From an uncultured Bacteroidota bacterium (GTDB taxonomy: Bacteria > Bacteroidota > Bacteroidia > Flavobacteriales > Flavobacteriaceae): 64,000 nt of DNA. Position numbers and translations under genes: made by a program. Of this stretch, positions 1 to 64,000 are shown piece after piece; within the stretch, counting starts at the first letter, position 1; each line of letters begins with the position of its first letter. The DNA lies in assembly GCA_902614065.1 (NCBI GenBank), contig CACMJT010000006.1:28322-92321 (forward strand), in the 5' to 3' direction. The notes beneath the pieces are model-generated. The model was not told where the DNA came from. It saw only the letters and a list, made by a program, of their open reading frames with translations, and searched no databases.

Positions 1-558
1 AATTTAGGCTGTTATGGTGACGGTGGAGCTATGTTCACCAATGATGACAATCTCGCAGAAAAAATGAAAATGATTGCAAATCATGGTCAAAACAAAAGGT
101 ATTATCACAAGGTTACGGGTTGTAATTCGAGACTTGATTCCATCCAAGCTGCAATACTAAATGTGAAATTAAAATACCTGGATCAGTACAATTCAAACAG
201 GGAAAAAATGGCCAAAACTTATGATATTGGTTTTGGTGATGTAGAACATTTAAGTATACCTTTTAGATCACCAAACTCAACTCATGTATTTCACCAATAT
301 ACATTAAAAACCTCTACTGATTACAGAGATAAATTGATAAAATATCTAACAGAAAAAGAAATTCCTGCTATGATTTATTATCCAGTTCCGCTCTACAGGC
401 AAGAAGCATTTTCAAGCTATGTCCCTGAAAATTTTTCCTTAGATAATATTGAGAAACTATGCAACTCTGTTTTCTCACTTCCAATTCATTCAGAAAAGGA
501 AAATTCTCAACAGGAGAAGATAATTGAAGCGGTAAGATCTTTTTTTAATTCAATTTAA
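1..558 (+). CDS. DegT/DnrJ/EryC1 aminotransferase, WbpE-like (5' truncated by window)
   Basis: This is the C-terminal 185 codons of a PLP-dependent sugar aminotransferase. The reading frame is open from base 1 (NLGCYGDGGAMFTNDD), so the listed ATG at 31 is internal. The PLP lysine of this family normally sits just before 'NLG', so it should lie one codon or so outside the window. 'HGQNKRYYH' and 'NSRLDSIQAAIL' are typical of WbpE-type enzymes, which aminate C3 of UDP-2-acetamido-3-oxo-glucuronate. That fits the WlbA-like dehydrogenase (11957) and WbpI-like epimerase (12928) in the operon on the other side of rfbABCD. It could instead serve another 3- or 4-amino sugar. Family call is sure; substrate is inferred. 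Confidence 0.88.
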   Translation, partial: NLGCYGDGGAMFTNDDNLAEKMKMIANHGQNKRYYHKVTGCNSRLDSIQAAILNVKLKYLDQYNSNREKMAKTYDIGFGDVEHLSIPFRSPNSTHVFHQYTLKTSTDYRDKLIKYLTEKEIPAMIYYPVPLYRQEAFSSYVPENFSLDNIEKLCNSVFSLPIHSEKENSQQEKIIEAVRSFFNSI

Positions 559-559
559 G

Positions 560-1180
560 CTGAGAAAATTTAAAAAATACGGTTTAGTTTTTACGTTTAT
601 TTTTTTCGCAATTGAACTGTACCCTCAGTTAGAAGCTAAAGCAAATGTATTGACATCATTAGGTTTGATACCAAATGTTGGAGTCGAGATTCAAACTGGT
701 CAAAAAAACAGCTTACAGTTGGATGTTCTAGCATCTTTTTGGAATAAATTAAATAATTCTAAAACTCCACTACATATTAACCAAACATTTTTAGAATACA
801 GATTTTATAAAAGAAATGATTTAAGTGGGGTTTTTATTGGCCCTCACATTGGATATGGAATGTTTACTTTAAAAAAACCAAATTTTGCCATAATATATGA
901 CCCCTATGGTGGTGGAAATTACGATAATGATACGTATCAATCTGGAAGAGTTGCCTTTTATGGATTAACCATTGGATATAAAAAAAGACTTAGTCAGAGA
1001 ATATCTTTGGAAGCTTTTATTGGAGGTGGATATTCGATGTCAAACTATAAGGCATATAGAGAGGACAACAGAATTGATATTACGGATAATTGGAGAACCT
1101 TTAACAGAAGCGGGGAGTTTGTAGCCTACAGGGGAGGTCTAATGATAAATTATAATTTTAACCCTTACAAAAACAAATAA
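560..1180 (+). CDS. DUF3575-like outer-membrane beta-barrel protein, probable CTG start
   Basis: The tracked ORF begins at a TTG (650), but the same frame is open upstream and encodes a clear signal peptide: LRKFKKYGLVFTFIFFAIEL...EAKA, with an AxA cleavage site. There is no ATG, GTG or TTG before that signal. The best start is CTG at 560, one base after the stop of the preceding aminotransferase, which suggests translational coupling. The mature part (about 178 aa) has repeated amphipathic strands, 'FIGPHIGYGMF', 'YGLTIGYKKRL' and 'SLEAFIGGGYSMSNY', resembling DUF3575 barrels of Bacteroidota. Function of that family is unknown. An AUU at 548 is a less likely start. Confidence 0.6.
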   Translation: MRKFKKYGLVFTFIFFAIELYPQLEAKANVLTSLGLIPNVGVEIQTGQKNSLQLDVLASFWNKLNNSKTPLHINQTFLEYRFYKRNDLSGVFIGPHIGYGMFTLKKPNFAIIYDPYGGGNYDNDTYQSGRVAFYGLTIGYKKRLSQRISLEAFIGGGYSMSNYKAYREDNRIDITDNWRTFNRSGEFVAYRGGLMINYNFNPYKNK

Positions 1181-1192
1181 TATTACTATTTT

Positions 1193-2167
1193 TTATTTTT
1201 TAAACCAGTTGATGGTTCTTTTAATTCCCTCTTCAAATTTCATTTTTGGTGACCAATCGAGTTCGGATCGTATTTTACTTGAATCAATTGAATACCTAAA
1301 ATCATGACCCTTTCTATCATCTACAAAAGATATTAGATTATTATAATTGAAATCATTTGGATATAAATCAACATACATTTCTATAATTTTATAAACTAAA
1401 TCTAAATTTGATATTTCATATCCACCACCGATATTATATGTTTCCCCAACACGTCCATTATTAAAAATCTTTTCAATTGCCAAAACATGATCGTTTACAT
1501 ATAACCAATCTCGGATATTTTTACCCTTTCCATAAATTGGAATAGGCCTTCTCTCGATTAGTGATTTTATAACAGTTGGTATGAATTTCTCTTCATTTTG
1601 ATATGGTCCATAATTGTTAGAGCAATTAGATATAACTACTGGCAGATTATGAGTATTAAAATAAGATCTTACAAAATGATCGGAAGATGCTTTTGATGCT
1701 GAATAAGGCGACTTAGGATCATACTTTGTAGTTTCTTTAAAAGATCCATTTAAGCCCAACGATCCGTACACTTCGTCAGTAGAAATGTGATAAAATAAAT
1801 GATCTCTTTTTCCAATCCAATTATTTTTAGCTGCATTTAATAAGTTAACAGTGCCAATTACATTAGTTAAAGCAAAATCAATAGAGTTATCAATTGATCT
1901 GTCAACATGCGACTCAGCAGCCAAATGTATTACATGAGTTATATCGTATTTTTTAAAAACATCATCAACATCTTCAGCATTATTGATATTAATTTTTAAA
2001 AATTTATAATTATCGAAAGATTCAATATCAACGATGTTTTTTGGTTCTGCAGCATACGTTAAACAATCAAGGTTGATTATCTGATGTTCTGAGTATTCTT
2101 TCACGAAGTGTTTAACGACGTGTGCCCCAATGAATCCAGCTCCACCTGTTATTAAAATTTTCTTCAT
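1193..2167 (-). CDS. rfbB: dTDP-glucose 4,6-dehydratase
   Basis: Second step of dTDP-L-rhamnose synthesis: converts dTDP-glucose to dTDP-4-keto-6-deoxyglucose in the cytoplasm. Short-chain dehydrogenase fold with an NAD-binding GGAGFIG near residue 8, the 'HLAAESHVDRSI' stretch typical of RfbB, catalytic YSASK near residue 155, and 'ISNCSNNYGPYQ'. Length (324 aa) is slightly short of the usual 340-360. It is last in the minus-strand set rfbA-rfbC-rfbD-rfbB; its start abuts the rfbD stop, so the four are surely co-transcribed. It faces the DUF3575-like gene, with 12 bp between stops. Confidence 0.96.
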   Translation of the reverse strand: MKKILITGGAGFIGAHVVKHFVKEYSEHQIINLDCLTYAAEPKNIVDIESFDNYKFLKININNAEDVDDVFKKYDITHVIHLAAESHVDRSIDNSIDFALTNVIGTVNLLNAAKNNWIGKRDHLFYHISTDEVYGSLGLNGSFKETTKYDPKSPYSASKASSDHFVRSYFNTHNLPVVISNCSNNYGPYQNEEKFIPTVIKSLIERRPIPIYGKGKNIRDWLYVNDHVLAIEKIFNNGRVGETYNIGGGYEISNLDLVYKIIEMYVDLYPNDFNYNNLISFVDDRKGHDFRYSIDSSKIRSELDWSPKMKFEEGIKRTINWFKK

Positions 2168-3018
2168 TAAATATTTTTAAGAAATTTCATTAGAGATTCT
2201 TTCCAATAGGGTATTTTTAAATTAAACGCCGATATTATTTTTGTTTTATCAGTAATTGCAAATTTAGGTCTTTTAGACAATTGATTAATTTCATTTGTCT
2301 TAATTTCTTCTAAATTGCATTTAATGTTAGCCTCTTTTAATATAACTTTTGCAAATTCAAACCATGATGTATAGCCAAGGTTTGAAAAATTATAAATTTT
2401 AGATTCTTTATCAAATCTTTCTTTGGATTTTATAATTTCTATTATAGCATTGGCTAAATCGTTAGCATTAGTTGGACACCCGTATTGATCTCCAACAATT
2501 TTTAATAAATCCTTACTTTTTGATTTTTCAATAATAGTTTTTACAAAATTTCTACCAAATGATGAATAAAGCCATGATGTTCTAATGACAATTGATTCCG
2601 AAATTGAATTTTCTATATGTTTTTCACCATTTAACTTTGAAACCCCGTAGTAATTTTGGGGATTAACATGCTCATATTCCGAAATTGCTGATTTATTAAT
2701 TCCATTATATACATAGTCTGTTGATATATGAATCAATCTTAGTTTGTAAGTTTCAGAAATCTCGACTAAATTTTTAATAGCATTGCTGTTTAATGCATCA
2801 GCTTTTTCCTTTTCGATTTCAGCACCATCAACATCAGTGTAGGCTGCGCAGTTAACAATACAGTTTATGTCTTGGTTTATAATTACTGATTCAATTTTTT
2901 CTTTTTTAGTTATATCTAAGCTATTAATATCAGTAAAGATAAATTGAGAATTATTTTTTATGATAGATTGAATTGTTTTACCCAACTGTCCATTTGACCC
3001 AGTAACAAGTGTTATCAT
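2167..3018 (-). CDS. rfbD: dTDP-4-dehydrorhamnose reductase
   Basis: Last step of dTDP-L-rhamnose synthesis, NAD(P)H-dependent reduction of dTDP-4-keto-rhamnose. The protein (283 aa, normal length) opens with [16 protein letters not shown], a GxxGxxG nucleotide-binding motif, and carries 'NCAAYTDVDGAE', 'STDYVYNG' and the catalytic YGVSK typical of RfbD. Its start overlaps the rfbC end by 4 bp. Together with rfbA, rfbC and rfbB it supplies rhamnose for the surface polysaccharide made from the divergent operon. Confidence 0.95.
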   Translation of the reverse strand: MITLVTGSNGQLGKTIQSIIKNNSQFIFTDINSLDITKKEKIESVIINQDINCIVNCAAYTDVDGAEIEKEKADALNSNAIKNLVEISETYKLRLIHISTDYVYNGINKSAISEYEHVNPQNYYGVSKLNGEKHIENSISESIVIRTSWLYSSFGRNFVKTIIEKSKSKDLLKIVGDQYGCPTNANDLANAIIEIIKSKERFDKESKIYNFSNLGYTSWFEFAKVILKEANIKCNLEEIKTNEINQLSKRPKFAITDKTKIISAFNLKIPYWKESLMKFLKNI

Positions 3019-3575
3019 CGATGAAATCTAAATTTTGGTGATTCCTCTAGATTCGGAGAAATAGAATCTTTTTTACTCCTAATAATTTTATCACAATAAG
3101 CTTGCAGATCAAAATTAAGTTTTGGATCAAGTGAATTTATTCCGTGATCACAATCCTTACTGTAATAATTATCTACTTGATAATGAACTTCTGCACTATC
3201 ACTTAATACCAAAAAACCGTGAGCAAACCCTTTAGGAACTAATAATTGGTAATGGTTTATATCATTTAAAATAATTTGTATTCCTTTTCCGTATGTCTTT
3301 GATCCCTGTCTAATATCAACAATCAAATCTAAAATTTCACCTTTGTAAACGCTAACTAGTTTTGTTTGAGCATAGGGATATGTTTGAAAATGAAGCCCTC
3401 TCAAAACACCTTTTTTACTTTTTGATAAATTGCTTTGACAAAAATTAAATTTTGCATTTAAGAAATCTTCTAGAAGATCTTTTCTAAAAATTTCTGCAAA
3501 AAATCCTCTTTCGTCTTTTATGATTTTCGGCTTGCAGAGTATAGGGCCTTCAATGTCAAATTTTTTAAATTCCAT
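3015..3575 (-). CDS. rfbC: dTDP-4-dehydrorhamnose 3,5-epimerase
   Basis: Cupin-fold epimerase acting at C3 and C5 of dTDP-4-keto-6-deoxyglucose. 186 aa, the usual size. Diagnostic stretches are '[13 protein letters not shown]', '[18 protein letters not shown]' with the catalytic His, and '[14 protein letters not shown]'. It overlaps rfbA by 11 bp and rfbD by 4 bp, so expression is coupled. Confidence 0.96.
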
Positions 3576-4440
3576 TTAAGATACCTTCTAAATAACTTCC
3601 ATATTGGTTTTTACCAATTGATTTAATTAATTCTCCAAATTGCTGACGATTTATATAACCCAATTTAAATGCAATTTCTTCTATACAAGCAATTTTAAGT
3701 CCTGTTCTTTTTTCAATTGTATGGATAAAATTAGAAGCTTCAAGCATAGACTCGTGAGTTCCTGAATCCAGCCATGTAAAGCTTTTGTCTAATAGTTCAA
3801 CCTTTAATTCTTCTTTTTTTAGATACTCTGTATTTATGGACGTTATTTCAAGTTCACCCCTTTGACTTGGTTTTGTTTTTTTTGCTATTTCTACAACGTT
3901 CGGAGGGTAAAAATATAATCCAACAACTGCATAATTACTCTTTGGTTTTAAAGGCTTTTCCTTAATTGAAATTACATTATCATCTTTATATTCCACAACC
4001 CCATATCTTGAGGGATTTTTTACATAAAAGCCAAAAACTTTAGCTTTTTTGTTTTTGATTAATTCTGAAACACTATTTTGAAGAATTTTAGTAAAACCGC
4101 TACCATAAAAAATATTGTCACCAAGGATCAAACAGACAGGTTTATTCCCAACAAATTTTTCACCAATAATAAATGCCTCAGCTATACCCTTTGGTTTTTT
4201 CTGTTCAGCGTATTGCAATTTAATCCCAATGCTTGATCCTGTTCCAAGAAGTCTTTTGAAATTTGGTAAATCTCTAGGGGTTGAAATAATTAAAATTTCC
4301 TTTATACCTGCAAGCATCAAGACTGACAATGGATAGTAAATCATTGGCTTATCATGAATAGCTAATAATTGTTTAGATTGTCCTTTTGTAAGTGGATACA
4401 ATCGAGTACCACTACCACCTGCTAGTATAATGCCTTTCAT
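3565..4440 (-). CDS. rfbA: glucose-1-phosphate thymidylyltransferase
   Basis: First step of dTDP-rhamnose synthesis, dTTP + glucose-1-phosphate. The start is placed at the ATG giving [26 protein letters not shown], the conserved N-terminal nucleotide-binding signature. The tracked ORF adds six residues that the family lacks. Further signatures are '[13 protein letters not shown]', 'EKP' and '[14 protein letters not shown]'. 291 aa is normal. It is first in the minus-strand rfb set and is divergent from the winged-helix regulator at 4522; the 81-bp gap carries the AGTA-N7-TACT repeats. Confidence 0.96.
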
Positions 4441-4477
4441 TATTGCTAATTTATCCATTTTAAATAAAATATCACTA

Positions 4478-4517
4478 AGTACTTTTATTACTCAATTTTT
4501 TTAGTACTTTTGTTACT
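4478..4517. promoter_or_regulatory. Direct repeat of a dyad, AGTACTTTT(A/G)TTACT x2; candidate operator
   Basis: Two 15-bp copies with one mismatch sit at 4478-4492 and 4503-4517, 25 bp apart. Each is itself an inverted repeat, AGTA-N7-TACT. The second copy covers the -7 promoter box of the regulator gene (TACTTTTG, 4505-4512). Position and symmetry suggest a binding site, possibly autoregulatory, between divergent rfbA and the polysaccharide operon. The binding protein is inferred only from position. Confidence 0.5.
4505..4512 (+). promoter_or_regulatory. Bacteroidota -7 box TACTTTTG upstream of the polysaccharide operon
   Basis: Exact match to TAnnTTTG, ending 9 bp before the regulator ATG. 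No convincing -33 TTTG was seen at the usual spacing. If used, the leader would be only a few bases long. Confidence 0.5.
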
Positions 4518-4521
4518 TGTT

Positions 4522-5025
4522 ATGTTAGAGGCTTTAATTACATCAAAGACAAGATTAAGAATGCTTATAAAGTTTTTTATAGGCGCCTCAAACAAAGGTT
4601 ATTTAAACGGTCTAGCTACAGAATTTAATGAGTCAACAAACTCTATAAGAAAGGAACTAAATAATTTATCAGAATCAGGATACCTACTAAAACAAAAAAA
4701 AGACAATAAAATTATATACCAAGCCAACAAGATACACCCCATGTTTAAAGTATTACAAAAAATAGTAAGACAACATTTGGGAATTGAGGATATTGTTGAA
4801 ACAATTATTTCAAGAATTGGAGAAGTTCATAAAATTGTGCTTATCGGTGATTACGCTAAAGGCTTAGATACTGGTACGATTAGTATCATTATAATTGGAA
4901 AAGAAATAGATGATAAATACTTAAAAAACCTTAAAGTTAAAATTAGAGATAAAATTAAAAGAGACGTTGTATTTGAATTGAATACTGAAATACCCAAAAA
5001 AAACATAATTCTTTATCAAAAATAA
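4522..5025 (+). CDS. Winged-helix regulator fused to a degenerate nucleotidyltransferase-like domain
   Basis: 167 aa from the ATG giving MLEALITSKTRLRMLIKFF; the tracked TTG start lies inside the promoter. Residues 1 to about 85 form an ArsR-like winged helix ('LATEFNESTNSIRKELNNLSESGYL'). The C-terminal half has 'KIVLIGDYAKGLDTGTISIIIIG', which resembles the GSxxxG...DxD core of MNT-type nucleotidyltransferases, but the catalytic acidic pair is not evident, so it is probably a non-catalytic sensor or dimer domain. The gene directly precedes the NusG paralogue with no gap. It probably controls transcription of the operon; ligand and target are unknown. Confidence 0.75.
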   Translation: MLEALITSKTRLRMLIKFFIGASNKGYLNGLATEFNESTNSIRKELNNLSESGYLLKQKKDNKIIYQANKIHPMFKVLQKIVRQHLGIEDIVETIISRIGEVHKIVLIGDYAKGLDTGTISIIIIGKEIDDKYLKNLKVKIRDKIKRDVVFELNTEIPKKNIILYQK

Positions 5026-5469
5026 ATGAACTGGTACGTTTTACATACTAAGCCAAGACACGAAAAAAAGGTAGAAAAAGATCTATTAGACATTGGTATT
5101 AATGCATACTGTCCAACGCGCACAGAGTATAGGGTTTGGAGTGATAGAAAGAAAAAAATTGAAAAACCTGTTTTATCATCAATGGTGCTTGTAAGAATAG
5201 GTGAAAAAGAATTAAATAAAGTTTTCTATTCAAAAAGTGTTTTAAGATATATGTTTTGGTTAGGTAAAAGATCGATTGTCAGAGATTTTGAAGTTAAAAT
5301 TTTAAAACAAAATTTATCAAAAAATAATATTAAAGATCCAAAAGTTGGTTCAACAATTGGCATTACGAGTTTTGGTGATAGATTAGGTACAATTGATAAA
5401 ATATCAAAAAATAAAATCTGGGTTAGTTTGAAGGACTTGGGTTACAAATTAATGCTGGAAACAGCATAA
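5026..5469 (+). CDS. UpxY/RfaH-type NusG paralogue (transcription antiterminator)
   Basis: 147 aa, starting immediately after the stop of the regulator. The NGN domain is evident from 'MNWYVLHTKPRHEKKVEKDL', 'CPTRTEYRVWSDRKKKIEKPVLSSMVLV' and 'VLRYMFWLGKRSIVRDFEV'. A short C-terminal KOW-like segment follows ('VGSTIGITSFGDRLGTIDKISKNKIWVSL'). NusG paralogues at the head of capsule operons let RNA polymerase read through long, poorly translated clusters, as shown for UpxY in Bacteroides fragilis. The 25 kb of same-strand genes that follow fits that role. Confidence 0.85.
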   Translation: MNWYVLHTKPRHEKKVEKDLLDIGINAYCPTRTEYRVWSDRKKKIEKPVLSSMVLVRIGEKELNKVFYSKSVLRYMFWLGKRSIVRDFEVKILKQNLSKNNIKDPKVGSTIGITSFGDRLGTIDKISKNKIWVSLKDLGYKLMLETA

Positions 5470-5491
5470 GTTAAATTAAAATTAAAGCCAT

Positions 5492-5516
5492 GTGTATTTT
5501 ACAATGTAACTTACAC
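5492..5516. promoter_or_regulatory. 25-bp near-perfect dyad between the NusG paralogue and metK
   Basis: GTGTA-TT-TTACA-A-TGTAA-CT-TACAC: 10 of 12 half-site pairs are complementary around an A at 5504. It lies 17 bp before the metK ATG. It could be a repressor site or an RNA hairpin in the operon leader. It is too small to be a known SAM riboswitch. Confidence 0.45.
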
Positions 5517-5533
5517 TAGCGAAGCTATTAAAT

Positions 5534-6796
5534 ATGTCTTATATTTTTACATCAGAATCGGTTAGTGAAGGGCATCCAGACAAAATTGCAGATCAGATTA
5601 GTGATGCAATTTTAGATGCCTTTTTAGTGCTTGATAAAAATTCTAAAGTTGCTTGTGAAGTTATGGTCACGACTGGACAAGTTATAATTTCTGGTGAGGT
5701 TAGTTCACAAGCCTATGTCGATATTGAAAAAGTTGTTCGAGAACAGATTAAAAATATTGGTTACGATAAGAGTGAACTTAAATTTGATTATAAATCTTGT
5801 GGGATTCTAACTTACATAAATGAACAGTCTCCGGACATTGCGATTGGCATTGAGACTAAAGAACCAAAATTACAAGGAGCTGGTGACCAAGGTATTATGT
5901 TCGGTTACGCTGTTAATGAAACAAAAGAATATATTCCCATGACCTTAGATTTATCACACAAAATATTGGCTGAGTTAGCTTTGATTAGAAAAGACGGAAA
6001 TACTATGTCATACTTAAGACCAGATTCAAAGTGTCAAGTAACTATCCAATACGATAAACAGAATAGACCAAAAAAAATAATATCGATTGTTTTGTCCACT
6101 CAACATGAAGATTTTGATAGCGATGAAAATATGCTTAAAAAAATAAAGGATGATATCAAAAAAATATTAATACCAAGGATAAAAAAATATAATTTACAAT
6201 ACTCACAGCTTCTTTCTGATGATGGCATAAAATATTTTATCAATCCAACTGGAAAATTTGTTGTAGGAGGACCATATGGTGATACGGGTTTGACTGGAAG
6301 AAAAATTATAGTTGACACATATGGTGGAAAAGGAGGTCATGGTGGAGGGGCTTTCTCGGGTAAGGATCCGAGTAAAGTTGACAGAAGTGCTGCTTATGCA
6401 GCTCGACATTTGGCAAAAAATATTGTGGCGGCAGGAATTGCTTCTGAATGTTTGATTCAAATAAGCTATGCGATTGGAAAATCTAAACCACTCAGCATAT
6501 ACACTAATACGTATGGTACTAGTAATTTAACAATCTCCGACGACAAAATTTCATTAATTTTAAAAGATAAAATTGACCTAACACCATATGGAATAATCGA
6601 AAGATTGAAATTAAAATCACCCATATACACCGAAACTGCAGCTTATGGACATTTTGGAAGAAAGCCAAATAAGCTAATTAAAGATTATTCATTTATTCAC
6701 AAAAACTTTAATAAAATAAATACAGAATTATTCACATGGGAAAAGTTAGATTATGTAGATTTGCTAACTCAAATTTTTAAAAAATTCTACAGATGA
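5534..6796 (+). CDS. metK: S-adenosylmethionine synthetase
   Basis: Makes SAM from methionine and ATP in the cytoplasm. 420 aa, normal for the Bacteroidota form. Signatures are [25 protein letters not shown] at the N terminus, '[12 protein letters not shown]' near residue 116, '[20 protein letters not shown]' and '[22 protein letters not shown]'; the ATP- and methionine-site residues appear intact. It overlaps ahcY by 4 bp (ATGA). Its place inside a polysaccharide operon is unusual. It may be the only chromosomal copy brought here by rearrangement, or a dedicated copy supporting methylation. Confidence 0.97.
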
Positions 6797-8115
6797 AAAG
6801 TAAATTAAAAATAGAAACCTTACCTGAGTATAAAATAAAAGATATAGGATTGGCAGAGTGGGGACGAAATGAAATAAAACTGGCCGAATCAGAAATGCCT
6901 GGATTAATGGCCCTAAGACAAGAATATTCAAAATCAAAGCCATTAATGGGTGCAAGAATAGCTGGATGCCTGCATATGACTATACAGACTGCTGTTTTGA
7001 TAGAAACATTAGTTGAACTTGGTGCAGATGTTAGGTGGAGTTCATGTAATATTTTTTCCACTCAGGATCACGCTGCAGCGGCAATTGCAAAATCTGGTAT
7101 TCCAGTATTTGCCTGGAAGGGAATGAGTGAAGAAGAATTTAATTGGTGTATAGAGCAAACTCTTTTTTTTGGTGATGAAAAAAAACCACTTAATATGATT
7201 TTAGATGATGGAGGTGATTTAACAAATTTAGTCCTCGATAATTATCCAGAGTTAGCTAACAACATTAAAGGGATAACCGAAGAAACAACGACTGGTGTTT
7301 TGAGACTTCATGAAAGACAAAAAAAAGGTACTTTAATTCTGCCTGCAATTAATGTCAATGACTCTGTTACCAAGGCAAAGTTTGATAATAAGTTTGGCTG
7401 TAGAGAATCAGCTGTTGATGCAGTTAGAAGGGCAACAGACCTGATGTTAGCTGGAAAAAAAGTTGTAGTTTGTGGATATGGAGATGTGGGCAAGGGAACA
7501 GCAGCATCTTTTGCAGCTGCAAAGTGTATCGTAACTATTACGGAAATTGATCCAATTTGTGCATTACAAGCTGCTATGGATGGCTTTCAGGTAAAAAAAC
7601 TTGATAATATAATTTCTGAAATGGATATAATTGTTACTGCAACTGGTAACAAGAATATTGTTACAAAAAGACACTTTATAAAAATGAAGGATAAAGCCGT
7701 TGTTTGTAATATCGGTCATTTTGATAACGAGATTGACATGGAATGGCTAGATTCAAATCATGGACATACGAAATTGGAAATTAAACCTCAGGTAGATAAG
7801 TATGAAATTTTTGAAAAGGATATTATAATTCTTGCTGAGGGTAGGTTAGTTAACCTAGGTTGTGCTACTGGACACCCAAGCTTTGTCATGAGTAATTCCT
7901 TTACTAATCAGGTTTTGGCACAAATAGAACTTTGGACTAATAAATATCATTATGAAAATAAAGTTTACACATTACCTAAGAAACTTGATGAAAAAGTCGC
8001 CTATTTACATCTCAAAGCTTTAGACATTGAGCTTGAAAAATTAACAGATGATCAGGCAAAATATATCAATGTAAATATATCGGGTCCTTTCAAGTCTGAC
8101 AATTATAAATATTAA
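6793..8115 (+). CDS. ahcY: Adenosylhomocysteinase
   Basis: Splits S-adenosylhomocysteine into adenosine and homocysteine, relieving product inhibition of methyltransferases. 440 aa. Visible signatures are '[16 protein letters not shown]', '[17 protein letters not shown]', NAD-binding '[14 protein letters not shown]' near residue 230, '[24 protein letters not shown]' and the C-terminal [10 protein letters not shown] typical of the enzyme. It is translationally coupled to metK, so SAM synthesis and SAH recycling are paired at the front of the operon. No methyltransferase is recognisable in the operon. Confidence 0.97.
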
Positions 8116-8117
8116 TA

Positions 8118-8942
8118 ATGGATAAATTTAAAGTTGGTATTATTGGTAATGGTTTTGTTGGTGAAGCACAGGCATTTGCTTTTTCAACCGTTTCTGAATT
8201 AAGAATTTATGATATTTCACCAGATCGTTCAAGTCACTCTTTGGATCAGGTTCATGAATGTGATTATGTTTTCGTTTCTGTACCAACACCAATGTTCAAG
8301 AATGGCCAACAAGATTTATCATACATAAATAAAGTATTTGAAAAAGCTAAATTAGGACCTATATACATAATAAAATCTACAGTTTTACCTGGAACTACTG
8401 ATAACTTAATTTCTAAATACAAGAAACTAAAAATTATTTTTTCACCAGAATTTTTAACTGAAAGAACTGCAAAAATTGATATGTTAACCCAGTCAAGAAT
8501 TATTTTAGGGGGGGAAAAAAAATTGACAGGTTTTGTAAGGTTACTATTTCAGAAAAGATTTAAGAATAAGAATGTGATCGAAACTGATGCGAAAACTGCC
8601 GAGCTTATAAAATATATGAATAATTCATTTTTAGCGACCAAAGTATCAATTATGAATGAATTTAAACTCTTATCTGACAAAATTGGTGCTTCTTGGGAAG
8701 ATGCACTTTACGGTTTTGCATCAGATGGTAGAATCGGTGATAGTCATTTAGATGTTCCGGGTCATGATGGAAAGCTAGGCTATGGTGGGACGTGTTTTCC
8801 AAAAGATGTAAATGCTATAATCTTATTCGCAAAAAATAATAATATTGATCTAAATACAATTGAGGGTGGATGGAAGACAAATATTAAAGTTAGACCAGAA
8901 AAAGACTGGGAAGATAATATCGGAAGGGCATTAAGTTTATGA
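8118..8942 (+). CDS. Short UDP-sugar 6-dehydrogenase (no C-terminal UDP-binding domain)
   Basis: 274 aa, where UDP-glucose/UDP-GlcNAc dehydrogenases usually run 400-450. The N-terminal Rossmann motif is present (GIIGNGFVGEAQ), as are 'VSVPTPM', 'IKSTVLPGTT', 'SPEFLTERTA', 'AELIKYMNNSFLATKVSIMNEF' and the catalytic-cysteine block 'GYGGTCFPKDVNAI' near residue 230. The protein ends soon after, before the UDP-binding domain. The next gene starts 1 bp later, so this is not a frameshift. Because a UDP-glucuronate 4-epimerase follows, it probably makes UDP-glucuronate. Compact versions of this enzyme exist in phages and environmental clusters (family knowledge). Confidence 0.8.
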   Translation: MDKFKVGIIGNGFVGEAQAFAFSTVSELRIYDISPDRSSHSLDQVHECDYVFVSVPTPMFKNGQQDLSYINKVFEKAKLGPIYIIKSTVLPGTTDNLISKYKKLKIIFSPEFLTERTAKIDMLTQSRIILGGEKKLTGFVRLLFQKRFKNKNVIETDAKTAELIKYMNNSFLATKVSIMNEFKLLSDKIGASWEDALYGFASDGRIGDSHLDVPGHDGKLGYGGTCFPKDVNAIILFAKNNNIDLNTIEGGWKTNIKVRPEKDWEDNIGRALSL

Positions 8943-8943
8943 T

Positions 8944-9951
8944 ATGAAAAAAATTCTTGTAACTGGTGCTGCTGGCTTTATTGGTTTCCATTTATCAAAA
9001 AAACTTATTAGTCAGGGCTTTTTAGTTGTTGGCCTTGATAACATTAATGACTATTATGATCCAAATTTAAAATTAGATCGTTTAAAAAAATTAGGGATTG
9101 ATATTACTGAAGCTAAAAGAAATAATCAAATTTCTAAATTTCAATCTTTTAAATTTATTAGAGCAAACTTAGAGGATAAGAAAACTCTAATGGAATTGTT
9201 TAAAAATGAAAAATTTGATATAGTTTGTAATCTTGCCGCTCAAGCTGGTGTAAGATATAGTTTAACTAATCCTCATGCATATTTAAATAGTAATATTTTA
9301 GGTTTTTTAAATATTTTAGAGTGTTGTAGATATAATAAAATTAATCACTTAATTTACGCGTCTAGCTCTAGTGTATATGGTTTAAATAAGAAAATTCCAT
9401 TTTCAGTTAAACATAATGTTGATAACCCAATAAGTTTGTATGCGGCAACCAAAAAAAGTAATGAGCTAATGGCTCATACATACAGTCATTTATACGAATT
9501 ACCAACTACGGGGTTAAGGTTTTTCACTGTATATGGACCTTGGGGTCGCCCTGACATGGCATTATTTTTATTTACCAAAGCAATAATTGATGGAAAAGCT
9601 ATAGATGTTTATAACTTTGGAAAAATGCAAAGAGATTTTACATACATAGATGACATTGTTGAGGGAATATTTAAAATTATAATTAAAGAAAAAAAACAAG
9701 ATTATAACATATATAATATTGGAAATAATAATACAGTTGAATTATTAGATTTTATAAGTAATATTGAAAAAAAGCTTGGAAAAATTGCTAAGAAAAACAT
9801 GCTTCCCATTCAACCAGGTGATGTATCAAAAACCTGGGCAAATGTTGATCAACTAATTAAAGATTATAATTATCAGCCCTCAACAAGCATAAAAGATGGA
9901 ATTGATCGTTTTATTGATTGGTACATTGATTATTATAAACCATATGGTTAA
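8944..9951 (+). CDS. UDP-glucuronate 4-epimerase-like NAD-dependent epimerase
   Basis: 335-aa extended short-chain dehydrogenase. The NAD motif GAAGFIGFHL is followed by 'GLDNINDYYDPNLKLDRLKKLGI', a hallmark of UDP-glucuronate 4-epimerases. 'YASSSSVYG', catalytic YAATK near residue 163, and 'RFFTVYGPWGRPDMALFLF' also match. It would turn UDP-GlcA into UDP-GalA. Being next to the dehydrogenase at 8118, the pair supplies both uronic acids for the polymer. A related 4-epimerase on another UDP-uronic acid cannot be excluded. Confidence 0.88.
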   Translation: MKKILVTGAAGFIGFHLSKKLISQGFLVVGLDNINDYYDPNLKLDRLKKLGIDITEAKRNNQISKFQSFKFIRANLEDKKTLMELFKNEKFDIVCNLAAQAGVRYSLTNPHAYLNSNILGFLNILECCRYNKINHLIYASSSSVYGLNKKIPFSVKHNVDNPISLYAATKKSNELMAHTYSHLYELPTTGLRFFTVYGPWGRPDMALFLFTKAIIDGKAIDVYNFGKMQRDFTYIDDIVEGIFKIIIKEKKQDYNIYNIGNNNTVELLDFISNIEKKLGKIAKKNMLPIQPGDVSKTWANVDQLIKDYNYQPSTSIKDGIDRFIDWYIDYYKPYG

Positions 9952-9996
9952 ATATTTTGATTATTATTTCTTTTTGTACAATAAAAACTTTAAATA

Positions 9997-11286
9997 GTGA
10001 AAATTAAAAATTATCGTATTGCAATAGTTGGCTTAGGTTATGTTGGTTTACCATTAAGTGTTGAGTTTGCAAAAAAGTATAAAACCATTGGATTTGATGT
10101 TAATAAAGAAAGAGTTAATCAGTTAGAAAAATATGAAGATAAGACATTAGAGGTTGGATCTAATGATCTTAGAGATGTAATTTTAGATTATAAGAAAAAT
10201 AATTTTTTAGGTTTAGAGTTAACAACTAATATCTCAGAACTTGAGCCATGTAACATATATATAATTACTGTTCCAACTCCAATAAATTCAGAAAAACAAC
10301 CTGATTTTTCAGCAATTAAAAAAGCAACTAAGGCAGTATCAAAATTAATTTCAAAAAATAATATCATAATCTATGAAAGTACTGTTTACCCAGGGGCTAC
10401 GGAAGAAATTTGTGTGCCCATAATTGAAAATATAACAGGATTAAAACTTAACAAAGATTTTTTTGTGGGATATTCGCCAGAAAGAATTAATCCTGGTGAT
10501 AAAGAAAAAACATTGACTAAAATATTAAAAATTACATCAGCATCTAATTATGAATCAGCTGTCATTGTGGACAATCTATATAAATCAATTATTGATGCCG
10601 GTACATATATGGCAAAATCCATTAGGGTCGCTGAGGCAGCAAAAGTAATTGAAAACTCTCAAAGAGATATCAATATTGCTTTTATCAATGAGTTAGCTAA
10701 AATATTTAACATTCTTAATATAGATACAAATGATGTTCTTGAGGCTGCCGGTACTAAATGGAATTTTTTAAATTTTAAACCCGGATTAGTTGGAGGACAT
10801 TGCATTGGTGTAGATCCTTATTATTTAGCACAAAAAGCTATAGATGTGGGGTATAACCCAAATATTATTCTCTCTGGAAGAAAACTAAATGATTCTATGG
10901 GTAAGTACGTAGCAAATCAGTTATTAAGTTTTATAAAAGCTGAAAGAGGTAAGATTGATGGTGCAAAAGTTCTTTTACTTGGTTTAACATTCAAAGAAAA
11001 TTGTCCAGACCTTAGAAACTCTAAAGTTTTTGATATAATTAATGAATTAAGCAATACGGATTTAAATATTTCTTTATATGATCCTTGGGTAAATGAAAAT
11101 GAAATAATGCACCATAAAAAGTTGTTAATTCATAATTTATCTAGTAAAAATAAATTTGATGCAATTATTTTGTGTGTGGCTCATAAAGAGTTCTTAAAAT
11201 TAAACTACGAAGATTTAAAAACTCCGAAAGGTTTTATTTATGACTTAAAAAGTTTTTTGCCACATCATGTAAAATACAGGTTATAA
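9997..11286 (+). CDS. UDP-N-acetylglucosamine 6-dehydrogenase (WbpA/TviB type)
   Basis: 429 aa from a GTG start (MKIKNYRIAIVGLGYVGLPLSVEFAKKYKTIGFD). It is a full-length three-domain nucleotide-sugar dehydrogenase: Rossmann GxGxxG, 'ITVPTPINSEKQPDF', 'YESTVYPGATEE', catalytic cysteine in 'GLVGGHCIGVDPYYLAQKA' near residue 265, and a C-terminal domain with 'LGLTFKENCPDLRNSKV'. This matches the TviB/WbpA group that oxidises UDP-GlcNAc to UDP-GlcNAcA. It would feed the WlbA-like 3-dehydrogenase at 11957. Its stop overlaps the next start (TAATG). Confidence 0.9.
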   Translation: MKIKNYRIAIVGLGYVGLPLSVEFAKKYKTIGFDVNKERVNQLEKYEDKTLEVGSNDLRDVILDYKKNNFLGLELTTNISELEPCNIYIITVPTPINSEKQPDFSAIKKATKAVSKLISKNNIIIYESTVYPGATEEICVPIIENITGLKLNKDFFVGYSPERINPGDKEKTLTKILKITSASNYESAVIVDNLYKSIIDAGTYMAKSIRVAEAAKVIENSQRDINIAFINELAKIFNILNIDTNDVLEAAGTKWNFLNFKPGLVGGHCIGVDPYYLAQKAIDVGYNPNIILSGRKLNDSMGKYVANQLLSFIKAERGKIDGAKVLLLGLTFKENCPDLRNSKVFDIINELSNTDLNISLYDPWVNENEIMHHKKLLIHNLSSKNKFDAIILCVAHKEFLKLNYEDLKTPKGFIYDLKSFLPHHVKYRL

Positions 11287-11960
11287 TGATAATTTTTGCA
11301 TACGACTTTCCTCACAGAAAAACGGAAGAATTTATTATTTTTTGTCATTTAAATAATATTAAAATTAGCGCAGTAATTGGAACTAGCTGGAAAAAATTAA
11401 ATGTTAGTAGCCCAAAGTTTAAAACAAAGATTTCAATTAAACCTATTTATCAACCACATTTTTTATGTGAAAAATTGAAAATCAAATATCATAGGGTTGA
11501 TCATAACTCTGATGAGTGTTTTGAAATTTTAAAAAAATTAAAACCTGAAATTGGATTGATTGCAGGCGCGAGAATAATAAATAGTAGAATAATTAAACTA
11601 TTCAAAAAAGGGATTATAAATTTTCATCCTGGAGATATTCCAAAAATAAGAGGACTAAACTCCTCCCTTAGGGCCATAAAATTTAATCACCCTCAAGTTG
11701 TTACTGCTCACCTAATTGATGAAAAAATCGATTCTGGAATAATTTTATTTAAAAAAAAATTAGATTTAAGTTCCTCGGATTCGATTTTTGAAATAAATGA
11801 AAAGCTATACAAATCACAAATTTCAATGATAACCCAAGCAATAGATAAAACAATTAACAGACAAGGTGTAAAAATAAATATTAAAACACCATACTATTAT
11901 AAATCTCCTTATGAAACCATTGAGGATTTTCAAAAAGATTTTAAAAATTATTTTAAATGA
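11286..11960 (+). CDS. Formyltransferase-fold protein, probable sugar N-formyltransferase
   Basis: 224-aa protein of the methionyl-tRNA formyltransferase / GART fold. The N-H-D catalytic triad is visible: Asn and His in 'IINFHPGDIPKIRGLNSSLRAI', Asp in 'HLIDEKIDSGIIL'. There is no C-terminal tRNA-binding domain, so it is not Fmt. It lies between the UDP-GlcNAc dehydrogenase and the WlbA-like dehydrogenase. Its likely substrate is therefore the 3-amino group made by the WbpE-type aminotransferase, with N10-formyl-THF as donor. In Pseudomonas the matching step is N-acetylation by WbpD; no acetyltransferase is visible here, though one could lie upstream of the window. Confidence 0.75.
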   Translation: MIIFAYDFPHRKTEEFIIFCHLNNIKISAVIGTSWKKLNVSSPKFKTKISIKPIYQPHFLCEKLKIKYHRVDHNSDECFEILKKLKPEIGLIAGARIINSRIIKLFKKGIINFHPGDIPKIRGLNSSLRAIKFNHPQVVTAHLIDEKIDSGIILFKKKLDLSSSDSIFEINEKLYKSQISMITQAIDKTINRQGVKINIKTPYYYKSPYETIEDFQKDFKNYFK

Positions 11961-12931
11961 AACAATTCGCATTAATAGGGGCTTCAGGGTATATTGCTCC
12001 GAGACATTTGAAAGCAATCAAGGAAACAAATAGTAATTTGATCACCGCACTTGACCCTTTTGATAGTGTTGGAGTAATGGATAGTTATTTTCCAAATGCT
12101 GATTTTTTTACTGAGTTTGAAAGGTTTGATAGATATGTATCAAAACTAAGATTTGATAAAGCAATACATTTAGATTATGTCTCAATATGTACCCCTAACT
12201 ATCTTCATGATTCTCACATAAGATTTGCACTTAGACATGGTGCTGATGCAATTTGCGAAAAACCATTGGTTTTAAACCCTTGGAATCTAGATTCACTTTC
12301 AAAAATTGAAGAAATTTCTGGGAGAAAAATTTATAACATTTTACAATTAAGAGAGCATAAAACTATAATTGATCTAAAGAAAAAAATTGATAGCTCTGAC
12401 CCAAATAAGATTTATGACGTTGATCTTACCTATTTAACATCAAGGGGTAATTGGTATTATACATCATGGAAGGGTGATAAAACAAAATCTGGGGGAATTG
12501 CAACTAATATAGGAGTACATTTTTTTGACATGTTAAATTGGATTTTTGGAGATTTAATTAGCAACGTCGTACATATTCATACACATGATAGAGCAGCTGG
12601 ATTTTTAGAATTTAAGCGTGCTAGAGTGCGTTGGTTTTTATCAATAAACGAAGACTTAATTCCACCACAAATAAAATCAACTGGTCAAAGAACTTATCGA
12701 TCTATTAAAATTGACGGAAAGGATTTGGAGTTTAGTGATGGATTTACAGATTTACACACAACAGTCTACAGAAAAATAATTTCAGGTAATGGATACGGAC
12801 TTTCCGAAGCTAGACCCGCTATTGAAATTGTCAGTCAAATTAGAACTATGAAACCAGTAGGACTGAATGGCTCCTATCACAATTTTGCAAAAAAATCATT
12901 ATCAAACCATCCTTTCGAAAATACTAAGTGA
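11957..12931 (+). CDS. Gfo/Idh/MocA dehydrogenase, WlbA/WbpB-like
   Basis: 324 aa. The N-terminal Rossmann part (FALIGASGYIAPRHLKAI) is followed by 'YVSICTPNYLHDSHIRFALRHGADAICEKPLVLN', the EKP motif of the family. 'GGIATNIGVHFFDMLNWIFG' contains the conserved His region. The stretch 'LQLREHKTII' resembles WlbA of Bordetella, which oxidises C3 of UDP-GlcNAcA before transamination. Its neighbours (UDP-GlcNAc dehydrogenase before, WbpI-like epimerase after) complete the 2,3-diamino uronic acid route. Overlaps with both neighbours are 4 bp. Confidence 0.86.
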   Translation: MKQFALIGASGYIAPRHLKAIKETNSNLITALDPFDSVGVMDSYFPNADFFTEFERFDRYVSKLRFDKAIHLDYVSICTPNYLHDSHIRFALRHGADAICEKPLVLNPWNLDSLSKIEEISGRKIYNILQLREHKTIIDLKKKIDSSDPNKIYDVDLTYLTSRGNWYYTSWKGDKTKSGGIATNIGVHFFDMLNWIFGDLISNVVHIHTHDRAAGFLEFKRARVRWFLSINEDLIPPQIKSTGQRTYRSIKIDGKDLEFSDGFTDLHTTVYRKIISGNGYGLSEARPAIEIVSQIRTMKPVGLNGSYHNFAKKSLSNHPFENTK

Positions 12932-13983
12932 TAAAAATTGTAACTATAATTGGTGCGAGACCTCAATTTATAAAAGCTGCGTCTCTGAGCAGAGAGATTA
13001 AAAAGCATAAAAATATTAAGGAAGTATTAGTACATACTGGACAGCATTTTGATAAAAATATGAGTGATATTTTTTTTAATCAAATGCATATTCCAAAACC
13101 AAAGTATAATCTGAATATTAACAATCTAAGTCATGGAATGATGACAGGTAAAATGATTGCAGGAATTGAAAAAATATTAATTGAAGAGAATCCGAACTGG
13201 TTACTAGTTTATGGTGATACAAACTCTACGCTTGCAGGTGCTATAGCTGCAATAAAATTAAAAATCAAAGTAATCCATGTTGAGGCTGGCTTAAGGTCTT
13301 TTAATACGGATATGCCTGAGGAAATAAATAGAATACTTACTGATAGAGTGAGCAGCTTACTGTTTTGCTCAACAAAGACAGCAATGAATAATCTTAAGTC
13401 TGAGGGATATTTAAGTTTTAATTGTAAATTTTACGATGTGGGAGACATAATGTATGATTCAGCAAAATATTTTAAAGAATTTTCAAACATTAATCCCACA
13501 GAAGAAGATTATATTTTAATGACTCTACACAGGGCTGAAAATACCGATATTGAATCCAAATTAAAAAATATATTTAAAAATATAGATCTTTTAAATAAAA
13601 GAATTAAAGTAAAAATTCCTCTTCATCCCAGAACAAAAAAGTATATAAAAAAGTTTAAAATTAAAACTAAAGTTGAATTAATAAACCCTGTAGGTTATGT
13701 TGATATGCTTAAACTGATTGAAAATGCAAGTTGTGTTATTACAGATAGTGGTGGTTTACAAAAAGAAGCATATTTCTTTAAAAAGCAATGCTTTACGTTG
13801 AGGAACGAAACCGAGTGGTCTGAATTAGTGGAGCTAGGTTATAACACTCTCATAAACGTAGAGGAAAAGTTTTTTTATAAATTAATTGAAACCAAAATGT
13901 TAAATAAAATTGAATTTTCTAATGATTTATATGGGGATGGAAATACTGCTGCTAAAATTATTCATGCAATTTTGGATTTTTAA
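12928..13983 (+). CDS. Non-hydrolysing UDP-sugar 2-epimerase (WecB/WbpI family)
   Basis: 351 aa from a GTG that overlaps the previous stop (GTGA). It has 'IIGARPQFIKAA', 'VHTGQHFDKNMSDIFF', 'VYGDTNSTLAGA', 'HVEAGLRSFNTDMPEEINRILTDRVS' and 'LHRAEN', the core of UDP-GlcNAc 2-epimerases. Because it follows WbpA- and WlbA-type genes, the more likely substrate is the 2,3-diamino glucuronic derivative (WbpI reaction, gluco to manno). Simple UDP-GlcNAc to UDP-ManNAc conversion remains possible. Confidence 0.87.
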   Translation: MIKIVTIIGARPQFIKAASLSREIKKHKNIKEVLVHTGQHFDKNMSDIFFNQMHIPKPKYNLNINNLSHGMMTGKMIAGIEKILIEENPNWLLVYGDTNSTLAGAIAAIKLKIKVIHVEAGLRSFNTDMPEEINRILTDRVSSLLFCSTKTAMNNLKSEGYLSFNCKFYDVGDIMYDSAKYFKEFSNINPTEEDYILMTLHRAENTDIESKLKNIFKNIDLLNKRIKVKIPLHPRTKKYIKKFKIKTKVELINPVGYVDMLKLIENASCVITDSGGLQKEAYFFKKQCFTLRNETEWSELVELGYNTLINVEEKFFYKLIETKMLNKIEFSNDLYGDGNTAAKIIHAILDF

Positions 13984-13989
13984 TCATAG

Positions 13990-15477
13990 ATGAAGAATAA
14001 AACATTAAAAATTTTAGTGTTAATTTTAGTTCAAGGAATTAATACTTTTCTGAGTTTTATATTCCTTCCCTATTTATCAAGAGCATTATCAGTTGAGGAC
14101 TACGGCACATATGGTCAGACATTATTAATAGTTAATATTGTTTTTGTAGGCTTTTCATTTGGTTTGGGTAAAATTATTTACACATATTTTTCAGATCCTA
14201 AACAAGATAATAATGAAGTCTTTATATCAAATTTATATGTTGCGGTTCTTTCTGGAATTTTTGCCATTCTTATTTTTCTTCCCCTAGTTGGGTTTACCTC
14301 AAATCTATTTGATAATCAAAACATAGAACCTTTACTATTAATTTATATACTTTCTGTTCCATTTTCAATTGCTTATCTAACAGTTAATGCTTCTTTAATT
14401 TTTTTTGATAAAGTTTCTCTCGTAGCAAAAATTGCTGTTTTTACAAATATTTTAAAAATATTGTTGATAATTATTGCAATTCAAATTTTAAATTCAATTT
14501 TAGCAATATTTTATTTCTTATTATTTATTTCATTTTTACAATTTTCCATAGGTATTTATTTCTCCAAAAAAATATTTAGTTTTTCTTCAAAAAAATTTAA
14601 ACTTAACCTAGCTTTAGAACAGTTGAAATATGGTCTTCCTCTTGGTTTGACCTCAATTTTAGGAGTTATGTTTAAGTCAACTGATAGTTTTATGATTAGC
14701 TCAACAATGAGTGTAAGTGACTATGCAATATATCGAAATGGGGCCTTCGAAATACCTTTTTTAGCAACGTTATATTCTTCAATATCTGCAATTGTTTTAC
14801 CTAGTATTTCAAACTTATTTTATAATGAAGATTACAATAAAATTTTATTTCTAAAGAAAAGAGTTATTAATAATTCCTTTGCAATAATTTTCCCAATTTT
14901 AATATTCTTTATTTTCTACAGCGAAGATATTATTATAACATATCTTTCCTCCACTTACAAAGATAGCTCTTCAATTTTTGCTGTATACAGTCTTATACTA
15001 TTGTTTAGGATTAACGATTACGAAGATATTTTTGTTGTTTCTAAAAATGCTAATAAAATGCTTTATATATATCTAATTGCTTTTATACTTAATTTGATTT
15101 TAAATTATTTTTTCATAATAAATTTTGGCTCAGTTGGAGCAGCACTTGCAACCTTAATCTCAATTTTTTTTATTGCATTATCCTCAATGATATTATCATC
15201 TAAAATCATAAATAAAAATGTTTTGGATTTTTTTGATTTCAATTTATTATTAAAAACCTCTTTTATCTACGTAACATCATTTTTTATTTTGGCAATTGTT
15301 TTCTCATTTTTTGAAGAAATTAATATTGTATACAAACTATTCTCTTATTTATTTATAACTGGAATTATTATTATAAGATTTTCATTAGTTGAAATAGGAA
15401 TACTTAATCAAGTTTTTACAAAAATGCCTTATTTTGGCACCAAACTGAATAATATTATAAATTTTATAAAAAAATAA
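13990..15477 (+). CDS. wzx: Wzx-type polysaccharide flippase
   Basis: 495-aa multi-spanning membrane protein, about 12-14 hydrophobic segments, of the MOP/PST flippase family. It begins 'LKILVLILVQGINTFLSFIFLPYLSRALSVEDYGTYGQ', typical for Wzx. It would move the undecaprenyl-linked repeat unit across the inner membrane for the EpsG-like polymerase at 20695. Starts 6 bp after the epimerase; asnB copy 1 starts 1 bp after its stop. Confidence 0.9.
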   Translation: MKNKTLKILVLILVQGINTFLSFIFLPYLSRALSVEDYGTYGQTLLIVNIVFVGFSFGLGKIIYTYFSDPKQDNNEVFISNLYVAVLSGIFAILIFLPLVGFTSNLFDNQNIEPLLLIYILSVPFSIAYLTVNASLIFFDKVSLVAKIAVFTNILKILLIIIAIQILNSILAIFYFLLFISFLQFSIGIYFSKKIFSFSSKKFKLNLALEQLKYGLPLGLTSILGVMFKSTDSFMISSTMSVSDYAIYRNGAFEIPFLATLYSSISAIVLPSISNLFYNEDYNKILFLKKRVINNSFAIIFPILIFFIFYSEDIIITYLSSTYKDSSSIFAVYSLILLFRINDYEDIFVVSKNANKMLYIYLIAFILNLILNYFFIINFGSVGAALATLISIFFIALSSMILSSKIINKNVLDFFDFNLLLKTSFIYVTSFFILAIVFSFFEEINIVYKLFSYLFITGIIIIRFSLVEIGILNQVFTKMPYFGTKLNNIINFIKK

Positions 15478-15478
15478 T

Positions 15479-17305
15479 ATGTGTGGTATCGCTGGAATAT
15501 TAGATTTTAAAGGTAAAAAACTTAATAAATCTCTTATGGGACTCATAACAAATAAAATGACTCACCGAGGCCCAGATGGTTTTGGAGTTTTTCAAAACAA
15601 GGAATCAAATCTCATACTGGGTCATAGACGATTATCAATAATTGATTTAACAAAAAATGCAAGTCAACCTATGACTTTATTGGATAGATATACAATCACA
15701 TTTAATGGAGAAATATATAATTATTTAGAATTAAAAAGTAAATTAAAAAAAATTGGTTGGAAGTTTAATTCTGACAGTGATACAGAAGTTTTATTAAAGT
15801 GTTATATTGAGTTTGGTAGTGATTGTCTAAAATTGCTTGATGGCATGTTTGCTTTTGCAATTTGGGATGATAAAAAAAAACATCTTTTTTGTGCTCGTGA
15901 TAGATTTGGTGAAAAACCTTTTTATTATTCATTCACGAACTCACAATTTATTTTTGCATCAGAAATAAAAGCGTTATTTGTAGCTGGTATTGATAGAAAA
16001 ATTAATAATGAAAAATTATACAATTATCTTATTTTCAATACAACTAACTCGGTCAGTAATAAAGACAAAACTTTTTATGAAAATGTAAATGAGTTATCAC
16101 CTGCAAATTTTATAGTAATTAATAAGAATGGTGAAATTATTGAGAATTCTAAATATTGGAAGATTAATTTAGATTCTAAACTAAATATTTCTATAGATGA
16201 TGCAATTGATATTTTTAATGAAAAATTTAAAATTTCTGTTGAAAGGAGGCTTAGGTCAGATGTTCCTGTTGGCTCTAGTCTTTCGGGTGGTCTGGATTCT
16301 TCTGCAATTGTTTATACAATTGATCAACTTAAAACTCAAAATTTAAAGCAAAAAACCTTTTCTGCTAGATTTAAGAATTTCGAGCGAGACGAGGGTGTCT
16401 ACATGAATTCCGTAATTAATCAAATGAGTTCGGTTCAACCTCATTTTTTATGGACAAATGAGTCATTAATCGAAAAAAAACTGGATTATATGTTTTCTGT
16501 GCAAGAGGGCCCATTCATATCTCCGGGCATAATTGTTCAGCACGAAATAATGAAATTGGCAAAAGAAAATAATGTTACTGTATTATTAGATGGACAAGGA
16601 GCTGATGAAATAGCAGCTGGTTACCATGGTTTCTTTAAATTCTATATGATTGAAAAAATTAGACAAAATGTATTTAACTATAGAAATTACAAGACGCTAA
16701 TTAAGAAAAATTCTGATTTAGGGGTAAATAATTTAAATTTAAATTTGATTTTAGAGGCTTTTTTTCCAAAGTTGGTAAATTATTTTAGAAACTTAAACCT
16801 TCACAACAAAAATAAAAGTAGTATTAACCCAGATTTTTTTGGAAATATAAATAGAGCAAATCACCCATACAGCCTAAGGAAGAATTTAAATGAGTCTTTA
16901 CTTCTATCCACAACACAGGTTGGACTTAGAGATTTACTTAGATACGCTGATAAAAACTCAATGGCAAATTCGTTAGAGGTAAGACTTCCTTTTTTATCAC
17001 ACGAACTTGTAGAATTTATCTTCAAGTTACCCAGTGAATTCAAAATATTCGAGGGCTGGACTAAATTTATTATTAGAAAATCTTTTGAAAAAAAACTTCC
17101 AAATCAAATAATTTGGAGAAAAGATAAAGTTGGGTATATGCCACCAATTCGTAGATGGTTAAATTCAAAAAATGTCAAGGAAATGATTATATCCAGTCAA
17201 AAAAATCTAATAAAAGAAAAAATTATTTCTAAACCATTAATGGGTCAAGAATGGACCTATCTAATGGCAGATAGGCTTATTCGAAGCAAGCTAGATCATG
17301 TCTAA
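15479..17305 (+). CDS. asnB: Asparagine-synthetase-like amidotransferase, copy 1
   Basis: 608 aa. The N-terminal glutaminase domain has nucleophile Cys2 (MCGIAGILDF), 'THRGPDG', 'HRRLSIID', 'FNGEIYNY' near residue 75 and 'SDTEVLLKC'. The synthetase domain has pyrophosphatase loop 'SGGLDSS' near residue 267 and 'LLDGQGADEIAAGYHGF'. Both active sites look intact. In polysaccharide operons, AsnB relatives such as WbpS are thought to turn uronic-acid carboxyls into amides. One of three such genes here. Free-asparagine synthesis by one of them is possible. Confidence 0.9.
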   Translation: MCGIAGILDFKGKKLNKSLMGLITNKMTHRGPDGFGVFQNKESNLILGHRRLSIIDLTKNASQPMTLLDRYTITFNGEIYNYLELKSKLKKIGWKFNSDSDTEVLLKCYIEFGSDCLKLLDGMFAFAIWDDKKKHLFCARDRFGEKPFYYSFTNSQFIFASEIKALFVAGIDRKINNEKLYNYLIFNTTNSVSNKDKTFYENVNELSPANFIVINKNGEIIENSKYWKINLDSKLNISIDDAIDIFNEKFKISVERRLRSDVPVGSSLSGGLDSSAIVYTIDQLKTQNLKQKTFSARFKNFERDEGVYMNSVINQMSSVQPHFLWTNESLIEKKLDYMFSVQEGPFISPGIIVQHEIMKLAKENNVTVLLDGQGADEIAAGYHGFFKFYMIEKIRQNVFNYRNYKTLIKKNSDLGVNNLNLNLILEAFFPKLVNYFRNLNLHNKNKSSINPDFFGNINRANHPYSLRKNLNESLLLSTTQVGLRDLLRYADKNSMANSLEVRLPFLSHELVEFIFKLPSEFKIFEGWTKFIIRKSFEKKLPNQIIWRKDKVGYMPPIRRWLNSKNVKEMIISSQKNLIKEKIISKPLMGQEWTYLMADRLIRSKLDHV

Positions 17306-18572
17306 AAAAAATGTTTTAATCATATCATTTGCTTATCCTCCTCTTAACTATCCTGGATCAATTAGGGTTTCAAAAATCACAAAAAATTTGATTGAACTCG
17401 GTTTCAATCCAATTGTAATTACTGCTAAATCAGGATTTTTAGAAACAAAATCTAATTTAGAAATCCCAATTGAAAATATACATTATGTTGATTGGTTTGA
17501 TCCATATGTTTTTATAAATAAAATGTTAAATAATAAAAATTTTTTTTTTAAGATTATTGGTAAAGTTTTAAAATACTTAATTCCTTTTGGAACAACAAGA
17601 TTGCCAGAACTTCGCAGACAATTTTGGAGAAAACCTGCAATTAAGAAATCTCTATTACTAATAAATAAATATAAAATAGATTTCATTTATTCATCATCAA
17701 GCCCACCCTCAAGTGCAATTATTGCAAGTGCAATTGCAAGAAAGAAAAAAATAATATGGTTTGCTGAATTTAGAGACCCTTGGACTCAAAATCCTTATAA
17801 TCCAAAAAATATATTACATACCTATTTTGAACGAAAGTATGAGAAGTATATTTTGAAAAATGCCAATAGAATAATTACTATCAGTAAAACAATGGCAAGT
17901 GATTTTGAAAAAATTCATAGAAAAAAAACATTAGTTGTTTATAATGGTTTTGACGAATCTGACTACAAATTAAAAAATAAAAAATCTAAAAAATTTACAA
18001 TTGTACATACTGGATCAATATACGGAGATAAAAGAGATCCAAGTAAATTATTTGAAGCTATTAAAAGTTTAAAGGATGAGAATTATATTTTTTATAATAA
18101 AATTAATATACAATTTTATGGTTCCAATCTTAAAAAAGTATTAAATCCCTTAATAAAAAAATATAGAATTGAGGATAGAGTGAGTATATTTTCAAAGATT
18201 GATAAAGATAAAATAAATGTAATTCAAAAAAATTCAAATATTCTTTTATTACTTGCATGGAACAACGTATTGGCAAAAGCAACATTGACAGCAAAAATAT
18301 TCGAATATGTTGGGGCAAAAAGACCTATTTTAGCTCAGGGTTATGAATTTGGTGAAATAGCAAATTTTTTAAAAAAATATGATTGTGGAAAGCTAATAAA
18401 CAAACCGGCTCAAATTACAATTTTTATAAAAAAATGCATAAATGATTGGCATAATAAAAACAATAATTTTGGTTTTAAATTTAATGGAGTTTCTAAGTTC
18501 AAGAGAATCAGTCAAACAAAAAAAATTATAGATGAATATAATTATATAAAGTATGGAAAGTATAAAAATTAG
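17298..18572 (+). CDS. Glycosyltransferase, GT4-like
   Basis: 424 aa; overlaps asnB-1 by 8 bp. The N terminus 'VLIISFAYPPLNYPGSIRVSKITKNLIELGFNPIVIT' and 'FAEFRDPWTQNPY' match the GT4 subgroup with the 'PP...S.R' loop. 'RIITISKTMASDFEKIH', 'VVYNGFDESDY' and 'IVHTGSIYGDKRDPSKLFEAI' mark the second GT-B domain. It would add one sugar to the lipid-linked repeat unit on the cytoplasmic side. Substrate unknown. Confidence 0.85.
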   Translation: MSKKNVLIISFAYPPLNYPGSIRVSKITKNLIELGFNPIVITAKSGFLETKSNLEIPIENIHYVDWFDPYVFINKMLNNKNFFFKIIGKVLKYLIPFGTTRLPELRRQFWRKPAIKKSLLLINKYKIDFIYSSSSPPSSAIIASAIARKKKIIWFAEFRDPWTQNPYNPKNILHTYFERKYEKYILKNANRIITISKTMASDFEKIHRKKTLVVYNGFDESDYKLKNKKSKKFTIVHTGSIYGDKRDPSKLFEAIKSLKDENYIFYNKINIQFYGSNLKKVLNPLIKKYRIEDRVSIFSKIDKDKINVIQKNSNILLLLAWNNVLAKATLTAKIFEYVGAKRPILAQGYEFGEIANFLKKYDCGKLINKPAQITIFIKKCINDWHNKNNNFGFKFNGVSKFKRISQTKKIIDEYNYIKYGKYKN

Positions 18573-19692
18573 AATTGGAGGAGATATTGTAATTAATAAT
18601 TGCTTTGATTTAAAACTTATTGATAAAAGTCTTTTAAATCTTTTTAAAAAAGATACATATAATATTTTAAACCTTGAATGCCCAATTTTAAAGGATTCTA
18701 ATAATAAAAAAATTGTAAAAACAGGCCCTCATCTAAAAGGTCATGGAGAATCAACTAAAAATATCCTTGACCATCTTAATATTGATTTATTAACCTTAGC
18801 AAATAATCATATCAAGGATTATGGTCAGAAAGGTATATCGGATACTGTTAAATTTTGTGAAGACAATGGATATGAATATGTAGGAGTTGGAAGAGGTTTA
18901 AAAGATTCTATGAGTACATTCAAATTTTCTTATGGAAAATTAAAGATATCAATAATTAACGTCGCTGAAAATGAGTGGTCCAGTGCATTATCGAATGATT
19001 GGGGTTCTCATCCATTTGATATTATTGAAAATTCGAGAATCATAAAAAATGAAAAAAAAGGTTCAGATTATGTTTTTCTTATTTTTCACGGAGGACACGA
19101 ATATTATGATTTGCCCAGCCCCAATTTAAAGAAAAATATGAGATATCTTGTAGAACAAGGAGCTGATTTAGTTGTATGTCATCACTCTCATTGTGTATCA
19201 GGATATGAATTATATAAAGAAAAGTACATTTTTTATGGAATTGGAAATTTTTTATTTACTAAAGCATCTAAAAATGAAGAATGGTATAAAGGAGTAGTTT
19301 TAGATTTAGAGTTAAATTCTGAAAAAATCATAAAAGCCAAGCCAATTTTTTGTCTGGTGAACCCCGATGATTATTCGATAAAGGTTGCTGACGATAATAA
19401 TCAAAAATATTTTTTAAGAAATTTTAATATCTTGAGTTCTATAATTAAAAATGATAAGGAATTGAATAATAGGTGGAATGATTTTGTTGAAAAAAAATAT
19501 ATTGAATATCTGTCAAATTGGTCTCCAATAAACCATGTAAGGATAGAATTATTAAGAAAAATTTTATTTAAACTTAGATTCTTTTTTCTCAGCAAAAAAG
19601 CTATTGCATTACACTTGAATCTATTGAGATGTGAATCACATAATGATATCTCAAATCATGTTTTAACAAAATGGATAAAAAATTTAAAATAG
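18553..19692 (+). CDS. CapA-like protein (PGA_cap, metallophosphoesterase-like fold)
   Basis: 379 aa. 'RIGGDIVINN', 'ILNLECPIL', 'LTLANNHIKDYG', 'IFHGGHEYYDLPSPN' and 'VCHHSHCVSGYELYKEKYIFYGIGNFLF' are the ordered His/Asp/Asn motifs of the CapA family, named for poly-gamma-glutamate capsule proteins. No signal peptide or membrane helix is evident at its start, unlike classical membrane-bound CapA, so it may act in the cytoplasm. It overlaps the preceding GT by 20 bp and the following ATP-grasp gene by 22 bp, so the three are strongly coupled. The pairing suggests amino-acid or peptide decoration of the polymer. Confidence 0.82.
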   Translation: MESIKIRIGGDIVINNCFDLKLIDKSLLNLFKKDTYNILNLECPILKDSNNKKIVKTGPHLKGHGESTKNILDHLNIDLLTLANNHIKDYGQKGISDTVKFCEDNGYEYVGVGRGLKDSMSTFKFSYGKLKISIINVAENEWSSALSNDWGSHPFDIIENSRIIKNEKKGSDYVFLIFHGGHEYYDLPSPNLKKNMRYLVEQGADLVVCHHSHCVSGYELYKEKYIFYGIGNFLFTKASKNEEWYKGVVLDLELNSEKIIKAKPIFCLVNPDDYSIKVADDNNQKYFLRNFNILSSIIKNDKELNNRWNDFVEKKYIEYLSNWSPINHVRIELLRKILFKLRFFFLSKKAIALHLNLLRCESHNDISNHVLTKWIKNLK

Positions 19693-20705
19693 CAGTTCAT
19701 GATGATCCTTTAACTGGGTTTTCCAAATTATGGATTGAATATTTAAAAGAAAAAAGAATTCCTTTTAAAGTTGTGAATTGCTATTCATCAAGCATTGTAA
19801 ATGATTTGAAAGATTGTCATTCACTTATGTGGCATCACAATCATGGAGATTACAGAGATAAAATTTTTGCAAAAGAATTATTATACGCAATTGAACATTC
19901 AGGAATTCATGTTTTTCCAAATTTTAAAACATCATGGTATTTTGATGATAAGATTGGACAAAAGTATTTACTAGAATCTTTAAAAATTCCTCATGTAAAA
20001 ACTTATATTTTTTACAATAAAGAAGAAGCTATTAATTGGGCAAATAGCTCTACATTCCCCAAAGTTTTTAAATTAAGATCAGGAGCAGGGTCTGAAAATG
20101 TGAAAAAAATTGCAAATAAATACCAAGCGATATCTTTAATAAATAAAGCTTTTAGTTCTGGTTTCGAACAATACAATAGAGCAGAGGGTTTAAAAGAAAG
20201 AATAAAAAAATTAATATATGGGGGTGGATCAATAAAAAGTGTTTTAGGTGGACTTTATTACTACTTTTTTTCTACAAATTTTGCTAGAATGTCATTTAGA
20301 GAGAAGTGTTATTTTTATGTACAAGATTTTATTCCAAACAATAATTTTGATATAAGAGTAATAGTAGTTTGTGACAAAGCTTTTGCAATTAAAAGATATG
20401 TGAGAAAAAATGATTTTCGAGCTAGTGGAAGTGGTTATATTGATTATTCAAGACATAGTATACCTGAAAATATTATAAAAACTGCCTTTACTATGAATGA
20501 TAAATTAGACTCACAATGTACCGCTTTCGATTTCATATATGAAAATAATAAACCTCTAGTTGTTGAAATAAGCTTTGGTTTTAATCCATCTTTCTATAAT
20601 AATTGTGTTGGCTATTGGGAGAAAAGTTTAAAATTTCATTCTGGAAAATTTAATCCTTATGCGTGGATGGTAGATAATTTGTTAGATAAAATTAATGAGA
20701 AATAA
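19671..20705 (+). CDS. ATP-grasp ligase-like protein
   Basis: 344 aa. The layout is an ATP-grasp fold: an N-terminal domain ('MWHHNHGDYRDK'), lysine-bearing 'FPKVFKLRSGAGSENVKKI' near residue 130, 'YVQDFIPNNNFDIRVIVVCDKAFAIKRYVRKNDFRASGSG', and Mg-ligand positions in 'CTAFDFIYENNKPLVVEISFGFNP'. Relatives (RimK-like) join a carboxylate to an amine using ATP. In this setting it may attach an amino acid to a uronic acid or amino sugar. It is physically paired with the CapA-like gene. The reaction is not known. Confidence 0.75.
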   Translation: MDKKFKIAVHDDPLTGFSKLWIEYLKEKRIPFKVVNCYSSSIVNDLKDCHSLMWHHNHGDYRDKIFAKELLYAIEHSGIHVFPNFKTSWYFDDKIGQKYLLESLKIPHVKTYIFYNKEEAINWANSSTFPKVFKLRSGAGSENVKKIANKYQAISLINKAFSSGFEQYNRAEGLKERIKKLIYGGGSIKSVLGGLYYYFFSTNFARMSFREKCYFYVQDFIPNNNFDIRVIVVCDKAFAIKRYVRKNDFRASGSGYIDYSRHSIPENIIKTAFTMNDKLDSQCTAFDFIYENNKPLVVEISFGFNPSFYNNCVGYWEKSLKFHSGKFNPYAWMVDNLLDKINEK

Positions 20706-21954
20706 ATTTTTAGGTTTTTATATTTTTCTTATATCACCAATTTTGTCGCTGTATTACGGCTTTAATGATTTGGGTAATAAACACACGAAAAATGTTTTGT
20801 GGCTGTTCTTTATATATTTTGGTTATTGTTTTCAAGTAAAAAGTAATTACGTGGGTGATGCAAGAAGATATGTTCAAAATTTTTTGGATAGACAATTTTT
20901 AAACGAAAAAACTGGTGATATTATTTCAGATATTTATCTAAACTCCTATAACATAGAGATAGTTGAAAGAATAATTTCAAATGTAGTTGCATCTTTTTCT
21001 TCAAATTATCACATCTTGTTAATGGTTTATGCAATTTTTTACGGTTATTTTTTATCAAGAAATCTTTATTACATATATTCAAAATCAACCAATCATAATT
21101 TCTACATTAACAAATGGATTGTGATTACTCTCTTTTTTTTGATACCCATTTGGTTTATAAATGGTTTTGATTTTTATTTTGCAACACAAATTTTTTTATA
21201 CGCCATTATCCCATACATTTATGAAAATAAAACCCGAAGATTACCGCTTCTTATATTAGCACCATTAACTCATTTTTCATTTTTCTTCGTCATAGGAGTT
21301 TGCTTAATTTACTATTTTTCACAAAAACTGCTACAAATTAATTTGTTCAAATTGTTTCTTATGTATTTGTTTAGCTTCGCTGCAATCTTTCTACTTGACA
21401 GCATTACAGTGGCATCCTATTTTTATAATTTTATTCCCGATATATTTTTATACAAATTTGAATTATATGCTTTTGAAAAGTCTGGTGAGTCTCTTACTGG
21501 GGGCAGGATTTTTTATTTAATTGAAATGTTTTTTTACATATTCTTTAATTTATTACTTATTATATTGTATTTAAAACACAAGAGCATAATTCATTTAAAT
21601 AAGGAAATTAAACGTTTGATTGTTTTTACTTTTCTTTTTACGATTACAATCAATTTGTTCTCCAACATACATTCATTCGACAGGTTTTTTGTAATTAATA
21701 ATTGGCTAGTATTGTTTATTTACTACTTAATTCTAAATAGTTCAATTAACAATTTTCAAATGAAAAACTATATCAAAGGATTTTTTTATATGAGACCAAT
21801 TTTAATTTTAATTATTGCTTATCAATGTATTAGAACCTTATTTCCAGTTATGGGTATTGGTTCCACATTTTCAAATGTTTTCATTGTTAACTATTTTGTT
21901 GAAGATGATTATGTTATAGGAAATTTGGTTGAAATTTTAGATTTAGGTCTTTGA
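20695..21954 (+). CDS. wzy: EpsG/Wzy-like polysaccharide polymerase
   Basis: 419-aa integral membrane protein with about ten hydrophobic segments and the EpsG-family opening 'LSLYYGFNDLGNKHTKNVLWLFFIYFGYCF' followed by 'GDARRYVQNFL' in the first large loop. It also has 'WFINGFDFYFATQIFLYA' and 'LTHFSFFFVIGVCLIYYF', close to the EpsG 'R...A...H.S' pattern. It probably joins flipped repeat units in the periplasm. It is the only polymerase candidate in the locus. Confidence 0.82.
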   Translation: MRNKFLGFYIFLISPILSLYYGFNDLGNKHTKNVLWLFFIYFGYCFQVKSNYVGDARRYVQNFLDRQFLNEKTGDIISDIYLNSYNIEIVERIISNVVASFSSNYHILLMVYAIFYGYFLSRNLYYIYSKSTNHNFYINKWIVITLFFLIPIWFINGFDFYFATQIFLYAIIPYIYENKTRRLPLLILAPLTHFSFFFVIGVCLIYYFSQKLLQINLFKLFLMYLFSFAAIFLLDSITVASYFYNFIPDIFLYKFELYAFEKSGESLTGGRIFYLIEMFFYIFFNLLLIILYLKHKSIIHLNKEIKRLIVFTFLFTITINLFSNIHSFDRFFVINNWLVLFIYYLILNSSINNFQMKNYIKGFFYMRPILILIIAYQCIRTLFPVMGIGSTFSNVFIVNYFVEDDYVIGNLVEILDLGL

Positions 21955-23036
21955 AATTAAAAAAAAATAAAATACTTTTTGTTTTACCTGATTTAAAATG
22001 GGGAGGTACACAAAAAATAGTTTCTTTTATATCCTCAAAACTAGCTATTAAAGATTATGAAATTACATTAATGGTTATTGGTTTTAAAAAAGATGCTGTA
22101 TTTAATTTTAATACAAATACAATCTTTTTAAATAAAACTAGACTCTTATTTTCCATTCCAAGCATTTTAAAATATGTTTTTAAAAATAAACCAAAAGTTA
22201 TTTTTTCATCTTTTACTCACATTAACATAATTTTTGCTTTCATTTCAATTTTTCTTAGAGATATCAAATTTATTTGTAGGGAGTCAAGTGTTATAACTAG
22301 TATGAAAACGTATACTACAAATAGTAAGATTCAGGATTATCTAATAAAATTACTATATCCGAATTTTATTAAAATAATTTGTCAATCAGAAGACATGAAA
22401 AGTGATTTAATAAAAAATTATAATATTTCATCTAAAAAGTTAGTTGTCATCAATAACCCTGTTGTTTATTTTAGTAATTCTAACTTCAACTTAAATGTAA
22501 AAATCAATAAATCTATAAATTTAATTACTGTTGGCAGATTAAGTCCTGAGAAAGGATATTTGAGAATTATTGAGAATTTATCACAATTAAAAAAATTTAA
22601 TTTTATTTACAAAATTGTAGGCCAAGGACATCACAAATCTGAAATCAATAAACTACTTGAATCAAAAAAATTGTTGGATAAGGTTGTCTTTTTAGAACAA
22701 ACCAATGAAATTTTATATCATTTAAAAAAGTCTGATCTTTTCCTACAGGGATCTTATGTTGAAGGATTTCCTAATGCAGTTCTTGATAGTTGTATCGTTG
22801 GAACACCAGTGCTAGCGTACAATGTTCCGGGGGGGACTAAAGAAATTATTAAGCATGGATTTAATGGTTTTTTAGTTAAAAATGATAATGAGTTTAGAAA
22901 AAACTTAAATGATTTCTTTGAAAAAAAAAATATCAATTTTGACAGGAAAAAAATTAGTTTAGATATTAGAAAAAGATTTGGTCAAAAAATAATTTTAGAT
23001 AGTTACAGAACACTCTTTGAAAACCTATTAATTTAA
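21951..23036 (+). CDS. Glycosyltransferase, GT4 family (TTG start)
   Basis: 361 aa. The TTG at 21951 overlaps the polymerase stop (TTGA) and is needed to include the first strand 'ILFVLPDLKWGGTQKIVSFISSKL'. The C-terminal GT-B domain has 'NLITVGRLSPEKGYLRIIENL', 'FLQGSYVEGFPNAVLDSCIVGTPVLAYNVPGGTKEII' with the conserved EGFPN(x)4E-like donor-binding region (Asp replaces the second Glu), and 'NGFLV'. Substrate unknown. Confidence 0.88.
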   Translation: MKLKKNKILFVLPDLKWGGTQKIVSFISSKLAIKDYEITLMVIGFKKDAVFNFNTNTIFLNKTRLLFSIPSILKYVFKNKPKVIFSSFTHINIIFAFISIFLRDIKFICRESSVITSMKTYTTNSKIQDYLIKLLYPNFIKIICQSEDMKSDLIKNYNISSKKLVVINNPVVYFSNSNFNLNVKINKSINLITVGRLSPEKGYLRIIENLSQLKKFNFIYKIVGQGHHKSEINKLLESKKLLDKVVFLEQTNEILYHLKKSDLFLQGSYVEGFPNAVLDSCIVGTPVLAYNVPGGTKEIIKHGFNGFLVKNDNEFRKNLNDFFEKKNINFDRKKISLDIRKRFGQKIILDSYRTLFENLLI

Positions 23037-23045
23037 TTAAACCTT

Positions 23046-24860
23046 ATGTGTGGGATTTACCTAACAAATATTAAATACAAAGACAAAGAAATTAGTAAGA
23101 AATTGGACTTTATGCAGTTTAGGGGACCTGATAATAAATCTATTTATAAATCCGATGGCTTAATTTTCGGGCATTTACGTTTAAAAATTTTGGATCTTGA
23201 TAAAAGATCAAATCAACCTATGCATTTTAATAATCTTACTATCGTATTCAATGGTGAAATTTATAATTATAAAGATATAAAGAAAGAGTTGAAAATCTTG
23301 GGTTATAATTTTAAGACAACCAGTGATACGGAGGTAATTATAAAAAGCTTTCATCAATGGGGACCACATTTCATTAAAAAAATGAATGGAATGTTTGCAA
23401 TTTCAATTTTTGATCGAAAAACAAAAAAAATTTATTGCTATAGAGATAGACTTGGCGTAAAACCATTTTACTACTATTGGAAAGATGGAATCTTTGAAAT
23501 ATGTAGTCAACTAAAACCCATTTCTGACAAAAAAAAACTATCAAATAAAGCTATATCAGTATACTTAGATTGCGGATATATACCTTCACCGATGTCAATT
23601 TTTCAGGACATTAATAAGTTGGGTGCAGGACATATTCTTGAAATTGATTTAAGAAAAAATACAATTTCAAATTCATCATACTGGGATTTACACAAACCAA
23701 TAATTACTAATTTGTCCTATGATAAAGCTAAATCAACTTTACACAACCTTTTAATTGATGCTGTAAAAATAAGATTAAATTCAGATGTTCCTATTGGTAC
23801 ATTTTTATCCGGTGGTATCGATTCTGCTCTAGTTACAAGTATCGCTCAAAAAATTTCAAAAACAAAAATAAAAACATTTACAGTAGGATTTGATGAAAAA
23901 GATTTCGATGAGAGTAAGGTGGCTAATAAATTTGCTGAAATATTATCAACTGATCACAATCATTTAAGATGTAAATCAGAAAATATTTTAGAATTATTTA
24001 AATCATACTTTAGATCATTTGATGAACCATTTGCTGACAATTCTGCGTTACCATCATTAGTTCTGAATAAGTATACAAAAAAGAAGGTGACAGTTGCACT
24101 TTCTGGAGATGGTGGTGATGAAAGTTTTTTTGGTTATAATCACTTTGAGTGGTTAAGAAGGCTTAAAATTATTTTTTTTATTCCTCAATTCCTGAGAAAA
24201 TTTTTAAGTTTTTTTGTACTACCATTCATATTTAAAGGAAGAACTGAGCCATTAAAACTTATATTACGTCTCAAAAATATTAAAGACTTTATACCTGAAA
24301 TTTTTATTGGTTTAAACAGATTAACTAAAATTAAAGATAATGCTTGGATTAAAAAATATAAGTACCATATGTCTTCATCAAATATTTATCAGATGTGTGC
24401 TGATTTAAATATCAAAATGTGGTTAGAAGCTGATAGTAATGTTAAGGTTGATAGAGCTAGTATGGCATATTCTGTTGAAGTAAGGAGTCCGTTTTTAGAT
24501 TATAGAATTATTGAATTTGCAAGAACACTACCTTTAAAATTTAGATTTAATAATGGAAACCGTAAAAAAATAATAAAAGATATTTTAGAGGAATATATCC
24601 CCAAAAAATATTTTAATCAACCAAAAAAGGGATTTGGAGTACCAATTAGATCCTGGATTAGAAACGAGCTTAGAACCGAAATTGAATCAAATCTTTCTGA
24701 CGATTTTTTAAATATAGTTCCAAATCTTGACGTTATAAAATTTAAAAAAATGCTTTATAAACATATGTTAGGTAAACACAACTATGCTGCATACATATGG
24801 AGATTATATATTCTTTCTAAGTGGTATCAGGAATTTGGATTTTACAAGAATGAGAGATGA
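23046..24860 (+). CDS. asnB: Asparagine-synthetase-like amidotransferase, copy 2
   Basis: 604 aa. The glutaminase domain is MCGIYLTNI, 'FRGPDNKS', 'HLRLKILDLD', 'FNGEIYNY', 'SDTEVII'. The synthetase domain has 'SGGIDSALV' near residue 254, 'SGDGGDESFFGYNHFEW' and 'VDRASMAYSVEVRSPFLDYRI'. All catalytic stretches are present. The sequence differs clearly from copy 1 (for example HLRLKI against HRRLSI), so it is not a recent duplicate. It is followed by a coupled GT4 gene (ATGA). Probable role: amide formation on a uronic acid of the repeat unit. Confidence 0.9.
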   Translation: MCGIYLTNIKYKDKEISKKLDFMQFRGPDNKSIYKSDGLIFGHLRLKILDLDKRSNQPMHFNNLTIVFNGEIYNYKDIKKELKILGYNFKTTSDTEVIIKSFHQWGPHFIKKMNGMFAISIFDRKTKKIYCYRDRLGVKPFYYYWKDGIFEICSQLKPISDKKKLSNKAISVYLDCGYIPSPMSIFQDINKLGAGHILEIDLRKNTISNSSYWDLHKPIITNLSYDKAKSTLHNLLIDAVKIRLNSDVPIGTFLSGGIDSALVTSIAQKISKTKIKTFTVGFDEKDFDESKVANKFAEILSTDHNHLRCKSENILELFKSYFRSFDEPFADNSALPSLVLNKYTKKKVTVALSGDGGDESFFGYNHFEWLRRLKIIFFIPQFLRKFLSFFVLPFIFKGRTEPLKLILRLKNIKDFIPEIFIGLNRLTKIKDNAWIKKYKYHMSSSNIYQMCADLNIKMWLEADSNVKVDRASMAYSVEVRSPFLDYRIIEFARTLPLKFRFNNGNRKKIIKDILEEYIPKKYFNQPKKGFGVPIRSWIRNELRTEIESNLSDDFLNIVPNLDVIKFKKMLYKHMLGKHNYAAYIWRLYILSKWYQEFGFYKNER

Positions 24861-25924
24861 ATTATAAAATATGTTTTTTTATTACCTCATTGATAAAGGG
24901 TGGTGCAGAAAATCAAATGCTAAAGTTGGCAATTTATTTAAATCAAAAAGGGTATGAAATATTAATCATATCTATTTATAAAGAAAATGATTTCGAAGAA
25001 ATATTAAAAAAATTTGGATTGAAGCATGTTTTAATTAATTTTTCATACGGTTTGGGTTTTTTTAAATTATTGAATGTAATTAAATCAAATAAAGTAGATA
25101 TCATAATATCATTTATGTTTGCCTCAAATATTATTTCAAGATTTTTAAAGTTTTTAACTGGAAAAAAATTAATTACATCGGTTAGAGTTAATAAAATTTC
25201 TTTAATATATAGGTTGTTTTATAAGTTCACTTACAGAATTGATGATTTAACCACCTTTAATTCAAAAATATCATTGGAAAAATTCCTTGACGAAAAACTG
25301 ACTGATAAAAATAAATCAGTACTAATTAAAAATGCTATTGATGTTAAAAATTTTTCAAGAATTAAAACAAGTAATAAAATTTTTAAAATAATTAGTATTG
25401 CCCATTTTAGGGACCAAAAAGATTATCCAACTTTATTTAATTCAATAAAAATATTAAAAAGTAAAGGATATAAAATTTCATTGAATGTAGTTGGACATCT
25501 ACATGGACAAAACTGGCCAATCAAGATGATAAAAGATTTAAATATTGAAAATGAGGTAATCTTACACGGCTTTGTGGCTGATTCGCGCTACCTATTAAGC
25601 AATTCAGATGTTTTGGTTTTATCTACAAAATGGGAGGGTACACCAAATGTAATTTTAGAGGCTATGGCTTCAAAGCTGCCTGTAGTTTGCTCCGATGTTC
25701 CAGGATGTAGAATTATAATGGACGAAGCTAAATGTGGATTTACTTTTTTGCCTGGAGACAGTATAGATCTGGCCAAAAAATTGACAGAGATAATATCTAT
25801 GAAACCAAAAAGGAGAGATAATATTGCAGAATCTGGATACAAATACGTTTTAAGTGAACATAATCATGATCATGTTTTTAATTTTTGGGAAAACAAAATA
25901 AATAAAATATTATGTGCGGAATAA
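24857..25924 (+). CDS. Glycosyltransferase, GT4 family
   Basis: 355 aa. It starts 'ICFFITSLIKGGAENQMLKLAIYLNQKGYEILIISIY', the GGAE acceptor-side loop of GT4. It continues with 'AIDVKNF', 'IISIAHFRDQKDYPTLFNSIKILK', 'VLHGF'-type strand 'VILHGFVADSRYLLSNSDVLVLSTKWEGTPNVILEAMASKLPVVCSDVPG', with the EG(x)7E donor motif intact, and 'AKKL'. It sits between asnB copies 2 and 3, overlapping both. Donor and acceptor are unknown. Confidence 0.9.
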   Translation: MNYKICFFITSLIKGGAENQMLKLAIYLNQKGYEILIISIYKENDFEEILKKFGLKHVLINFSYGLGFFKLLNVIKSNKVDIIISFMFASNIISRFLKFLTGKKLITSVRVNKISLIYRLFYKFTYRIDDLTTFNSKISLEKFLDEKLTDKNKSVLIKNAIDVKNFSRIKTSNKIFKIISIAHFRDQKDYPTLFNSIKILKSKGYKISLNVVGHLHGQNWPIKMIKDLNIENEVILHGFVADSRYLLSNSDVLVLSTKWEGTPNVILEAMASKLPVVCSDVPGCRIIMDEAKCGFTFLPGDSIDLAKKLTEIISMKPKRRDNIAESGYKYVLSEHNHDHVFNFWENKINKILCAE

Positions 25925-27798
25925 ATGGGATTTATAATCCATACATCAATAATAATATTGCTATTGAAATAAATAAAATGAATAATTTAATTATTCACAG
26001 AGGGCCAGACGATGATGGTATATTCATTGAAAAATCCAATTATTCTATTGCAATGGCAATGAGAAGACTGTCAATTATTGATATAAAAAATGGTATTCAA
26101 CCAATTTTTTCTCATGATAAATCAAAAGTTATTGTTTTCAATGGAGAAATATACAATTACAAAGAGTTAAAAAATAACTTGATTAAAAAAAAAATTAAAT
26201 TTATTTCAAACAGTGATACTGAAGTTATAATTCGATTATATGAACATTATGGTGAAGAAAGCTTTAAGATGCTCGATGGTATGTTTGCCTTTAGTATTTA
26301 TGATAAAACAAGTAAGAAAATTTTTCTTGTAAGAGATTATTTTGGAGAAAAACCTTTGTACTATAAAAATATTGATGGTTCATTGGTGTGGGGCTCTGAG
26401 CTTAAATCAATCATCAAATACAAAGGTAAAAATACAATATCAACAAATGCAGTAAGACTGTTTTTTTGTTTAAACTTTATACCGGCTCCCTTTACAATTT
26501 ATAACGAAGTAAAAAAATTATCCCCCAATTCTTACTTGACATATGATATTTCAAGTGGGTCTCAAAAAATTAGTAGTATAAAAAAGTCAATTAATGATTA
26601 CTCAAATTCTAATAATTTTAAACAATTAATAAATAGAACAAAAAGTCTTGTTAGAGAAACTGTTGCGACCAGATCCTTAGCAGATGTTCCATTAGGTTCT
26701 TTTCTTTCAGGTGGAGTTGATTCATCAATTATTTCATTGTGTATGGCACAAAATTCATCAAAAAAAATTGACACTTTTTCAATTGGATTTGAAAATAAAT
26801 CATATGATGAAACTGAAAAATCCGATCTAGTTTCTAAGTTGATTAATAGTAATCATCACAAATTTATTGTCAATGAAAATTCTGTAAAAAAACACATAGA
26901 TCAGATAATACTGAATTTTGATGAACCTTTTGCTGATGCCTCCTCACTAGCAACATTTATTTTATCAAAAGAGACAAAAAAATATGTTAAAGTGGCTCTT
27001 ACAGGTGATGGTGGAGATGAAATGTTTGGTGGTTACAACAGATATTACATGAGTGATATTAATAAGTTTTACACCAGATTTATACCAAAAAATTTGCATA
27101 AGTATTTTAAACACTTCTCAAACAAACATCTAAGGTTAAAAGTTGATAATAGAGGTTTTATTTTTAAAATGAAAAAAGTTTTAAATTCAATTAATTATGA
27201 AAAAAATTTTTATTGGAATATTATATCGCTTGGTTTTAAAGAAGATGAATTAAATAATCTATTAATTGAAAATCCTTCAATTGATATTTTTGAATATTAT
27301 AAAAAAATTTCCAGAAAAAAATTTAAATCATCTTTATCTGAAATGAGAGCAATAGATTTATTAGTTTGTTTGGAGGGGGATATGTTAGTTAAAGTAGACA
27401 GAACAAGTATGCTAAATTCGTTAGAATGCAGATCACCTTTTCTATCGACAAAAATTCTAGATTTCACAAACTCTATACCCTCTGGTTTTCTAATTAAAAA
27501 TGGTAATAAGAAGTTTATATTAAAAGAATCGTTTAAAGAATTTTTTCCAGAAAACTTCTTTAATTTGCCAAAACAAGGATTTGGTGTTCCCGTTGGAAAT
27601 TGGTTGAGAACTAATTTAAAAAGCGAATTATTACGATTTTCGGAAAGGAGTTTTATAGAAAAACAAGGGATTTTTAATTACACATATATTAATTCATTGG
27701 TTAATAATCACATTAATTCAATTGATGATTCAACATTTAAACTTTGGCCATATTACTGTTTTCAAAAATGGTACAAAAATATTTACATGAAATTATGA
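25912..27798 (+). CDS. asnB: Asparagine-synthetase-like amidotransferase, copy 3
   Basis: 628 aa; overlaps the GT4 gene by 13 bp. Cys2 nucleophile (MCGINGIYNP), 'IHRGPDDDGI', 'MRRLSIIDI', 'FNGEIYNY', 'SDTEVII', 'SGGVDSSII' near residue 265, 'TGDGGDEMFGGYNRYY' and 'VDRTSMLNSLECRSPFLS' are present. Both half-reactions should be intact. It resembles the AsnB subgroup common in sugar clusters. Its stop overlaps the deacetylase start (ATGA). Substrate unknown; uronamide formation is the working guess for this copy too. Confidence 0.9.
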   Translation: MCGINGIYNPYINNNIAIEINKMNNLIIHRGPDDDGIFIEKSNYSIAMAMRRLSIIDIKNGIQPIFSHDKSKVIVFNGEIYNYKELKNNLIKKKIKFISNSDTEVIIRLYEHYGEESFKMLDGMFAFSIYDKTSKKIFLVRDYFGEKPLYYKNIDGSLVWGSELKSIIKYKGKNTISTNAVRLFFCLNFIPAPFTIYNEVKKLSPNSYLTYDISSGSQKISSIKKSINDYSNSNNFKQLINRTKSLVRETVATRSLADVPLGSFLSGGVDSSIISLCMAQNSSKKIDTFSIGFENKSYDETEKSDLVSKLINSNHHKFIVNENSVKKHIDQIILNFDEPFADASSLATFILSKETKKYVKVALTGDGGDEMFGGYNRYYMSDINKFYTRFIPKNLHKYFKHFSNKHLRLKVDNRGFIFKMKKVLNSINYEKNFYWNIISLGFKEDELNNLLIENPSIDIFEYYKKISRKKFKSSLSEMRAIDLLVCLEGDMLVKVDRTSMLNSLECRSPFLSTKILDFTNSIPSGFLIKNGNKKFILKESFKEFFPENFFNLPKQGFGVPVGNWLRTNLKSELLRFSERSFIEKQGIFNYTYINSLVNNHINSIDDSTFKLWPYYCFQKWYKNIYMKL

Positions 27799-28751
27799 AA
27801 TCTGGTAAATTTATTATTTCACTCGACTTTGAATTATTTTGGGGTGTAAGTGAAAAAAAAACAATTAATAATTACTTTGAAAACTTAAAAAATACTCGAT
27901 TTGTAGTTGAAAAATTATTGAACATTTTCTTAAAAAATGATATTAGCGCAACTTGGGCTACAGTTGGTTTTCTGTTCTTTGCAAATAAAGAAGAGCTGAT
28001 AAGTTTTTTAAATAATGTAAAAATTGAATATCCAAAATATAAAAATCAAAACTTAAATAATTATTTAAAAATAAATAATATTAAAAATGTAAATAATGAA
28101 TTTTACTTCGCTCCAGATTTAATAAAAAAAATTTACAGTTGTAAAGGTCAAGAGATAGCAACGCACACTTTTTCACATTTTTATACACTAGAACCAGGAG
28201 CCAAAACTAAAGATTTCGTAACAGATTTAGATCTTGCATTAAAAATCGCCAAAAAAAATAATATCCAGATTAACAGTATAGTTTTTCCAAGAAATCAATA
28301 TTCAGATGATATTTTAAAAGCATGTAAAAATTTAAACTTAAAATCTTTTAGAGGGAATTTAAATAGTTACATTTTTAAGCCCTCTTCAAATCAATCTGCT
28401 TTTAAAAGACTGATAAGACTGGCTAATTCTTATTTTAATATTTCCGCGCCATTACTTAATGAAATTGATAGAAATTCCTCTCCTCTCAATGTACCAGCCT
28501 CAAGATTTTTAAGACCATTTAATCCACAACTATCTTTCTTAGAAAATAGAAAAATTAAAATTATTAAAAACGAAATGTCATATGCAGCAAAAAATAATAA
28601 AGTATATCATTTGTGGTGGCATCCTCATAATTTCGGGAAAAATATTAGTGAAAACTTTAAAAATTTAGATTTAATAATCTCGCACTACAAAAAGTTAAAT
28701 AGTATTTATAATTTTAAGTCAGCTAATATGTGTGATATATTAAAATTCTAA
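27795..28751 (+). CDS. Polysaccharide deacetylase (NodB fold)
   Basis: 318 aa from the ATG that overlaps the asnB-3 stop; the tracked ORF adds 17 residues read from inside asnB-3. NodB-type motifs: 'FIISLDFELFWGV' (motif 1 acids), 'EIATHTFSHFY' (HxxSH, metal-binding histidines) near residue 125, and 'YHLWWHPHNFG' late in the protein. It has no signal peptide, so a cytoplasmic lipid-linked or nucleotide-linked substrate is likely. A formyltransferase follows 10 bp later. The pair recalls ArnD (deformylase, same fold) and the ArnA formyltransferase domain. Confidence 0.83.
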   Translation: MKSGKFIISLDFELFWGVSEKKTINNYFENLKNTRFVVEKLLNIFLKNDISATWATVGFLFFANKEELISFLNNVKIEYPKYKNQNLNNYLKINNIKNVNNEFYFAPDLIKKIYSCKGQEIATHTFSHFYTLEPGAKTKDFVTDLDLALKIAKKNNIQINSIVFPRNQYSDDILKACKNLNLKSFRGNLNSYIFKPSSNQSAFKRLIRLANSYFNISAPLLNEIDRNSSPLNVPASRFLRPFNPQLSFLENRKIKIIKNEMSYAAKNNKVYHLWWHPHNFGKNISENFKNLDLIISHYKKLNSIYNFKSANMCDILKF

Positions 28752-28761
28752 ATCAATTTTT

Positions 28762-29529
28762 ATGAGGATTCTTTTGGTTGGTAAAAACTCATTTAGTACT
28801 AGGATTATTTATAATTATTTATTAGAGAAAGGACTAGATGTAAAAGTTATTATTGAACAAAGAAAAAAAACAATTTTTTTAATAAAAAGAAAAATTAAAT
28901 TATTTGGATTTTTTGGAACAATCGGTCAACTAGTTTTTATAATATTTTCAAATATTATATTGAAACCTTTATCAAAAAAAAAAATTAATAATTACAGAAA
29001 AATATATAATTTAAATACAACTGAAATAAATAAAAAGAAAATAATTCACTTAGCTTCAATTAATTCTTCAAAGTTTATCAAAATTTCTAAAAACTTTAAT
29101 CCAAATTACATTTTACTATCTGGTTCTGACATAGTTAAAGAAAATATAATTAAAAACTTTCCAAAAAAAATTATTAATATTCATACTGGTATAACTCCAA
29201 ACTACAGAGGTGTTCATGGGGCTTACTGGGCATTAGTAAATAAAGACTTAGACAGATGTGGTGTTACTTTACATTATATTGATTCTGGTATTGATACAGG
29301 TCAAATAATTGATCAAGCAAGAATTTCAATAAATAGCGGTGACAATTTTGAAACTTATCCAGTATTGCAATTATATGCTGGACTTGTTTTATTGAACAAT
29401 TTTATTAGACAAAAACATAAACAAAAAAATAATTTTTCAAATAATCAAAATATTATAGTTTCAAAACAATATACACATCCAACTATTTTTCAATATTTTT
29501 TTAATCTTTTTATTTACGGAATAAAATGA
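28762..29529 (+). CDS. Formyltransferase-fold protein, second copy
   Basis: 255 aa. 'MRILLVGKNSFSTRIIYNYLLEKG' opens a GART-type Rossmann domain. The N-H-D triad is visible in 'IINIHTGITPNYRGVHGAYWALV' and 'GVTLHYIDSGIDTGQII'. There is no Fmt C-terminal domain. The 'HTGITPNYRG' form differs from the 'HPGDIP' of the 11286 copy, so the two probably have different acceptors. It overlaps the next GT by 4 bp. Likely N-formylates an amino sugar of the repeat unit. Confidence 0.78.
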   Translation: MRILLVGKNSFSTRIIYNYLLEKGLDVKVIIEQRKKTIFLIKRKIKLFGFFGTIGQLVFIIFSNIILKPLSKKKINNYRKIYNLNTTEINKKKIIHLASINSSKFIKISKNFNPNYILLSGSDIVKENIIKNFPKKIINIHTGITPNYRGVHGAYWALVNKDLDRCGVTLHYIDSGIDTGQIIDQARISINSGDNFETYPVLQLYAGLVLLNNFIRQKHKQKNNFSNNQNIIVSKQYTHPTIFQYFFNLFIYGIK

Positions 29530-30629
29530 AAAAAATATTGATAACCAGTAATTCATCATGGAATATTTATAATTTTAGACTTGACTTAATTTTTCAACTC
29601 AGTGAAAAATTTGATATAGTTGTATTATCTCCAATTGATGATTATACTCAAATTTTAACTAAAAAGGGAATCAAACATTTTGAAATCAAGATTAACCAAA
29701 AAGGTATCAATATTTATGAAGACTTATCACTCTGCTATAATTATTATAAATATTTTAATGCACTAAAACCTGATTTGATATTGAGTTACACTATTAAACC
29801 AAATATTTATGCTTCTTTAACATCAAAAATTTTAGGAATACCCATAATTTCAAATGTAAGTGGTCTAGGTACTACTTTTATAAAGAAGAATTGGGTCACG
29901 AAACTTAGTTTTCTTTTATATAAAATTTCTTTTTTTAAAAATTACCATATTTTTTTTCAAAACAACTATGACCGAAATATTTTTTTATCAAAAAAAATAG
30001 TAAACCAACAAAACTCATCAATAGTACCAGGGTCTGGAGTTGATACGGATGTATTTAATTTTAAAAGAAATAATAACAAAGCAAAAAATTTCTTATTTGT
30101 TGGTCGAATAATTAAAGATAAAGGAGTTTTTGAATACCTAGAAATGGCAAAAAAAATCACTGAAATTTACCCCAGAATCAATTTTTTTTTAGTTGGTGAA
30201 ATTAATTGTAATAATAAAACATCTATTTCTCAAAAAGAATTGACCAAACATTTAAAAGAAAACATTAAATATCTTGGTAAAGTTCATAAAATAAAAAAAC
30301 TACTCGAGAATAATGACGTGGTAATTTTGCCTTCCTACAGAGAGGGTTTATCAAAGTCCTTGATCGAAGCTTCATCTATGAGAATGCCTTTGATTGCTAC
30401 TAATGTGCCTGGCTGTAATGATATAGTTAAGGATGGTTACAATGGATTTTTGGTCAAACCTTACTCCTCAAAATCTCTTTTTGTTGCTGTAAAAAAAATG
30501 ATAAATATGACTGAATATGAAAGACTAAAAATGGGGGAAAATTCAAGAAAAAGGGTTTTAGCTTATTATTCAAATAAGCATGTTATTGATTCATACAGTA
30601 AAATAATTTACAAGTTTTTTAATAATTAA
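29526..30629 (+). CDS. Glycosyltransferase, GT4 family (PglA-like)
   Basis: 367 aa. 'ILITSNSSWNIYNFRLDLIFQLSEKFDIVVLSPID', 'PDLILSYTIKPNIYASLTSKILGIPIISNVSGLGTTF', 'VPGSGVDTDVFNF', 'FLFVGRIIKDKGVFEYLEMAK' and 'LPSYREGLSKSLIEASSMRMPLIATNVPGC' follow the PglA/WbnE-like GT4 pattern, which usually adds GalNAc or a related HexNAc as an early sugar. Last gene of the plus-strand block; its end overlaps the convergent gene at 30619 by 11 bp. Confidence 0.87.
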   Translation: MKKILITSNSSWNIYNFRLDLIFQLSEKFDIVVLSPIDDYTQILTKKGIKHFEIKINQKGINIYEDLSLCYNYYKYFNALKPDLILSYTIKPNIYASLTSKILGIPIISNVSGLGTTFIKKNWVTKLSFLLYKISFFKNYHIFFQNNYDRNIFLSKKIVNQQNSSIVPGSGVDTDVFNFKRNNNKAKNFLFVGRIIKDKGVFEYLEMAKKITEIYPRINFFLVGEINCNNKTSISQKELTKHLKENIKYLGKVHKIKKLLENNDVVILPSYREGLSKSLIEASSMRMPLIATNVPGCNDIVKDGYNGFLVKPYSSKSLFVAVKKMINMTEYERLKMGENSRKRVLAYYSNKHVIDSYSKIIYKFFNN

Positions 30630-31629
30630 ATAGCTTTTTGAAAATATAATTTCTGTAAGTTTTATCATTAAGAAACTTAATAAATTGCTCAGGACGAAAT
30701 CTCAAATAATATAACTGGGTGTATATTAAATTATCAATAAAATTAAATTTTTTAAAATTATTTTTAAGATAAAACCTCAATCTAAAAAAAATTGACTTAT
30801 TATAATCGAAATATAAATTTTGGTGTCCCATTATTTTATTTAACTTGAAATAAAAACTACTTACGAATTTATCATTATTCATTTGATCAAACTCAAATTT
30901 ATTTCGATCATAAATAAGTTTATGGTCATACAGGCTTCTGTAATTAAAATTCATTAATAAAAAACCTTTATCATTAATTTCTTGATTATAAATGCAATGA
31001 TAAAATAATGATAATGAGTTTGGTACAGGCAATGAGTCAACTTTTTTTAAGTTGCTTAATATTTTATTTGAGTCTAGCAGTTCATTTTTATTTCTAAGAA
31101 GACTATAGTGTATTTCAACTGCGAATATTTTTTCTTTATTTACTTGTCTTTTTAAATGTTTTTTTGATCTGTGTGGAAAAAAATCATATTCTGGAAAAAT
31201 ATTATAACCGTGATTTGAGAGAATTTTAAAAGCTTTTGAGCTATCCGTCTTTGATACTAATATATCAATATCCCCTATCATTCTTTCACCAATTTCGCTA
31301 AAGTAATTATCAATTAACATTGCGGCGCCTTTCAAAAAAACAAATTCTATAGAGTTTTTTTTAAAAATTTGATTAATGAATTTCACCTCAACTTGAATAT
31401 GTTTATTTCTTTTGAGATTTTCCTCATAAATATTTTTCATAAACTGTAACAAATCTTCTGGAAAATACTTTGTAATTTTTTTTGTTTTAATTTTTAAATA
31501 CAAGGCTGGTAGAATCAAATGACTTGTACTTATTTTTACAAATCTTTCGAAATTTATGCCAACAAAATCTGCTCTACTAATTTTATTTTCAGATAATAGA
31601 ATTCTTACAATTAAACTTTTTTCTTTCAC
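30619..31629 (-). CDS. Nucleotidyltransferase-fold protein of unknown function (NTP_transf_5-like)
   Basis: 336 aa. The middle holds 'FIFLKGAA'-like 'IEFVFLKGAAMLIDNYFSEIGERMIGDIDILVSK' near residue 120: the G-G-x-R-x-x-D-x-D arrangement of the uncharacterised nucleotidyltransferase family often found in capsule loci. The two Asp of 'DIDIL' would be the metal ligands. The C-terminal half is basic and aromatic-rich and contains no recognised domain. It is on the opposite strand from the operon. Function unknown. Confidence 0.72.
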   Translation of the reverse strand: MKEKSLIVRILLSENKISRADFVGINFERFVKISTSHLILPALYLKIKTKKITKYFPEDLLQFMKNIYEENLKRNKHIQVEVKFINQIFKKNSIEFVFLKGAAMLIDNYFSEIGERMIGDIDILVSKTDSSKAFKILSNHGYNIFPEYDFFPHRSKKHLKRQVNKEKIFAVEIHYSLLRNKNELLDSNKILSNLKKVDSLPVPNSLSLFYHCIYNQEINDKGFLLMNFNYRSLYDHKLIYDRNKFEFDQMNNDKFVSSFYFKLNKIMGHQNLYFDYNKSIFFRLRFYLKNNFKKFNFIDNLIYTQLYYLRFRPEQFIKFLNDKTYRNYIFKKLFNY

Positions 31630-31675
31630 GAACTCAAATTAATTTAGCAGGATTTAAAGATAAAAATATATTTAT

Positions 31676-31683
31676 TAGATTTG
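31676..31683 (+). promoter_or_regulatory. -7 box TAGATTTG upstream of wza
   Basis: Exact TAnnTTTG, 15 bp before the ATG at 31699, in the 69-bp gap between divergent genes. A second near-match, TATATTTA, lies at 31667. No clear -33 TTTG. Confidence 0.4.
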
Positions 31684-31698
31684 CTTTCATTTTTAGAT

Positions 31699-32463
31699 AT
31701 GAATTTTAGAAATTTTCTGTTTGCCTTTTTAATTGCTCTTTTATGTTCTTGCTCATCTAAAAAGAATATTATTTACTTCCAAGATTTAAAAAGTACGGAA
31801 GAATTTAAGGTAAATTATCAAGAACAAATTATCAGAGTTGATGACATCTTAAAAATTGATGTTTCCACTGCTGACCCAGAAATCTCCACAAATTTTAATA
31901 ATAGAGGGACTTACAATGCACTAACTAATGACAGAGAAAGTATGATTTTAATGGGTTATCAAGTTGATAATTTCGGTTTTATTAGTTACCCAAGGCTTGG
32001 AAAGGTTAAAGTTTCTGGTTTAACAAAATATGAGCTTTCTGAAAAATTAATTAAATTATTAGTTGAAAGTGGTGAGTTGGTCAATCCGCATATCGATGTA
32101 AAGTTTTTAAATCTAAATTTTACTGTCTTAGGAGAAGTTAATAAGCCTGGAAATTATTCCTTCATAGAAAATAATTTAAATATTTTAGAAGCTTTGGGAA
32201 TTGCTGGAGATTTAACAATAAATGGCGAAAGGAAGGATATTAAATTAATAAGACAATCAGATAATAACAAAAAGGTCTATTCAATTGATTTAACAAAAAA
32301 AAATCTGTTGAAGGAAGATTATTTTCAGATAATATCTGGTGATGTAATTATAGTTAACCCTAATACAACTAGAGTCAAAAACGCTGGTGTTATTGGTAAT
32401 TCGGGTACCCTTATAAGTCTCTTATCATTTATTTTATCAACAATAATTGTTACAACGAGATAA
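31699..32463 (+). CDS. wza: Wza-type polysaccharide export outer-membrane lipoprotein
   Basis: 254 aa from ATG (MNFRNFLFAFLIALLCSCSSKK); the tracked TTG start lies in the promoter. A lipoprotein signal with LCSC lipobox is followed by a Poly_export domain ('QIIRVDDILKIDVSTADPEISTNFN', 'YQVDNFGFISYPRLGKVKVSGLTKYEL') and a SLBB domain ('FTVLGEVNKPGNYSF', 'NILEALGIAGDL'). A hydrophobic C-terminal helix closes the protein. It forms the outer-membrane exit channel with the Wzc kinase encoded 17 bp downstream. Confidence 0.93.
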   Translation: MNFRNFLFAFLIALLCSCSSKKNIIYFQDLKSTEEFKVNYQEQIIRVDDILKIDVSTADPEISTNFNNRGTYNALTNDRESMILMGYQVDNFGFISYPRLGKVKVSGLTKYELSEKLIKLLVESGELVNPHIDVKFLNLNFTVLGEVNKPGNYSFIENNLNILEALGIAGDLTINGERKDIKLIRQSDNNKKVYSIDLTKKNLLKEDYFQIISGDVIIVNPNTTRVKNAGVIGNSGTLISLLSFILSTIIVTTR

Positions 32464-32480
32464 AAACTTAACTATTTATA

Positions 32481-34841
32481 ATGAATAATTCCTTAAACGA
32501 TAAACAAAATGCTTTAGAAAGGAAATTGTTTTTAAAATATTTTTCTTTCTGGCCTTTTTATTTAATCTCACTCGTTGCATTTATTGTTATCGCATTTTTA
32601 GTTATTCGTTATTCTGATTATATCTACAAAACTTCATCAACTATTCAAGTAATAGATAAGGCACAAGACTCTGAAATGGCTTTACCAACTGCAATGACAA
32701 TTTTTAATCGTTCCCTTATTAATCTTGAAAATGAGATTGGAGTGTTAACATCCTACAATCTTCACAAACAAGTTTGTTCTGAATTAAATTCTAATATTAG
32801 GTATTTTTCTCAAGGTATATTTAATGATTTTGAAAATCATAAAAATAATTGGTTCAAAGATTATGATATTGAATTTAGAGTAGATACAGATTTGATTACT
32901 AAGCTCTTAAAATATGATTTAGAGGTTGATAATAATAATTTAATTATCAATGAGTATGATGAGTATGATAATTTATTGAATACTTTTTTGTTTGATGGAA
33001 AATCTACAAAAAATACCGAACACCCTTTACCATTTCAACTTGAAATAAGGGATTTCCTTAATGAGAAGGTTAATAAAATTTTAATTTTTGACAACTTTGA
33101 AAGAACAGTCACCAGATTTCGAACTCAAGTAAATATATCACAGGTTGGTAAAGACAGTGATCAATTGCTTATTACTCACGACCACCAAAATATTATTATA
33201 TCTAAGGAGTATATAAATACACTTAACCGAGAATTTGATTTAGATGGAATTGAAGATAGACAATTAGAGTACAGTAGAACAGTTGATTTTGTCAATGAAA
33301 GATCTGTTGTTTTAAGATCGGAGTTAGAAGTGATTGAAAATGATAAGAAAAATTTTAAAGAATCAAATAATTTAATTGATGTTTCAACTGATGCAGGTAT
33401 AAATATTGAACAAAAATTCATTTATGATGCTGAATTATTTGAAGCAAAATCTCAAAAAGATCTTTTAGAATTATTAAAAGAAGTTTTAAAAACTGACACC
33501 TCTAGTTTGATGCCATCAAATATTGGTATAAATGATGCAGAAATTAATTCATTAGTTTCAGAGTATAACAAGCTTATAATCCAGAGAAATAAGTTTTCAC
33601 AATCTGCAGGAATTAATAATCAGGTAATTAAGAATATCGATATACAAATTGAAAATCTCATTAATAACATTTATAAATCTGTTAAAAATTTTGAACTTAA
33701 TCTTAATCGAACAATAAAGAACTTAGAGGGTAAAGAAAAAGAATTTTCTAGGTTTTACAGTAGTATCCCAGATAGCGAAAAAATATTACGCTCAATAAAT
33801 AGAGAATTGGAAATAAAAGAAGCATTATTTTTATTATTACTGCAAAAAAAAGAGGAGGCAAGTATTAATCTTGCGGTTATAAAACCATCAATAAAAATTA
33901 TAGACGCTGCTAGGTCAAATAAAATACCCATATCACCTAGAATTCCACTAATCTATTTAATTTCAATTACATCCTCTATTTTAGTTCCCACACTTGCTTT
34001 ATACATATGGTTTCTGTTTGATGATAAAATTCACACTCGAGAACATTTAAATGAATTATTGCCTGAAATACCCATTGTTGGAGAAATCCCTTTTATTTCA
34101 AAAAATAATTTAAACGAAATTATGAGATCTGATACCAGAAGTCCTCTCGATGAATCTTTCAGAATGCTTGCAGCTAACCTTGAATATTCAAATATTGATG
34201 ATAATAAAAATAAAGTAATATTAGTGACTTCGTCAGTAAAGGGCGAGGGTAAAACACTTTGTTCAGTCAATTTGGCAGCCGCTTTAACTAACAAAAAGAA
34301 AAAAATATTATTGATAGGATCGGATTTAAGAAACCCCCAAATTCATAAATATCTAGAAATTGATAAAGATCAAATTGGATTATCTAATTATATATTTAAA
34401 GATGATATTAATTGGAAAAAAATATTACATAAAAAAAATGGAATAGATATATTACTATCAGGATCAATTCCACCTAATCCTACTGAACTACTTAATTCTG
34501 TGAAGTTTATTGGTTTAATTAATGATGCAAAAAAACTTTATGACCATATTATTATAGATTCTGCTCCATGTCTTCTTGTTTCAGATACTTTTGAAATATC
34601 TAAATATGTTGACACCACCGTTTATGTAATTAGATCAAATTATAGTCAAACTAACCTAACAGATTTTATCCTTGAAAGTTATAATCAGAAAAAACTGCCA
34701 AATTTAAATATGGTTTTAAATTCCGTTGGTATAAGTAGAGCATACGGGTACAGATATTCCTATCAATATGGCTATCAATACGATTATAAATATGGTTATA
34801 ATTATGGTTATGGCTATGGATATTTAGAGGATAAGGATTAG
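32481..34841 (+). CDS. wzc: Wzc-type polysaccharide co-polymerase / bacterial tyrosine autokinase
   Basis: 786 aa. Two membrane helices (about residues 25-45 and 495-515) flank a coiled-coil-rich periplasmic Wzz domain. The cytoplasmic BY-kinase has Walker A 'SSVKGEGKT' near 585, Walker A' 'KILLIGSDLRNPQ' and Walker B 'HIIIDSAPCLL'. The last 33 residues contain 14 tyrosines, one at every second position (AYGYRYSYQYGYQ...), an extreme form of the autophosphorylated tail. Follows wza; the phosphatase that should reset it is next on the opposite strand. Confidence 0.95.
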   Translation: MNNSLNDKQNALERKLFLKYFSFWPFYLISLVAFIVIAFLVIRYSDYIYKTSSTIQVIDKAQDSEMALPTAMTIFNRSLINLENEIGVLTSYNLHKQVCSELNSNIRYFSQGIFNDFENHKNNWFKDYDIEFRVDTDLITKLLKYDLEVDNNNLIINEYDEYDNLLNTFLFDGKSTKNTEHPLPFQLEIRDFLNEKVNKILIFDNFERTVTRFRTQVNISQVGKDSDQLLITHDHQNIIISKEYINTLNREFDLDGIEDRQLEYSRTVDFVNERSVVLRSELEVIENDKKNFKESNNLIDVSTDAGINIEQKFIYDAELFEAKSQKDLLELLKEVLKTDTSSLMPSNIGINDAEINSLVSEYNKLIIQRNKFSQSAGINNQVIKNIDIQIENLINNIYKSVKNFELNLNRTIKNLEGKEKEFSRFYSSIPDSEKILRSINRELEIKEALFLLLLQKKEEASINLAVIKPSIKIIDAARSNKIPISPRIPLIYLISITSSILVPTLALYIWFLFDDKIHTREHLNELLPEIPIVGEIPFISKNNLNEIMRSDTRSPLDESFRMLAANLEYSNIDDNKNKVILVTSSVKGEGKTLCSVNLAAALTNKKKKILLIGSDLRNPQIHKYLEIDKDQIGLSNYIFKDDINWKKILHKKNGIDILLSGSIPPNPTELLNSVKFIGLINDAKKLYDHIIIDSAPCLLVSDTFEISKYVDTTVYVIRSNYSQTNLTDFILESYNQKKLPNLNMVLNSVGISRAYGYRYSYQYGYQYDYKYGYNYGYGYGYLEDKD

Positions 34842-34847
34842 ATAATA

Positions 34848-35579
34848 TCATTCAAATAAGTTATTTCTCTCTAAAGTTTTTTCTATCTGTTTAATGTTTT
34901 TTATTTTTAATTTTTTATCAAAAAAATTAATGTGCCGCAAGTTGTGTACATCGCTTCCTACAAATTCTATTAAATTATTTTTTATAAGTTTATCACTGAT
35001 TTTTGATACTTTTTCTCCGTAGTGTCCAACAAGTGATGTTAAATTTAATTGAAAAAAACAACCAACATCTTTTAATTTAAAGTATTCGCTAAAATTATTA
35101 AAGTAAAAGATATATCTCTCCGGATGAGCTATAATAATTTTATAGCCCATTAACTTGACTTGAAAAATAATATCATAAAGATCCATGGGAGCGGCAATGA
35201 ACCCAATTTCTATCAATATATAATCATCATTGATAGTAATAATATTTTTTTTTTCGGCTAATTTTATAAGTTGTCTATCAATCATATATTCAGCGCCGTA
35301 GTCAACTTCTATTTTAAATGAATTTTGATATTTAATTAGGGATTCGAAACTTTTTTTAATAGAATCCTTATTATTTTCATACAAACCAGGATATACATGT
35401 GGAGTCCCTATAACTTTGGAAAAACCTAATTTTTTCATATTGGAAATCAAAGTCATAGCTTCATTAACATCTTTTGCTCCATCATCTATTCCTGGTAAAA
35501 CGTGAGAGTGAATATCAATAAAACCATTAGGAATAATCTCGGATAATTTTGGTTTACTTTTTCTAAATATGTTGAACAT
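34848..35579 (-). CDS. CpsB/YwqE-type PHP tyrosine-protein phosphatase
   Basis: 243 aa. Metal-binding PHP motifs are in order: 'GFIDIHSHVLPGIDDGAKDVNEA' near residue 22, 'IGTPHVYPGLYENN', 'IAHPERYIFY' and 'FVGSDVHNLRH'. The family dephosphorylates Wzc-type kinases and so controls chain length and export. It is convergent with wzc with a 6-bp gap. Confidence 0.92.
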   Translation of the reverse strand: MFNIFRKSKPKLSEIIPNGFIDIHSHVLPGIDDGAKDVNEAMTLISNMKKLGFSKVIGTPHVYPGLYENNKDSIKKSFESLIKYQNSFKIEVDYGAEYMIDRQLIKLAEKKNIITINDDYILIEIGFIAAPMDLYDIIFQVKLMGYKIIIAHPERYIFYFNNFSEYFKLKDVGCFFQLNLTSLVGHYGEKVSKISDKLIKNNLIEFVGSDVHNLRHINFFDKKLKIKNIKQIEKTLERNNLFE

Positions 35580-35635
35580 ATTTTTGATTAATTACTTAAA
35601 TATATTTAATAATTTAGCAAGGAAACAACCAAAAA

Positions 35636-36730
35636 GTGTTTTTATTTTTTTTAATTATTGGATTAATAACTTCGGCCTTCTTTAATGGTTATCTTCAAGA
35701 CTTTTACTCCAAAAGAAAATTATTTGACCCCGTAAATACGAGATCATCCCACAATGAAAAAGCTACAAGATCTGGCGGTCTATCTCTTTTTTTAACATTA
35801 TGTTTTTGTTATGGTATAGGTCGTGCTTTTTTAGATTTAGATATTAATTTATTCTCTTTGATTGCTTGTTGTTTCGTAGCCTTGATTGGTTTTTTTGATG
35901 ACCTTTTTGATGTTTATTATGTTGAAAAATTTGCCTTACAAATTTTTGCGGGAATAATTTTAATTCAAAGCGATGTTTACATTAATAATTTTCATGGAAT
36001 TTTTGGAGTTTATGCAATATCAGAACTAACATCATACATAATTTCTTTGTTTGTATTTCTAGTAATTACCAATTCACTAAATCTTATTGACGGAATTGAT
36101 GGATTAACAGGCTTGATTTCACTGAAGTTTTTTGTTGCAATTTCAGTTATAATATATTTTACTGATACTAATATTTACACTTTCGCTGTCAATAAAGAAT
36201 CTATGTTGTCTTATTCATTGACTTTAATTGGTGCTTTAATTGGATTTCTAATTTTTAATTACAAAACAGAAAAAAAAGTTTTTTTAGGTGATTTTGGTTC
36301 TCTTTTAATTGGATCGATAATTACGTATTTTATTTTTTCAATTCTTCACTCTGAAAATCAAATAATAACTGATAACTGGGTAAATAGATCTTTAATTGCT
36401 GTTTTATTATTGATTTACCCTCTGACTGATACGTTAAGAGTTTACATTTTGAGAGCAAAATCTGGAAACTCTCCATTCCTCCCTGACAGAAGGCATTTGC
36501 ACCACAAGCTAATAGACAAAGGCTACAGCCATGTAAAAGCTTCCATTTTAATATCATTGTTGTCAATTTCAGTTCTTGTTTTTGGTTTTGGAGTTTCTTT
36601 TTTTATTTGGGAAATTGATTTGTCATCGATTTTATTTGAAGGTGTCAATCTTATTGCAACTATTTTGATTATTCTTGCCTACATGATTTTTCTCTACTTT
36701 AAATTTTTTGAATCAAAAGTATCAAAGTGA
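35636..36730 (+). CDS. WecA/MraY-family undecaprenyl-phosphate sugar-1-phosphate transferase
   Basis: 364 aa from a GTG start, about ten membrane helices. Family motifs: 'RSSHNEKATRSGGL', 'ALIGFFDDLFDVYY' (DDxxD-like), 'NSLNLIDGIDGLTGL', 'VFLGDFGSLLIGS' and 'DRRHLHHKLIDKGYSH' (the HHH region). It starts repeat-unit assembly by moving a HexNAc-1-phosphate onto undecaprenyl phosphate. It is the only initiating transferase in the window. Its 3' end overlaps umuD by 9 bp. Confidence 0.92.
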   Translation: MFLFFLIIGLITSAFFNGYLQDFYSKRKLFDPVNTRSSHNEKATRSGGLSLFLTLCFCYGIGRAFLDLDINLFSLIACCFVALIGFFDDLFDVYYVEKFALQIFAGIILIQSDVYINNFHGIFGVYAISELTSYIISLFVFLVITNSLNLIDGIDGLTGLISLKFFVAISVIIYFTDTNIYTFAVNKESMLSYSLTLIGALIGFLIFNYKTEKKVFLGDFGSLLIGSIITYFIFSILHSENQIITDNWVNRSLIAVLLLIYPLTDTLRVYILRAKSGNSPFLPDRRHLHHKLIDKGYSHVKASILISLLSISVLVFGFGVSFFIWEIDLSSILFEGVNLIATILIILAYMIFLYFKFFESKVSK

Positions 36731-37153
36731 TTTTATCACGTAGGTTACAATTCCCCAAATTTGTAACTCGTTTTCTTCATCAATTTTTATAGGCTTGTAG
36801 TTTTTATTTTCAGGCTTCAAATATAAATCCGCCCCCTTCTTAATAATTCTTTTTACTGTAAAATCGCCATCAATAAAACAAACTGCTATTTTATTGTGCT
36901 GTGGATCTAAACTGCGGTCAATCACAATTAAATCTCCATCGCTCAGTCCTGCATTTATCATGGAATCTCCGCTTACTTTCGCGTAAAAAGTAGCATCACC
37001 ATTTTTTACTAGTTCTTTGTCTAAGCTTATTCTAATTTCCTTAAAATCGTCTGCAGGCGATGGAAATCCCGCTGATATCCCTTGTTCCATTAACCATTGA
37101 CCTAAGTTTTTTTCTTCCTTTGGTTGAAAGAAGTTTAGTTTATTTTTTTTCAT
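36722..37153 (-). CDS. umuD: UmuD-type S24 autoprotease
   Basis: 143 aa. The likely self-cleavage site is Ala-Gly in 'GISAGFPSPADDF'. The catalytic Ser is in 'VSGDSMINAGLSDGDLIVID' and the Lys in 'GDFTVKRI'. RecA-stimulated cleavage would yield UmuD', which joins UmuC as translesion polymerase V. It overlaps umuC by 4 bp, upstream of it in transcription order. Confidence 0.94.
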   Translation of the reverse strand: MKKNKLNFFQPKEEKNLGQWLMEQGISAGFPSPADDFKEIRISLDKELVKNGDATFYAKVSGDSMINAGLSDGDLIVIDRSLDPQHNKIAVCFIDGDFTVKRIIKKGADLYLKPENKNYKPIKIDEENELQIWGIVTYVIKSL

Positions 37154-38409
37154 TTTACTTCTATTATATCATTGATTTTTGTAGTATAGAGATTACTTAA
37201 TCTTTCTTGTTTCATTTTCCATCTTTTTTTAAGGTCTTGACTTGCTAGCTTTATTTTACTTTGCCCATCTTTTTTTTGAATATAGTCAATGGTTTTCATG
37301 AGTTTCCTGTGCTTAGGATTTTCATTTTCAAATAAATTTGTTTGATAGTTTTTAATTGAGTTGATTGCCATTACAATTACACCTGATTTTTTATAATTAA
37401 AACCAGGCCTAAATATCTTTTTTAACCCTTCAGTTGCATATTTGCTTATTACCATATTGGAGTTTGTTGCAAACGGTATTGTCATAAGTATCCCGTTCCT
37501 ATATTGAGGTTTATTTTTTTGAAACTTATTACTTCGCACAAAAACATAAACTGCATTACATGTACTTTTCTGCAGTCTTAACTTTTCTGCGCAGCACACT
37601 GCAAAAGTTGATATCCTTTCCTTTATTTTCTCAAAATCTGTAATCGTACCTTCAAAACTTCGGGTTGTAGCAATTGCTTTTTTAGGTGATCGATTTTCTT
37701 CTAGGTATAGGACAGATTCACCTTCCAATTCTTTTTTAAGTCTTAATCCCACAACACTCATTTGTTTTCTTACCCAATCATCGTTAAGAGATACAAAATC
37801 ATAAGCATTATTTATTTCAAAACTTCTCAGTTTCTTTGAATGTCTAAATCCTATTCCCCAAACATTTTCAATTTCTAACCATTTTAATGCTTTAATTCTA
37901 TTTTTATCTGATTTGATCATATAAACACCCTTAGTTTTTTTTGGAAACTTTTTTGAAATTCTATTTGCTACTTTGGCCAAGGCTTTCGTGGGTGCTATAC
38001 CTATACTTATGGGTATTCCCGTCCATTTAAGAACCCTTTTCTGTATTTCTTTGCAGTAGACTTCTAAGTCATATTCTTGAAATCCCTTAAACTCTAAAAA
38101 AGCTTCATCGATACTATATATTTCAATATTAGGAGTGTAAGAGGACAGGATATTCATCACTCTACTACTCATGTCCCCGTAAAGGGGAAAGTTGGATGAA
38201 AATATTTTCACATTATTGTTTCTGAAAACTTTTTCATATTTGAAAGCCGGTGCGCCCATTGGAATACCAAGTTTCTTAGCTTCATTACTTCTTGATATTG
38301 CACACCCATCGTTATTTGATAAAACTACAACTGGCTTTCCATTAAGAGTAGGGTCAAAAACTCTTTCGCATGAAACATAAAAATTATTACAATCAACCAG
38401 TGCAAACAT
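37150..38409 (-). CDS. umuC: UmuC-type Y-family DNA polymerase (Pol V catalytic subunit)
   Basis: 419 aa, normal length. 'MFALVDCNNFYVSCERVFDP' carries the first catalytic Asp; 'IEIYSIDEAFLEF' carries the second metal-binding acids near residue 100. 'PISIGIAPTKALAKVANRISKK' and 'WGIGFRHSKKL' (helix-hairpin-helix) follow. In transcription order the gene lies before umuD (its start at 38409, umuD start at 37153), so the order is umuC then umuD, the reverse of E. coli. Unrelated to the neighbouring polysaccharide genes. Confidence 0.95.
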   Translation of the reverse strand: MFALVDCNNFYVSCERVFDPTLNGKPVVVLSNNDGCAISRSNEAKKLGIPMGAPAFKYEKVFRNNNVKIFSSNFPLYGDMSSRVMNILSSYTPNIEIYSIDEAFLEFKGFQEYDLEVYCKEIQKRVLKWTGIPISIGIAPTKALAKVANRISKKFPKKTKGVYMIKSDKNRIKALKWLEIENVWGIGFRHSKKLRSFEINNAYDFVSLNDDWVRKQMSVVGLRLKKELEGESVLYLEENRSPKKAIATTRSFEGTITDFEKIKERISTFAVCCAEKLRLQKSTCNAVYVFVRSNKFQKNKPQYRNGILMTIPFATNSNMVISKYATEGLKKIFRPGFNYKKSGVIVMAINSIKNYQTNLFENENPKHRKLMKTIDYIQKKDGQSKIKLASQDLKKRWKMKQERLSNLYTTKINDIIEVK

Positions 38410-38489
38410 TCTATTAAATTTAATATGGATTTATAGCTTTATCAAATAATAGTGTATTAAAATTTCAGTAATTTTATTTTATGGTTTTT

Positions 38490-38963
38490 ATGGAAAAAAC
38501 TTTGGAGGAAATTGAGTCGAAAGGCTTTAAAGTTGTTGATAAAGATTTTGAACGACCTTGGGGCGGATTCTTAGTGATTGATGAAAGTCAGGCTCAGAAT
38601 TTTTCCAATAGTTTTTTTAATGGAATTGACGTGAGTGACCTTAAAATATCAGGAAAATTAAGCCCAAAGATTCTAATGGTGAAATCTAAGTCAAGATTAT
38701 CATGGCAATATCATTTTAGAAGAGAGGAAATTTGGAGTGTATACAGAGGAACTGTTGGAGTGGTGGTTAGTGATACAGATTTTGAAAAAGAAATGATTCA
38801 GCTAAGACAGGGAGATCAAATTAAACTAAAAAAAGAACAGAGACATAGATTGATTGGATTGGATGATTGGGCAGTAATCGCTGAGATTTGGCAGCATACA
38901 GAAAAGGATAATCCCTCAGATGAAGATGACATTGTAAGAATTAATGATGATTACGGAAGATAA
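38490..38963 (+). CDS. Cupin protein, mannose-6-phosphate isomerase type II-like
   Basis: 157 aa from the second ATG (MEKTLEEIESKGFKVVDKDFERPWGGF); the ATG at 38481 adds three residues and cannot be excluded. The double-stranded beta-helix core is visible in 'SWQYHFRREEIWSVYRGTVGVVVSD', 'LRQGDQIKLKKEQRHRLIGLDDWAVIAEIWQH'. 'RPWGGF' is the opening of MPI type II domains. It may isomerise or bind a sugar phosphate; the exact substrate is unknown. Confidence 0.78.
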   Translation: MEKTLEEIESKGFKVVDKDFERPWGGFLVIDESQAQNFSNSFFNGIDVSDLKISGKLSPKILMVKSKSRLSWQYHFRREEIWSVYRGTVGVVVSDTDFEKEMIQLRQGDQIKLKKEQRHRLIGLDDWAVIAEIWQHTEKDNPSDEDDIVRINDDYGR

Positions 38964-39013
38964 GTGATGAAAATATCGGGATAAGTTGTAATTTTATTAT
39001 GTAATTGGATTAT

Positions 39014-41749
39014 ATGGATCCTTACTCTTTTTTAAATACTGCGCACACAGCATTCTTTGCAGAATTGTACAATGAATATCTTTTAGATCCTGGTTCAGTA
39101 GAACCCAGTTGGAGAGCATTTTTTCAAGGTTTTGAATTTGGTATTGATAAGAAATCAAAAAATGAAGATTTCTTAATACCAGAAAACATTCTCAAAGAGT
39201 TTAGGGTTGTTGAATTGATCAATGCCTATAGAACAAGAGGGCACCTTTTTACAAAAACAAATCCAGTGAGAGAAAGAAGAAAATATGTACCAACATTGGA
39301 TTTAGAAAATTTTGGTCTTTCTAATGAAGATTTACAATCAACATTTAATGCCGGGGAAATTATTGGAATTGGTAACTCAAGTCTTGAAAACATCTTGATT
39401 CATTTAGAAAGAATTTATTGTGATTCCATCGGTATTGAATACATGTACATCAGAACACCAGAGAGAATTAAGTGGATTCAAAGTTTTCTAAATAAAAACG
39501 ACAATCATCCTGAGTTTGATGTTGATAAGAAGAAACAAATTCTAAAGAAATTGATAGAGGCTTCAAGCTTTGAAAGTTTTCTTCAAAAAAAGTTTGTTGG
39601 GCAAAAAAGATTTTCTTTAGAGGGTGGAGAGTCCTTAATTCCTGCACTTGATTCTATTTTCGAAAGTGCTGCTTTGAAGGGGGTTAAAGAATTTGTTGTT
39701 GGAATGGCTCACAGAGGAAGGTTGAATACTTTATCAAATATTTTTGGTAAACCTGCAAAAGAAATATTTAGTGAATTTGTGGGTAAGGATTATGAGGAAC
39801 AAATTTTTGACGGGGATGTGAAGTATCACTTGGGTTGGACCTCCAAAAGAAAATCAGATTCAGGGATTAATGTATACATTAACTTGGCTCCAAATCCTTC
39901 TCACCTAGAATCAGTTGGTCCTGTAGTACAAGGAATAACACGAGCTAAGCAAGACAAGTATCACAAAGAAAACATTGAGAATGTTTTGCCAGTAATAATA
40001 CATGGTGATGCAGCAATTGCTGGTCAAGGTGTAGTATATGAAGTTGTTCAAATGGAGCGGCTAAAGGGCTTTAAAACTGGTGGAACCATTCACATAGTTG
40101 TAAATAATCAGATAGGTTTCACTACCAATTATATTGATGGGCGTTCATCTACTTATTGTACTGATGTGGGTAAAGCAAATTTATGTCCAATATTACATGT
40201 AAATGCTGATGATGCTGAAGCTGTTGTACATGCTTCAAATTTTGCTTTGGAGTACAGAATGAAATATAAAAGAGATGTTTTTATAGATTTATTGGGTTAT
40301 AGAAAATACGGTCATAACGAGGGCGATGAACCAAGATTTACTCAACCAAAACTTTATAAGTCCATTGCTAATCACCCATCTGTCAAGGAAATCTATGCTC
40401 AAAAGTTAATCTCAGAAAACGTTATTACAGACTCTGAATTAAAGAAAATGGAGAATAAATACGCTGATGAATTGGATTCAGATCTTGTAGATTCCAAAAA
40501 AGAAAAAAATGCAATCATAACACCCTTCATGGAACATGAATGGAATGGATTTTACTCTGTTAAGCAATCTGACATGATGAAAAAAGTTGATACCTCTGTC
40601 AGTAAAAAAGATTTGGACAAAGTAGCCAAGAGTTTGTTTGAGCTTGATAATCCAGATCAATATTTAAGAAAAGTTTCAAAATTAATGACAGATAGAAAGA
40701 CAATGTATTTTGATAAAGATAGGATTGATTGGGCGATAGCTGAAACACTTGCTTATGGTACTGTGTTAAACGAAGGTTATAATGTTAGAATTTCGGGACA
40801 AGATGTTGAAAGGGGAACCTTTTCACACAGACATGCAATTCTTAAAAAAGAAAAATCAGAAGAAGAATACATTCCATTAAATAATATTTCAGAAAATCAG
40901 GGTTTGTTTCAAATATATAATTCATCATTATCAGAATACGGTGTTATGGGTTATGAATATGGTTATGCACTTGCTTCACCTCAAACATTGACAATATGGG
41001 AAGCACAATTTGGAGATTTCAGTAACGGAGCCCAAATAATGATAGACCAATACCTGTCTTCAGCAGAGGACAAATGGAAACTTCAAAATGGATTGATATT
41101 GATGCTGCCCCATGGATATGAGGGACAGGGTGCAGAACACTCATCCGCCAGATTAGAAAGATACCTTCAACTTTGTGCTAAAGACAATATGTTTGTTGCA
41201 AATTGCACAACCCCAGCAAACTTATTTCATCTTTTGAGGAGACAGATTGTTACAAAATATAGGAAGCCATTGGTTTTGATGACACCCAAAAGCCTACTAA
41301 GACATCCAAAAGTTATTTCATCAAAAAATGATTTAATTAATGGTCAGTTTAACCCATTAATAGATGATGAAAATATTGAAAATCCTGAAAAATTGGTCTT
41401 TTGTAGCGGTAAGTTTTTTTATGATTTAATTGATTATAGGGAAAAGAATAAGATAAAAAATGTTGCGATCGTTAGAATAGAACAATTGTTTCCACTCCCA
41501 GTCAAGTCAATTAAAAAACTAATGGATAAATACAATGCAAAGGACGTTGTTTGGGCTCAAGAAGAACCAAGAAACATGGGTGCATGGGGACATATATTAA
41601 TGCATTTGGATTTTGCAAAATCATTTAGAGTTGCGTCCAGAAGATTTTACAGTTCTCCAGCATCTGGTAGTGCAGTGAGGTTTAAAAGAAGACACAAGCA
41701 AGTCATTGACTATGTATTTGATGAAAAAAAAGATAATTTTAAAAAATAA
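39014..41749 (+). CDS. sucA: 2-oxoglutarate dehydrogenase E1 component
   Basis: 911 aa from ATG (MDPYSFLNTAHTAFFAELY); the tracked TTG adds three residues. Thiamine-diphosphate enzyme of the TCA cycle. 'PSWRAFFQGFEFG', 'VVGMAHRGRLNTL', 'HLGWTSKR', 'APNPSHLESVGPVVQG', 'IHGDAAIAGQGVVYE', 'GYRKYGHNEGDEP', 'QDVERGTFSHRHAIL' and 'EAQFGDFSNGAQIMIDQYLSS' are E1 signatures. sucB follows, but with a 1.4-kb gene inserted between. Confidence 0.97.
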   Translation: MDPYSFLNTAHTAFFAELYNEYLLDPGSVEPSWRAFFQGFEFGIDKKSKNEDFLIPENILKEFRVVELINAYRTRGHLFTKTNPVRERRKYVPTLDLENFGLSNEDLQSTFNAGEIIGIGNSSLENILIHLERIYCDSIGIEYMYIRTPERIKWIQSFLNKNDNHPEFDVDKKKQILKKLIEASSFESFLQKKFVGQKRFSLEGGESLIPALDSIFESAALKGVKEFVVGMAHRGRLNTLSNIFGKPAKEIFSEFVGKDYEEQIFDGDVKYHLGWTSKRKSDSGINVYINLAPNPSHLESVGPVVQGITRAKQDKYHKENIENVLPVIIHGDAAIAGQGVVYEVVQMERLKGFKTGGTIHIVVNNQIGFTTNYIDGRSSTYCTDVGKANLCPILHVNADDAEAVVHASNFALEYRMKYKRDVFIDLLGYRKYGHNEGDEPRFTQPKLYKSIANHPSVKEIYAQKLISENVITDSELKKMENKYADELDSDLVDSKKEKNAIITPFMEHEWNGFYSVKQSDMMKKVDTSVSKKDLDKVAKSLFELDNPDQYLRKVSKLMTDRKTMYFDKDRIDWAIAETLAYGTVLNEGYNVRISGQDVERGTFSHRHAILKKEKSEEEYIPLNNISENQGLFQIYNSSLSEYGVMGYEYGYALASPQTLTIWEAQFGDFSNGAQIMIDQYLSSAEDKWKLQNGLILMLPHGYEGQGAEHSSARLERYLQLCAKDNMFVANCTTPANLFHLLRRQIVTKYRKPLVLMTPKSLLRHPKVISSKNDLINGQFNPLIDDENIENPEKLVFCSGKFFYDLIDYREKNKIKNVAIVRIEQLFPLPVKSIKKLMDKYNAKDVVWAQEEPRNMGAWGHILMHLDFAKSFRVASRRFYSSPASGSAVRFKRRHKQVIDYVFDEKKDNFKK

Positions 41750-41755
41750 TTTGTG

Positions 41756-43156
41756 ATGTTTAAATATGTAAATCCAAAAATAATTAATTCCTCAATTCTT
41801 GTAATATTAGCTTTTGTATTTATTTATTGCAGTAAAGATGGAGGAGATTCTGGAGGTGAAAATATTCCCAACAAATCAATAATCGTTAATCCATCCTCAA
41901 TTGATTTTTCTGATACAATGATTACCAAAAACTCTGCGGCTCAAACAGTTAATGTGAACCCCAACAACTTGGATTCTAACATTACAATTACTACAACTGG
42001 TGATTTTGAAATATCCTCAGACAATATAAATTTTTCAAGTTCTTTATCAATTAGTGGTTCTTCCTCCAGTAATATTTTTGTAAGATTTTCTCCATCTGAG
42101 CTAGGAAACTTGAATGGAAATATTTTATTTCAAAGTCCAGGAGCTGGAAATGCAAATGTGCTTTTAGGGGGAAAAGGAACTCGATTGAGGTATAATTACA
42201 GAACTTTCTCAAACCAAAGAATTGCATGGGGCGGAGGACATGGTCAATCATCAGTTCAAAGTTTTGATTTACATAATGATGTTAGTGATATAGAAATGAT
42301 CAAAATGTATTTACGTTTGGATTGTCCGTCAGGCGGTTGTGATCCGTGGGACAGATATGCCAATATCATGGTTAAAGATAAAACTACTAATGAGTGGTTT
42401 GAGATAGGTCGTCACATTACACCTTACGGTGTTGATAATAATGCGCTTACAAGAGGACTTGAGTTTGATGTAACAGACTTTAAAAGTCTATTGGAGGGCA
42501 ATGTTGAGCTTAGGATTTTTGTTGAGACTTGGGTTAGTTCTGGATGGATTGTGTCGCTCGAGTTTGATTATACTCCCGGCACGCCGGATTACAAATACTA
42601 CAAAGTTTCTAGAATTATTCAGTATAATGGAAACTCATTAGGAGGTGTACCTTACGGTGGGTTAAACGGCAATACTGAAATTGATTTAGAAAAGTTTGAT
42701 TTGATTAAGTCTCTTCAAATTGGAGGCAATATTGAAAGTGCTCACATACGAACCATAGTAACTGGTTGGGGACATGCGACACCTGCTGATTCTGATGGAA
42801 GAGCATGTGCTGAATGGTGTTTTAGAACACACAAAATTAAGATAGATAACTCTAATCTTTTTAGTCATTACATGGGGCCAATTGGTTGTTCTCAAAATCC
42901 GATTAATAATCAAGGTGGGAATTGGGCACCAGATAGAGCGGGTTGGTGTCCAGGAATGACTGTTCCTGTAAGAATTGATAAATTTGATAGTGATGTTTCT
43001 AATAAAACTATGAATTACGAGTATGACTTTGAGAATTGGACGAATGATTTTGTAGGAACACCAGGTTATAATAATAAAAATGCTTTTTATGCCATATCTT
43101 CCTTCTTGATTTTAAAAAGCAATAGTGAAATTGAAAGAGCAATAATATCCGATTAG
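41756..43156 (+). CDS. Peptide-N-glycosidase F homologue, predicted surface lipoprotein
   Basis: 466 aa from ATG (GTG 3 bp earlier also possible). Lipoprotein signal ending IYC25, followed by SKDGGDSGG, which resembles the acidic export signal of surface lipoproteins in Bacteroidota. Residues about 40-143 form an Ig-like 'choice-of-anchor'-type domain. Residues about 147-466 align by eye with Elizabethkingia PNGase F: '[30 protein letters not shown]', 'FVETW', '[13 protein letters not shown]', '[25 protein letters not shown]', '[21 protein letters not shown]'. The three catalytic acids (D60, E118, E206) correspond to D199, E257 and E353; all six Cys are present. It should cleave N-glycans from Asn of glycoproteins outside the cell. 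Confidence 0.92.
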
Positions 43157-43157
43157 A

Positions 43158-44375
43158 ATGATACTTGAAATGAAAGTCCCGTCACCAGGTGAGTCTATTT
43201 CTGAGGTTGAAATAGCACAATGGCTAGTAGCTGATGGTGATTATGTTGAAAAAGACCAAACCATTGCTGAGGTTGATTCTGATAAAGCAACACTTGACTT
43301 GCCTGCTGAGGAGTCGGGAGTTATAACATTAAAAGCAAGCGAAGGCGATGTAGTGCCTGTTGGAAATATCGTTTGCCATATTGATACATCAGTTAAAAAA
43401 TCAGCCAAAAAGCATACAGAACCCACTATTCCAGTAAAAGATGATAAAATTATAGAGCCTCAATCTAATCCGGAGAAAATCATTTCTGAAAAAGCCAAAA
43501 ATTCTTCTCCATCCCCGGCTGCATCCAAAATTCTAAGTGAAAAGGGAATAAATCCACTTGATGTGATTGGTTCAGGAAGAGGTGGAAGAATTACCAAGGA
43601 AGATGCCCTAAAGGCATTGCCAAAAATTGATGAAAGTTTGATATCCAAAGGCAGAAAAACAGAGCGTAAGAAATTATCAATGTTGAGAAGAAAGCTTTCC
43701 CAGAGATTAGTCGCAGTAAAAAACCTAACTGCTATGCTGACGACGTTCAATGAGGTCAACATGAGTTCAATTTTTGAAATAAGAAAAAAATACAAGGAAA
43801 TATTTAAAGAAAAACACGGAGTTAGTTTAGGTTTTATGAGCTTTTTTACAAAAGCTGTTGTTAACGCGCTTAAGGAATTTCCTGATGTCCACTCAATGAT
43901 TGATGAGGATCACAAACTCAGCTTTGATTTTTATGATATTAGCATTGCTGTTTCAGGTCCAAAGGGTCTACTAGTCCCTGTAGTTAGAAATGCTGATAAG
44001 CTCACTTTTAGTGGTATTGAAAAAGAAATAAAGCGCTTGGCAATAAAAGCAAGAGATGGTGAAATGTCTATTGAAGATATGGAAGGCGGAACCTTCACCA
44101 TTTCAAATGGAGGTGTGTTCGGATCGATGTTGTCAACTCCAATTCTTAATCCTCCTCAATCCTCCATTTTAGGAATGCACAATATTATCGAAAGACCAAT
44201 TGCAGTCAAAGGTAAAGTTGAAATACATCCAATGATGTACTTGGCATTGAGTTATGACCACAGGATAATTGACGGAAAAGAATCAGTTGGATTTTTACTT
44301 AAAATAAAAGAGGCTTTAGAAAATCCAATAGAAATATTAATGAATAATAATTTGAAAAAATCTTTAGAGATCTAA
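43158..44375 (+). CDS. sucB: Dihydrolipoamide succinyltransferase (E2 of 2-oxoglutarate dehydrogenase)
   Basis: 405 aa. Lipoyl domain with the modified lysine in '[17 protein letters not shown]' near residue 43; peripheral-subunit-binding domain '[33 protein letters not shown]'; acyltransferase domain ending in '[21 protein letters not shown]', with catalytic His and Asp. It starts 1 bp after the PNGase F-like stop, so the three genes are probably one transcript. The 3' end overlaps the convergent aspartic-protease gene by 12 bp. Confidence 0.96.
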
Positions 44376-44798
44376 TTTCAAATAAATTTTTTTCTCTGAA
44401 AAGCTTACAATTGCTTCATGTTTGCTCATGATGTCATTTCCAATTATTCCATGAATTTTAATAGATTCATTTTCCTTGAGGGTTTCGTTAATATGGTTCA
44501 TGTCAAAAACAAATAGTTTTAAATTTTCAATACTGAAACCGACGATATCTATTGAATTTTCTTTTGATATGTACATTTTTTTTATCTTTTCTGTAGCACT
44601 TGATGCTTGCTCGTCATAATTTTCAATTTTAATTTTAAATTTTTCAACACTGTTTGAATCAATACAAGAATTTGAGGCTCCAGTGTCAATTATTAGTTTT
44701 GCAGATACTCCATTTACTAAAGAATCAGTAACTAAGTGACCTGATTTAAGAATTTCAAATTTTTTTGATTGATAATTATTTATTTTTTCAACTCCCAT
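44364..44798 (-). CDS. Retropepsin-like single-domain aspartic protease
   Basis: 144 aa. The catalytic motif is '[14 protein letters not shown]' near residue 37, and the second family motif '[26 protein letters not shown]' near 115. A single DTGA site implies an active dimer, as in retroviral and bacterial clan-AA proteases. No signal peptide is visible, so it is probably cytoplasmic. Target unknown. Confidence 0.8.
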
Positions 44799-44838
44799 CT
44801 TGAAAATAATTAATGCTAAATTAAATAACTTTGATTTT

Positions 44839-45621
44839 ATGGAAATTATAGATACTCATACGCACCTGTATTTGGATCAATTTGATCATGATTTTGATGA
44901 CACTATCCAGCGTTCTTTTGCAAATAACATTTCTAAATTTGTTTTCCCTTCCATTTCATCAATTTATTACAGTAAAATGGTTAAGTGCAAAAAAAAATAT
45001 CCAAAAAATATTTTCTTGATGCTTGGTTTACACCCTGTATATGTTGATAAAAACTATCACCAAGAACTTAAATTTGTTAAAAATCAGATTAGTCAAAATA
45101 ACTTTGTTGCTATTGGTGAAATTGGTTTGGATAAATATTGGAGTACAGAATTTTACAAACAGCAAATTGAGGCTTTTGAAATGCAAATTGATCTGGCTTT
45201 AAAAAAAAACCTACCAATAATCATTCATTGCAGAGATGCATATAATGATGTTATCGATATTTTAGAAAAGAAAAAAAATAAAAACCTGAGAGGAATCTTT
45301 CATTGTTTTACAGGTACTTATGAAGATGCGCAAAGAATTATAAATCTCGATTTTAGTTTAGGGATTGGTGGCGTAGTAACATTTAAAAATGGTAAAATTG
45401 ATCAATTCCTAAATAAGATTAGTTTAAAAAATATAGTTCTTGAAACAGATTCACCTTATCTAGCACCAGTCCCATACAGAGGCAAAAGAAACGAAAGTTC
45501 ATACATAATTCACGTAGTGGAAAAACTAAGTGAAATTTATGATATGAAAATGGATCAAATTATTAGACAAACAAGTTTGAATTCATACAAAATTTTTAAT
45601 TTCGATGCCCAGAATACTTAG
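44839..45621 (+). CDS. tatD: TatD-family metal-dependent hydrolase/DNase
   Basis: 260 aa from ATG (MEIIDTHTHLYLDQFDHDFDD); the tracked TTG adds 13 unrelated residues. TIM-barrel metal ligands: 'DTHTH', 'AIGEIGLDKYW', 'IIHCRDAYNDV', 'GIFHCFTGTYEDA' and 'LETDSPYLAPVPYRGKRNES'. TatD proteins are 3'-5' exonucleases or related hydrolases. The stop codon TAG shares two bases with the first two of the tRNA-Ser gene. Confidence 0.93.
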   Translation: MEIIDTHTHLYLDQFDHDFDDTIQRSFANNISKFVFPSISSIYYSKMVKCKKKYPKNIFLMLGLHPVYVDKNYHQELKFVKNQISQNNFVAIGEIGLDKYWSTEFYKQQIEAFEMQIDLALKKNLPIIIHCRDAYNDVIDILEKKKNKNLRGIFHCFTGTYEDAQRIINLDFSLGIGGVVTFKNGKIDQFLNKISLKNIVLETDSPYLAPVPYRGKRNESSYIIHVVEKLSEIYDMKMDQIIRQTSLNSYKIFNFDAQNT

Positions 45622-45707
45622 AGAGGTGGCCGAGTGGCTTAAGGCGCACGCTTGGAAAGCGTGTATACGTTAATAGCGTATCGAGGGTTCGAATCCCTTC
45701 CTCTCTG
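45620..45707 (+). tRNA. tRNA-Ser (anticodon GGA)
   Basis: 88 nt. Acceptor stem AGAGAGG / CCTCTCT pairs fully; D-stem GCC/GGC; anticodon stem CACGC / GCGTG around loop TTGGAAA gives anticodon GGA (Ser UCC/UCU). A long variable arm (TACG...CGTA) is typical of class II tRNA-Ser; the T arm is GAGGG-TTCGAAT-CCCTT. Discriminator G at 45707 is followed by CAA, so CCA is not encoded. The first two bases lie within the tatD stop codon. Confidence 0.95.
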
Positions 45708-45740
45708 CAACTTAAAAGCCTAACACTTAATCGATTTTGA

Positions 45741-45771
45741 TTTGTGATTATAAGTTTTTTCTATATATTTA
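45741..45771 (+). promoter_or_regulatory. Candidate promoter for the exbB operon
   Basis: TTTG at 45741-45744, 19-bp spacer, then TATATTTA at 45764-45771 (one mismatch to TAnnTTTG), 29 bp before the exbB ATG and just after the tRNA. Confidence 0.5.
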
Positions 45772-45800
45772 GCCTTCCAAAAAACTATAATAAAATTAAA

Positions 45801-46598
45801 ATGAAAAAATTACTAACTATAGCCTTTGCATTTGGATTGATTTACTTTTTACCTCAACAAATGCATGCAAATTTAAATCAAGAACAAGAAGAAGAGGTTG
45901 AGGTTGTTGAAGCTCCAGCAGAGGAGATTCAAGAGGAGCCTCAAATGACTGTGGCTGAAGCCCCATCTGTTGGATTTACTCAAGAATTAAAAAATAGATT
46001 CATTGAAGGTGGTCCAGGATTTATGGGTATTGTTTTAGCTTGTCTCATTTTGGGTCTTGCCATCGCAATTGAAAGGATTATTTATTTAAATTTTGCGACT
46101 ACCAACACTGAGAAATTGGTTGAGGATATAGAATCAGCTTTAAATTCTGGTGGAGTAGACTCTGCAAAAGAAATTTGTAGAAACACACCTGGTCCTGTTG
46201 CCTCAATTTTTTATCAAGGTCTCGATAGAGCTGGAGAAGGTGTCGAAAGTGCTGAAAAAGCTGTAGTTGCCTACGGTGGCGTTCAAATGGGACAACTTGA
46301 AAAAAATGTATCATGGATTTCACTCTTCATAGCCTTGGCACCTATGCTTGGTTTCATGGGTACCGTTATTGGTATGATCCAAGCTTTTGATAAAATTCAA
46401 GCAGCTGGTGATATGCAACCTTCATTAGTTGCCGGTGGTATTAAAGTCGCACTTCTTACAACTGTATTTGGTTTGATTGTAGCCATCATATTACAGATAT
46501 TTTACAATTATATTGTAGCTAAAATTGATAGTATCGTCAATGATATGGAAGATGCCTCAATTACATTGATTGATATATTAGTATCTCATAAGAAATAA
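45801..46598 (+). CDS. exbB: MotA/TolQ/ExbB proton-channel protein
   Basis: 265 aa from ATG (MKKLLTIAFAFGLIYFLP); the tracked GTG adds 19 residues lying in the promoter. A signal-like first helix and an acidic Pro/Glu-rich linker (residues about 25-58) precede three helices: 'GFMGIVLACLILGLAIAIERIIYL', 'WISLFIALAPMLGFMGTVIGMIQAF' and 'GGIKVALLTTVFGLIVAIILQIFYNYIV'. It forms the stator with the two ExbD proteins downstream and powers TonB or Tol; the window's TonB receptors would use this energy. Confidence 0.93.
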   Translation: MKKLLTIAFAFGLIYFLPQQMHANLNQEQEEEVEVVEAPAEEIQEEPQMTVAEAPSVGFTQELKNRFIEGGPGFMGIVLACLILGLAIAIERIIYLNFATTNTEKLVEDIESALNSGGVDSAKEICRNTPGPVASIFYQGLDRAGEGVESAEKAVVAYGGVQMGQLEKNVSWISLFIALAPMLGFMGTVIGMIQAFDKIQAAGDMQPSLVAGGIKVALLTTVFGLIVAIILQIFYNYIVAKIDSIVNDMEDASITLIDILVSHKK

Positions 46599-46604
46599 TT
46601 CAAT

Positions 46605-47054
46605 ATGAATATTCAAAAAATAACCAACATAGTTTCTTGGACACTCGGCTTATTAGGTTTGTTGTTCCTATTCATTTTAATATTTCAAGGTGATGATTCA
46701 ATAGAAGCCAATGCAATGCAGGGGAGTTATGGATTTGTCTCCTACATGATATGGTTGGCAATAATAGTTCTTTCTGTAGTAACCTTATCAACCCTTGTTT
46801 TTTCTCTAAAGAACATTGCTTCAGATAAATCCAAACTTAAAAAGTTTGGAATGTCAATCGGTTCTTTTCTATTGGTGATTGTCATTGCTTTTGTTTTTTC
46901 ATCTGGAGTTGAAACTCCAATGGGAGATGGAAAAATGTTATCAGCTACCGGCTCTAGACTCGTTGAAACTGGAATTAAGACTTTTTATTTTTTAGTTTTA
47001 ATTGCTGGCGGTTTAATGGTCTATAATTCTGTAAGTAAATTATTTAAAAAATAA
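46605..47054 (+). CDS. Conserved membrane protein between exbB and exbD
   Basis: 149 aa with four hydrophobic segments ('WTLGLLGLLFLFILIF', 'YMIWLAIIVLSVVTLSTLVFSL', 'SIGSFLLVIVIAFVFSSG', 'TFYFLVLIAGGLMVYNSV'). A small protein of this kind is usual at this place in flavobacterial exbBD operons. Function unknown; the position suggests an accessory part of the ExbBD motor. Confidence 0.75.
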   Translation: MNIQKITNIVSWTLGLLGLLFLFILIFQGDDSIEANAMQGSYGFVSYMIWLAIIVLSVVTLSTLVFSLKNIASDKSKLKKFGMSIGSFLLVIVIAFVFSSGVETPMGDGKMLSATGSRLVETGIKTFYFLVLIAGGLMVYNSVSKLFKK

Positions 47055-47057
47055 AAT

Positions 47058-47681
47058 ATGGCAAGAAGATCGGCACCTGAAGTTAATGCTGGCTCAATGG
47101 CAGATATTGCGTTTTTGCTATTGATTTTCTTTCTTGTTACAACTACGATTGAAACAGACTCTGGTATAAATAGAAAGCTTCCTCCCATGGAGGAAATCAT
47201 TGATCCTCCAATAATTAAAGAAAGAAATATTTTTACTGTCGTAGTTAACAAAAACAATCAGATACTTGTTGAAGAAGAGTTGATGGATCTTCGTGATTTA
47301 AGAAAAGAAGCTGTAGCTTTTTTAGATAATGGTGGTGGACTGGCAGAAGAAGCTTGTGATTACTGTCAAGGTGAAAGAGACCGTTCATCGTCAGATAACC
47401 CTGACAAAGCTATCATTTCTTTGAAGAATGATAGAGAAACTGATTATAAGGTCTACATTTCAGTTCAAAATGAATTAGTTGCTGCTTATAATCAACTAAG
47501 AAATAGAGAGTTTACAAGGTTGTACCCAGAGGAAAACATGAGCTATGTTGAGGCTGATAAGAAATATTCCGATCCCAGAACTGATAAATCAGTCAAAGAA
47601 AAGTTAAAGGAAAAAATATCTGTTATAAAATTGATGTTTCCAATGAAATTGTCTGAAGCAGAACCAAATAAAACAAGTTAA
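47058..47681 (+). CDS. exbD: ExbD/TolR-type protein, first copy (long form)
   Basis: 207 aa. The transmembrane segment carries the proton-carrying Asp: 'GSMADIAFLLLIFFLVTTTIETDSG'. After the usual periplasmic start there is an extra loop with 'EEACDYCQGERDRSS' and a long charged C-terminal part, larger than the roughly 140-aa ExbD of Proteobacteria. Starts 3 bp after the preceding gene and 2 bp before the second exbD. Confidence 0.92.
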   Translation: MARRSAPEVNAGSMADIAFLLLIFFLVTTTIETDSGINRKLPPMEEIIDPPIIKERNIFTVVVNKNNQILVEEELMDLRDLRKEAVAFLDNGGGLAEEACDYCQGERDRSSSDNPDKAIISLKNDRETDYKVYISVQNELVAAYNQLRNREFTRLYPEENMSYVEADKKYSDPRTDKSVKEKLKEKISVIKLMFPMKLSEAEPNKTS

Positions 47682-47683
47682 TT

Positions 47684-48163
47684 ATGTCTAAATTCAAGAA
47701 AAAAGGGAGTGGTGAGTTACCAAAGATTTCAACAGCATCTTTACCTGATATTGTTTTCATGCTCCTTTTCTTTTTTATGGTTGCTACAGTTCTGAGAGAT
47801 AATACCTTACTTATTCAAAATACATTACCTGCTGCAGATCAGGTGCAAAAATTAGATAAAAAAGATCGTGTAATTTATATATATGCTGGTAAGCCAAGCT
47901 CCAGATATCAAGATAAGTATGGTGATCAACCAAGAATCCAACTTAATGACAAGTTTGCAACGGTAGCTGACGTAGGAGCTTATGTCTTAGCTGAGAGAGC
48001 TGCCAAAAGAGAAGAACTTCAAAATGTATTAACAACTGCCCTCAAGGTAGATGGTGAGACAAAAATGGGTTTAATTAGTGATATTAAACAGGAGCTCAGA
48101 AAAGTTAATGCTCTTAAAATCAACTATACCACTAGAATTGGCGATTACTCGCAAAATCAATAA
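47684..48163 (+). CDS. exbD: ExbD/TolR-type protein, second copy
   Basis: 159 aa. 'ISTASLPDIVFMLLFFFMVATVLRDNTL' holds the conserved Asp in the single membrane helix; the periplasmic domain follows ('RVIYIYAGKP', 'LNDKFATVADVGAYVLAERA'). It probably forms a heterodimer with the first copy in the ExbB pentamer (inference from known ExbBD stoichiometry). Confidence 0.92.
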   Translation: MSKFKKKGSGELPKISTASLPDIVFMLLFFFMVATVLRDNTLLIQNTLPAADQVQKLDKKDRVIYIYAGKPSSRYQDKYGDQPRIQLNDKFATVADVGAYVLAERAAKREELQNVLTTALKVDGETKMGLISDIKQELRKVNALKINYTTRIGDYSQNQ

Positions 48164-48205
48164 TCACCTCCACCATTCTTTTTTTATCTTTATCAAAACT
48201 GTCCT

Positions 48206-48859
48206 ATGATTAAAAGAGTTTTTACCTTATTTTTAACTCTGTTCATATCCCTTGGTTTATTTTCACAAGAAAAGCAAAGATATTTTGAAGATCAATTTTA
48301 CTTAGGATTAGCCTACAACTCATTAGGAGGAAAAGTTCAGGATTTTAAGGAAAATAAATTCTCTTACTCAATAAACTATGGTTTTGTAAAGGATATTCCC
48401 GTCAGTAAAAATGGAAAGTTTGCACTGGGTATTGGATTGGGATTAGCCCACAATTCATTAAATAACAATTTAAAGTTAAATAATTCAAACCTTGAGTTTA
48501 TCCAGAATGTTGGTTCCATAAAAATTAACAGATATAATTTTACAGAATTTCATATACCTTTTGAAATCAGATGGAGGAATTCAACAGCAGATAGCTATAA
48601 ATTTTGGAGAATTTACTCTGGTTTAAGATATTCAAGAGTTGTTAATTCTAAATATACTTTTGATGATAACAGCTCGAATCTTGAAATTGATGGTCTTCCA
48701 GTAAATAAGGATCAACTGGGGATAACTTTAAATATTGGCTATAACACCTGGAACATCAGCCTTTACCAGTCAATAGATTCCTTTTTTGTTCATGATACAA
48801 ACAATGATATCAGCGATTTAAAACAATTTAGACTAGGGTTTATCTTTTACTTATTCTAA
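48206..48859 (+). CDS. PorT-family outer-membrane beta-barrel protein
   Basis: 217 aa. Signal peptide 'MIKRVFTLFLTLFISLGLFSQ' with cleavage after FSQ, as is common in Bacteroidota, then eight or so amphipathic strands ('FYLGLAYNSLGG', 'FALGIGLGLAHNSL', 'FHIPFEIRWRN', 'FWRIYSGLRYSRV', 'FRLGFIFYLF') ending in a terminal Phe. Proteins of this type next to exbD are annotated porT-like. Whether it is the type IX secretion protein PorT/SprT itself is uncertain. Confidence 0.75.
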   Translation: MIKRVFTLFLTLFISLGLFSQEKQRYFEDQFYLGLAYNSLGGKVQDFKENKFSYSINYGFVKDIPVSKNGKFALGIGLGLAHNSLNNNLKLNNSNLEFIQNVGSIKINRYNFTEFHIPFEIRWRNSTADSYKFWRIYSGLRYSRVVNSKYTFDDNSSNLEIDGLPVNKDQLGITLNIGYNTWNISLYQSIDSFFVHDTNNDISDLKQFRLGFIFYLF

Positions 48860-48911
48860 GAATACAAGGTATTTTTTTAACGAATTCTCTGTTATAGATG
48901 CTCAAAAATAT

Positions 48912-48919
48912 TACTTTTG
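48912..48919 (+). promoter_or_regulatory. -7 box TACTTTTG upstream of the large TonB receptor
   Basis: Exact TAnnTTTG, 53 bp before the ATG, in a 113-bp gap. No clear -33 element. Confidence 0.45.
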
Positions 48920-48972
48920 CAAAAATCTTTTATATTTACAGAATATAAACGACTAATATTAAATTTAAAAAT

Positions 48973-51885
48973 ATGAGAAATATTTTGTCTATGATGTTTG
49001 TATTGCTAAGTACATTCATCCTCGCACAAACTAATGTAACAGGTGTGGTTGTTGATAGTAATAACACCCCAATACCTGGTGCTAATGTTGTTTTTGACTC
49101 AACAACTGGTGCAGTAGCTGACTTTAACGGTGAGTTTTCTATTGGTGTAGACGCAACTCCACCATTTAGTTTAACTGTTTCCAGTATTGGATTTGAAACA
49201 ACTACTATAACAGTAAATGCCTCTGATGCATCTTTTACTGTTACATTGAGTGATTCCGAGAATTTACTTGATGAGGTAGTATTATCCGCGTCTAGAACTG
49301 CGCAAAGTCTATTTGAATCTCCAGTTACGATTGAAAGATTTGATTTCAAAGATATTGCTGCATCTACAGGAGCAGATTTCTACCAAAGTTTAGAACAACT
49401 TAAGGGTGTTCAAGTCATTTCAACAGGTATCATCAATCAAACTTTAAATGCCAGAGGTTTTTCAACTGCATGGAATGAAGGTTTTGTTCAGCTTGTTGAC
49501 GGAATGAACAATGAAGCCCCTGGTTTAAATTTCTCTGCTGGTAACTTGGCAGGGGTAAACGAATTAGATCTTTATAAAATTGAGTTCCTCCCTGGTGCAT
49601 CATCTGCACTGTATGGACCCAATGCTTACAAGGGAATCTTAGTGATGAATACAAAAAATCCATTCGATTTTCAAGGTTTCAGTGCTTACGTTACACAAGG
49701 TGTAACATCTCAAGATGTAGCCGGTGATAATCATTATTTTGATTTTGGGATGCGTTTTGCTCACGCTTTTAATGACAAGTTTGCCGTAAAAGCAACCCTT
49801 GGATATGTAAAAGGTAAGGATTGGGCGGCTGCTGATTATTCAGACAAAAATAATCCAGTTCCTTTTATCCCTGGAACATTACAAAATGCTGATCCCTCAT
49901 TATTCCCAACATACGATGGTTATAATGTTTATGGAGAGCAATCCACTACTTGGAACATGACGGATATCTTTACAGGCCTTGTTTTACCTGGCTTAGGTGC
50001 ACAATTTGGAATACCTGCAGCTACCACAAGCTATTATGCTTCATTGTTTAATGCATTTGCTCCCAACTACTTTGGAACACAAGAAATTATGACTTCCGGA
50101 TATACAGAAATGGCTCTTGATCCTAGAGGGGAAGCATCTAACTTTAAGTTCAATGTTGCTGGTCACTATAGATTTAATGGTAACTCAGAGCTTATTTATG
50201 TTTTTAACCAAGGTCGAGGTAATACGCTTCTTCAGGGAAATGCTAGATTCAAAATGGTGAATTTTGGTATTCAACAACATAAGTTGGAGTATAAGACCAA
50301 AAATTTTACAGCTAGAGCTTATAAAACAATTGAGAGTTCTGGTAATACAACACAGATGGATGCCCTAGGTGGTAACTTATTTGCTGCTCAGCCTGGTGGT
50401 GCTTTAGGTTGGTTTGGCGGATACTTCAACTCCTATTTTCAAACATTAGCCGGACAAATTAATCCTGACCCTCTAGCTGCTATTAATAATATGCTTGTAG
50501 GTATTTTATTTTATGGAGACACAAGTATGTATGATACTTGGGTCACACCAGGTATGAACTTTAATGCACACGCTGCAGGAAGAACAGCGGCTAATGCCAA
50601 CATGCTTGTTCCTGGAAGCACAGCATTTAATGAAGCTTATGATCGAATTACAAGGACACCTATAGCGGATGGTGGTGCTGTGGTATTAGACAATACAATT
50701 TCTAACAGTTTTGAAGCGAGTTATGATGTAAGTGATCTTGTTGAAGGTTTTAATATGGTTGTTGGTGGTTCATTCAGAGAATATGTTTTAAGATCTAACG
50801 GAACACTTTTTACAGATTATGACGGCCCAATCAAAACAAATGAGACTGGAATTTTCGCGAGTGTACAAAAAGATATATTTGATGGTGCTATTAGTTTAAA
50901 TGGTGCCTTAAGATATGATAAAGCACAAAATTATGATGGTAGTTTCACACCAAGAGTTGGTGCTTTGATTGACATTGCTCCAAATCATAACTTGAGAGTT
51001 TCATATCAAACAGCCATGAGAACACCAACAATGCAAGATATGTACATTGGACTGGGAAGTGGTACTCAAGGTGGTTTTCCAGTTGTATTATTTGGATCTT
51101 CACCTGACAGTGTTGAAAGATTTAGATACCAGCACAACACATTTACTGGATCATACACTGTAACTGGTGATATGGTTATGAATAATTCTTACAAAGCTGA
51201 GCAGTTGTTAGCAGGTACTATTGAGGTTGCTGAATTAGATAATGTTGAGCCAGAATACGTTCAGTCTAGGGAAGTTGGATATAGGTATAATGGTAAAAGA
51301 CTTTCTATTGATATCAATGCCAACTGGTCAAAGTATCAAAACTTCATTGCCTCTAAAAATGTTATAGTTCCTTTTTATGGAAGTGTAGCTAATGGTTCTG
51401 CTTTGGCTGCAGTTGCAGCTAATGACGTTGCAATTTATGCCGTTGACAACAACACTGATGAGGTTGTAAGTACTATGGGATTAGATATTGGATTAGATGC
51501 TAAAATATTTGGCAAGTTCGACTTTGGAGCAAAGTTCGCATACAATGAAATGGATAGAAGCAATATTGATCCAAATTACGAGACTTCGTTCAATACCCCT
51601 AAGGTTAGAGGAAGATTATCATTAGGTTCGACTGAGATTGGAGATAATATTGGATTTAATGTTTCTGCCAGCTATCACAATTCATTCTTGTATGAATCCA
51701 CTTTTGCTGATGGTATTATTCCAGCAAACTGGATATTCAATGCATCCATGAGTTTCGATGTGCCTGAACTACAAAGTGTAATTAAGGTTGGAGCAGTTAA
51801 CTTAACTGGTGACGATTATGCCAGTATACCTTACACTGGACTGATTGGTAGTCAATATTATATTAAGTTTACCTTAAATCCGTAA
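48973..51885 (+). CDS. TonB-dependent receptor with N-terminal carboxypeptidase-regulatory-like domain
   Basis: 970 aa. Signal peptide ending ILAQ; CarboxypepD_reg-like domain about residues 20-95 ('VTGVVVDSNNTPIPGANVVFDSTTGAVADFNGEFSI'); TonB-box-like 'LDEVVLSASR'; plug about 105-230 ('LEQLKGVQVISTGIINQTLNARGF', 'IEFLPGASSALYGPNAYKGILVMNTK'); then a 22-strand-type barrel ending in 'QYYIKFTLNP'. No SusD follows, so it is not a canonical SusCD pair. The gene stands alone between its promoter box and a strong terminator, and its Gly/Ala-rich coding looks unlike the AT-driven neighbours, which suggests high expression. Ligand unknown. Confidence 0.92.
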   Translation: MRNILSMMFVLLSTFILAQTNVTGVVVDSNNTPIPGANVVFDSTTGAVADFNGEFSIGVDATPPFSLTVSSIGFETTTITVNASDASFTVTLSDSENLLDEVVLSASRTAQSLFESPVTIERFDFKDIAASTGADFYQSLEQLKGVQVISTGIINQTLNARGFSTAWNEGFVQLVDGMNNEAPGLNFSAGNLAGVNELDLYKIEFLPGASSALYGPNAYKGILVMNTKNPFDFQGFSAYVTQGVTSQDVAGDNHYFDFGMRFAHAFNDKFAVKATLGYVKGKDWAAADYSDKNNPVPFIPGTLQNADPSLFPTYDGYNVYGEQSTTWNMTDIFTGLVLPGLGAQFGIPAATTSYYASLFNAFAPNYFGTQEIMTSGYTEMALDPRGEASNFKFNVAGHYRFNGNSELIYVFNQGRGNTLLQGNARFKMVNFGIQQHKLEYKTKNFTARAYKTIESSGNTTQMDALGGNLFAAQPGGALGWFGGYFNSYFQTLAGQINPDPLAAINNMLVGILFYGDTSMYDTWVTPGMNFNAHAAGRTAANANMLVPGSTAFNEAYDRITRTPIADGGAVVLDNTISNSFEASYDVSDLVEGFNMVVGGSFREYVLRSNGTLFTDYDGPIKTNETGIFASVQKDIFDGAISLNGALRYDKAQNYDGSFTPRVGALIDIAPNHNLRVSYQTAMRTPTMQDMYIGLGSGTQGGFPVVLFGSSPDSVERFRYQHNTFTGSYTVTGDMVMNNSYKAEQLLAGTIEVAELDNVEPEYVQSREVGYRYNGKRLSIDINANWSKYQNFIASKNVIVPFYGSVANGSALAAVAANDVAIYAVDNNTDEVVSTMGLDIGLDAKIFGKFDFGAKFAYNEMDRSNIDPNYETSFNTPKVRGRLSLGSTEIGDNIGFNVSASYHNSFLYESTFADGIIPANWIFNASMSFDVPELQSVIKVGAVNLTGDDYASIPYTGLIGSQYYIKFTLNP

Positions 51886-51907
51886 CATATCAACAAATAA
51901 TGTTAAT

Positions 51908-51934
51908 AAAGGCGCTTTTCAAGCGCCTTTTTTT
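51908..51934 (+). terminator. Rho-independent terminator after the TonB receptor
   Basis: AAAGGCGCTT-TTC-AAGCGCC followed by seven T. GC-rich 7-bp stem in an AT-rich setting, 23 bp after the stop. Confidence 0.93.
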
Positions 51935-51959
51935 ATTCAGATAAAATACAAGTTTGGAT

Positions 51960-51967
51960 TATATTTG
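51960..51967 (+). promoter_or_regulatory. -7 box TATATTTG upstream of atpD
   Basis: Exact consensus, 25 bp before the atpD ATG, downstream of the terminator. A -33 TTTG is not seen at the usual distance. Confidence 0.5.
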
Positions 51968-51977
51968 TATATCCTAA

Positions 51978-53507
<1,530 letters not shown>

Positions 53508-53511
53508 TAAT

Positions 53512-53781
53512 ATGCAATTAGAAATTGTAAGTCCAGAAAAAACCATTTTTAGTGGTGATGCAAAATCAGTCCATTTGCCTGGCTCTGAGGGTCATTTCCA
53601 AGTATTAAATAATCATGCACCAATCGTATCTACCTTAAAGAAAGGTAAAATTCTGATTGATGGAGTTGATAATAATCCAGAAAGTGATTTTTTAAATTTT
53701 TCAAATGGAAAGGCATCATTGGAGATAAAATCTGGAGTAGTAGAAATGAAAAAAAATAAGTTAATTATTTTGGTTGATTAA
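53512..53781 (+). CDS. atpC: F1F0 ATP synthase subunit epsilon
   Basis: 89 aa from ATG (MQLEIVSPEKTIFSGDAKSVHLPGSEGHFQVLNNHAPIVSTLKKG). The tracked TTG start is inside atpD. Only the N-terminal beta-sandwich domain is present; the C-terminal helical hairpin is missing, as is usual for the short epsilon of Bacteroidota. Starts 4 bp after atpD. Confidence 0.94.
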   Translation: MQLEIVSPEKTIFSGDAKSVHLPGSEGHFQVLNNHAPIVSTLKKGKILIDGVDNNPESDFLNFSNGKASLEIKSGVVEMKKNKLIILVD

Positions 53782-53792
53782 TTTTTTATTTT

Positions 53793-55604
53793 TTGAAAGA
53801 AAAACTAATTCTAATACTAATCTTTATTTCGCTAACGATTAGTTCCCAAACTACTCAGCAGCTTGACGAGGTTGTTGTTTCAGACTCAAAAATTAATATT
53901 CCTTTTAGTAAAAATTTTAGGTCAATTCAACTAATTGATTCAAAAACCATTGAGGAGATTGGAGCAAGAGATGTTACGGAGTTATTACAACTACTCACAG
54001 GAATTGATGTAAGAAGAAGAGGAGTTTCGGGTACACAAGCTGACTTATACATTAGAGGAGGTGGTTTTGATCAAACATTACTTTTAATTGATGGAATGAA
54101 AATGGATGATATTCAAACAGGTCATCACACACTAAATTTACTTTTACCGGTTCAGTTAATTGAAAGAATTGAAATTATAAAAGGACCTGCTGCCAGAATT
54201 TTTGGACAAAATGCATTCAGTGGTGCAATTAATATTATAACAAAAACCCTTAAAAAATCCAAAAATAAATTTGTCAAGATTTATGCTAAAGACATCTCAT
54301 ACGGCTCATACGACCAACTTAACTATTCCATAAGGATGAGAACTAGCATTGAAGATAAATTCAATTCATTGATATCATTTCATAAGACTAAATCTGATGG
54401 TTACAGATACAATACAGACTTTAAAAACGATTTTATTTTTATGAAAAATAATATAAAATCTAAAAATGGATCCATAGATATCATCTCCGGATTTACGGAG
54501 AAAAAGTTTGGCGCAAATGGCTTTTATGCTAGCCCAGAGGCAATTGATCAATATGAGGAAACACAATCAAGTTTTTTTGGAGTATCTACAAAATTTAAAA
54601 AAGAAAAATTGATTGTAAAACCAAAACTATATTGGAGAAGAAATCAAGATGAATATGTCTACATTCGAGATAATCCCGAAATATATAGAAACTTACATAT
54701 CTCAAACAAGATTTATTTTGATTTAAACTTCATTAAGTTTTATAATTCAGGAAGTTTTTCGAATTTTGGTATTGATAATTCACAGTCTTACATCTCAAGC
54801 AATAATTTAGGTTCCCATAAAAGATTTACATCAACAGTTTATTTTGACCATACATTTCATTTGTTAGATGATAAACTTATTGTTTCTCCAGGATTTTCTG
54901 TCTCATATTTTTCGGATTTGTCTTTTCATTTCTTTCCTGGTATAGATTTAGGGTATCACCTTTCAGAGAAATCCAAATTGTATGCAAATTTTGGAAAAAC
55001 TTATAGAATTCCAACCTACACGGATCTTTATTATTCTGACCGAAACACTATTGGAAATCCTGATTTAGACCCTGAACATGCTGTAAGTAATGAACTGGGT
55101 TTTAAATTTGAAAATGAGAAAATTCAACTATCATCTTCCTTTTTTCAAAGAAAGTCTACAAACATAATCGACTATGTTAAAGAAAATGAAACCGAAAAGT
55201 GGAGAGCTACAAACATTAGGAATCTGGATACAAAAGGTTTTGATGTTGACTTAAGCTATGCAAAAGTATTAAGAATTGGTTACACATATCTTTTTGATGA
55301 TTCTTATGTTAATGATATCAATTTTTCTCGTTACTCAATCAATTCACTCAAACACCAATTAACATCAAGAATATTTTTGAATTACTCTAAAAGATTATCA
55401 CAAAATTTGATGCTTAAGTATGGGGAAAGGTCAGACAAGTCAAACCACTCAGTTGTAGATACAAATATTAAGTATAGTCTTGGAAGCAAAGGTTATTTAT
55501 TTTTTTCTTTAAACAATATATTTGACGAGTCATACTCAGAAACCAATCTGGTCCCCATGCCTGGAAGAAATTTTTTATTTGGATTTATTAATTACTTCGA
55601 GTAA
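53793..55604 (+). CDS. TonB-dependent receptor, BtuB/vitamin-type
   Basis: 603 aa from a TTG start; signal peptide 'LILILIFISLTISSQ', then TonB-box-like 'LDEVVVSDSK'. Plug domain: 'VTELLQLLTGIDVRRRGVSGTQADLYIRGGGFDQTLLLIDGMKMDDIQTGHH' and 'IERIEIIKGPAARIFGQNAFSGAINIITK'. The barrel ends in 'NFLFGFINYFE'. The size matches small-molecule receptors (vitamin or metal chelate) rather than SusC. It follows atpC by 11 bp and overlaps the convergent amidohydrolase by 13 bp. Ligand unknown. Confidence 0.88.
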   Translation: MKEKLILILIFISLTISSQTTQQLDEVVVSDSKINIPFSKNFRSIQLIDSKTIEEIGARDVTELLQLLTGIDVRRRGVSGTQADLYIRGGGFDQTLLLIDGMKMDDIQTGHHTLNLLLPVQLIERIEIIKGPAARIFGQNAFSGAINIITKTLKKSKNKFVKIYAKDISYGSYDQLNYSIRMRTSIEDKFNSLISFHKTKSDGYRYNTDFKNDFIFMKNNIKSKNGSIDIISGFTEKKFGANGFYASPEAIDQYEETQSSFFGVSTKFKKEKLIVKPKLYWRRNQDEYVYIRDNPEIYRNLHISNKIYFDLNFIKFYNSGSFSNFGIDNSQSYISSNNLGSHKRFTSTVYFDHTFHLLDDKLIVSPGFSVSYFSDLSFHFFPGIDLGYHLSEKSKLYANFGKTYRIPTYTDLYYSDRNTIGNPDLDPEHAVSNELGFKFENEKIQLSSSFFQRKSTNIIDYVKENETEKWRATNIRNLDTKGFDVDLSYAKVLRIGYTYLFDDSYVNDINFSRYSINSLKHQLTSRIFLNYSKRLSQNLMLKYGERSDKSNHSVVDTNIKYSLGSKGYLFFSLNNIFDESYSETNLVPMPGRNFLFGFINYFE

Positions 55605-57220
55605 ACAAGTTCACCGTCAATATAGGTTTGTATTACTTCTGTATTTGGAATTAAGTCTGCTTCTACTTCCATTATATTTTGATTTAAAACAATAAAATCT
55701 GCACTTTTCCCAACTTCTAAACTTCCTTTTTCATGTTCCTCAAAATTAAAATAAGCTCCCCATATAGTCATACCTTTCAGCGTTTCTTCTCTTGTTAGTG
55801 AATTTTCCATTTGGAATCCATTTTCTGGATAACCGTTTAGGTCCTTACGCTCAACTGAACTGTAAAACGTATGAAATGGATTTACTTTTTCAACAGGAAA
55901 ATCAGTCCCTAGAGCTACTCTACTGGATGAATTTAGTAAATCTTTGAAGGCATATGCTCCTTTTATTCTTGAACCTAATCTATCATATGCCCAGTACATA
56001 TCACTTGTTGCGTGTGTAGGTTGAATGGATGGTAAAATTTTTTCATTATACAACTCAAATTCGTTAATGTCAACAACTTGAGAATGTTCGATTCTCCAGC
56101 GAGGGTCATCAATATCCTTAAGAATTTTTTTATATTCATTTAATAGAACAGAAACAGTAGAATCTCCGATAGCATGAGTATTCATTTGAAAACCCATTTT
56201 GGCAATCTCTTTTGCATAAAACTTTAAATCTTCCGCACTTGTTCTAAGAATTCCATAATTGTGAGGATCATCACAATATGGACTTTTCAACACAGCACCT
56301 CTTGAACCTAATGCTCCATCTCCATAAACCTTGAATGATCGAATATTGAGTTTTTTGGATTTATATATTCCTTCTTTTTTAAATTTTTCAATATTTTTTT
56401 TGGAAACACTTATCATCGCATAAATTTTAATTTTCAGGTCGTTAGACTTGTGTAAACTATCAATGATAGATGTTATATTGGTGCTTAAGCCTGCGTCATC
56501 AACAGTTGTTAAACCATAACTAAAACAAATTTCTTCAGCTTGTTTTAGTGCATCAATTTTTTCGTTCAATGTCTTCTCAGGTAAAACTTTATCAACCAAT
56601 GCCATAGGACCATCAATCAAGACGCCAGTTGGTCTGTTGTCTTTTAACAGAACAAGACCCCCACGAACTAATGTGTTTTTATCAATTCCAGCTAGTTTAA
56701 GAACATTATCATTTACAATATATGCATGTCCATCAATCCTTTCAAGAACAACCAACTTATCTTTAAATTCCTCATTAAGTTTTGTATTTATTGGAAATTT
56801 TTTTTTAGCCCAATCATTTTGATCCCAGCCTCTACCAAGTATTACGTCAGTTTCATTATTTAATTCATAGTTTTTTAATCTTTGAATAATCTCATCAAAA
56901 GAGTTAGTATCTCTAAGGTCAACAACTTGCTGATCAAGACCAAGATTATAAAAATGACAATGTGAGTCAATAATTCCAGGTATGATGGTTTCTCCATTTA
57001 AATCAACAATTTTAGTTGAAGTATATTTTGAGTCTAAATTTTTGACATCTATATCTATTATTTGCCCATTTTTTATAGCCATTGATTTTGCAATTGAAAA
57101 ATTATTATCAACCGTATATATTTTGGCATTGATGACAATTAGATCAACTTCATTTTTTCCAAAACTGTAAATAAAAAAAACAGCTACTAAAAAAAAGAGT
57201 TTAAAGTTTATTGATTTCAT
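55592..57220 (-). CDS. Amidohydrolase family 3 protein (YtcJ-like)
   Basis: About 542 aa from the ATG giving MKSINFKLFFLVAVFFIYSFGKN, a signal peptide; two earlier in-frame starts are possible (57235, 57265) and run further into recX. 'NAKIYTVDNNFSIAKSMAIKNGQIIDI', 'TIIPGIIDSHCHFYNLG' (metal-binding HxH), 'GRGWDQNDW', 'ERIDGHAYIVND', 'YGDGALGSRGAVL', 'RIEHSQVVD' and 'ALGTDFPVEKVNPFHTFYSSV' mark the YtcJ/AepA group of metal-dependent hydrolases. Exported; substrate unknown. Confidence 0.88.
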   Translation of the reverse strand: MKSINFKLFFLVAVFFIYSFGKNEVDLIVINAKIYTVDNNFSIAKSMAIKNGQIIDIDVKNLDSKYTSTKIVDLNGETIIPGIIDSHCHFYNLGLDQQVVDLRDTNSFDEIIQRLKNYELNNETDVILGRGWDQNDWAKKKFPINTKLNEEFKDKLVVLERIDGHAYIVNDNVLKLAGIDKNTLVRGGLVLLKDNRPTGVLIDGPMALVDKVLPEKTLNEKIDALKQAEEICFSYGLTTVDDAGLSTNITSIIDSLHKSNDLKIKIYAMISVSKKNIEKFKKEGIYKSKKLNIRSFKVYGDGALGSRGAVLKSPYCDDPHNYGILRTSAEDLKFYAKEIAKMGFQMNTHAIGDSTVSVLLNEYKKILKDIDDPRWRIEHSQVVDINEFELYNEKILPSIQPTHATSDMYWAYDRLGSRIKGAYAFKDLLNSSSRVALGTDFPVEKVNPFHTFYSSVERKDLNGYPENGFQMENSLTREETLKGMTIWGAYFNFEEHEKGSLEVGKSADFIVLNQNIMEVEADLIPNTEVIQTYIDGELVYSK

Positions 57221-57662
57221 TGTAAATAATTTCATGTTCCCATCCTCTGTAGTTAAAATAATCAAAAATTTTTTTCTTCATTATTATTTTCTTTTCATTT
57301 TTAAATTTTTCGATTAAAAAATTAAAACGTTCTTTAAACTTAGCTTCGTAAATATTCTGATTGATTTGTTTCATAGCAATTTCAATATTCTTTTTTGATA
57401 TCGATCTCTTTTTTAATTCCAAAATCAATCTAATTTTACCCCAGTTTTTGTTTTTGAATTTTCCTCTAACAAAGCTTTCTGAAAAACGTGTTTCGTTCAA
57501 GAAGTCATCAGCAATTAGTTTGCCAATTACTTCGTTAATATCTGTATTTGATGACGTATACGTTTTTAGTTTTTTATAAACTTCTGCGTGACATCTTTCT
57601 TGGTATGAACAATAATATTCTCCTTTTCTGCGAAGTTCTGGAATACTCAAATACTTATTCAT
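57201..57662 (-). CDS. recX: RecX regulatory protein
   Basis: 153 aa, mostly helical with three-helix repeats: 'PELRRKGEYYCSYQERCHAEVYKKLKTY', 'IGKLIADDFLNETRFSESFVRGKFKNKNWGKIRLILELKKRSISKKNIEIAM', 'FDYFNYRGWEHEIIYNEI'. RecX limits RecA filament growth. recA itself is not in the window. Overlaps the start of the amidohydrolase gene. Confidence 0.88.
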   Translation of the reverse strand: MNKYLSIPELRRKGEYYCSYQERCHAEVYKKLKTYTSSNTDINEVIGKLIADDFLNETRFSESFVRGKFKNKNWGKIRLILELKKRSISKKNIEIAMKQINQNIYEAKFKERFNFLIEKFKNEKKIIMKKKIFDYFNYRGWEHEIIYNEINKL

Positions 57663-57674
57663 TAGAAATAATAT

Positions 57675-57699
57675 AAAAAAAAAAGCGGCATAAGCCGCT
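57675..57699 (-). terminator. Rho-independent terminator after rng
   Basis: Minus-strand AGCGGC-TTAT-GCCGCT followed by a run of ten T (ten A on the plus strand, 57675-57684). It lies 3 bp after the rng stop, between rng and recX. Confidence 0.9.
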
Positions 57700-57701
57700 T
57701 T

Positions 57702-59252
57702 TTAGTGATGATTAATCTTTCCTTTAATGTTGAAAAATCTGTAGTGTAAGTAAGTATAAGAATCCCTAGGTATCACTTTGATCCATTGCTTGTACTTAAA
57801 AAACCACTTTACTCTCATAGAAATTAAACCTTTAGTTATGTAAGCCGCTATAAATGGGTGTAAATGCAACTTAAGATTCTTTTTTGAAATGTGTTTATTT
57901 CTGAGAATTTTTTCTATGGAATTATTAATCTTATCTATAATAACAATAGGAGCTTCAATTTTTCCATTACTATTGGGGTTATTTTCCTTCGTAGTAATAT
58001 TCATTTCGGGTCTTACCCTCTGTCTGGTCATTTGTATCAATCCTATTTTACTTATTGGTAGAATTTTGTGTTTTGCTCTGTCTGATTCCATTTCAGATTT
58101 GAAATGGTCAAACAATTTTTTTCTATTCTCCACTTTAATCATATCGATAAAATCTAAAACAATTATTCCGCCCATATCTCTGAGCCTTAACTGTCTTGCA
58201 ATTTCAGATGCAGCAATTAAATTTACTTCTAATGCTGTTTCTTCTTGATTAGAACTTTTGTTGGAACGATTTCCACTATTAACATCAACAACATGAAGGG
58301 CTTCAGTATGTTCAATAATCAGGTAAGCACCCTTGCTCATTGAAACTGTTCTTCCAAATGCTGACTTTATTTGACGTTCAATACTGAAATGTTCAAATAT
58401 TGGAGTATCAGATTTATAATATTTAACAATTGAGTTTTTATCAGGAGCAATTTGTTCAATATAGTCCTTAAGCTCGTAACATAAACTTTTGTCATTACAA
58501 TACACACCTTTAAATTTTTCGTCGAAAACATCTCTGAGTATAGAGGATCCTCTGTTTAATTCGCTCAGGATTCGTGAGGGTACTTTCGAACCATTAATTT
58601 TTTTACAGAGATTTATCCATTGATTGTATAAACCCTGTAAGTCCTTACTTAATTCAGCTGTTTTTTTTCCTTGAGCCACAGTTCTGATTATAACACCAAA
58701 ACCTTTAGGCCTGAATTCTTCAATCAAATCTTTTAGTCTATTCCTTTCATCTTTGCTTCTAATTTTTTGAGAAACAGAAATTCTATTAGAGAAGGGAATA
58801 AGTACTAAAAATCGACCTGCAAATGAGAGCTCGGAACTGATCCTTGGACCTTTCGTAGAAATAGGTTCTTTTATTATTTGAACTAATAGGTTTTGATTTG
58901 CTTTTATTACATCATCAATCTTACCTTGTTTTTCAATTTCTTTTTCAAATTTAAATTTTTCAAGAGAGTAATTAGTGATTTTTCCATCACTCACTAAGTT
59001 GGTAAATTTAATAAGAGACTTAACTCTTGGTCCTAAATCATGATAATGAAGAAAAGCATCTTTTTCATAACCAACATTAACAAAGGATGCATTTAAACCT
59101 GAGATTGTTTTCTTTACATTAGAAATAAAAATATCACCAACCCCAAACTTATTATTGTCCTTTTCTCTTTGTAGTTCAATGAGTCTACCTTCTTGTAAAA
59201 GAGCATAATCAACAGCTGAATTAATTGATCTTACAATTAATTCTTTATTCAC
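57702..59252 (-). CDS. rng: Ribonuclease G
   Basis: 516 aa. N-terminal S1-like RNA-binding domain ('GVGDIFISNVKKTISGLNASFVNVGYEKDAFLHYHDLGP'). The RNase E/G catalytic core has 'GPRISSELSFAGRFLVLIPF', 'GVIIRTVAQGKKTAEL', 'YLIIEHTEALHVVDVNSGN' (metal-ligand Asp) and 'MGGIIVLDFIDMI' (second Asp). Typical C-terminal 'MTRQRVRPE'. No long RNase E scaffold tail. Processes rRNA and mRNA. Followed by a strong terminator. Confidence 0.96.
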   Translation of the reverse strand: MNKELIVRSINSAVDYALLQEGRLIELQREKDNNKFGVGDIFISNVKKTISGLNASFVNVGYEKDAFLHYHDLGPRVKSLIKFTNLVSDGKITNYSLEKFKFEKEIEKQGKIDDVIKANQNLLVQIIKEPISTKGPRISSELSFAGRFLVLIPFSNRISVSQKIRSKDERNRLKDLIEEFRPKGFGVIIRTVAQGKKTAELSKDLQGLYNQWINLCKKINGSKVPSRILSELNRGSSILRDVFDEKFKGVYCNDKSLCYELKDYIEQIAPDKNSIVKYYKSDTPIFEHFSIERQIKSAFGRTVSMSKGAYLIIEHTEALHVVDVNSGNRSNKSSNQEETALEVNLIAASEIARQLRLRDMGGIIVLDFIDMIKVENRKKLFDHFKSEMESDRAKHKILPISKIGLIQMTRQRVRPEMNITTKENNPNSNGKIEAPIVIIDKINNSIEKILRNKHISKKNLKLHLHPFIAAYITKGLISMRVKWFFKYKQWIKVIPRDSYTYLHYRFFNIKGKINHH

Positions 59253-59332
59253 AATTAATAATTTTAGTTAAACTTTTTTTATCGAGCTTGTATTGTGTAA
59301 GCTCTAAATGTCAATGATCGTACAGACTTTTT

Positions 59333-59422
59333 TTACTTTTTCTTGTGTCTGTTGGCTCTACTTCTTTTTTTTCTTTTGTGAGTAGCAACCTTGTGTCTTT
59401 TTCTTTTTTTTCCGCTAGGCAT
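59333..59422 (-). CDS. 29-aa very basic protein MPSGKKRKRHKV..., missed by the ORF track
   Basis: ATG-TAA ORF of 30 codons coding MPSGKKRKRHKVATHKRKKRSRANRHKKK. 18 of 29 residues are Lys, Arg or His. Near-identical tiny proteins between rng and hup are, from memory, widespread in Bacteroidota. The composition and size suggest a ribosome-associated protein, possibly of the mS38/COX24 (AURKAIP1) type; that assignment is an inference. It lies 3 bp after the hup stop, probably co-transcribed with it. Confidence 0.82.
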   Translation of the reverse strand: MPSGKKRKRHKVATHKRKKRSRANRHKKK

Positions 59423-59425
59423 AAG

Positions 59426-59707
59426 TTAGTTGTTATTTTTTACATCTTCAACAAAAATTTTTGCTGGTTTAAATGATGGTATTGAATGAGCAGGAATTTT
59501 TATAGTAACATTTTTTGAAATATTTCTACCTGTTTTTTCTGCTCTTTTTTTAACAATAAAACTTCCAAAACCTCTCAAATAAACATTTTCACCTTCACTC
59601 AATGAATTTTTAACTTCTTCCATAAAATCCTCAACTGTTGCAAGTACTTCATTTTTTTCAAGTCCTAGATTTGAAGATATCTTTGTAACTAATTCTGCTT
59701 TCGTCAT
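59426..59707 (-). CDS. hup: HU-family DNA-binding protein
   Basis: 93 aa. 'MTKAELVTKISSNLGLEKNEVLATVEDFMEEVKNSLSEGENVYLRGFGSFIVKKRAEKTGRNISKNVTIKIPAHSIPSFKPAKIF' is a standard HU/IHF chain, with GFGSF and the beta-arm GRNISKN (usual GRNP). Nucleoid-associated DNA bending. Perfect TATATTTG box 32 bp upstream. Confidence 0.96.
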   Translation of the reverse strand: MTKAELVTKISSNLGLEKNEVLATVEDFMEEVKNSLSEGENVYLRGFGSFIVKKRAEKTGRNISKNVTIKIPAHSIPSFKPAKIFVEDVKNNN

Positions 59708-59739
59708 TTTTATTTGAATTTTTTAAAATTTTTGATTGC

Positions 59740-59747
59740 CAAATATA
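59740..59747 (-). promoter_or_regulatory. -7 box TATATTTG for hup (minus strand)
   Basis: Exact consensus on the minus strand, 32 bp before the hup ATG. A -33 TTTG was not found at normal spacing. Confidence 0.5.
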
Positions 59748-59786
59748 TAAATTTATATTCTCATATAAATTTTTAATATATTTTTT

Positions 59787-60836
59787 TTGGTACAATCAAT
59801 TTCTGACATAAATCTTTCAGACAAGTTGATAAAATGGTTCTTAAGCAATAAAAGAGATCTTCCTTGGCGAAAAACTAAAGATCCTTACTTGGTTTGGGTT
59901 TCTGAAATTATTTTACAACAAACTAGAATTGAAACGGGAATAAAATATTACCACAGTTTTATTAAAAAATATCCAGATGTAAAATTACTTGCTAAATCTA
60001 ACCAACAGCAACTCTTAAAAATATGGGAAGGCTTGGGTTATTATTCAAGAGCATTAAATATGCATAAAGCGGCAAAACAAGTTTTGCTAAATCATGGTGG
60101 TGTTTTTCCAAAAGATTACTTGTCGTTAATTAAGTTACCTGGTGTTGGTGATTATACAGCTTCAGCGATAAGTTCAATTTGTAATAATGAAAAACAAGCT
60201 GTTGTCGACGGAAATGTATTGAGATTCATTTCAAGACTACTAAAAATTGAAGAATCAATCGACTCTTTAAAAACAAAAAAACGGATCAAAAAATATTTAA
60301 ATGAAAAAATTTCTGTCGAAAACCCCGGTGACTTTAATGAGGCTATTATGGATTTTGGTTCTACCGTATGTAAGCCTAAAAAATTCTTATGTCAAAGTTG
60401 TATTTTTTCTTTAGAATGTCAAGCATATCTTTCAAATACAGTTAAAAATTATCCAATAAAATCACATAAAATTAAATCTCCTAGAAAAGAAATGAACTAC
60501 GTAATAATCATTTCTGATGACAATAAAATTTATTTAAATAAAAGAACTGATAAAGGAATTTGGAAAAATTTATTTGAGTTTTTTTTAATTAAAGATGATC
60601 AAATGCCAATAACAAAAAGTATGATTGTTAGAAGCTTGTCAAAAAAATTTACTTTTAATTCTAATAAATTGAAATTCCATAAATCCATTGTACATAAGTT
60701 ATCTCACATGGATTTAAAAATGAATTTTTATTTGGTTGAGGTTAGACATAATAATAATAAAATGTATGATTATAAAAGTTTAAGTAAAATACCTTTTCCT
60801 AAACCATTAAAAGTTATTTTAGATGATTTTGTATGA
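59787..60836 (+). CDS. mutY: A/G-specific adenine DNA glycosylase
   Basis: 349 aa from TTG. Removes A opposite 8-oxoG. 'RDLPWRKTKDPYLVWVSEIILQQTRI' near residue 25, 'WEGLGYYSRA', helix-hairpin-helix 'LIKLPGVGDYTASAISSI' with catalytic Asp in 'VVDGNVLR', and the 4Fe-4S site 'CKPKKFLCQSCIFSLEC' (Cx6Cx2Cx5C) are intact. A C-terminal NUDIX-like 8-oxoG-recognition domain follows ('MNYVIIISDDNKIYLNKR'). Confidence 0.95.
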   Translation: MVQSISDINLSDKLIKWFLSNKRDLPWRKTKDPYLVWVSEIILQQTRIETGIKYYHSFIKKYPDVKLLAKSNQQQLLKIWEGLGYYSRALNMHKAAKQVLLNHGGVFPKDYLSLIKLPGVGDYTASAISSICNNEKQAVVDGNVLRFISRLLKIEESIDSLKTKKRIKKYLNEKISVENPGDFNEAIMDFGSTVCKPKKFLCQSCIFSLECQAYLSNTVKNYPIKSHKIKSPRKEMNYVIIISDDNKIYLNKRTDKGIWKNLFEFFLIKDDQMPITKSMIVRSLSKKFTFNSNKLKFHKSIVHKLSHMDLKMNFYLVEVRHNNNKMYDYKSLSKIPFPKPLKVILDDFV

Positions 60837-60847
60837 TGATGTTTTAT

Positions 60848-60855
60848 TATATTTG
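60848..60855 (+). promoter_or_regulatory. -7 box TATATTTG only 4 bp before the ssb start codon
   Basis: Exact consensus. If used, transcription would begin at or inside the ssb start codon (leaderless). TTTTG at 60827-60831 gives a 16-bp spacer, shorter than usual. Confidence 0.4.
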
Positions 60856-60859
60856 AGTT

Positions 60860-61300
60860 ATGAGTGGATCATTAAACAAAGTAATGTTAATTGGAAACCT
60901 TGGAGATGATGTTAAAATGGTGAATTTTGATGATGGGGGATGTTTGGGTAGATTCCCGATTGCAACGAATGAAAGCTACAACAACAAACAAACTGGAGAA
61001 AAAGTTGTTAATACTGAATGGCATAATATAGTCGTTAAGAATAAAGCTGCAGAAATTTGTGCAAAATATTTAAAAAAGGGGGATAAGGTTTATGTTGAAG
61101 GTAAATTAAAGACCAGAAAGTGGAAGGGTGATGATGGAGTTCAAAGATATTCAACCGAGGTTCACGTTTCGGAGTTTAACTTTCTTTCTAATAAAAATGA
61201 TTTGTCCAGCCCAGCGGTTAATGAACCACCAATGAATCCACCTACCACTACTCAAGATTCAATGGCTTCATCCGACAATACAGATGATCTGCCCTTTTAA
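60860..61300 (+). CDS. ssb: Single-stranded DNA-binding protein
   Basis: 146 aa. OB-fold 'MSGSLNKVMLIGNLGDDVKM', 'FPIATNESYNNKQTGEKVVNTEWHNIVVKNKAAEICAKYLKKGDKVYVEGKLKTRKW', then a Pro/Thr/Ser linker and the acidic tail DDLPF that recruits repair and replication partners. Follows mutY by 23 bp. Confidence 0.97.
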   Translation: MSGSLNKVMLIGNLGDDVKMVNFDDGGCLGRFPIATNESYNNKQTGEKVVNTEWHNIVVKNKAAEICAKYLKKGDKVYVEGKLKTRKWKGDDGVQRYSTEVHVSEFNFLSNKNDLSSPAVNEPPMNPPTTTQDSMASSDNTDDLPF

Positions 61301-61345
61301 AGTTAATTTCAAAACTTTGAGTCCTCTATTAAATAATCTTAAAAA

Positions 61346-61888
61346 ATGAGAATTTTTTGGATTTTTTTAGTTTTGTTTTCTTGCGATTCAACAATAACAC
61401 CAAAACAAAGTGCATTTTTTGCACCTGAGTTTAGTGCACCATCCCACAATTCATTTACAACTGAATGCAAGTACAGTTTTTCAAAAAATAAAATTGCCAG
61501 AATTGAATATCTAGACAATTGTAATTTCAATATTGTTTACGATAATTTAAATGCTAAAATTTTCTTTAGCTCTATTAATATCAATAATAATTTTCCAGAC
61601 ATTATTAAGGTTTTTGATGAGAGAATAATTGAGAATTCCGCCAATATAACTGAAGTTAAAGTAAGCGAATACACTGATGACCAAATTTTAGTTTATAGCA
61701 GAATGTTTAACTATGTTGGGAATGCGCCCAGCAATCTTCATTTTTATTTGACCGACTCCACATCCAATTTTTTGGCAGGAAGTTTGTTTTTCAACACTGA
61801 ACCAAACTATGACTCTTTACTACCCTATATTAATTACATAAGAGCTGATGTTAGAAAACTTATTGAAAACTTTGAGTGGAATAAATGA
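61346..61888 (+). CDS. gldD: Gliding-motility lipoprotein GldD
   Basis: 180 aa. Lipoprotein signal 'MRIFWIFLVLFSCDS' with Cys at the LFSC lipobox. The C-terminal half 'VGNAPSNLHFYLTDSTSNFLAGSLFFNTEPNYDSLLPYINYIRADVRKLIENFEWNK' is the strongly conserved GldD block, and mutY-ssb-(gldE)-gldD is the known flavobacterial order. GldD is needed for gliding in Flavobacterium johnsoniae. Here gldE is absent: only 45 bp separate ssb and gldD. Confidence 0.88.
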   Translation: MRIFWIFLVLFSCDSTITPKQSAFFAPEFSAPSHNSFTTECKYSFSKNKIARIEYLDNCNFNIVYDNLNAKIFFSSININNNFPDIIKVFDERIIENSANITEVKVSEYTDDQILVYSRMFNYVGNAPSNLHFYLTDSTSNFLAGSLFFNTEPNYDSLLPYINYIRADVRKLIENFEWNK

Positions 61889-62763
61889 CAAACAATAATA
61901 AAAAGTGGATTCTTTTATTGATACTTTCTGTAATTTGGGGAAGTTCATTTATATTAATTAAAAAAAGTTTAGTTGGGTTAACACCACTTCAAGTTGGAAG
62001 TCTAAGAATTATCTTTACTGCTATTGTAATTTCGATTTATTCATACTCATCCCTTAAAGAAATCCCAAAAAAAAGTTGGAAGTGGATCATTTTGACTGCA
62101 TATATAGGCACATTCTTTCCAGTTTATTTAGTAAGTTTTGGGCAAACTGAAATTGAAAGTGGTCTAGCATCAATCATAACTACTTTGACTCCGATCAATA
62201 CTTTAATAATTGGAATAATTTTTTTCAGCCTGACCTTTACTATTAAACAAGTTGTGGGCTTGGTTGTTGCTTTTTTTGGTGGGATACTTTTATTATATAA
62301 TGGAGGAATTTCCCCAAATTACAATGTTTACTTTTCAATTTTTATTTTTTTTACAACAGTTGGTTATGGAGCATCAGTAAACTTAATAAAGACTTACTTA
62401 ACAGAAATATCACCCTCAGCAGTTACAGCAGGAATTTTTCTGTCAATCCTACCTCCTGCCATCTTGGTATTATTTTATTCTGATTTTTTTGCCTTGAAAT
62501 TGGGTCAATCCAATATTTATGAATCAATAGTATTTGTTTTCTTACTGGCTTTGTTCAGCAGTGCTATTGCTCAAACACTCTTTAATAGGTTTGTTAAGTT
62601 AGCATCACCCTTGTTTGCTTCTGCGGTGACATATTTAATGCCTATCGTGGCGATTTTTTGGGGAGTAATTGATGGTGAAGTTCTTAGTCTCAAACAGTAC
62701 GTAGCCACTATAATTATTCTTTCAGGTGTTTATTTAGTCAATAATAAACAGAAAACTATTTAA
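61885..62763 (+). CDS. EamA/DMT-family transporter
   Basis: 292 aa, ten hydrophobic segments in two EamA repeats ('LLLILSVIWGSSFILIKKSLVGLTPLQVGSLRI' and 'FFTTVGYGASVNLIKTYLTEISPSAVTAGIF'). Ends with 'SPLFASAVTYLMPIVAIFWGVIDGEVLSLKQYVATIIILSGVYLVNN', the usual second EamA repeat end. Exports a small metabolite; substrate unknown. Overlaps gldD by 4 bp. Confidence 0.9.
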   Translation: MTNNNKKWILLLILSVIWGSSFILIKKSLVGLTPLQVGSLRIIFTAIVISIYSYSSLKEIPKKSWKWIILTAYIGTFFPVYLVSFGQTEIESGLASIITTLTPINTLIIGIIFFSLTFTIKQVVGLVVAFFGGILLLYNGGISPNYNVYFSIFIFFTTVGYGASVNLIKTYLTEISPSAVTAGIFLSILPPAILVLFYSDFFALKLGQSNIYESIVFVFLLALFSSAIAQTLFNRFVKLASPLFASAVTYLMPIVAIFWGVIDGEVLSLKQYVATIIILSGVYLVNNKQKTI

Positions 62764-63442
62764 AATCACTTTCAGTGAAGGGTTCGTTGAATTTAATTTC
62801 TTCAAATTCAATCGTAATGGTTTGCATCCCGTTTATAATTTCGGTTTTAAAAGGATATAAAATTCCATCAACATCTGTATAATCTGAAAATTTTCTTGTC
62901 GTGGTTATTGAGTTACCTTCGACCAAGGTAGTTTCTTCACTCCTCTCAAGAAGACCAGAATTGATATCGTAATATTTTATGGTTTTATCATCAATTTTAA
63001 TTTTCACCAAATCATTGCCACCTATTGTAGTGTATCCAACAACTTGCAATTGTGATGAATCATAATAAAGTTCCTCAAAAATTCCCTTCTTTGATTTGGA
63101 ACTGTTTATCTGATCTTCACTAAATGGAATGTTTTGGCCCATTTGCTCCATATATCCCGTTTCACCATTAAATTTTTGTTTCATTATTGTTCCCATCTCT
63201 GGAGCGTTCATTTCAAGAGATGTTTTATTTGGGTTTTGCTGCTTAATTATAACGGATGGCTTGAATGGTGCTTGAGGAATTTCAAAATCACCTACCATCA
63301 TTATAGATTCAACGGACTCTAACTTCTCTTTTCCCCCAGTTGCCTCAATATATTTAGATATAACTTCAGACGGTGAAACTTCAACTTGATTGTAAGAATT
63401 GATTAAAAATAGTAAAGCAAAAAGTGATAATATGTTTTTCAT
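62756..63442 (-). CDS. LolA-like periplasmic/outer-membrane protein
   Basis: 228 aa. Signal peptide 'MKNILSLFALLFLINSYNQ'. 'VISKYIEATGGKEKLESVESIMMVGDFEIP' is the opening shared by Bacteroidota LolA-like 'outer membrane lipoprotein-sorting' proteins; the rest is regular beta-strand ('KIKIDDKTIKYYDINSGLLERSEE', 'FSDYTDVDGILYPFKTEI'). Probably binds a lipid or lipoprotein; not LolA proper. Overlaps the EamA gene by 8 bp. Confidence 0.72.
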   Translation of the reverse strand: MKNILSLFALLFLINSYNQVEVSPSEVISKYIEATGGKEKLESVESIMMVGDFEIPQAPFKPSVIIKQQNPNKTSLEMNAPEMGTIMKQKFNGETGYMEQMGQNIPFSEDQINSSKSKKGIFEELYYDSSQLQVVGYTTIGGNDLVKIKIDDKTIKYYDINSGLLERSEETTLVEGNSITTTRKFSDYTDVDGILYPFKTEIINGMQTITIEFEEIKFNEPFTESDFK

Positions 63443-63500
63443 ACAACCAATTTAACCAATTTTTAACCATGAAAGTTGTCTTTTTAAATAATAAATATTT

Positions 63501-63533
63501 TTTGTTCAAATTATTCGGATTTAATTATATTTG
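63501..63533 (+). promoter_or_regulatory. Full Bacteroidota promoter for rplU-rpmA
   Basis: TTTG at 63501-63504, 21-bp spacer, perfect TATATTTG at 63526-63533, 12 bp before the rplU ATG. Confidence 0.75.
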
Positions 63534-63545
63534 CCCCGCTATAAG

Positions 63546-63947
63546 ATGAATGCAATAGTTAAAATTTCTGGAAAACAATATAGTGTTGAGAAAGACACTA
63601 AGCTTTTTGTTGATAAACTTCAAGAAAAAGAGGGTGCTAAAGTTAAATTTGATGATGTTTTGATGGTTGATAATGGAAAAGATACTAAAATTGGTAATCC
63701 ATTAGTAGTTGGAGCATCTGTTGAAGCAAAAATTGTTAAGCATTTTAAGGATAAAAAAGTTATTGTTTTCAAAAAAAAGAGACGAAAGGGTTATAAGGTT
63801 AAAAATGGACATAGACAACAAATGACAGAGATTATCATTGAGAAGGTGAACGAAAAGTCTGCTGCCAAGGCCAAAGTGGCCACCAAGCCCAAGGAAGAAA
63901 AACCAAAAGCAAAGGCAACAAAAACCAATAGTAAAACAAAAAAATAA
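63546..63947 (+). CDS. rplU: 50S ribosomal protein L21
   Basis: 133 aa from ATG (MNAIVKISGKQYSVEKDTKLFVDKLQ). Core L21 with 'KIGNPLVVGASVEAKIVKHFKDKKVIVFKKKRRKGYKVKNGHRQQMTEIIIEKV' near residue 50-105, followed by an added Lys/Ala-rich tail ('AKAKVATKPKEEKPKAKATK'). Followed 6 bp later by rpmA. Confidence 0.96.
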   Translation: MNAIVKISGKQYSVEKDTKLFVDKLQEKEGAKVKFDDVLMVDNGKDTKIGNPLVVGASVEAKIVKHFKDKKVIVFKKKRRKGYKVKNGHRQQMTEIIIEKVNEKSAAKAKVATKPKEEKPKAKATKTNSKTKK

Positions 63948-63953
63948 TAAGAA

Positions 63954-64000
63954 ATGGCTCATAAAAAAGGTGTCGGTAGTTCCAAAAACGGTAGAGAATC
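63954..64000 (+). CDS. rpmA: 50S ribosomal protein L27 (3' truncated by window)
   Basis: First 15 codons, MAHKKGVGSSKNGRE, are the invariant L27 N terminus. The window ends here. Confidence 0.95.
   Translation, partial: MAHKKGVGSSKNGRE

Follow-up and report, generated by a model that had tools for sequence, protein, structure and literature searches.

Here, we describe a homologue of the N-glycan-releasing enzyme PNGase F that is encoded, as a lipoprotein-type precursor, between the genes for two subunits of 2-oxoglutarate dehydrogenase, sucA and sucB, in a 64,000-nucleotide stretch of DNA (hereafter the window) from an uncultured, marine member of the Flavobacteriaceae with a small genome. 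Overall, the data are best explained by an N-glycan-releasing PNGase of the cell envelope, probably serving mainly to expose peptide, whose gene was relocated once into the suc operon, and we hold this reading with good confidence. What computation shows is homology and a shared fold, together with conservation, synteny and purifying selection; by sequence, the protein is an additional member of the known PNGase F (type I) family and a predicted enzyme, with an unusual gene context. The features of the locus are collected in Table 1.

Table 1. Features of the PNGase gene and the flanking suc genes, in window coordinates
Feature	Coordinates	Strand	Basis
PNGase F orthologue, 466-aa lipoprotein-type precursor	41756..43156	+	Profile search, phmmer, alignment, model, Foldseek
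sucA, 2-oxoglutarate dehydrogenase E1	39005..41749; ATG probable at 39011	+	NCBIfam PRK09404.1 / TIGR00239 equivalogs over cut-off
sucB, 2-oxoglutarate dehydrogenase E2	43158..44375	+	NCBIfam TIGR01347 / PRK05704.1 equivalogs over cut-off
Signal peptide, residues 1-24, and putative lipid-bearing Cys25	41756..41830	+	Cys25 invariance in 42-sequence alignment; 83/85 relatives alike
SKDGGDSGG, residues 26-34, acidic Ser/Gly-rich, export-signal-like	41831..41857	+	+2 to +5 preferences; cf. PMC5080379
Ig-like domain (HYDIN/ASH, choice-of-anchor D type), ~residues 37-143	41864..42184	+	Sub-threshold HMM, model, family-specific HMM
PNGase F catalytic module, residues 146-466, two jelly rolls	42191..43153	+	PF09112 and PF09113 over gathering score; Foldseek 3pms/1pnf
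D199 = catalytic D60 of PNGase F	42350..42352	+	Invariant, 98/98 aligned relatives
E257 = E118 of PNGase F	42524..42526	+	E in 95/98, D in 3/98 relatives
E353 = catalytic E206 of PNGase F	42812..42814	+	Invariant, 98/98 aligned relatives

The open reading frame begins with an ATG, with an in-frame GTG 3 bp upstream, and its position is as an earlier note on this DNA had described it: the sucA stop at 41749 lies 6 bp before the PNGase ATG at 41756, the PNGase stop ends at 43156, 1 bp before the sucB ATG at 43158, and both flanking genes match NCBIfam equivalogs. The other neighbours in the window are cupin, aspartic protease, TatD-like and ExbB-like genes. The aspartic protease gene, which is small, retropepsin-like (clan AA) and on the minus strand (44364-44798), shares its last 12 bp of territory with the 3' end of sucB, and it adjoins sucB in those suc-linked congeners seen.

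Both Pfam domains that the earlier note had put forward as a check are found above their curated cut-offs, namely N-glycanase_N at residues 205-272 (28.2 bits) and N-glycanase_C at residues 319-430 (36.3 bits). In a phmmer search of the PDB, the PNGase F entries 1pnf, 3pms and 1pgs all match residues 146-464 at around 1e-109, followed by zebrafish Ngly2 and then by Bacteroides PNGases, and the E-value of 1.4e-109 to 1pnf excludes a chance resemblance. PNGase F and the window protein share 54% identity across 305 aligned columns. When PNGase F is aligned with 98 further rows, duplicate loci among them, D60, E118 and E206 fall on D199, E257 and E353, and the six disulfide cysteines C51, C56, C204, C208, C231 and C252 on C190, C195, C351, C355, C378 and C398, bearing out the earlier reading of both sets; the motifs quoted at that time are also present, the first being CDPWDRYA. 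Beyond these six, the only further cysteine of the protein is the putative lipid-bearing C25. An AlphaFold2 model (mean pLDDT 88.9), built from an alignment of 42 proteins from the window and related loci, contains the two side-by-side jelly rolls of the PNGase F type and superposes on PNGase F; neither of the computational outcomes that the earlier note had named as refuting its reading, a lack of N-glycanase domain hits or a fold without the paired jelly rolls, was observed. Four PNGase F entries lead the Foldseek list of PDB matches (E 2.8e-40 to 1e-38, target TM 0.94-0.95, rmsd 2.1-2.2 Å), with 3pms the best (E=2.8e-40, target TM 0.95), and further matches are to Ngly2, PNGF-II and the Bacteroides PNGases, as well as to HYDIN/CEP192-type domains.

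The protein differs from secreted PNGase F in its N-terminal region, where a hydrophobic stretch of 24 residues ends at a cysteine that is invariant among the 42 aligned sequences, a cysteine after such a stretch being present in 83 of 85 relatives. The lipoprotein-type N-terminus that had been proposed is supported, with Cys25 as the putative lipidated residue, but the acidic export motif claimed with it is approximate. Known lipoprotein export signals include K-(D/E)2 or Q-A-(D/E)2 in C. canimorsus, SDDDD in B. fragilis and SDDFE in F. johnsoniae (PMC5080379), and the relatives favour Ser, Ser/Lys, Asp and Asp/Glu at positions +2 to +5. The window protein reads CSKDGGD, with K-D at +3/+4 and thus a single acid rather than two directly after the lysine, and the -1 residue of its lipobox is an atypical Tyr. 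Its acidic stretch would appear to resemble an export signal well, if inexactly, and surface exposure is probable.

The Ig-like domain added between this N-terminus and the catalytic module, another feature claimed beforehand, is sub-threshold in Pfam and NCBIfam (Cep192_D4, ASH, choice_anch_D), though it is supported by the model, in which it forms a confident beta domain (pLDDT ~88-97) with HYDIN/CEP192-like Foldseek matches. PNGase F itself has no such domain, and an HMM of the Ig-like region detects a single copy in 46 relatives and two copies in 24, with 15 relatives having none. In one congener (L093:5932-7005), the PNGase has lost the domain while retaining the lipoprotein-type N-terminus and catalytic module, and this loss, together with the relatives that have none, marks it as a dispensable module that may most simply serve as a spacer. 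We found no description of an Ig-like lipoprotein form of PNGase in the literature examined.

Related genes occur in 14 of 22 congeners, many of whose genomes are incomplete, as well as in the window's own genome, and family-wide in 23 of 301 sampled Flavobacteriaceae genomes at E<=1e-60. The 80 related loci collected are mostly from marine Flavobacteriaceae, among them Psychroserpens, Nonlabens, Winogradskyella, Lacinutrix and Mesonia as well as many planktonic genomes obtained from single cells or by metagenome assembly. One contig labelled as Algicola, of the Pseudomonadota (L096), encodes a PNGase that falls within the Psychroserpens sequences, in a gene order matching that of Flavobacteriaceae, and is probably a mislabelled metagenome bin. 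In another small-genome planktonic flavobacterial group, an FMO-like flavin monooxygenase gene directly precedes the PNGase gene (L045, L048, L051, L052, L055, L057, L059, L062, L065, L067, L077 and L084), and is in turn often preceded by a PepSY_TM gene. A phage origin was rejected, with no relative in a phage collection, as was a defence function, with no PADLOC match.

From these data we infer co-transcription, as well as the activity of the protein, its substrate, its place at the surface and its nutritional role. The predicted activity is hydrolysis of the GlcNAc-Asn bond in N-glycoproteins or glycopeptides from eukaryotic plankton, which would convert Asn to Asp and release the glycan; the stripping of N-glycans from eukaryotic glycoproteins at the bacterial surface, as first suggested from the sequence, would still be the best inference. 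What the cell gains is a further question, to which the complement of glycosidases speaks. In a family-by-family search for glycosidases, GH92, GH38, GH20 and GH130 were not detected in the window's genome by searches that were positive in several control genomes. As these N-glycan-trimming enzymes were not found, the main benefit is probably the exposure of deglycosylated protein to proteolysis and peptide uptake, and the released glycan may also be used.

The strongest competing explanation, a serious one to which we nevertheless give rather less than an even chance, is conventional N-glycan utilization, in which a SusCD system encoded elsewhere would import the released glycan for degradation as a source of carbon and nitrogen. 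Bacterial PNGases are indeed regarded as nutrient-acquisition enzymes at the cell exterior (PMC10154615). SusD homologues are present in all 23 genus genomes, and the window's genome has several, together with GH2 and GH3 enzymes and a weak GH29-like match, a set that could process part of the glycan. Its 87% completeness means that the missing glycosidases could lie in gaps. Among congeners, one (G019) has a GH92 pair, the only GH92 in the 23 genomes, and another (G016) has a BNR (sialidase-like) gene three genes upstream of the PNGase gene in the same direction. Against this explanation stand the missing trimming enzymes, including GH20, which was found in 16 of the 23 genus genomes (not in G000, G005, G007-G010 or G013) and is also absent from the five nearest PNGase-bearing congeners of the window's genome. 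The gene neighbourhood likewise offers no recurrent polysaccharide utilization locus (PUL): neither a SusCD pair nor glycoside hydrolases adjoin the PNGase gene in the window, and the neighbours that could be identified at the 80 related loci showed no PUL-like context and no recurring SusCD or glycosidase genes, so that PUL membership was rejected. Most of six recently characterised PNGase genes are orphans too, however (PMC12381499), and an orphan gene is therefore not strange in itself. In 14 loci of larger-genome relatives, the PNGase gene is adjoined or closely accompanied by a neighbour family, one scanned member of which is an M1 peptidase. On balance, peptide exposure fits at least as well as the eating of glycans, and we favour the foraging reading with moderate confidence. 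A bolder form of it is less likely than not: here a planktonic flavobacterium with a streamlined genome would constitutively co-express PNGase F at its surface to strip planktonic glycoproteins for their peptide, would not eat the N-glycans and would leave them free to its neighbours.

A second explanation retains the PNGase F fold with a changed substrate, for example non-eukaryotic N-linked or core alpha1,3-fucosylated glycans, and is unlikely. Its basis lies in the active-site surroundings, where W86 of PNGase F is replaced by Gly225 in the window protein, as it is by glycine in 35 of the 98 relatives, including the window's clade, so that specificity may differ; at the R61 position, an arginine in the window protein, a third of the relatives have Val or Met, and loop changes within the PNGase family are known to alter the acceptance of core fucose (PMC12381499). 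Set against these substitutions, all the catalytic residues are kept, as are W59, R61, W120, W191, H193, E206, W207, R248 and W251, of which W59, R61 and W191 contact chitobiose in PNGase F (PMC12753239), and the nearest solved structures are those of type I PNGase F, the type defined by release of N-glycans without core alpha1,3-fucose, not of PNGF-II.

The placement between sucA and sucB, which had been remarked on as odd, is real, but it occurs in only a single clade of this genus. Of the 15 PNGase-bearing genus genomes, 12 have the PNGase gene immediately before sucB, and nine of these 12 have it directly between sucA and sucB. In two more of the 12 (L038 and L093) metK, ahcY and a PEMT-type methyltransferase gene intervene between sucA and the PNGase gene, metK and ahcY being named from sequence and the methyltransferase alone profile-scanned, and in G021 sucA is not reached within the stretch seen. 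The window, by contrast, has metK at 5534-6796, followed by an ORF of ahcY-like length (6793-8115), at the opening of a long plus-strand gene run. In G016, G017 and G019, the PNGase gene has other neighbours, and in the other genera found it is always in unrelated places. sucA and sucB are directly adjacent in G017, in G003 (68% complete, no PNGase detected) and in G027, from another genus, and are separated in G019 by an unrelated opposite-strand gene (L118:2929-3966), an ORF of 345 aa with no Pfam match. In the PNGase tree, the genus copies form one clade (100/97), inside which the 12 suc-linked copies are nested as a clade (100/99), and the SucB tree likewise groups the genomes with suc-linked copies (97/98); a single relocation within one clade of the genus is the simplest reading. 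The position of one congener (L036:5926-7335) differs between the two trees, and the identity of its DNA to the window, ~85-94% in sucA and ~86-88% in sucB, drops to 61-79% in the PNGase gene, a pattern that suggests either rapid divergence or replacement of the allele by recombination within the conserved suc flanks. No paper describing a PNGase between sucA and sucB was found within a limited literature collection, and the placement appears to be undescribed.

Insertion into so tightly packed an operon would give co-expression with housekeeping genes. Co-transcription of sucA, the PNGase gene and sucB is what we would expect in the window's subclade, consistent with the 6 and 1 bp gaps and with the lack of a full match to the Bacteroidota-type promoter consensus between sucA and sucB, a loose consensus that was not seen upstream of sucA either. 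The earlier note had gone further and suggested that expression may be tied to 2-oxoglutarate metabolism; on such an account the position is functionally selected, for example for assimilating released ammonia, and the order is indeed kept across a clade of at least 12 genomes. We regard this as very improbable, since other congeners, with sucA and sucB intact, and all other genera found carry the gene in unrelated places, and since other genes, namely the metK-ahcY-methyltransferase set in at least two congeners and the opposite-strand gene in G019, occupy the same junction, which thus acts as a permissive site. On synteny we accordingly rejected a functional link to the TCA cycle. That the gene is a horizontally acquired passenger of the operon, degraded or without function, as its clade-specific placement might suggest, can be dismissed almost entirely, since the frames are open throughout, the catalytic residues are kept and the gene is under purifying selection (dN/dS ~0.06-0.09 against four near relatives, and ~0.11 against L036, a comparison in which synonymous sites approach saturation).

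These findings present type I PNGase F, familiar chiefly from its use in the laboratory, as a family of lipoprotein-type, probable envelope enzymes spread across marine Flavobacteriaceae. Its carriers include planktonic lineages with small genomes, where the enzymes that usually trim N-glycans went undetected. If the bolder reading is true, open-ocean bacteria would have a strategy of deglycosylation that puts protein first. What becomes of planktonic glycoproteins and of free N-glycans in seawater can now be tested, and natural variants of PNGase can be drawn from the family.

Among known systems, the closest is PNGase F (EMTypeI) of Elizabethkingia (1pnf/1pgs/3pms), with which the window protein shares the catalytic module with D60/E118/E206, the six cysteines, the chitobiose-contact residues, 54% identity and a target TM of 0.95, and from which it differs by its lipoprotein-type N-terminus and Ig-like domain, the W86 to Gly change, eight extra residues between the jelly rolls and the suc-operon location. 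PNGase F-II (4r4x/4r4z) and the B. massiliensis PNGase (7zgn) have the same superfamily fold and also an N-terminal accessory module, but are far more distant (~11-13% identity in the Foldseek alignment), and their module is a bowl-like NBL domain, which is not present in the window protein, whereas that of the window protein is an ASH/HYDIN-like domain of ~105 residues. PNGaseL of Flavobacterium akiainvivens and the other five enzymes of PMC12381499 are similarly superfamily members with varied accessory modules and mostly orphan genes; T9SS signals are present at the C-termini of PNGaseL and PNGaseDo, in place of which the window protein has a lipoprotein-type N-terminus. The Bacteroides proteins BF0811 (3ks7), which has PNGase F-like activity, and BVU_2763 (4qhb) share the superfamily fold at ~13-14% identity in the Foldseek alignment.
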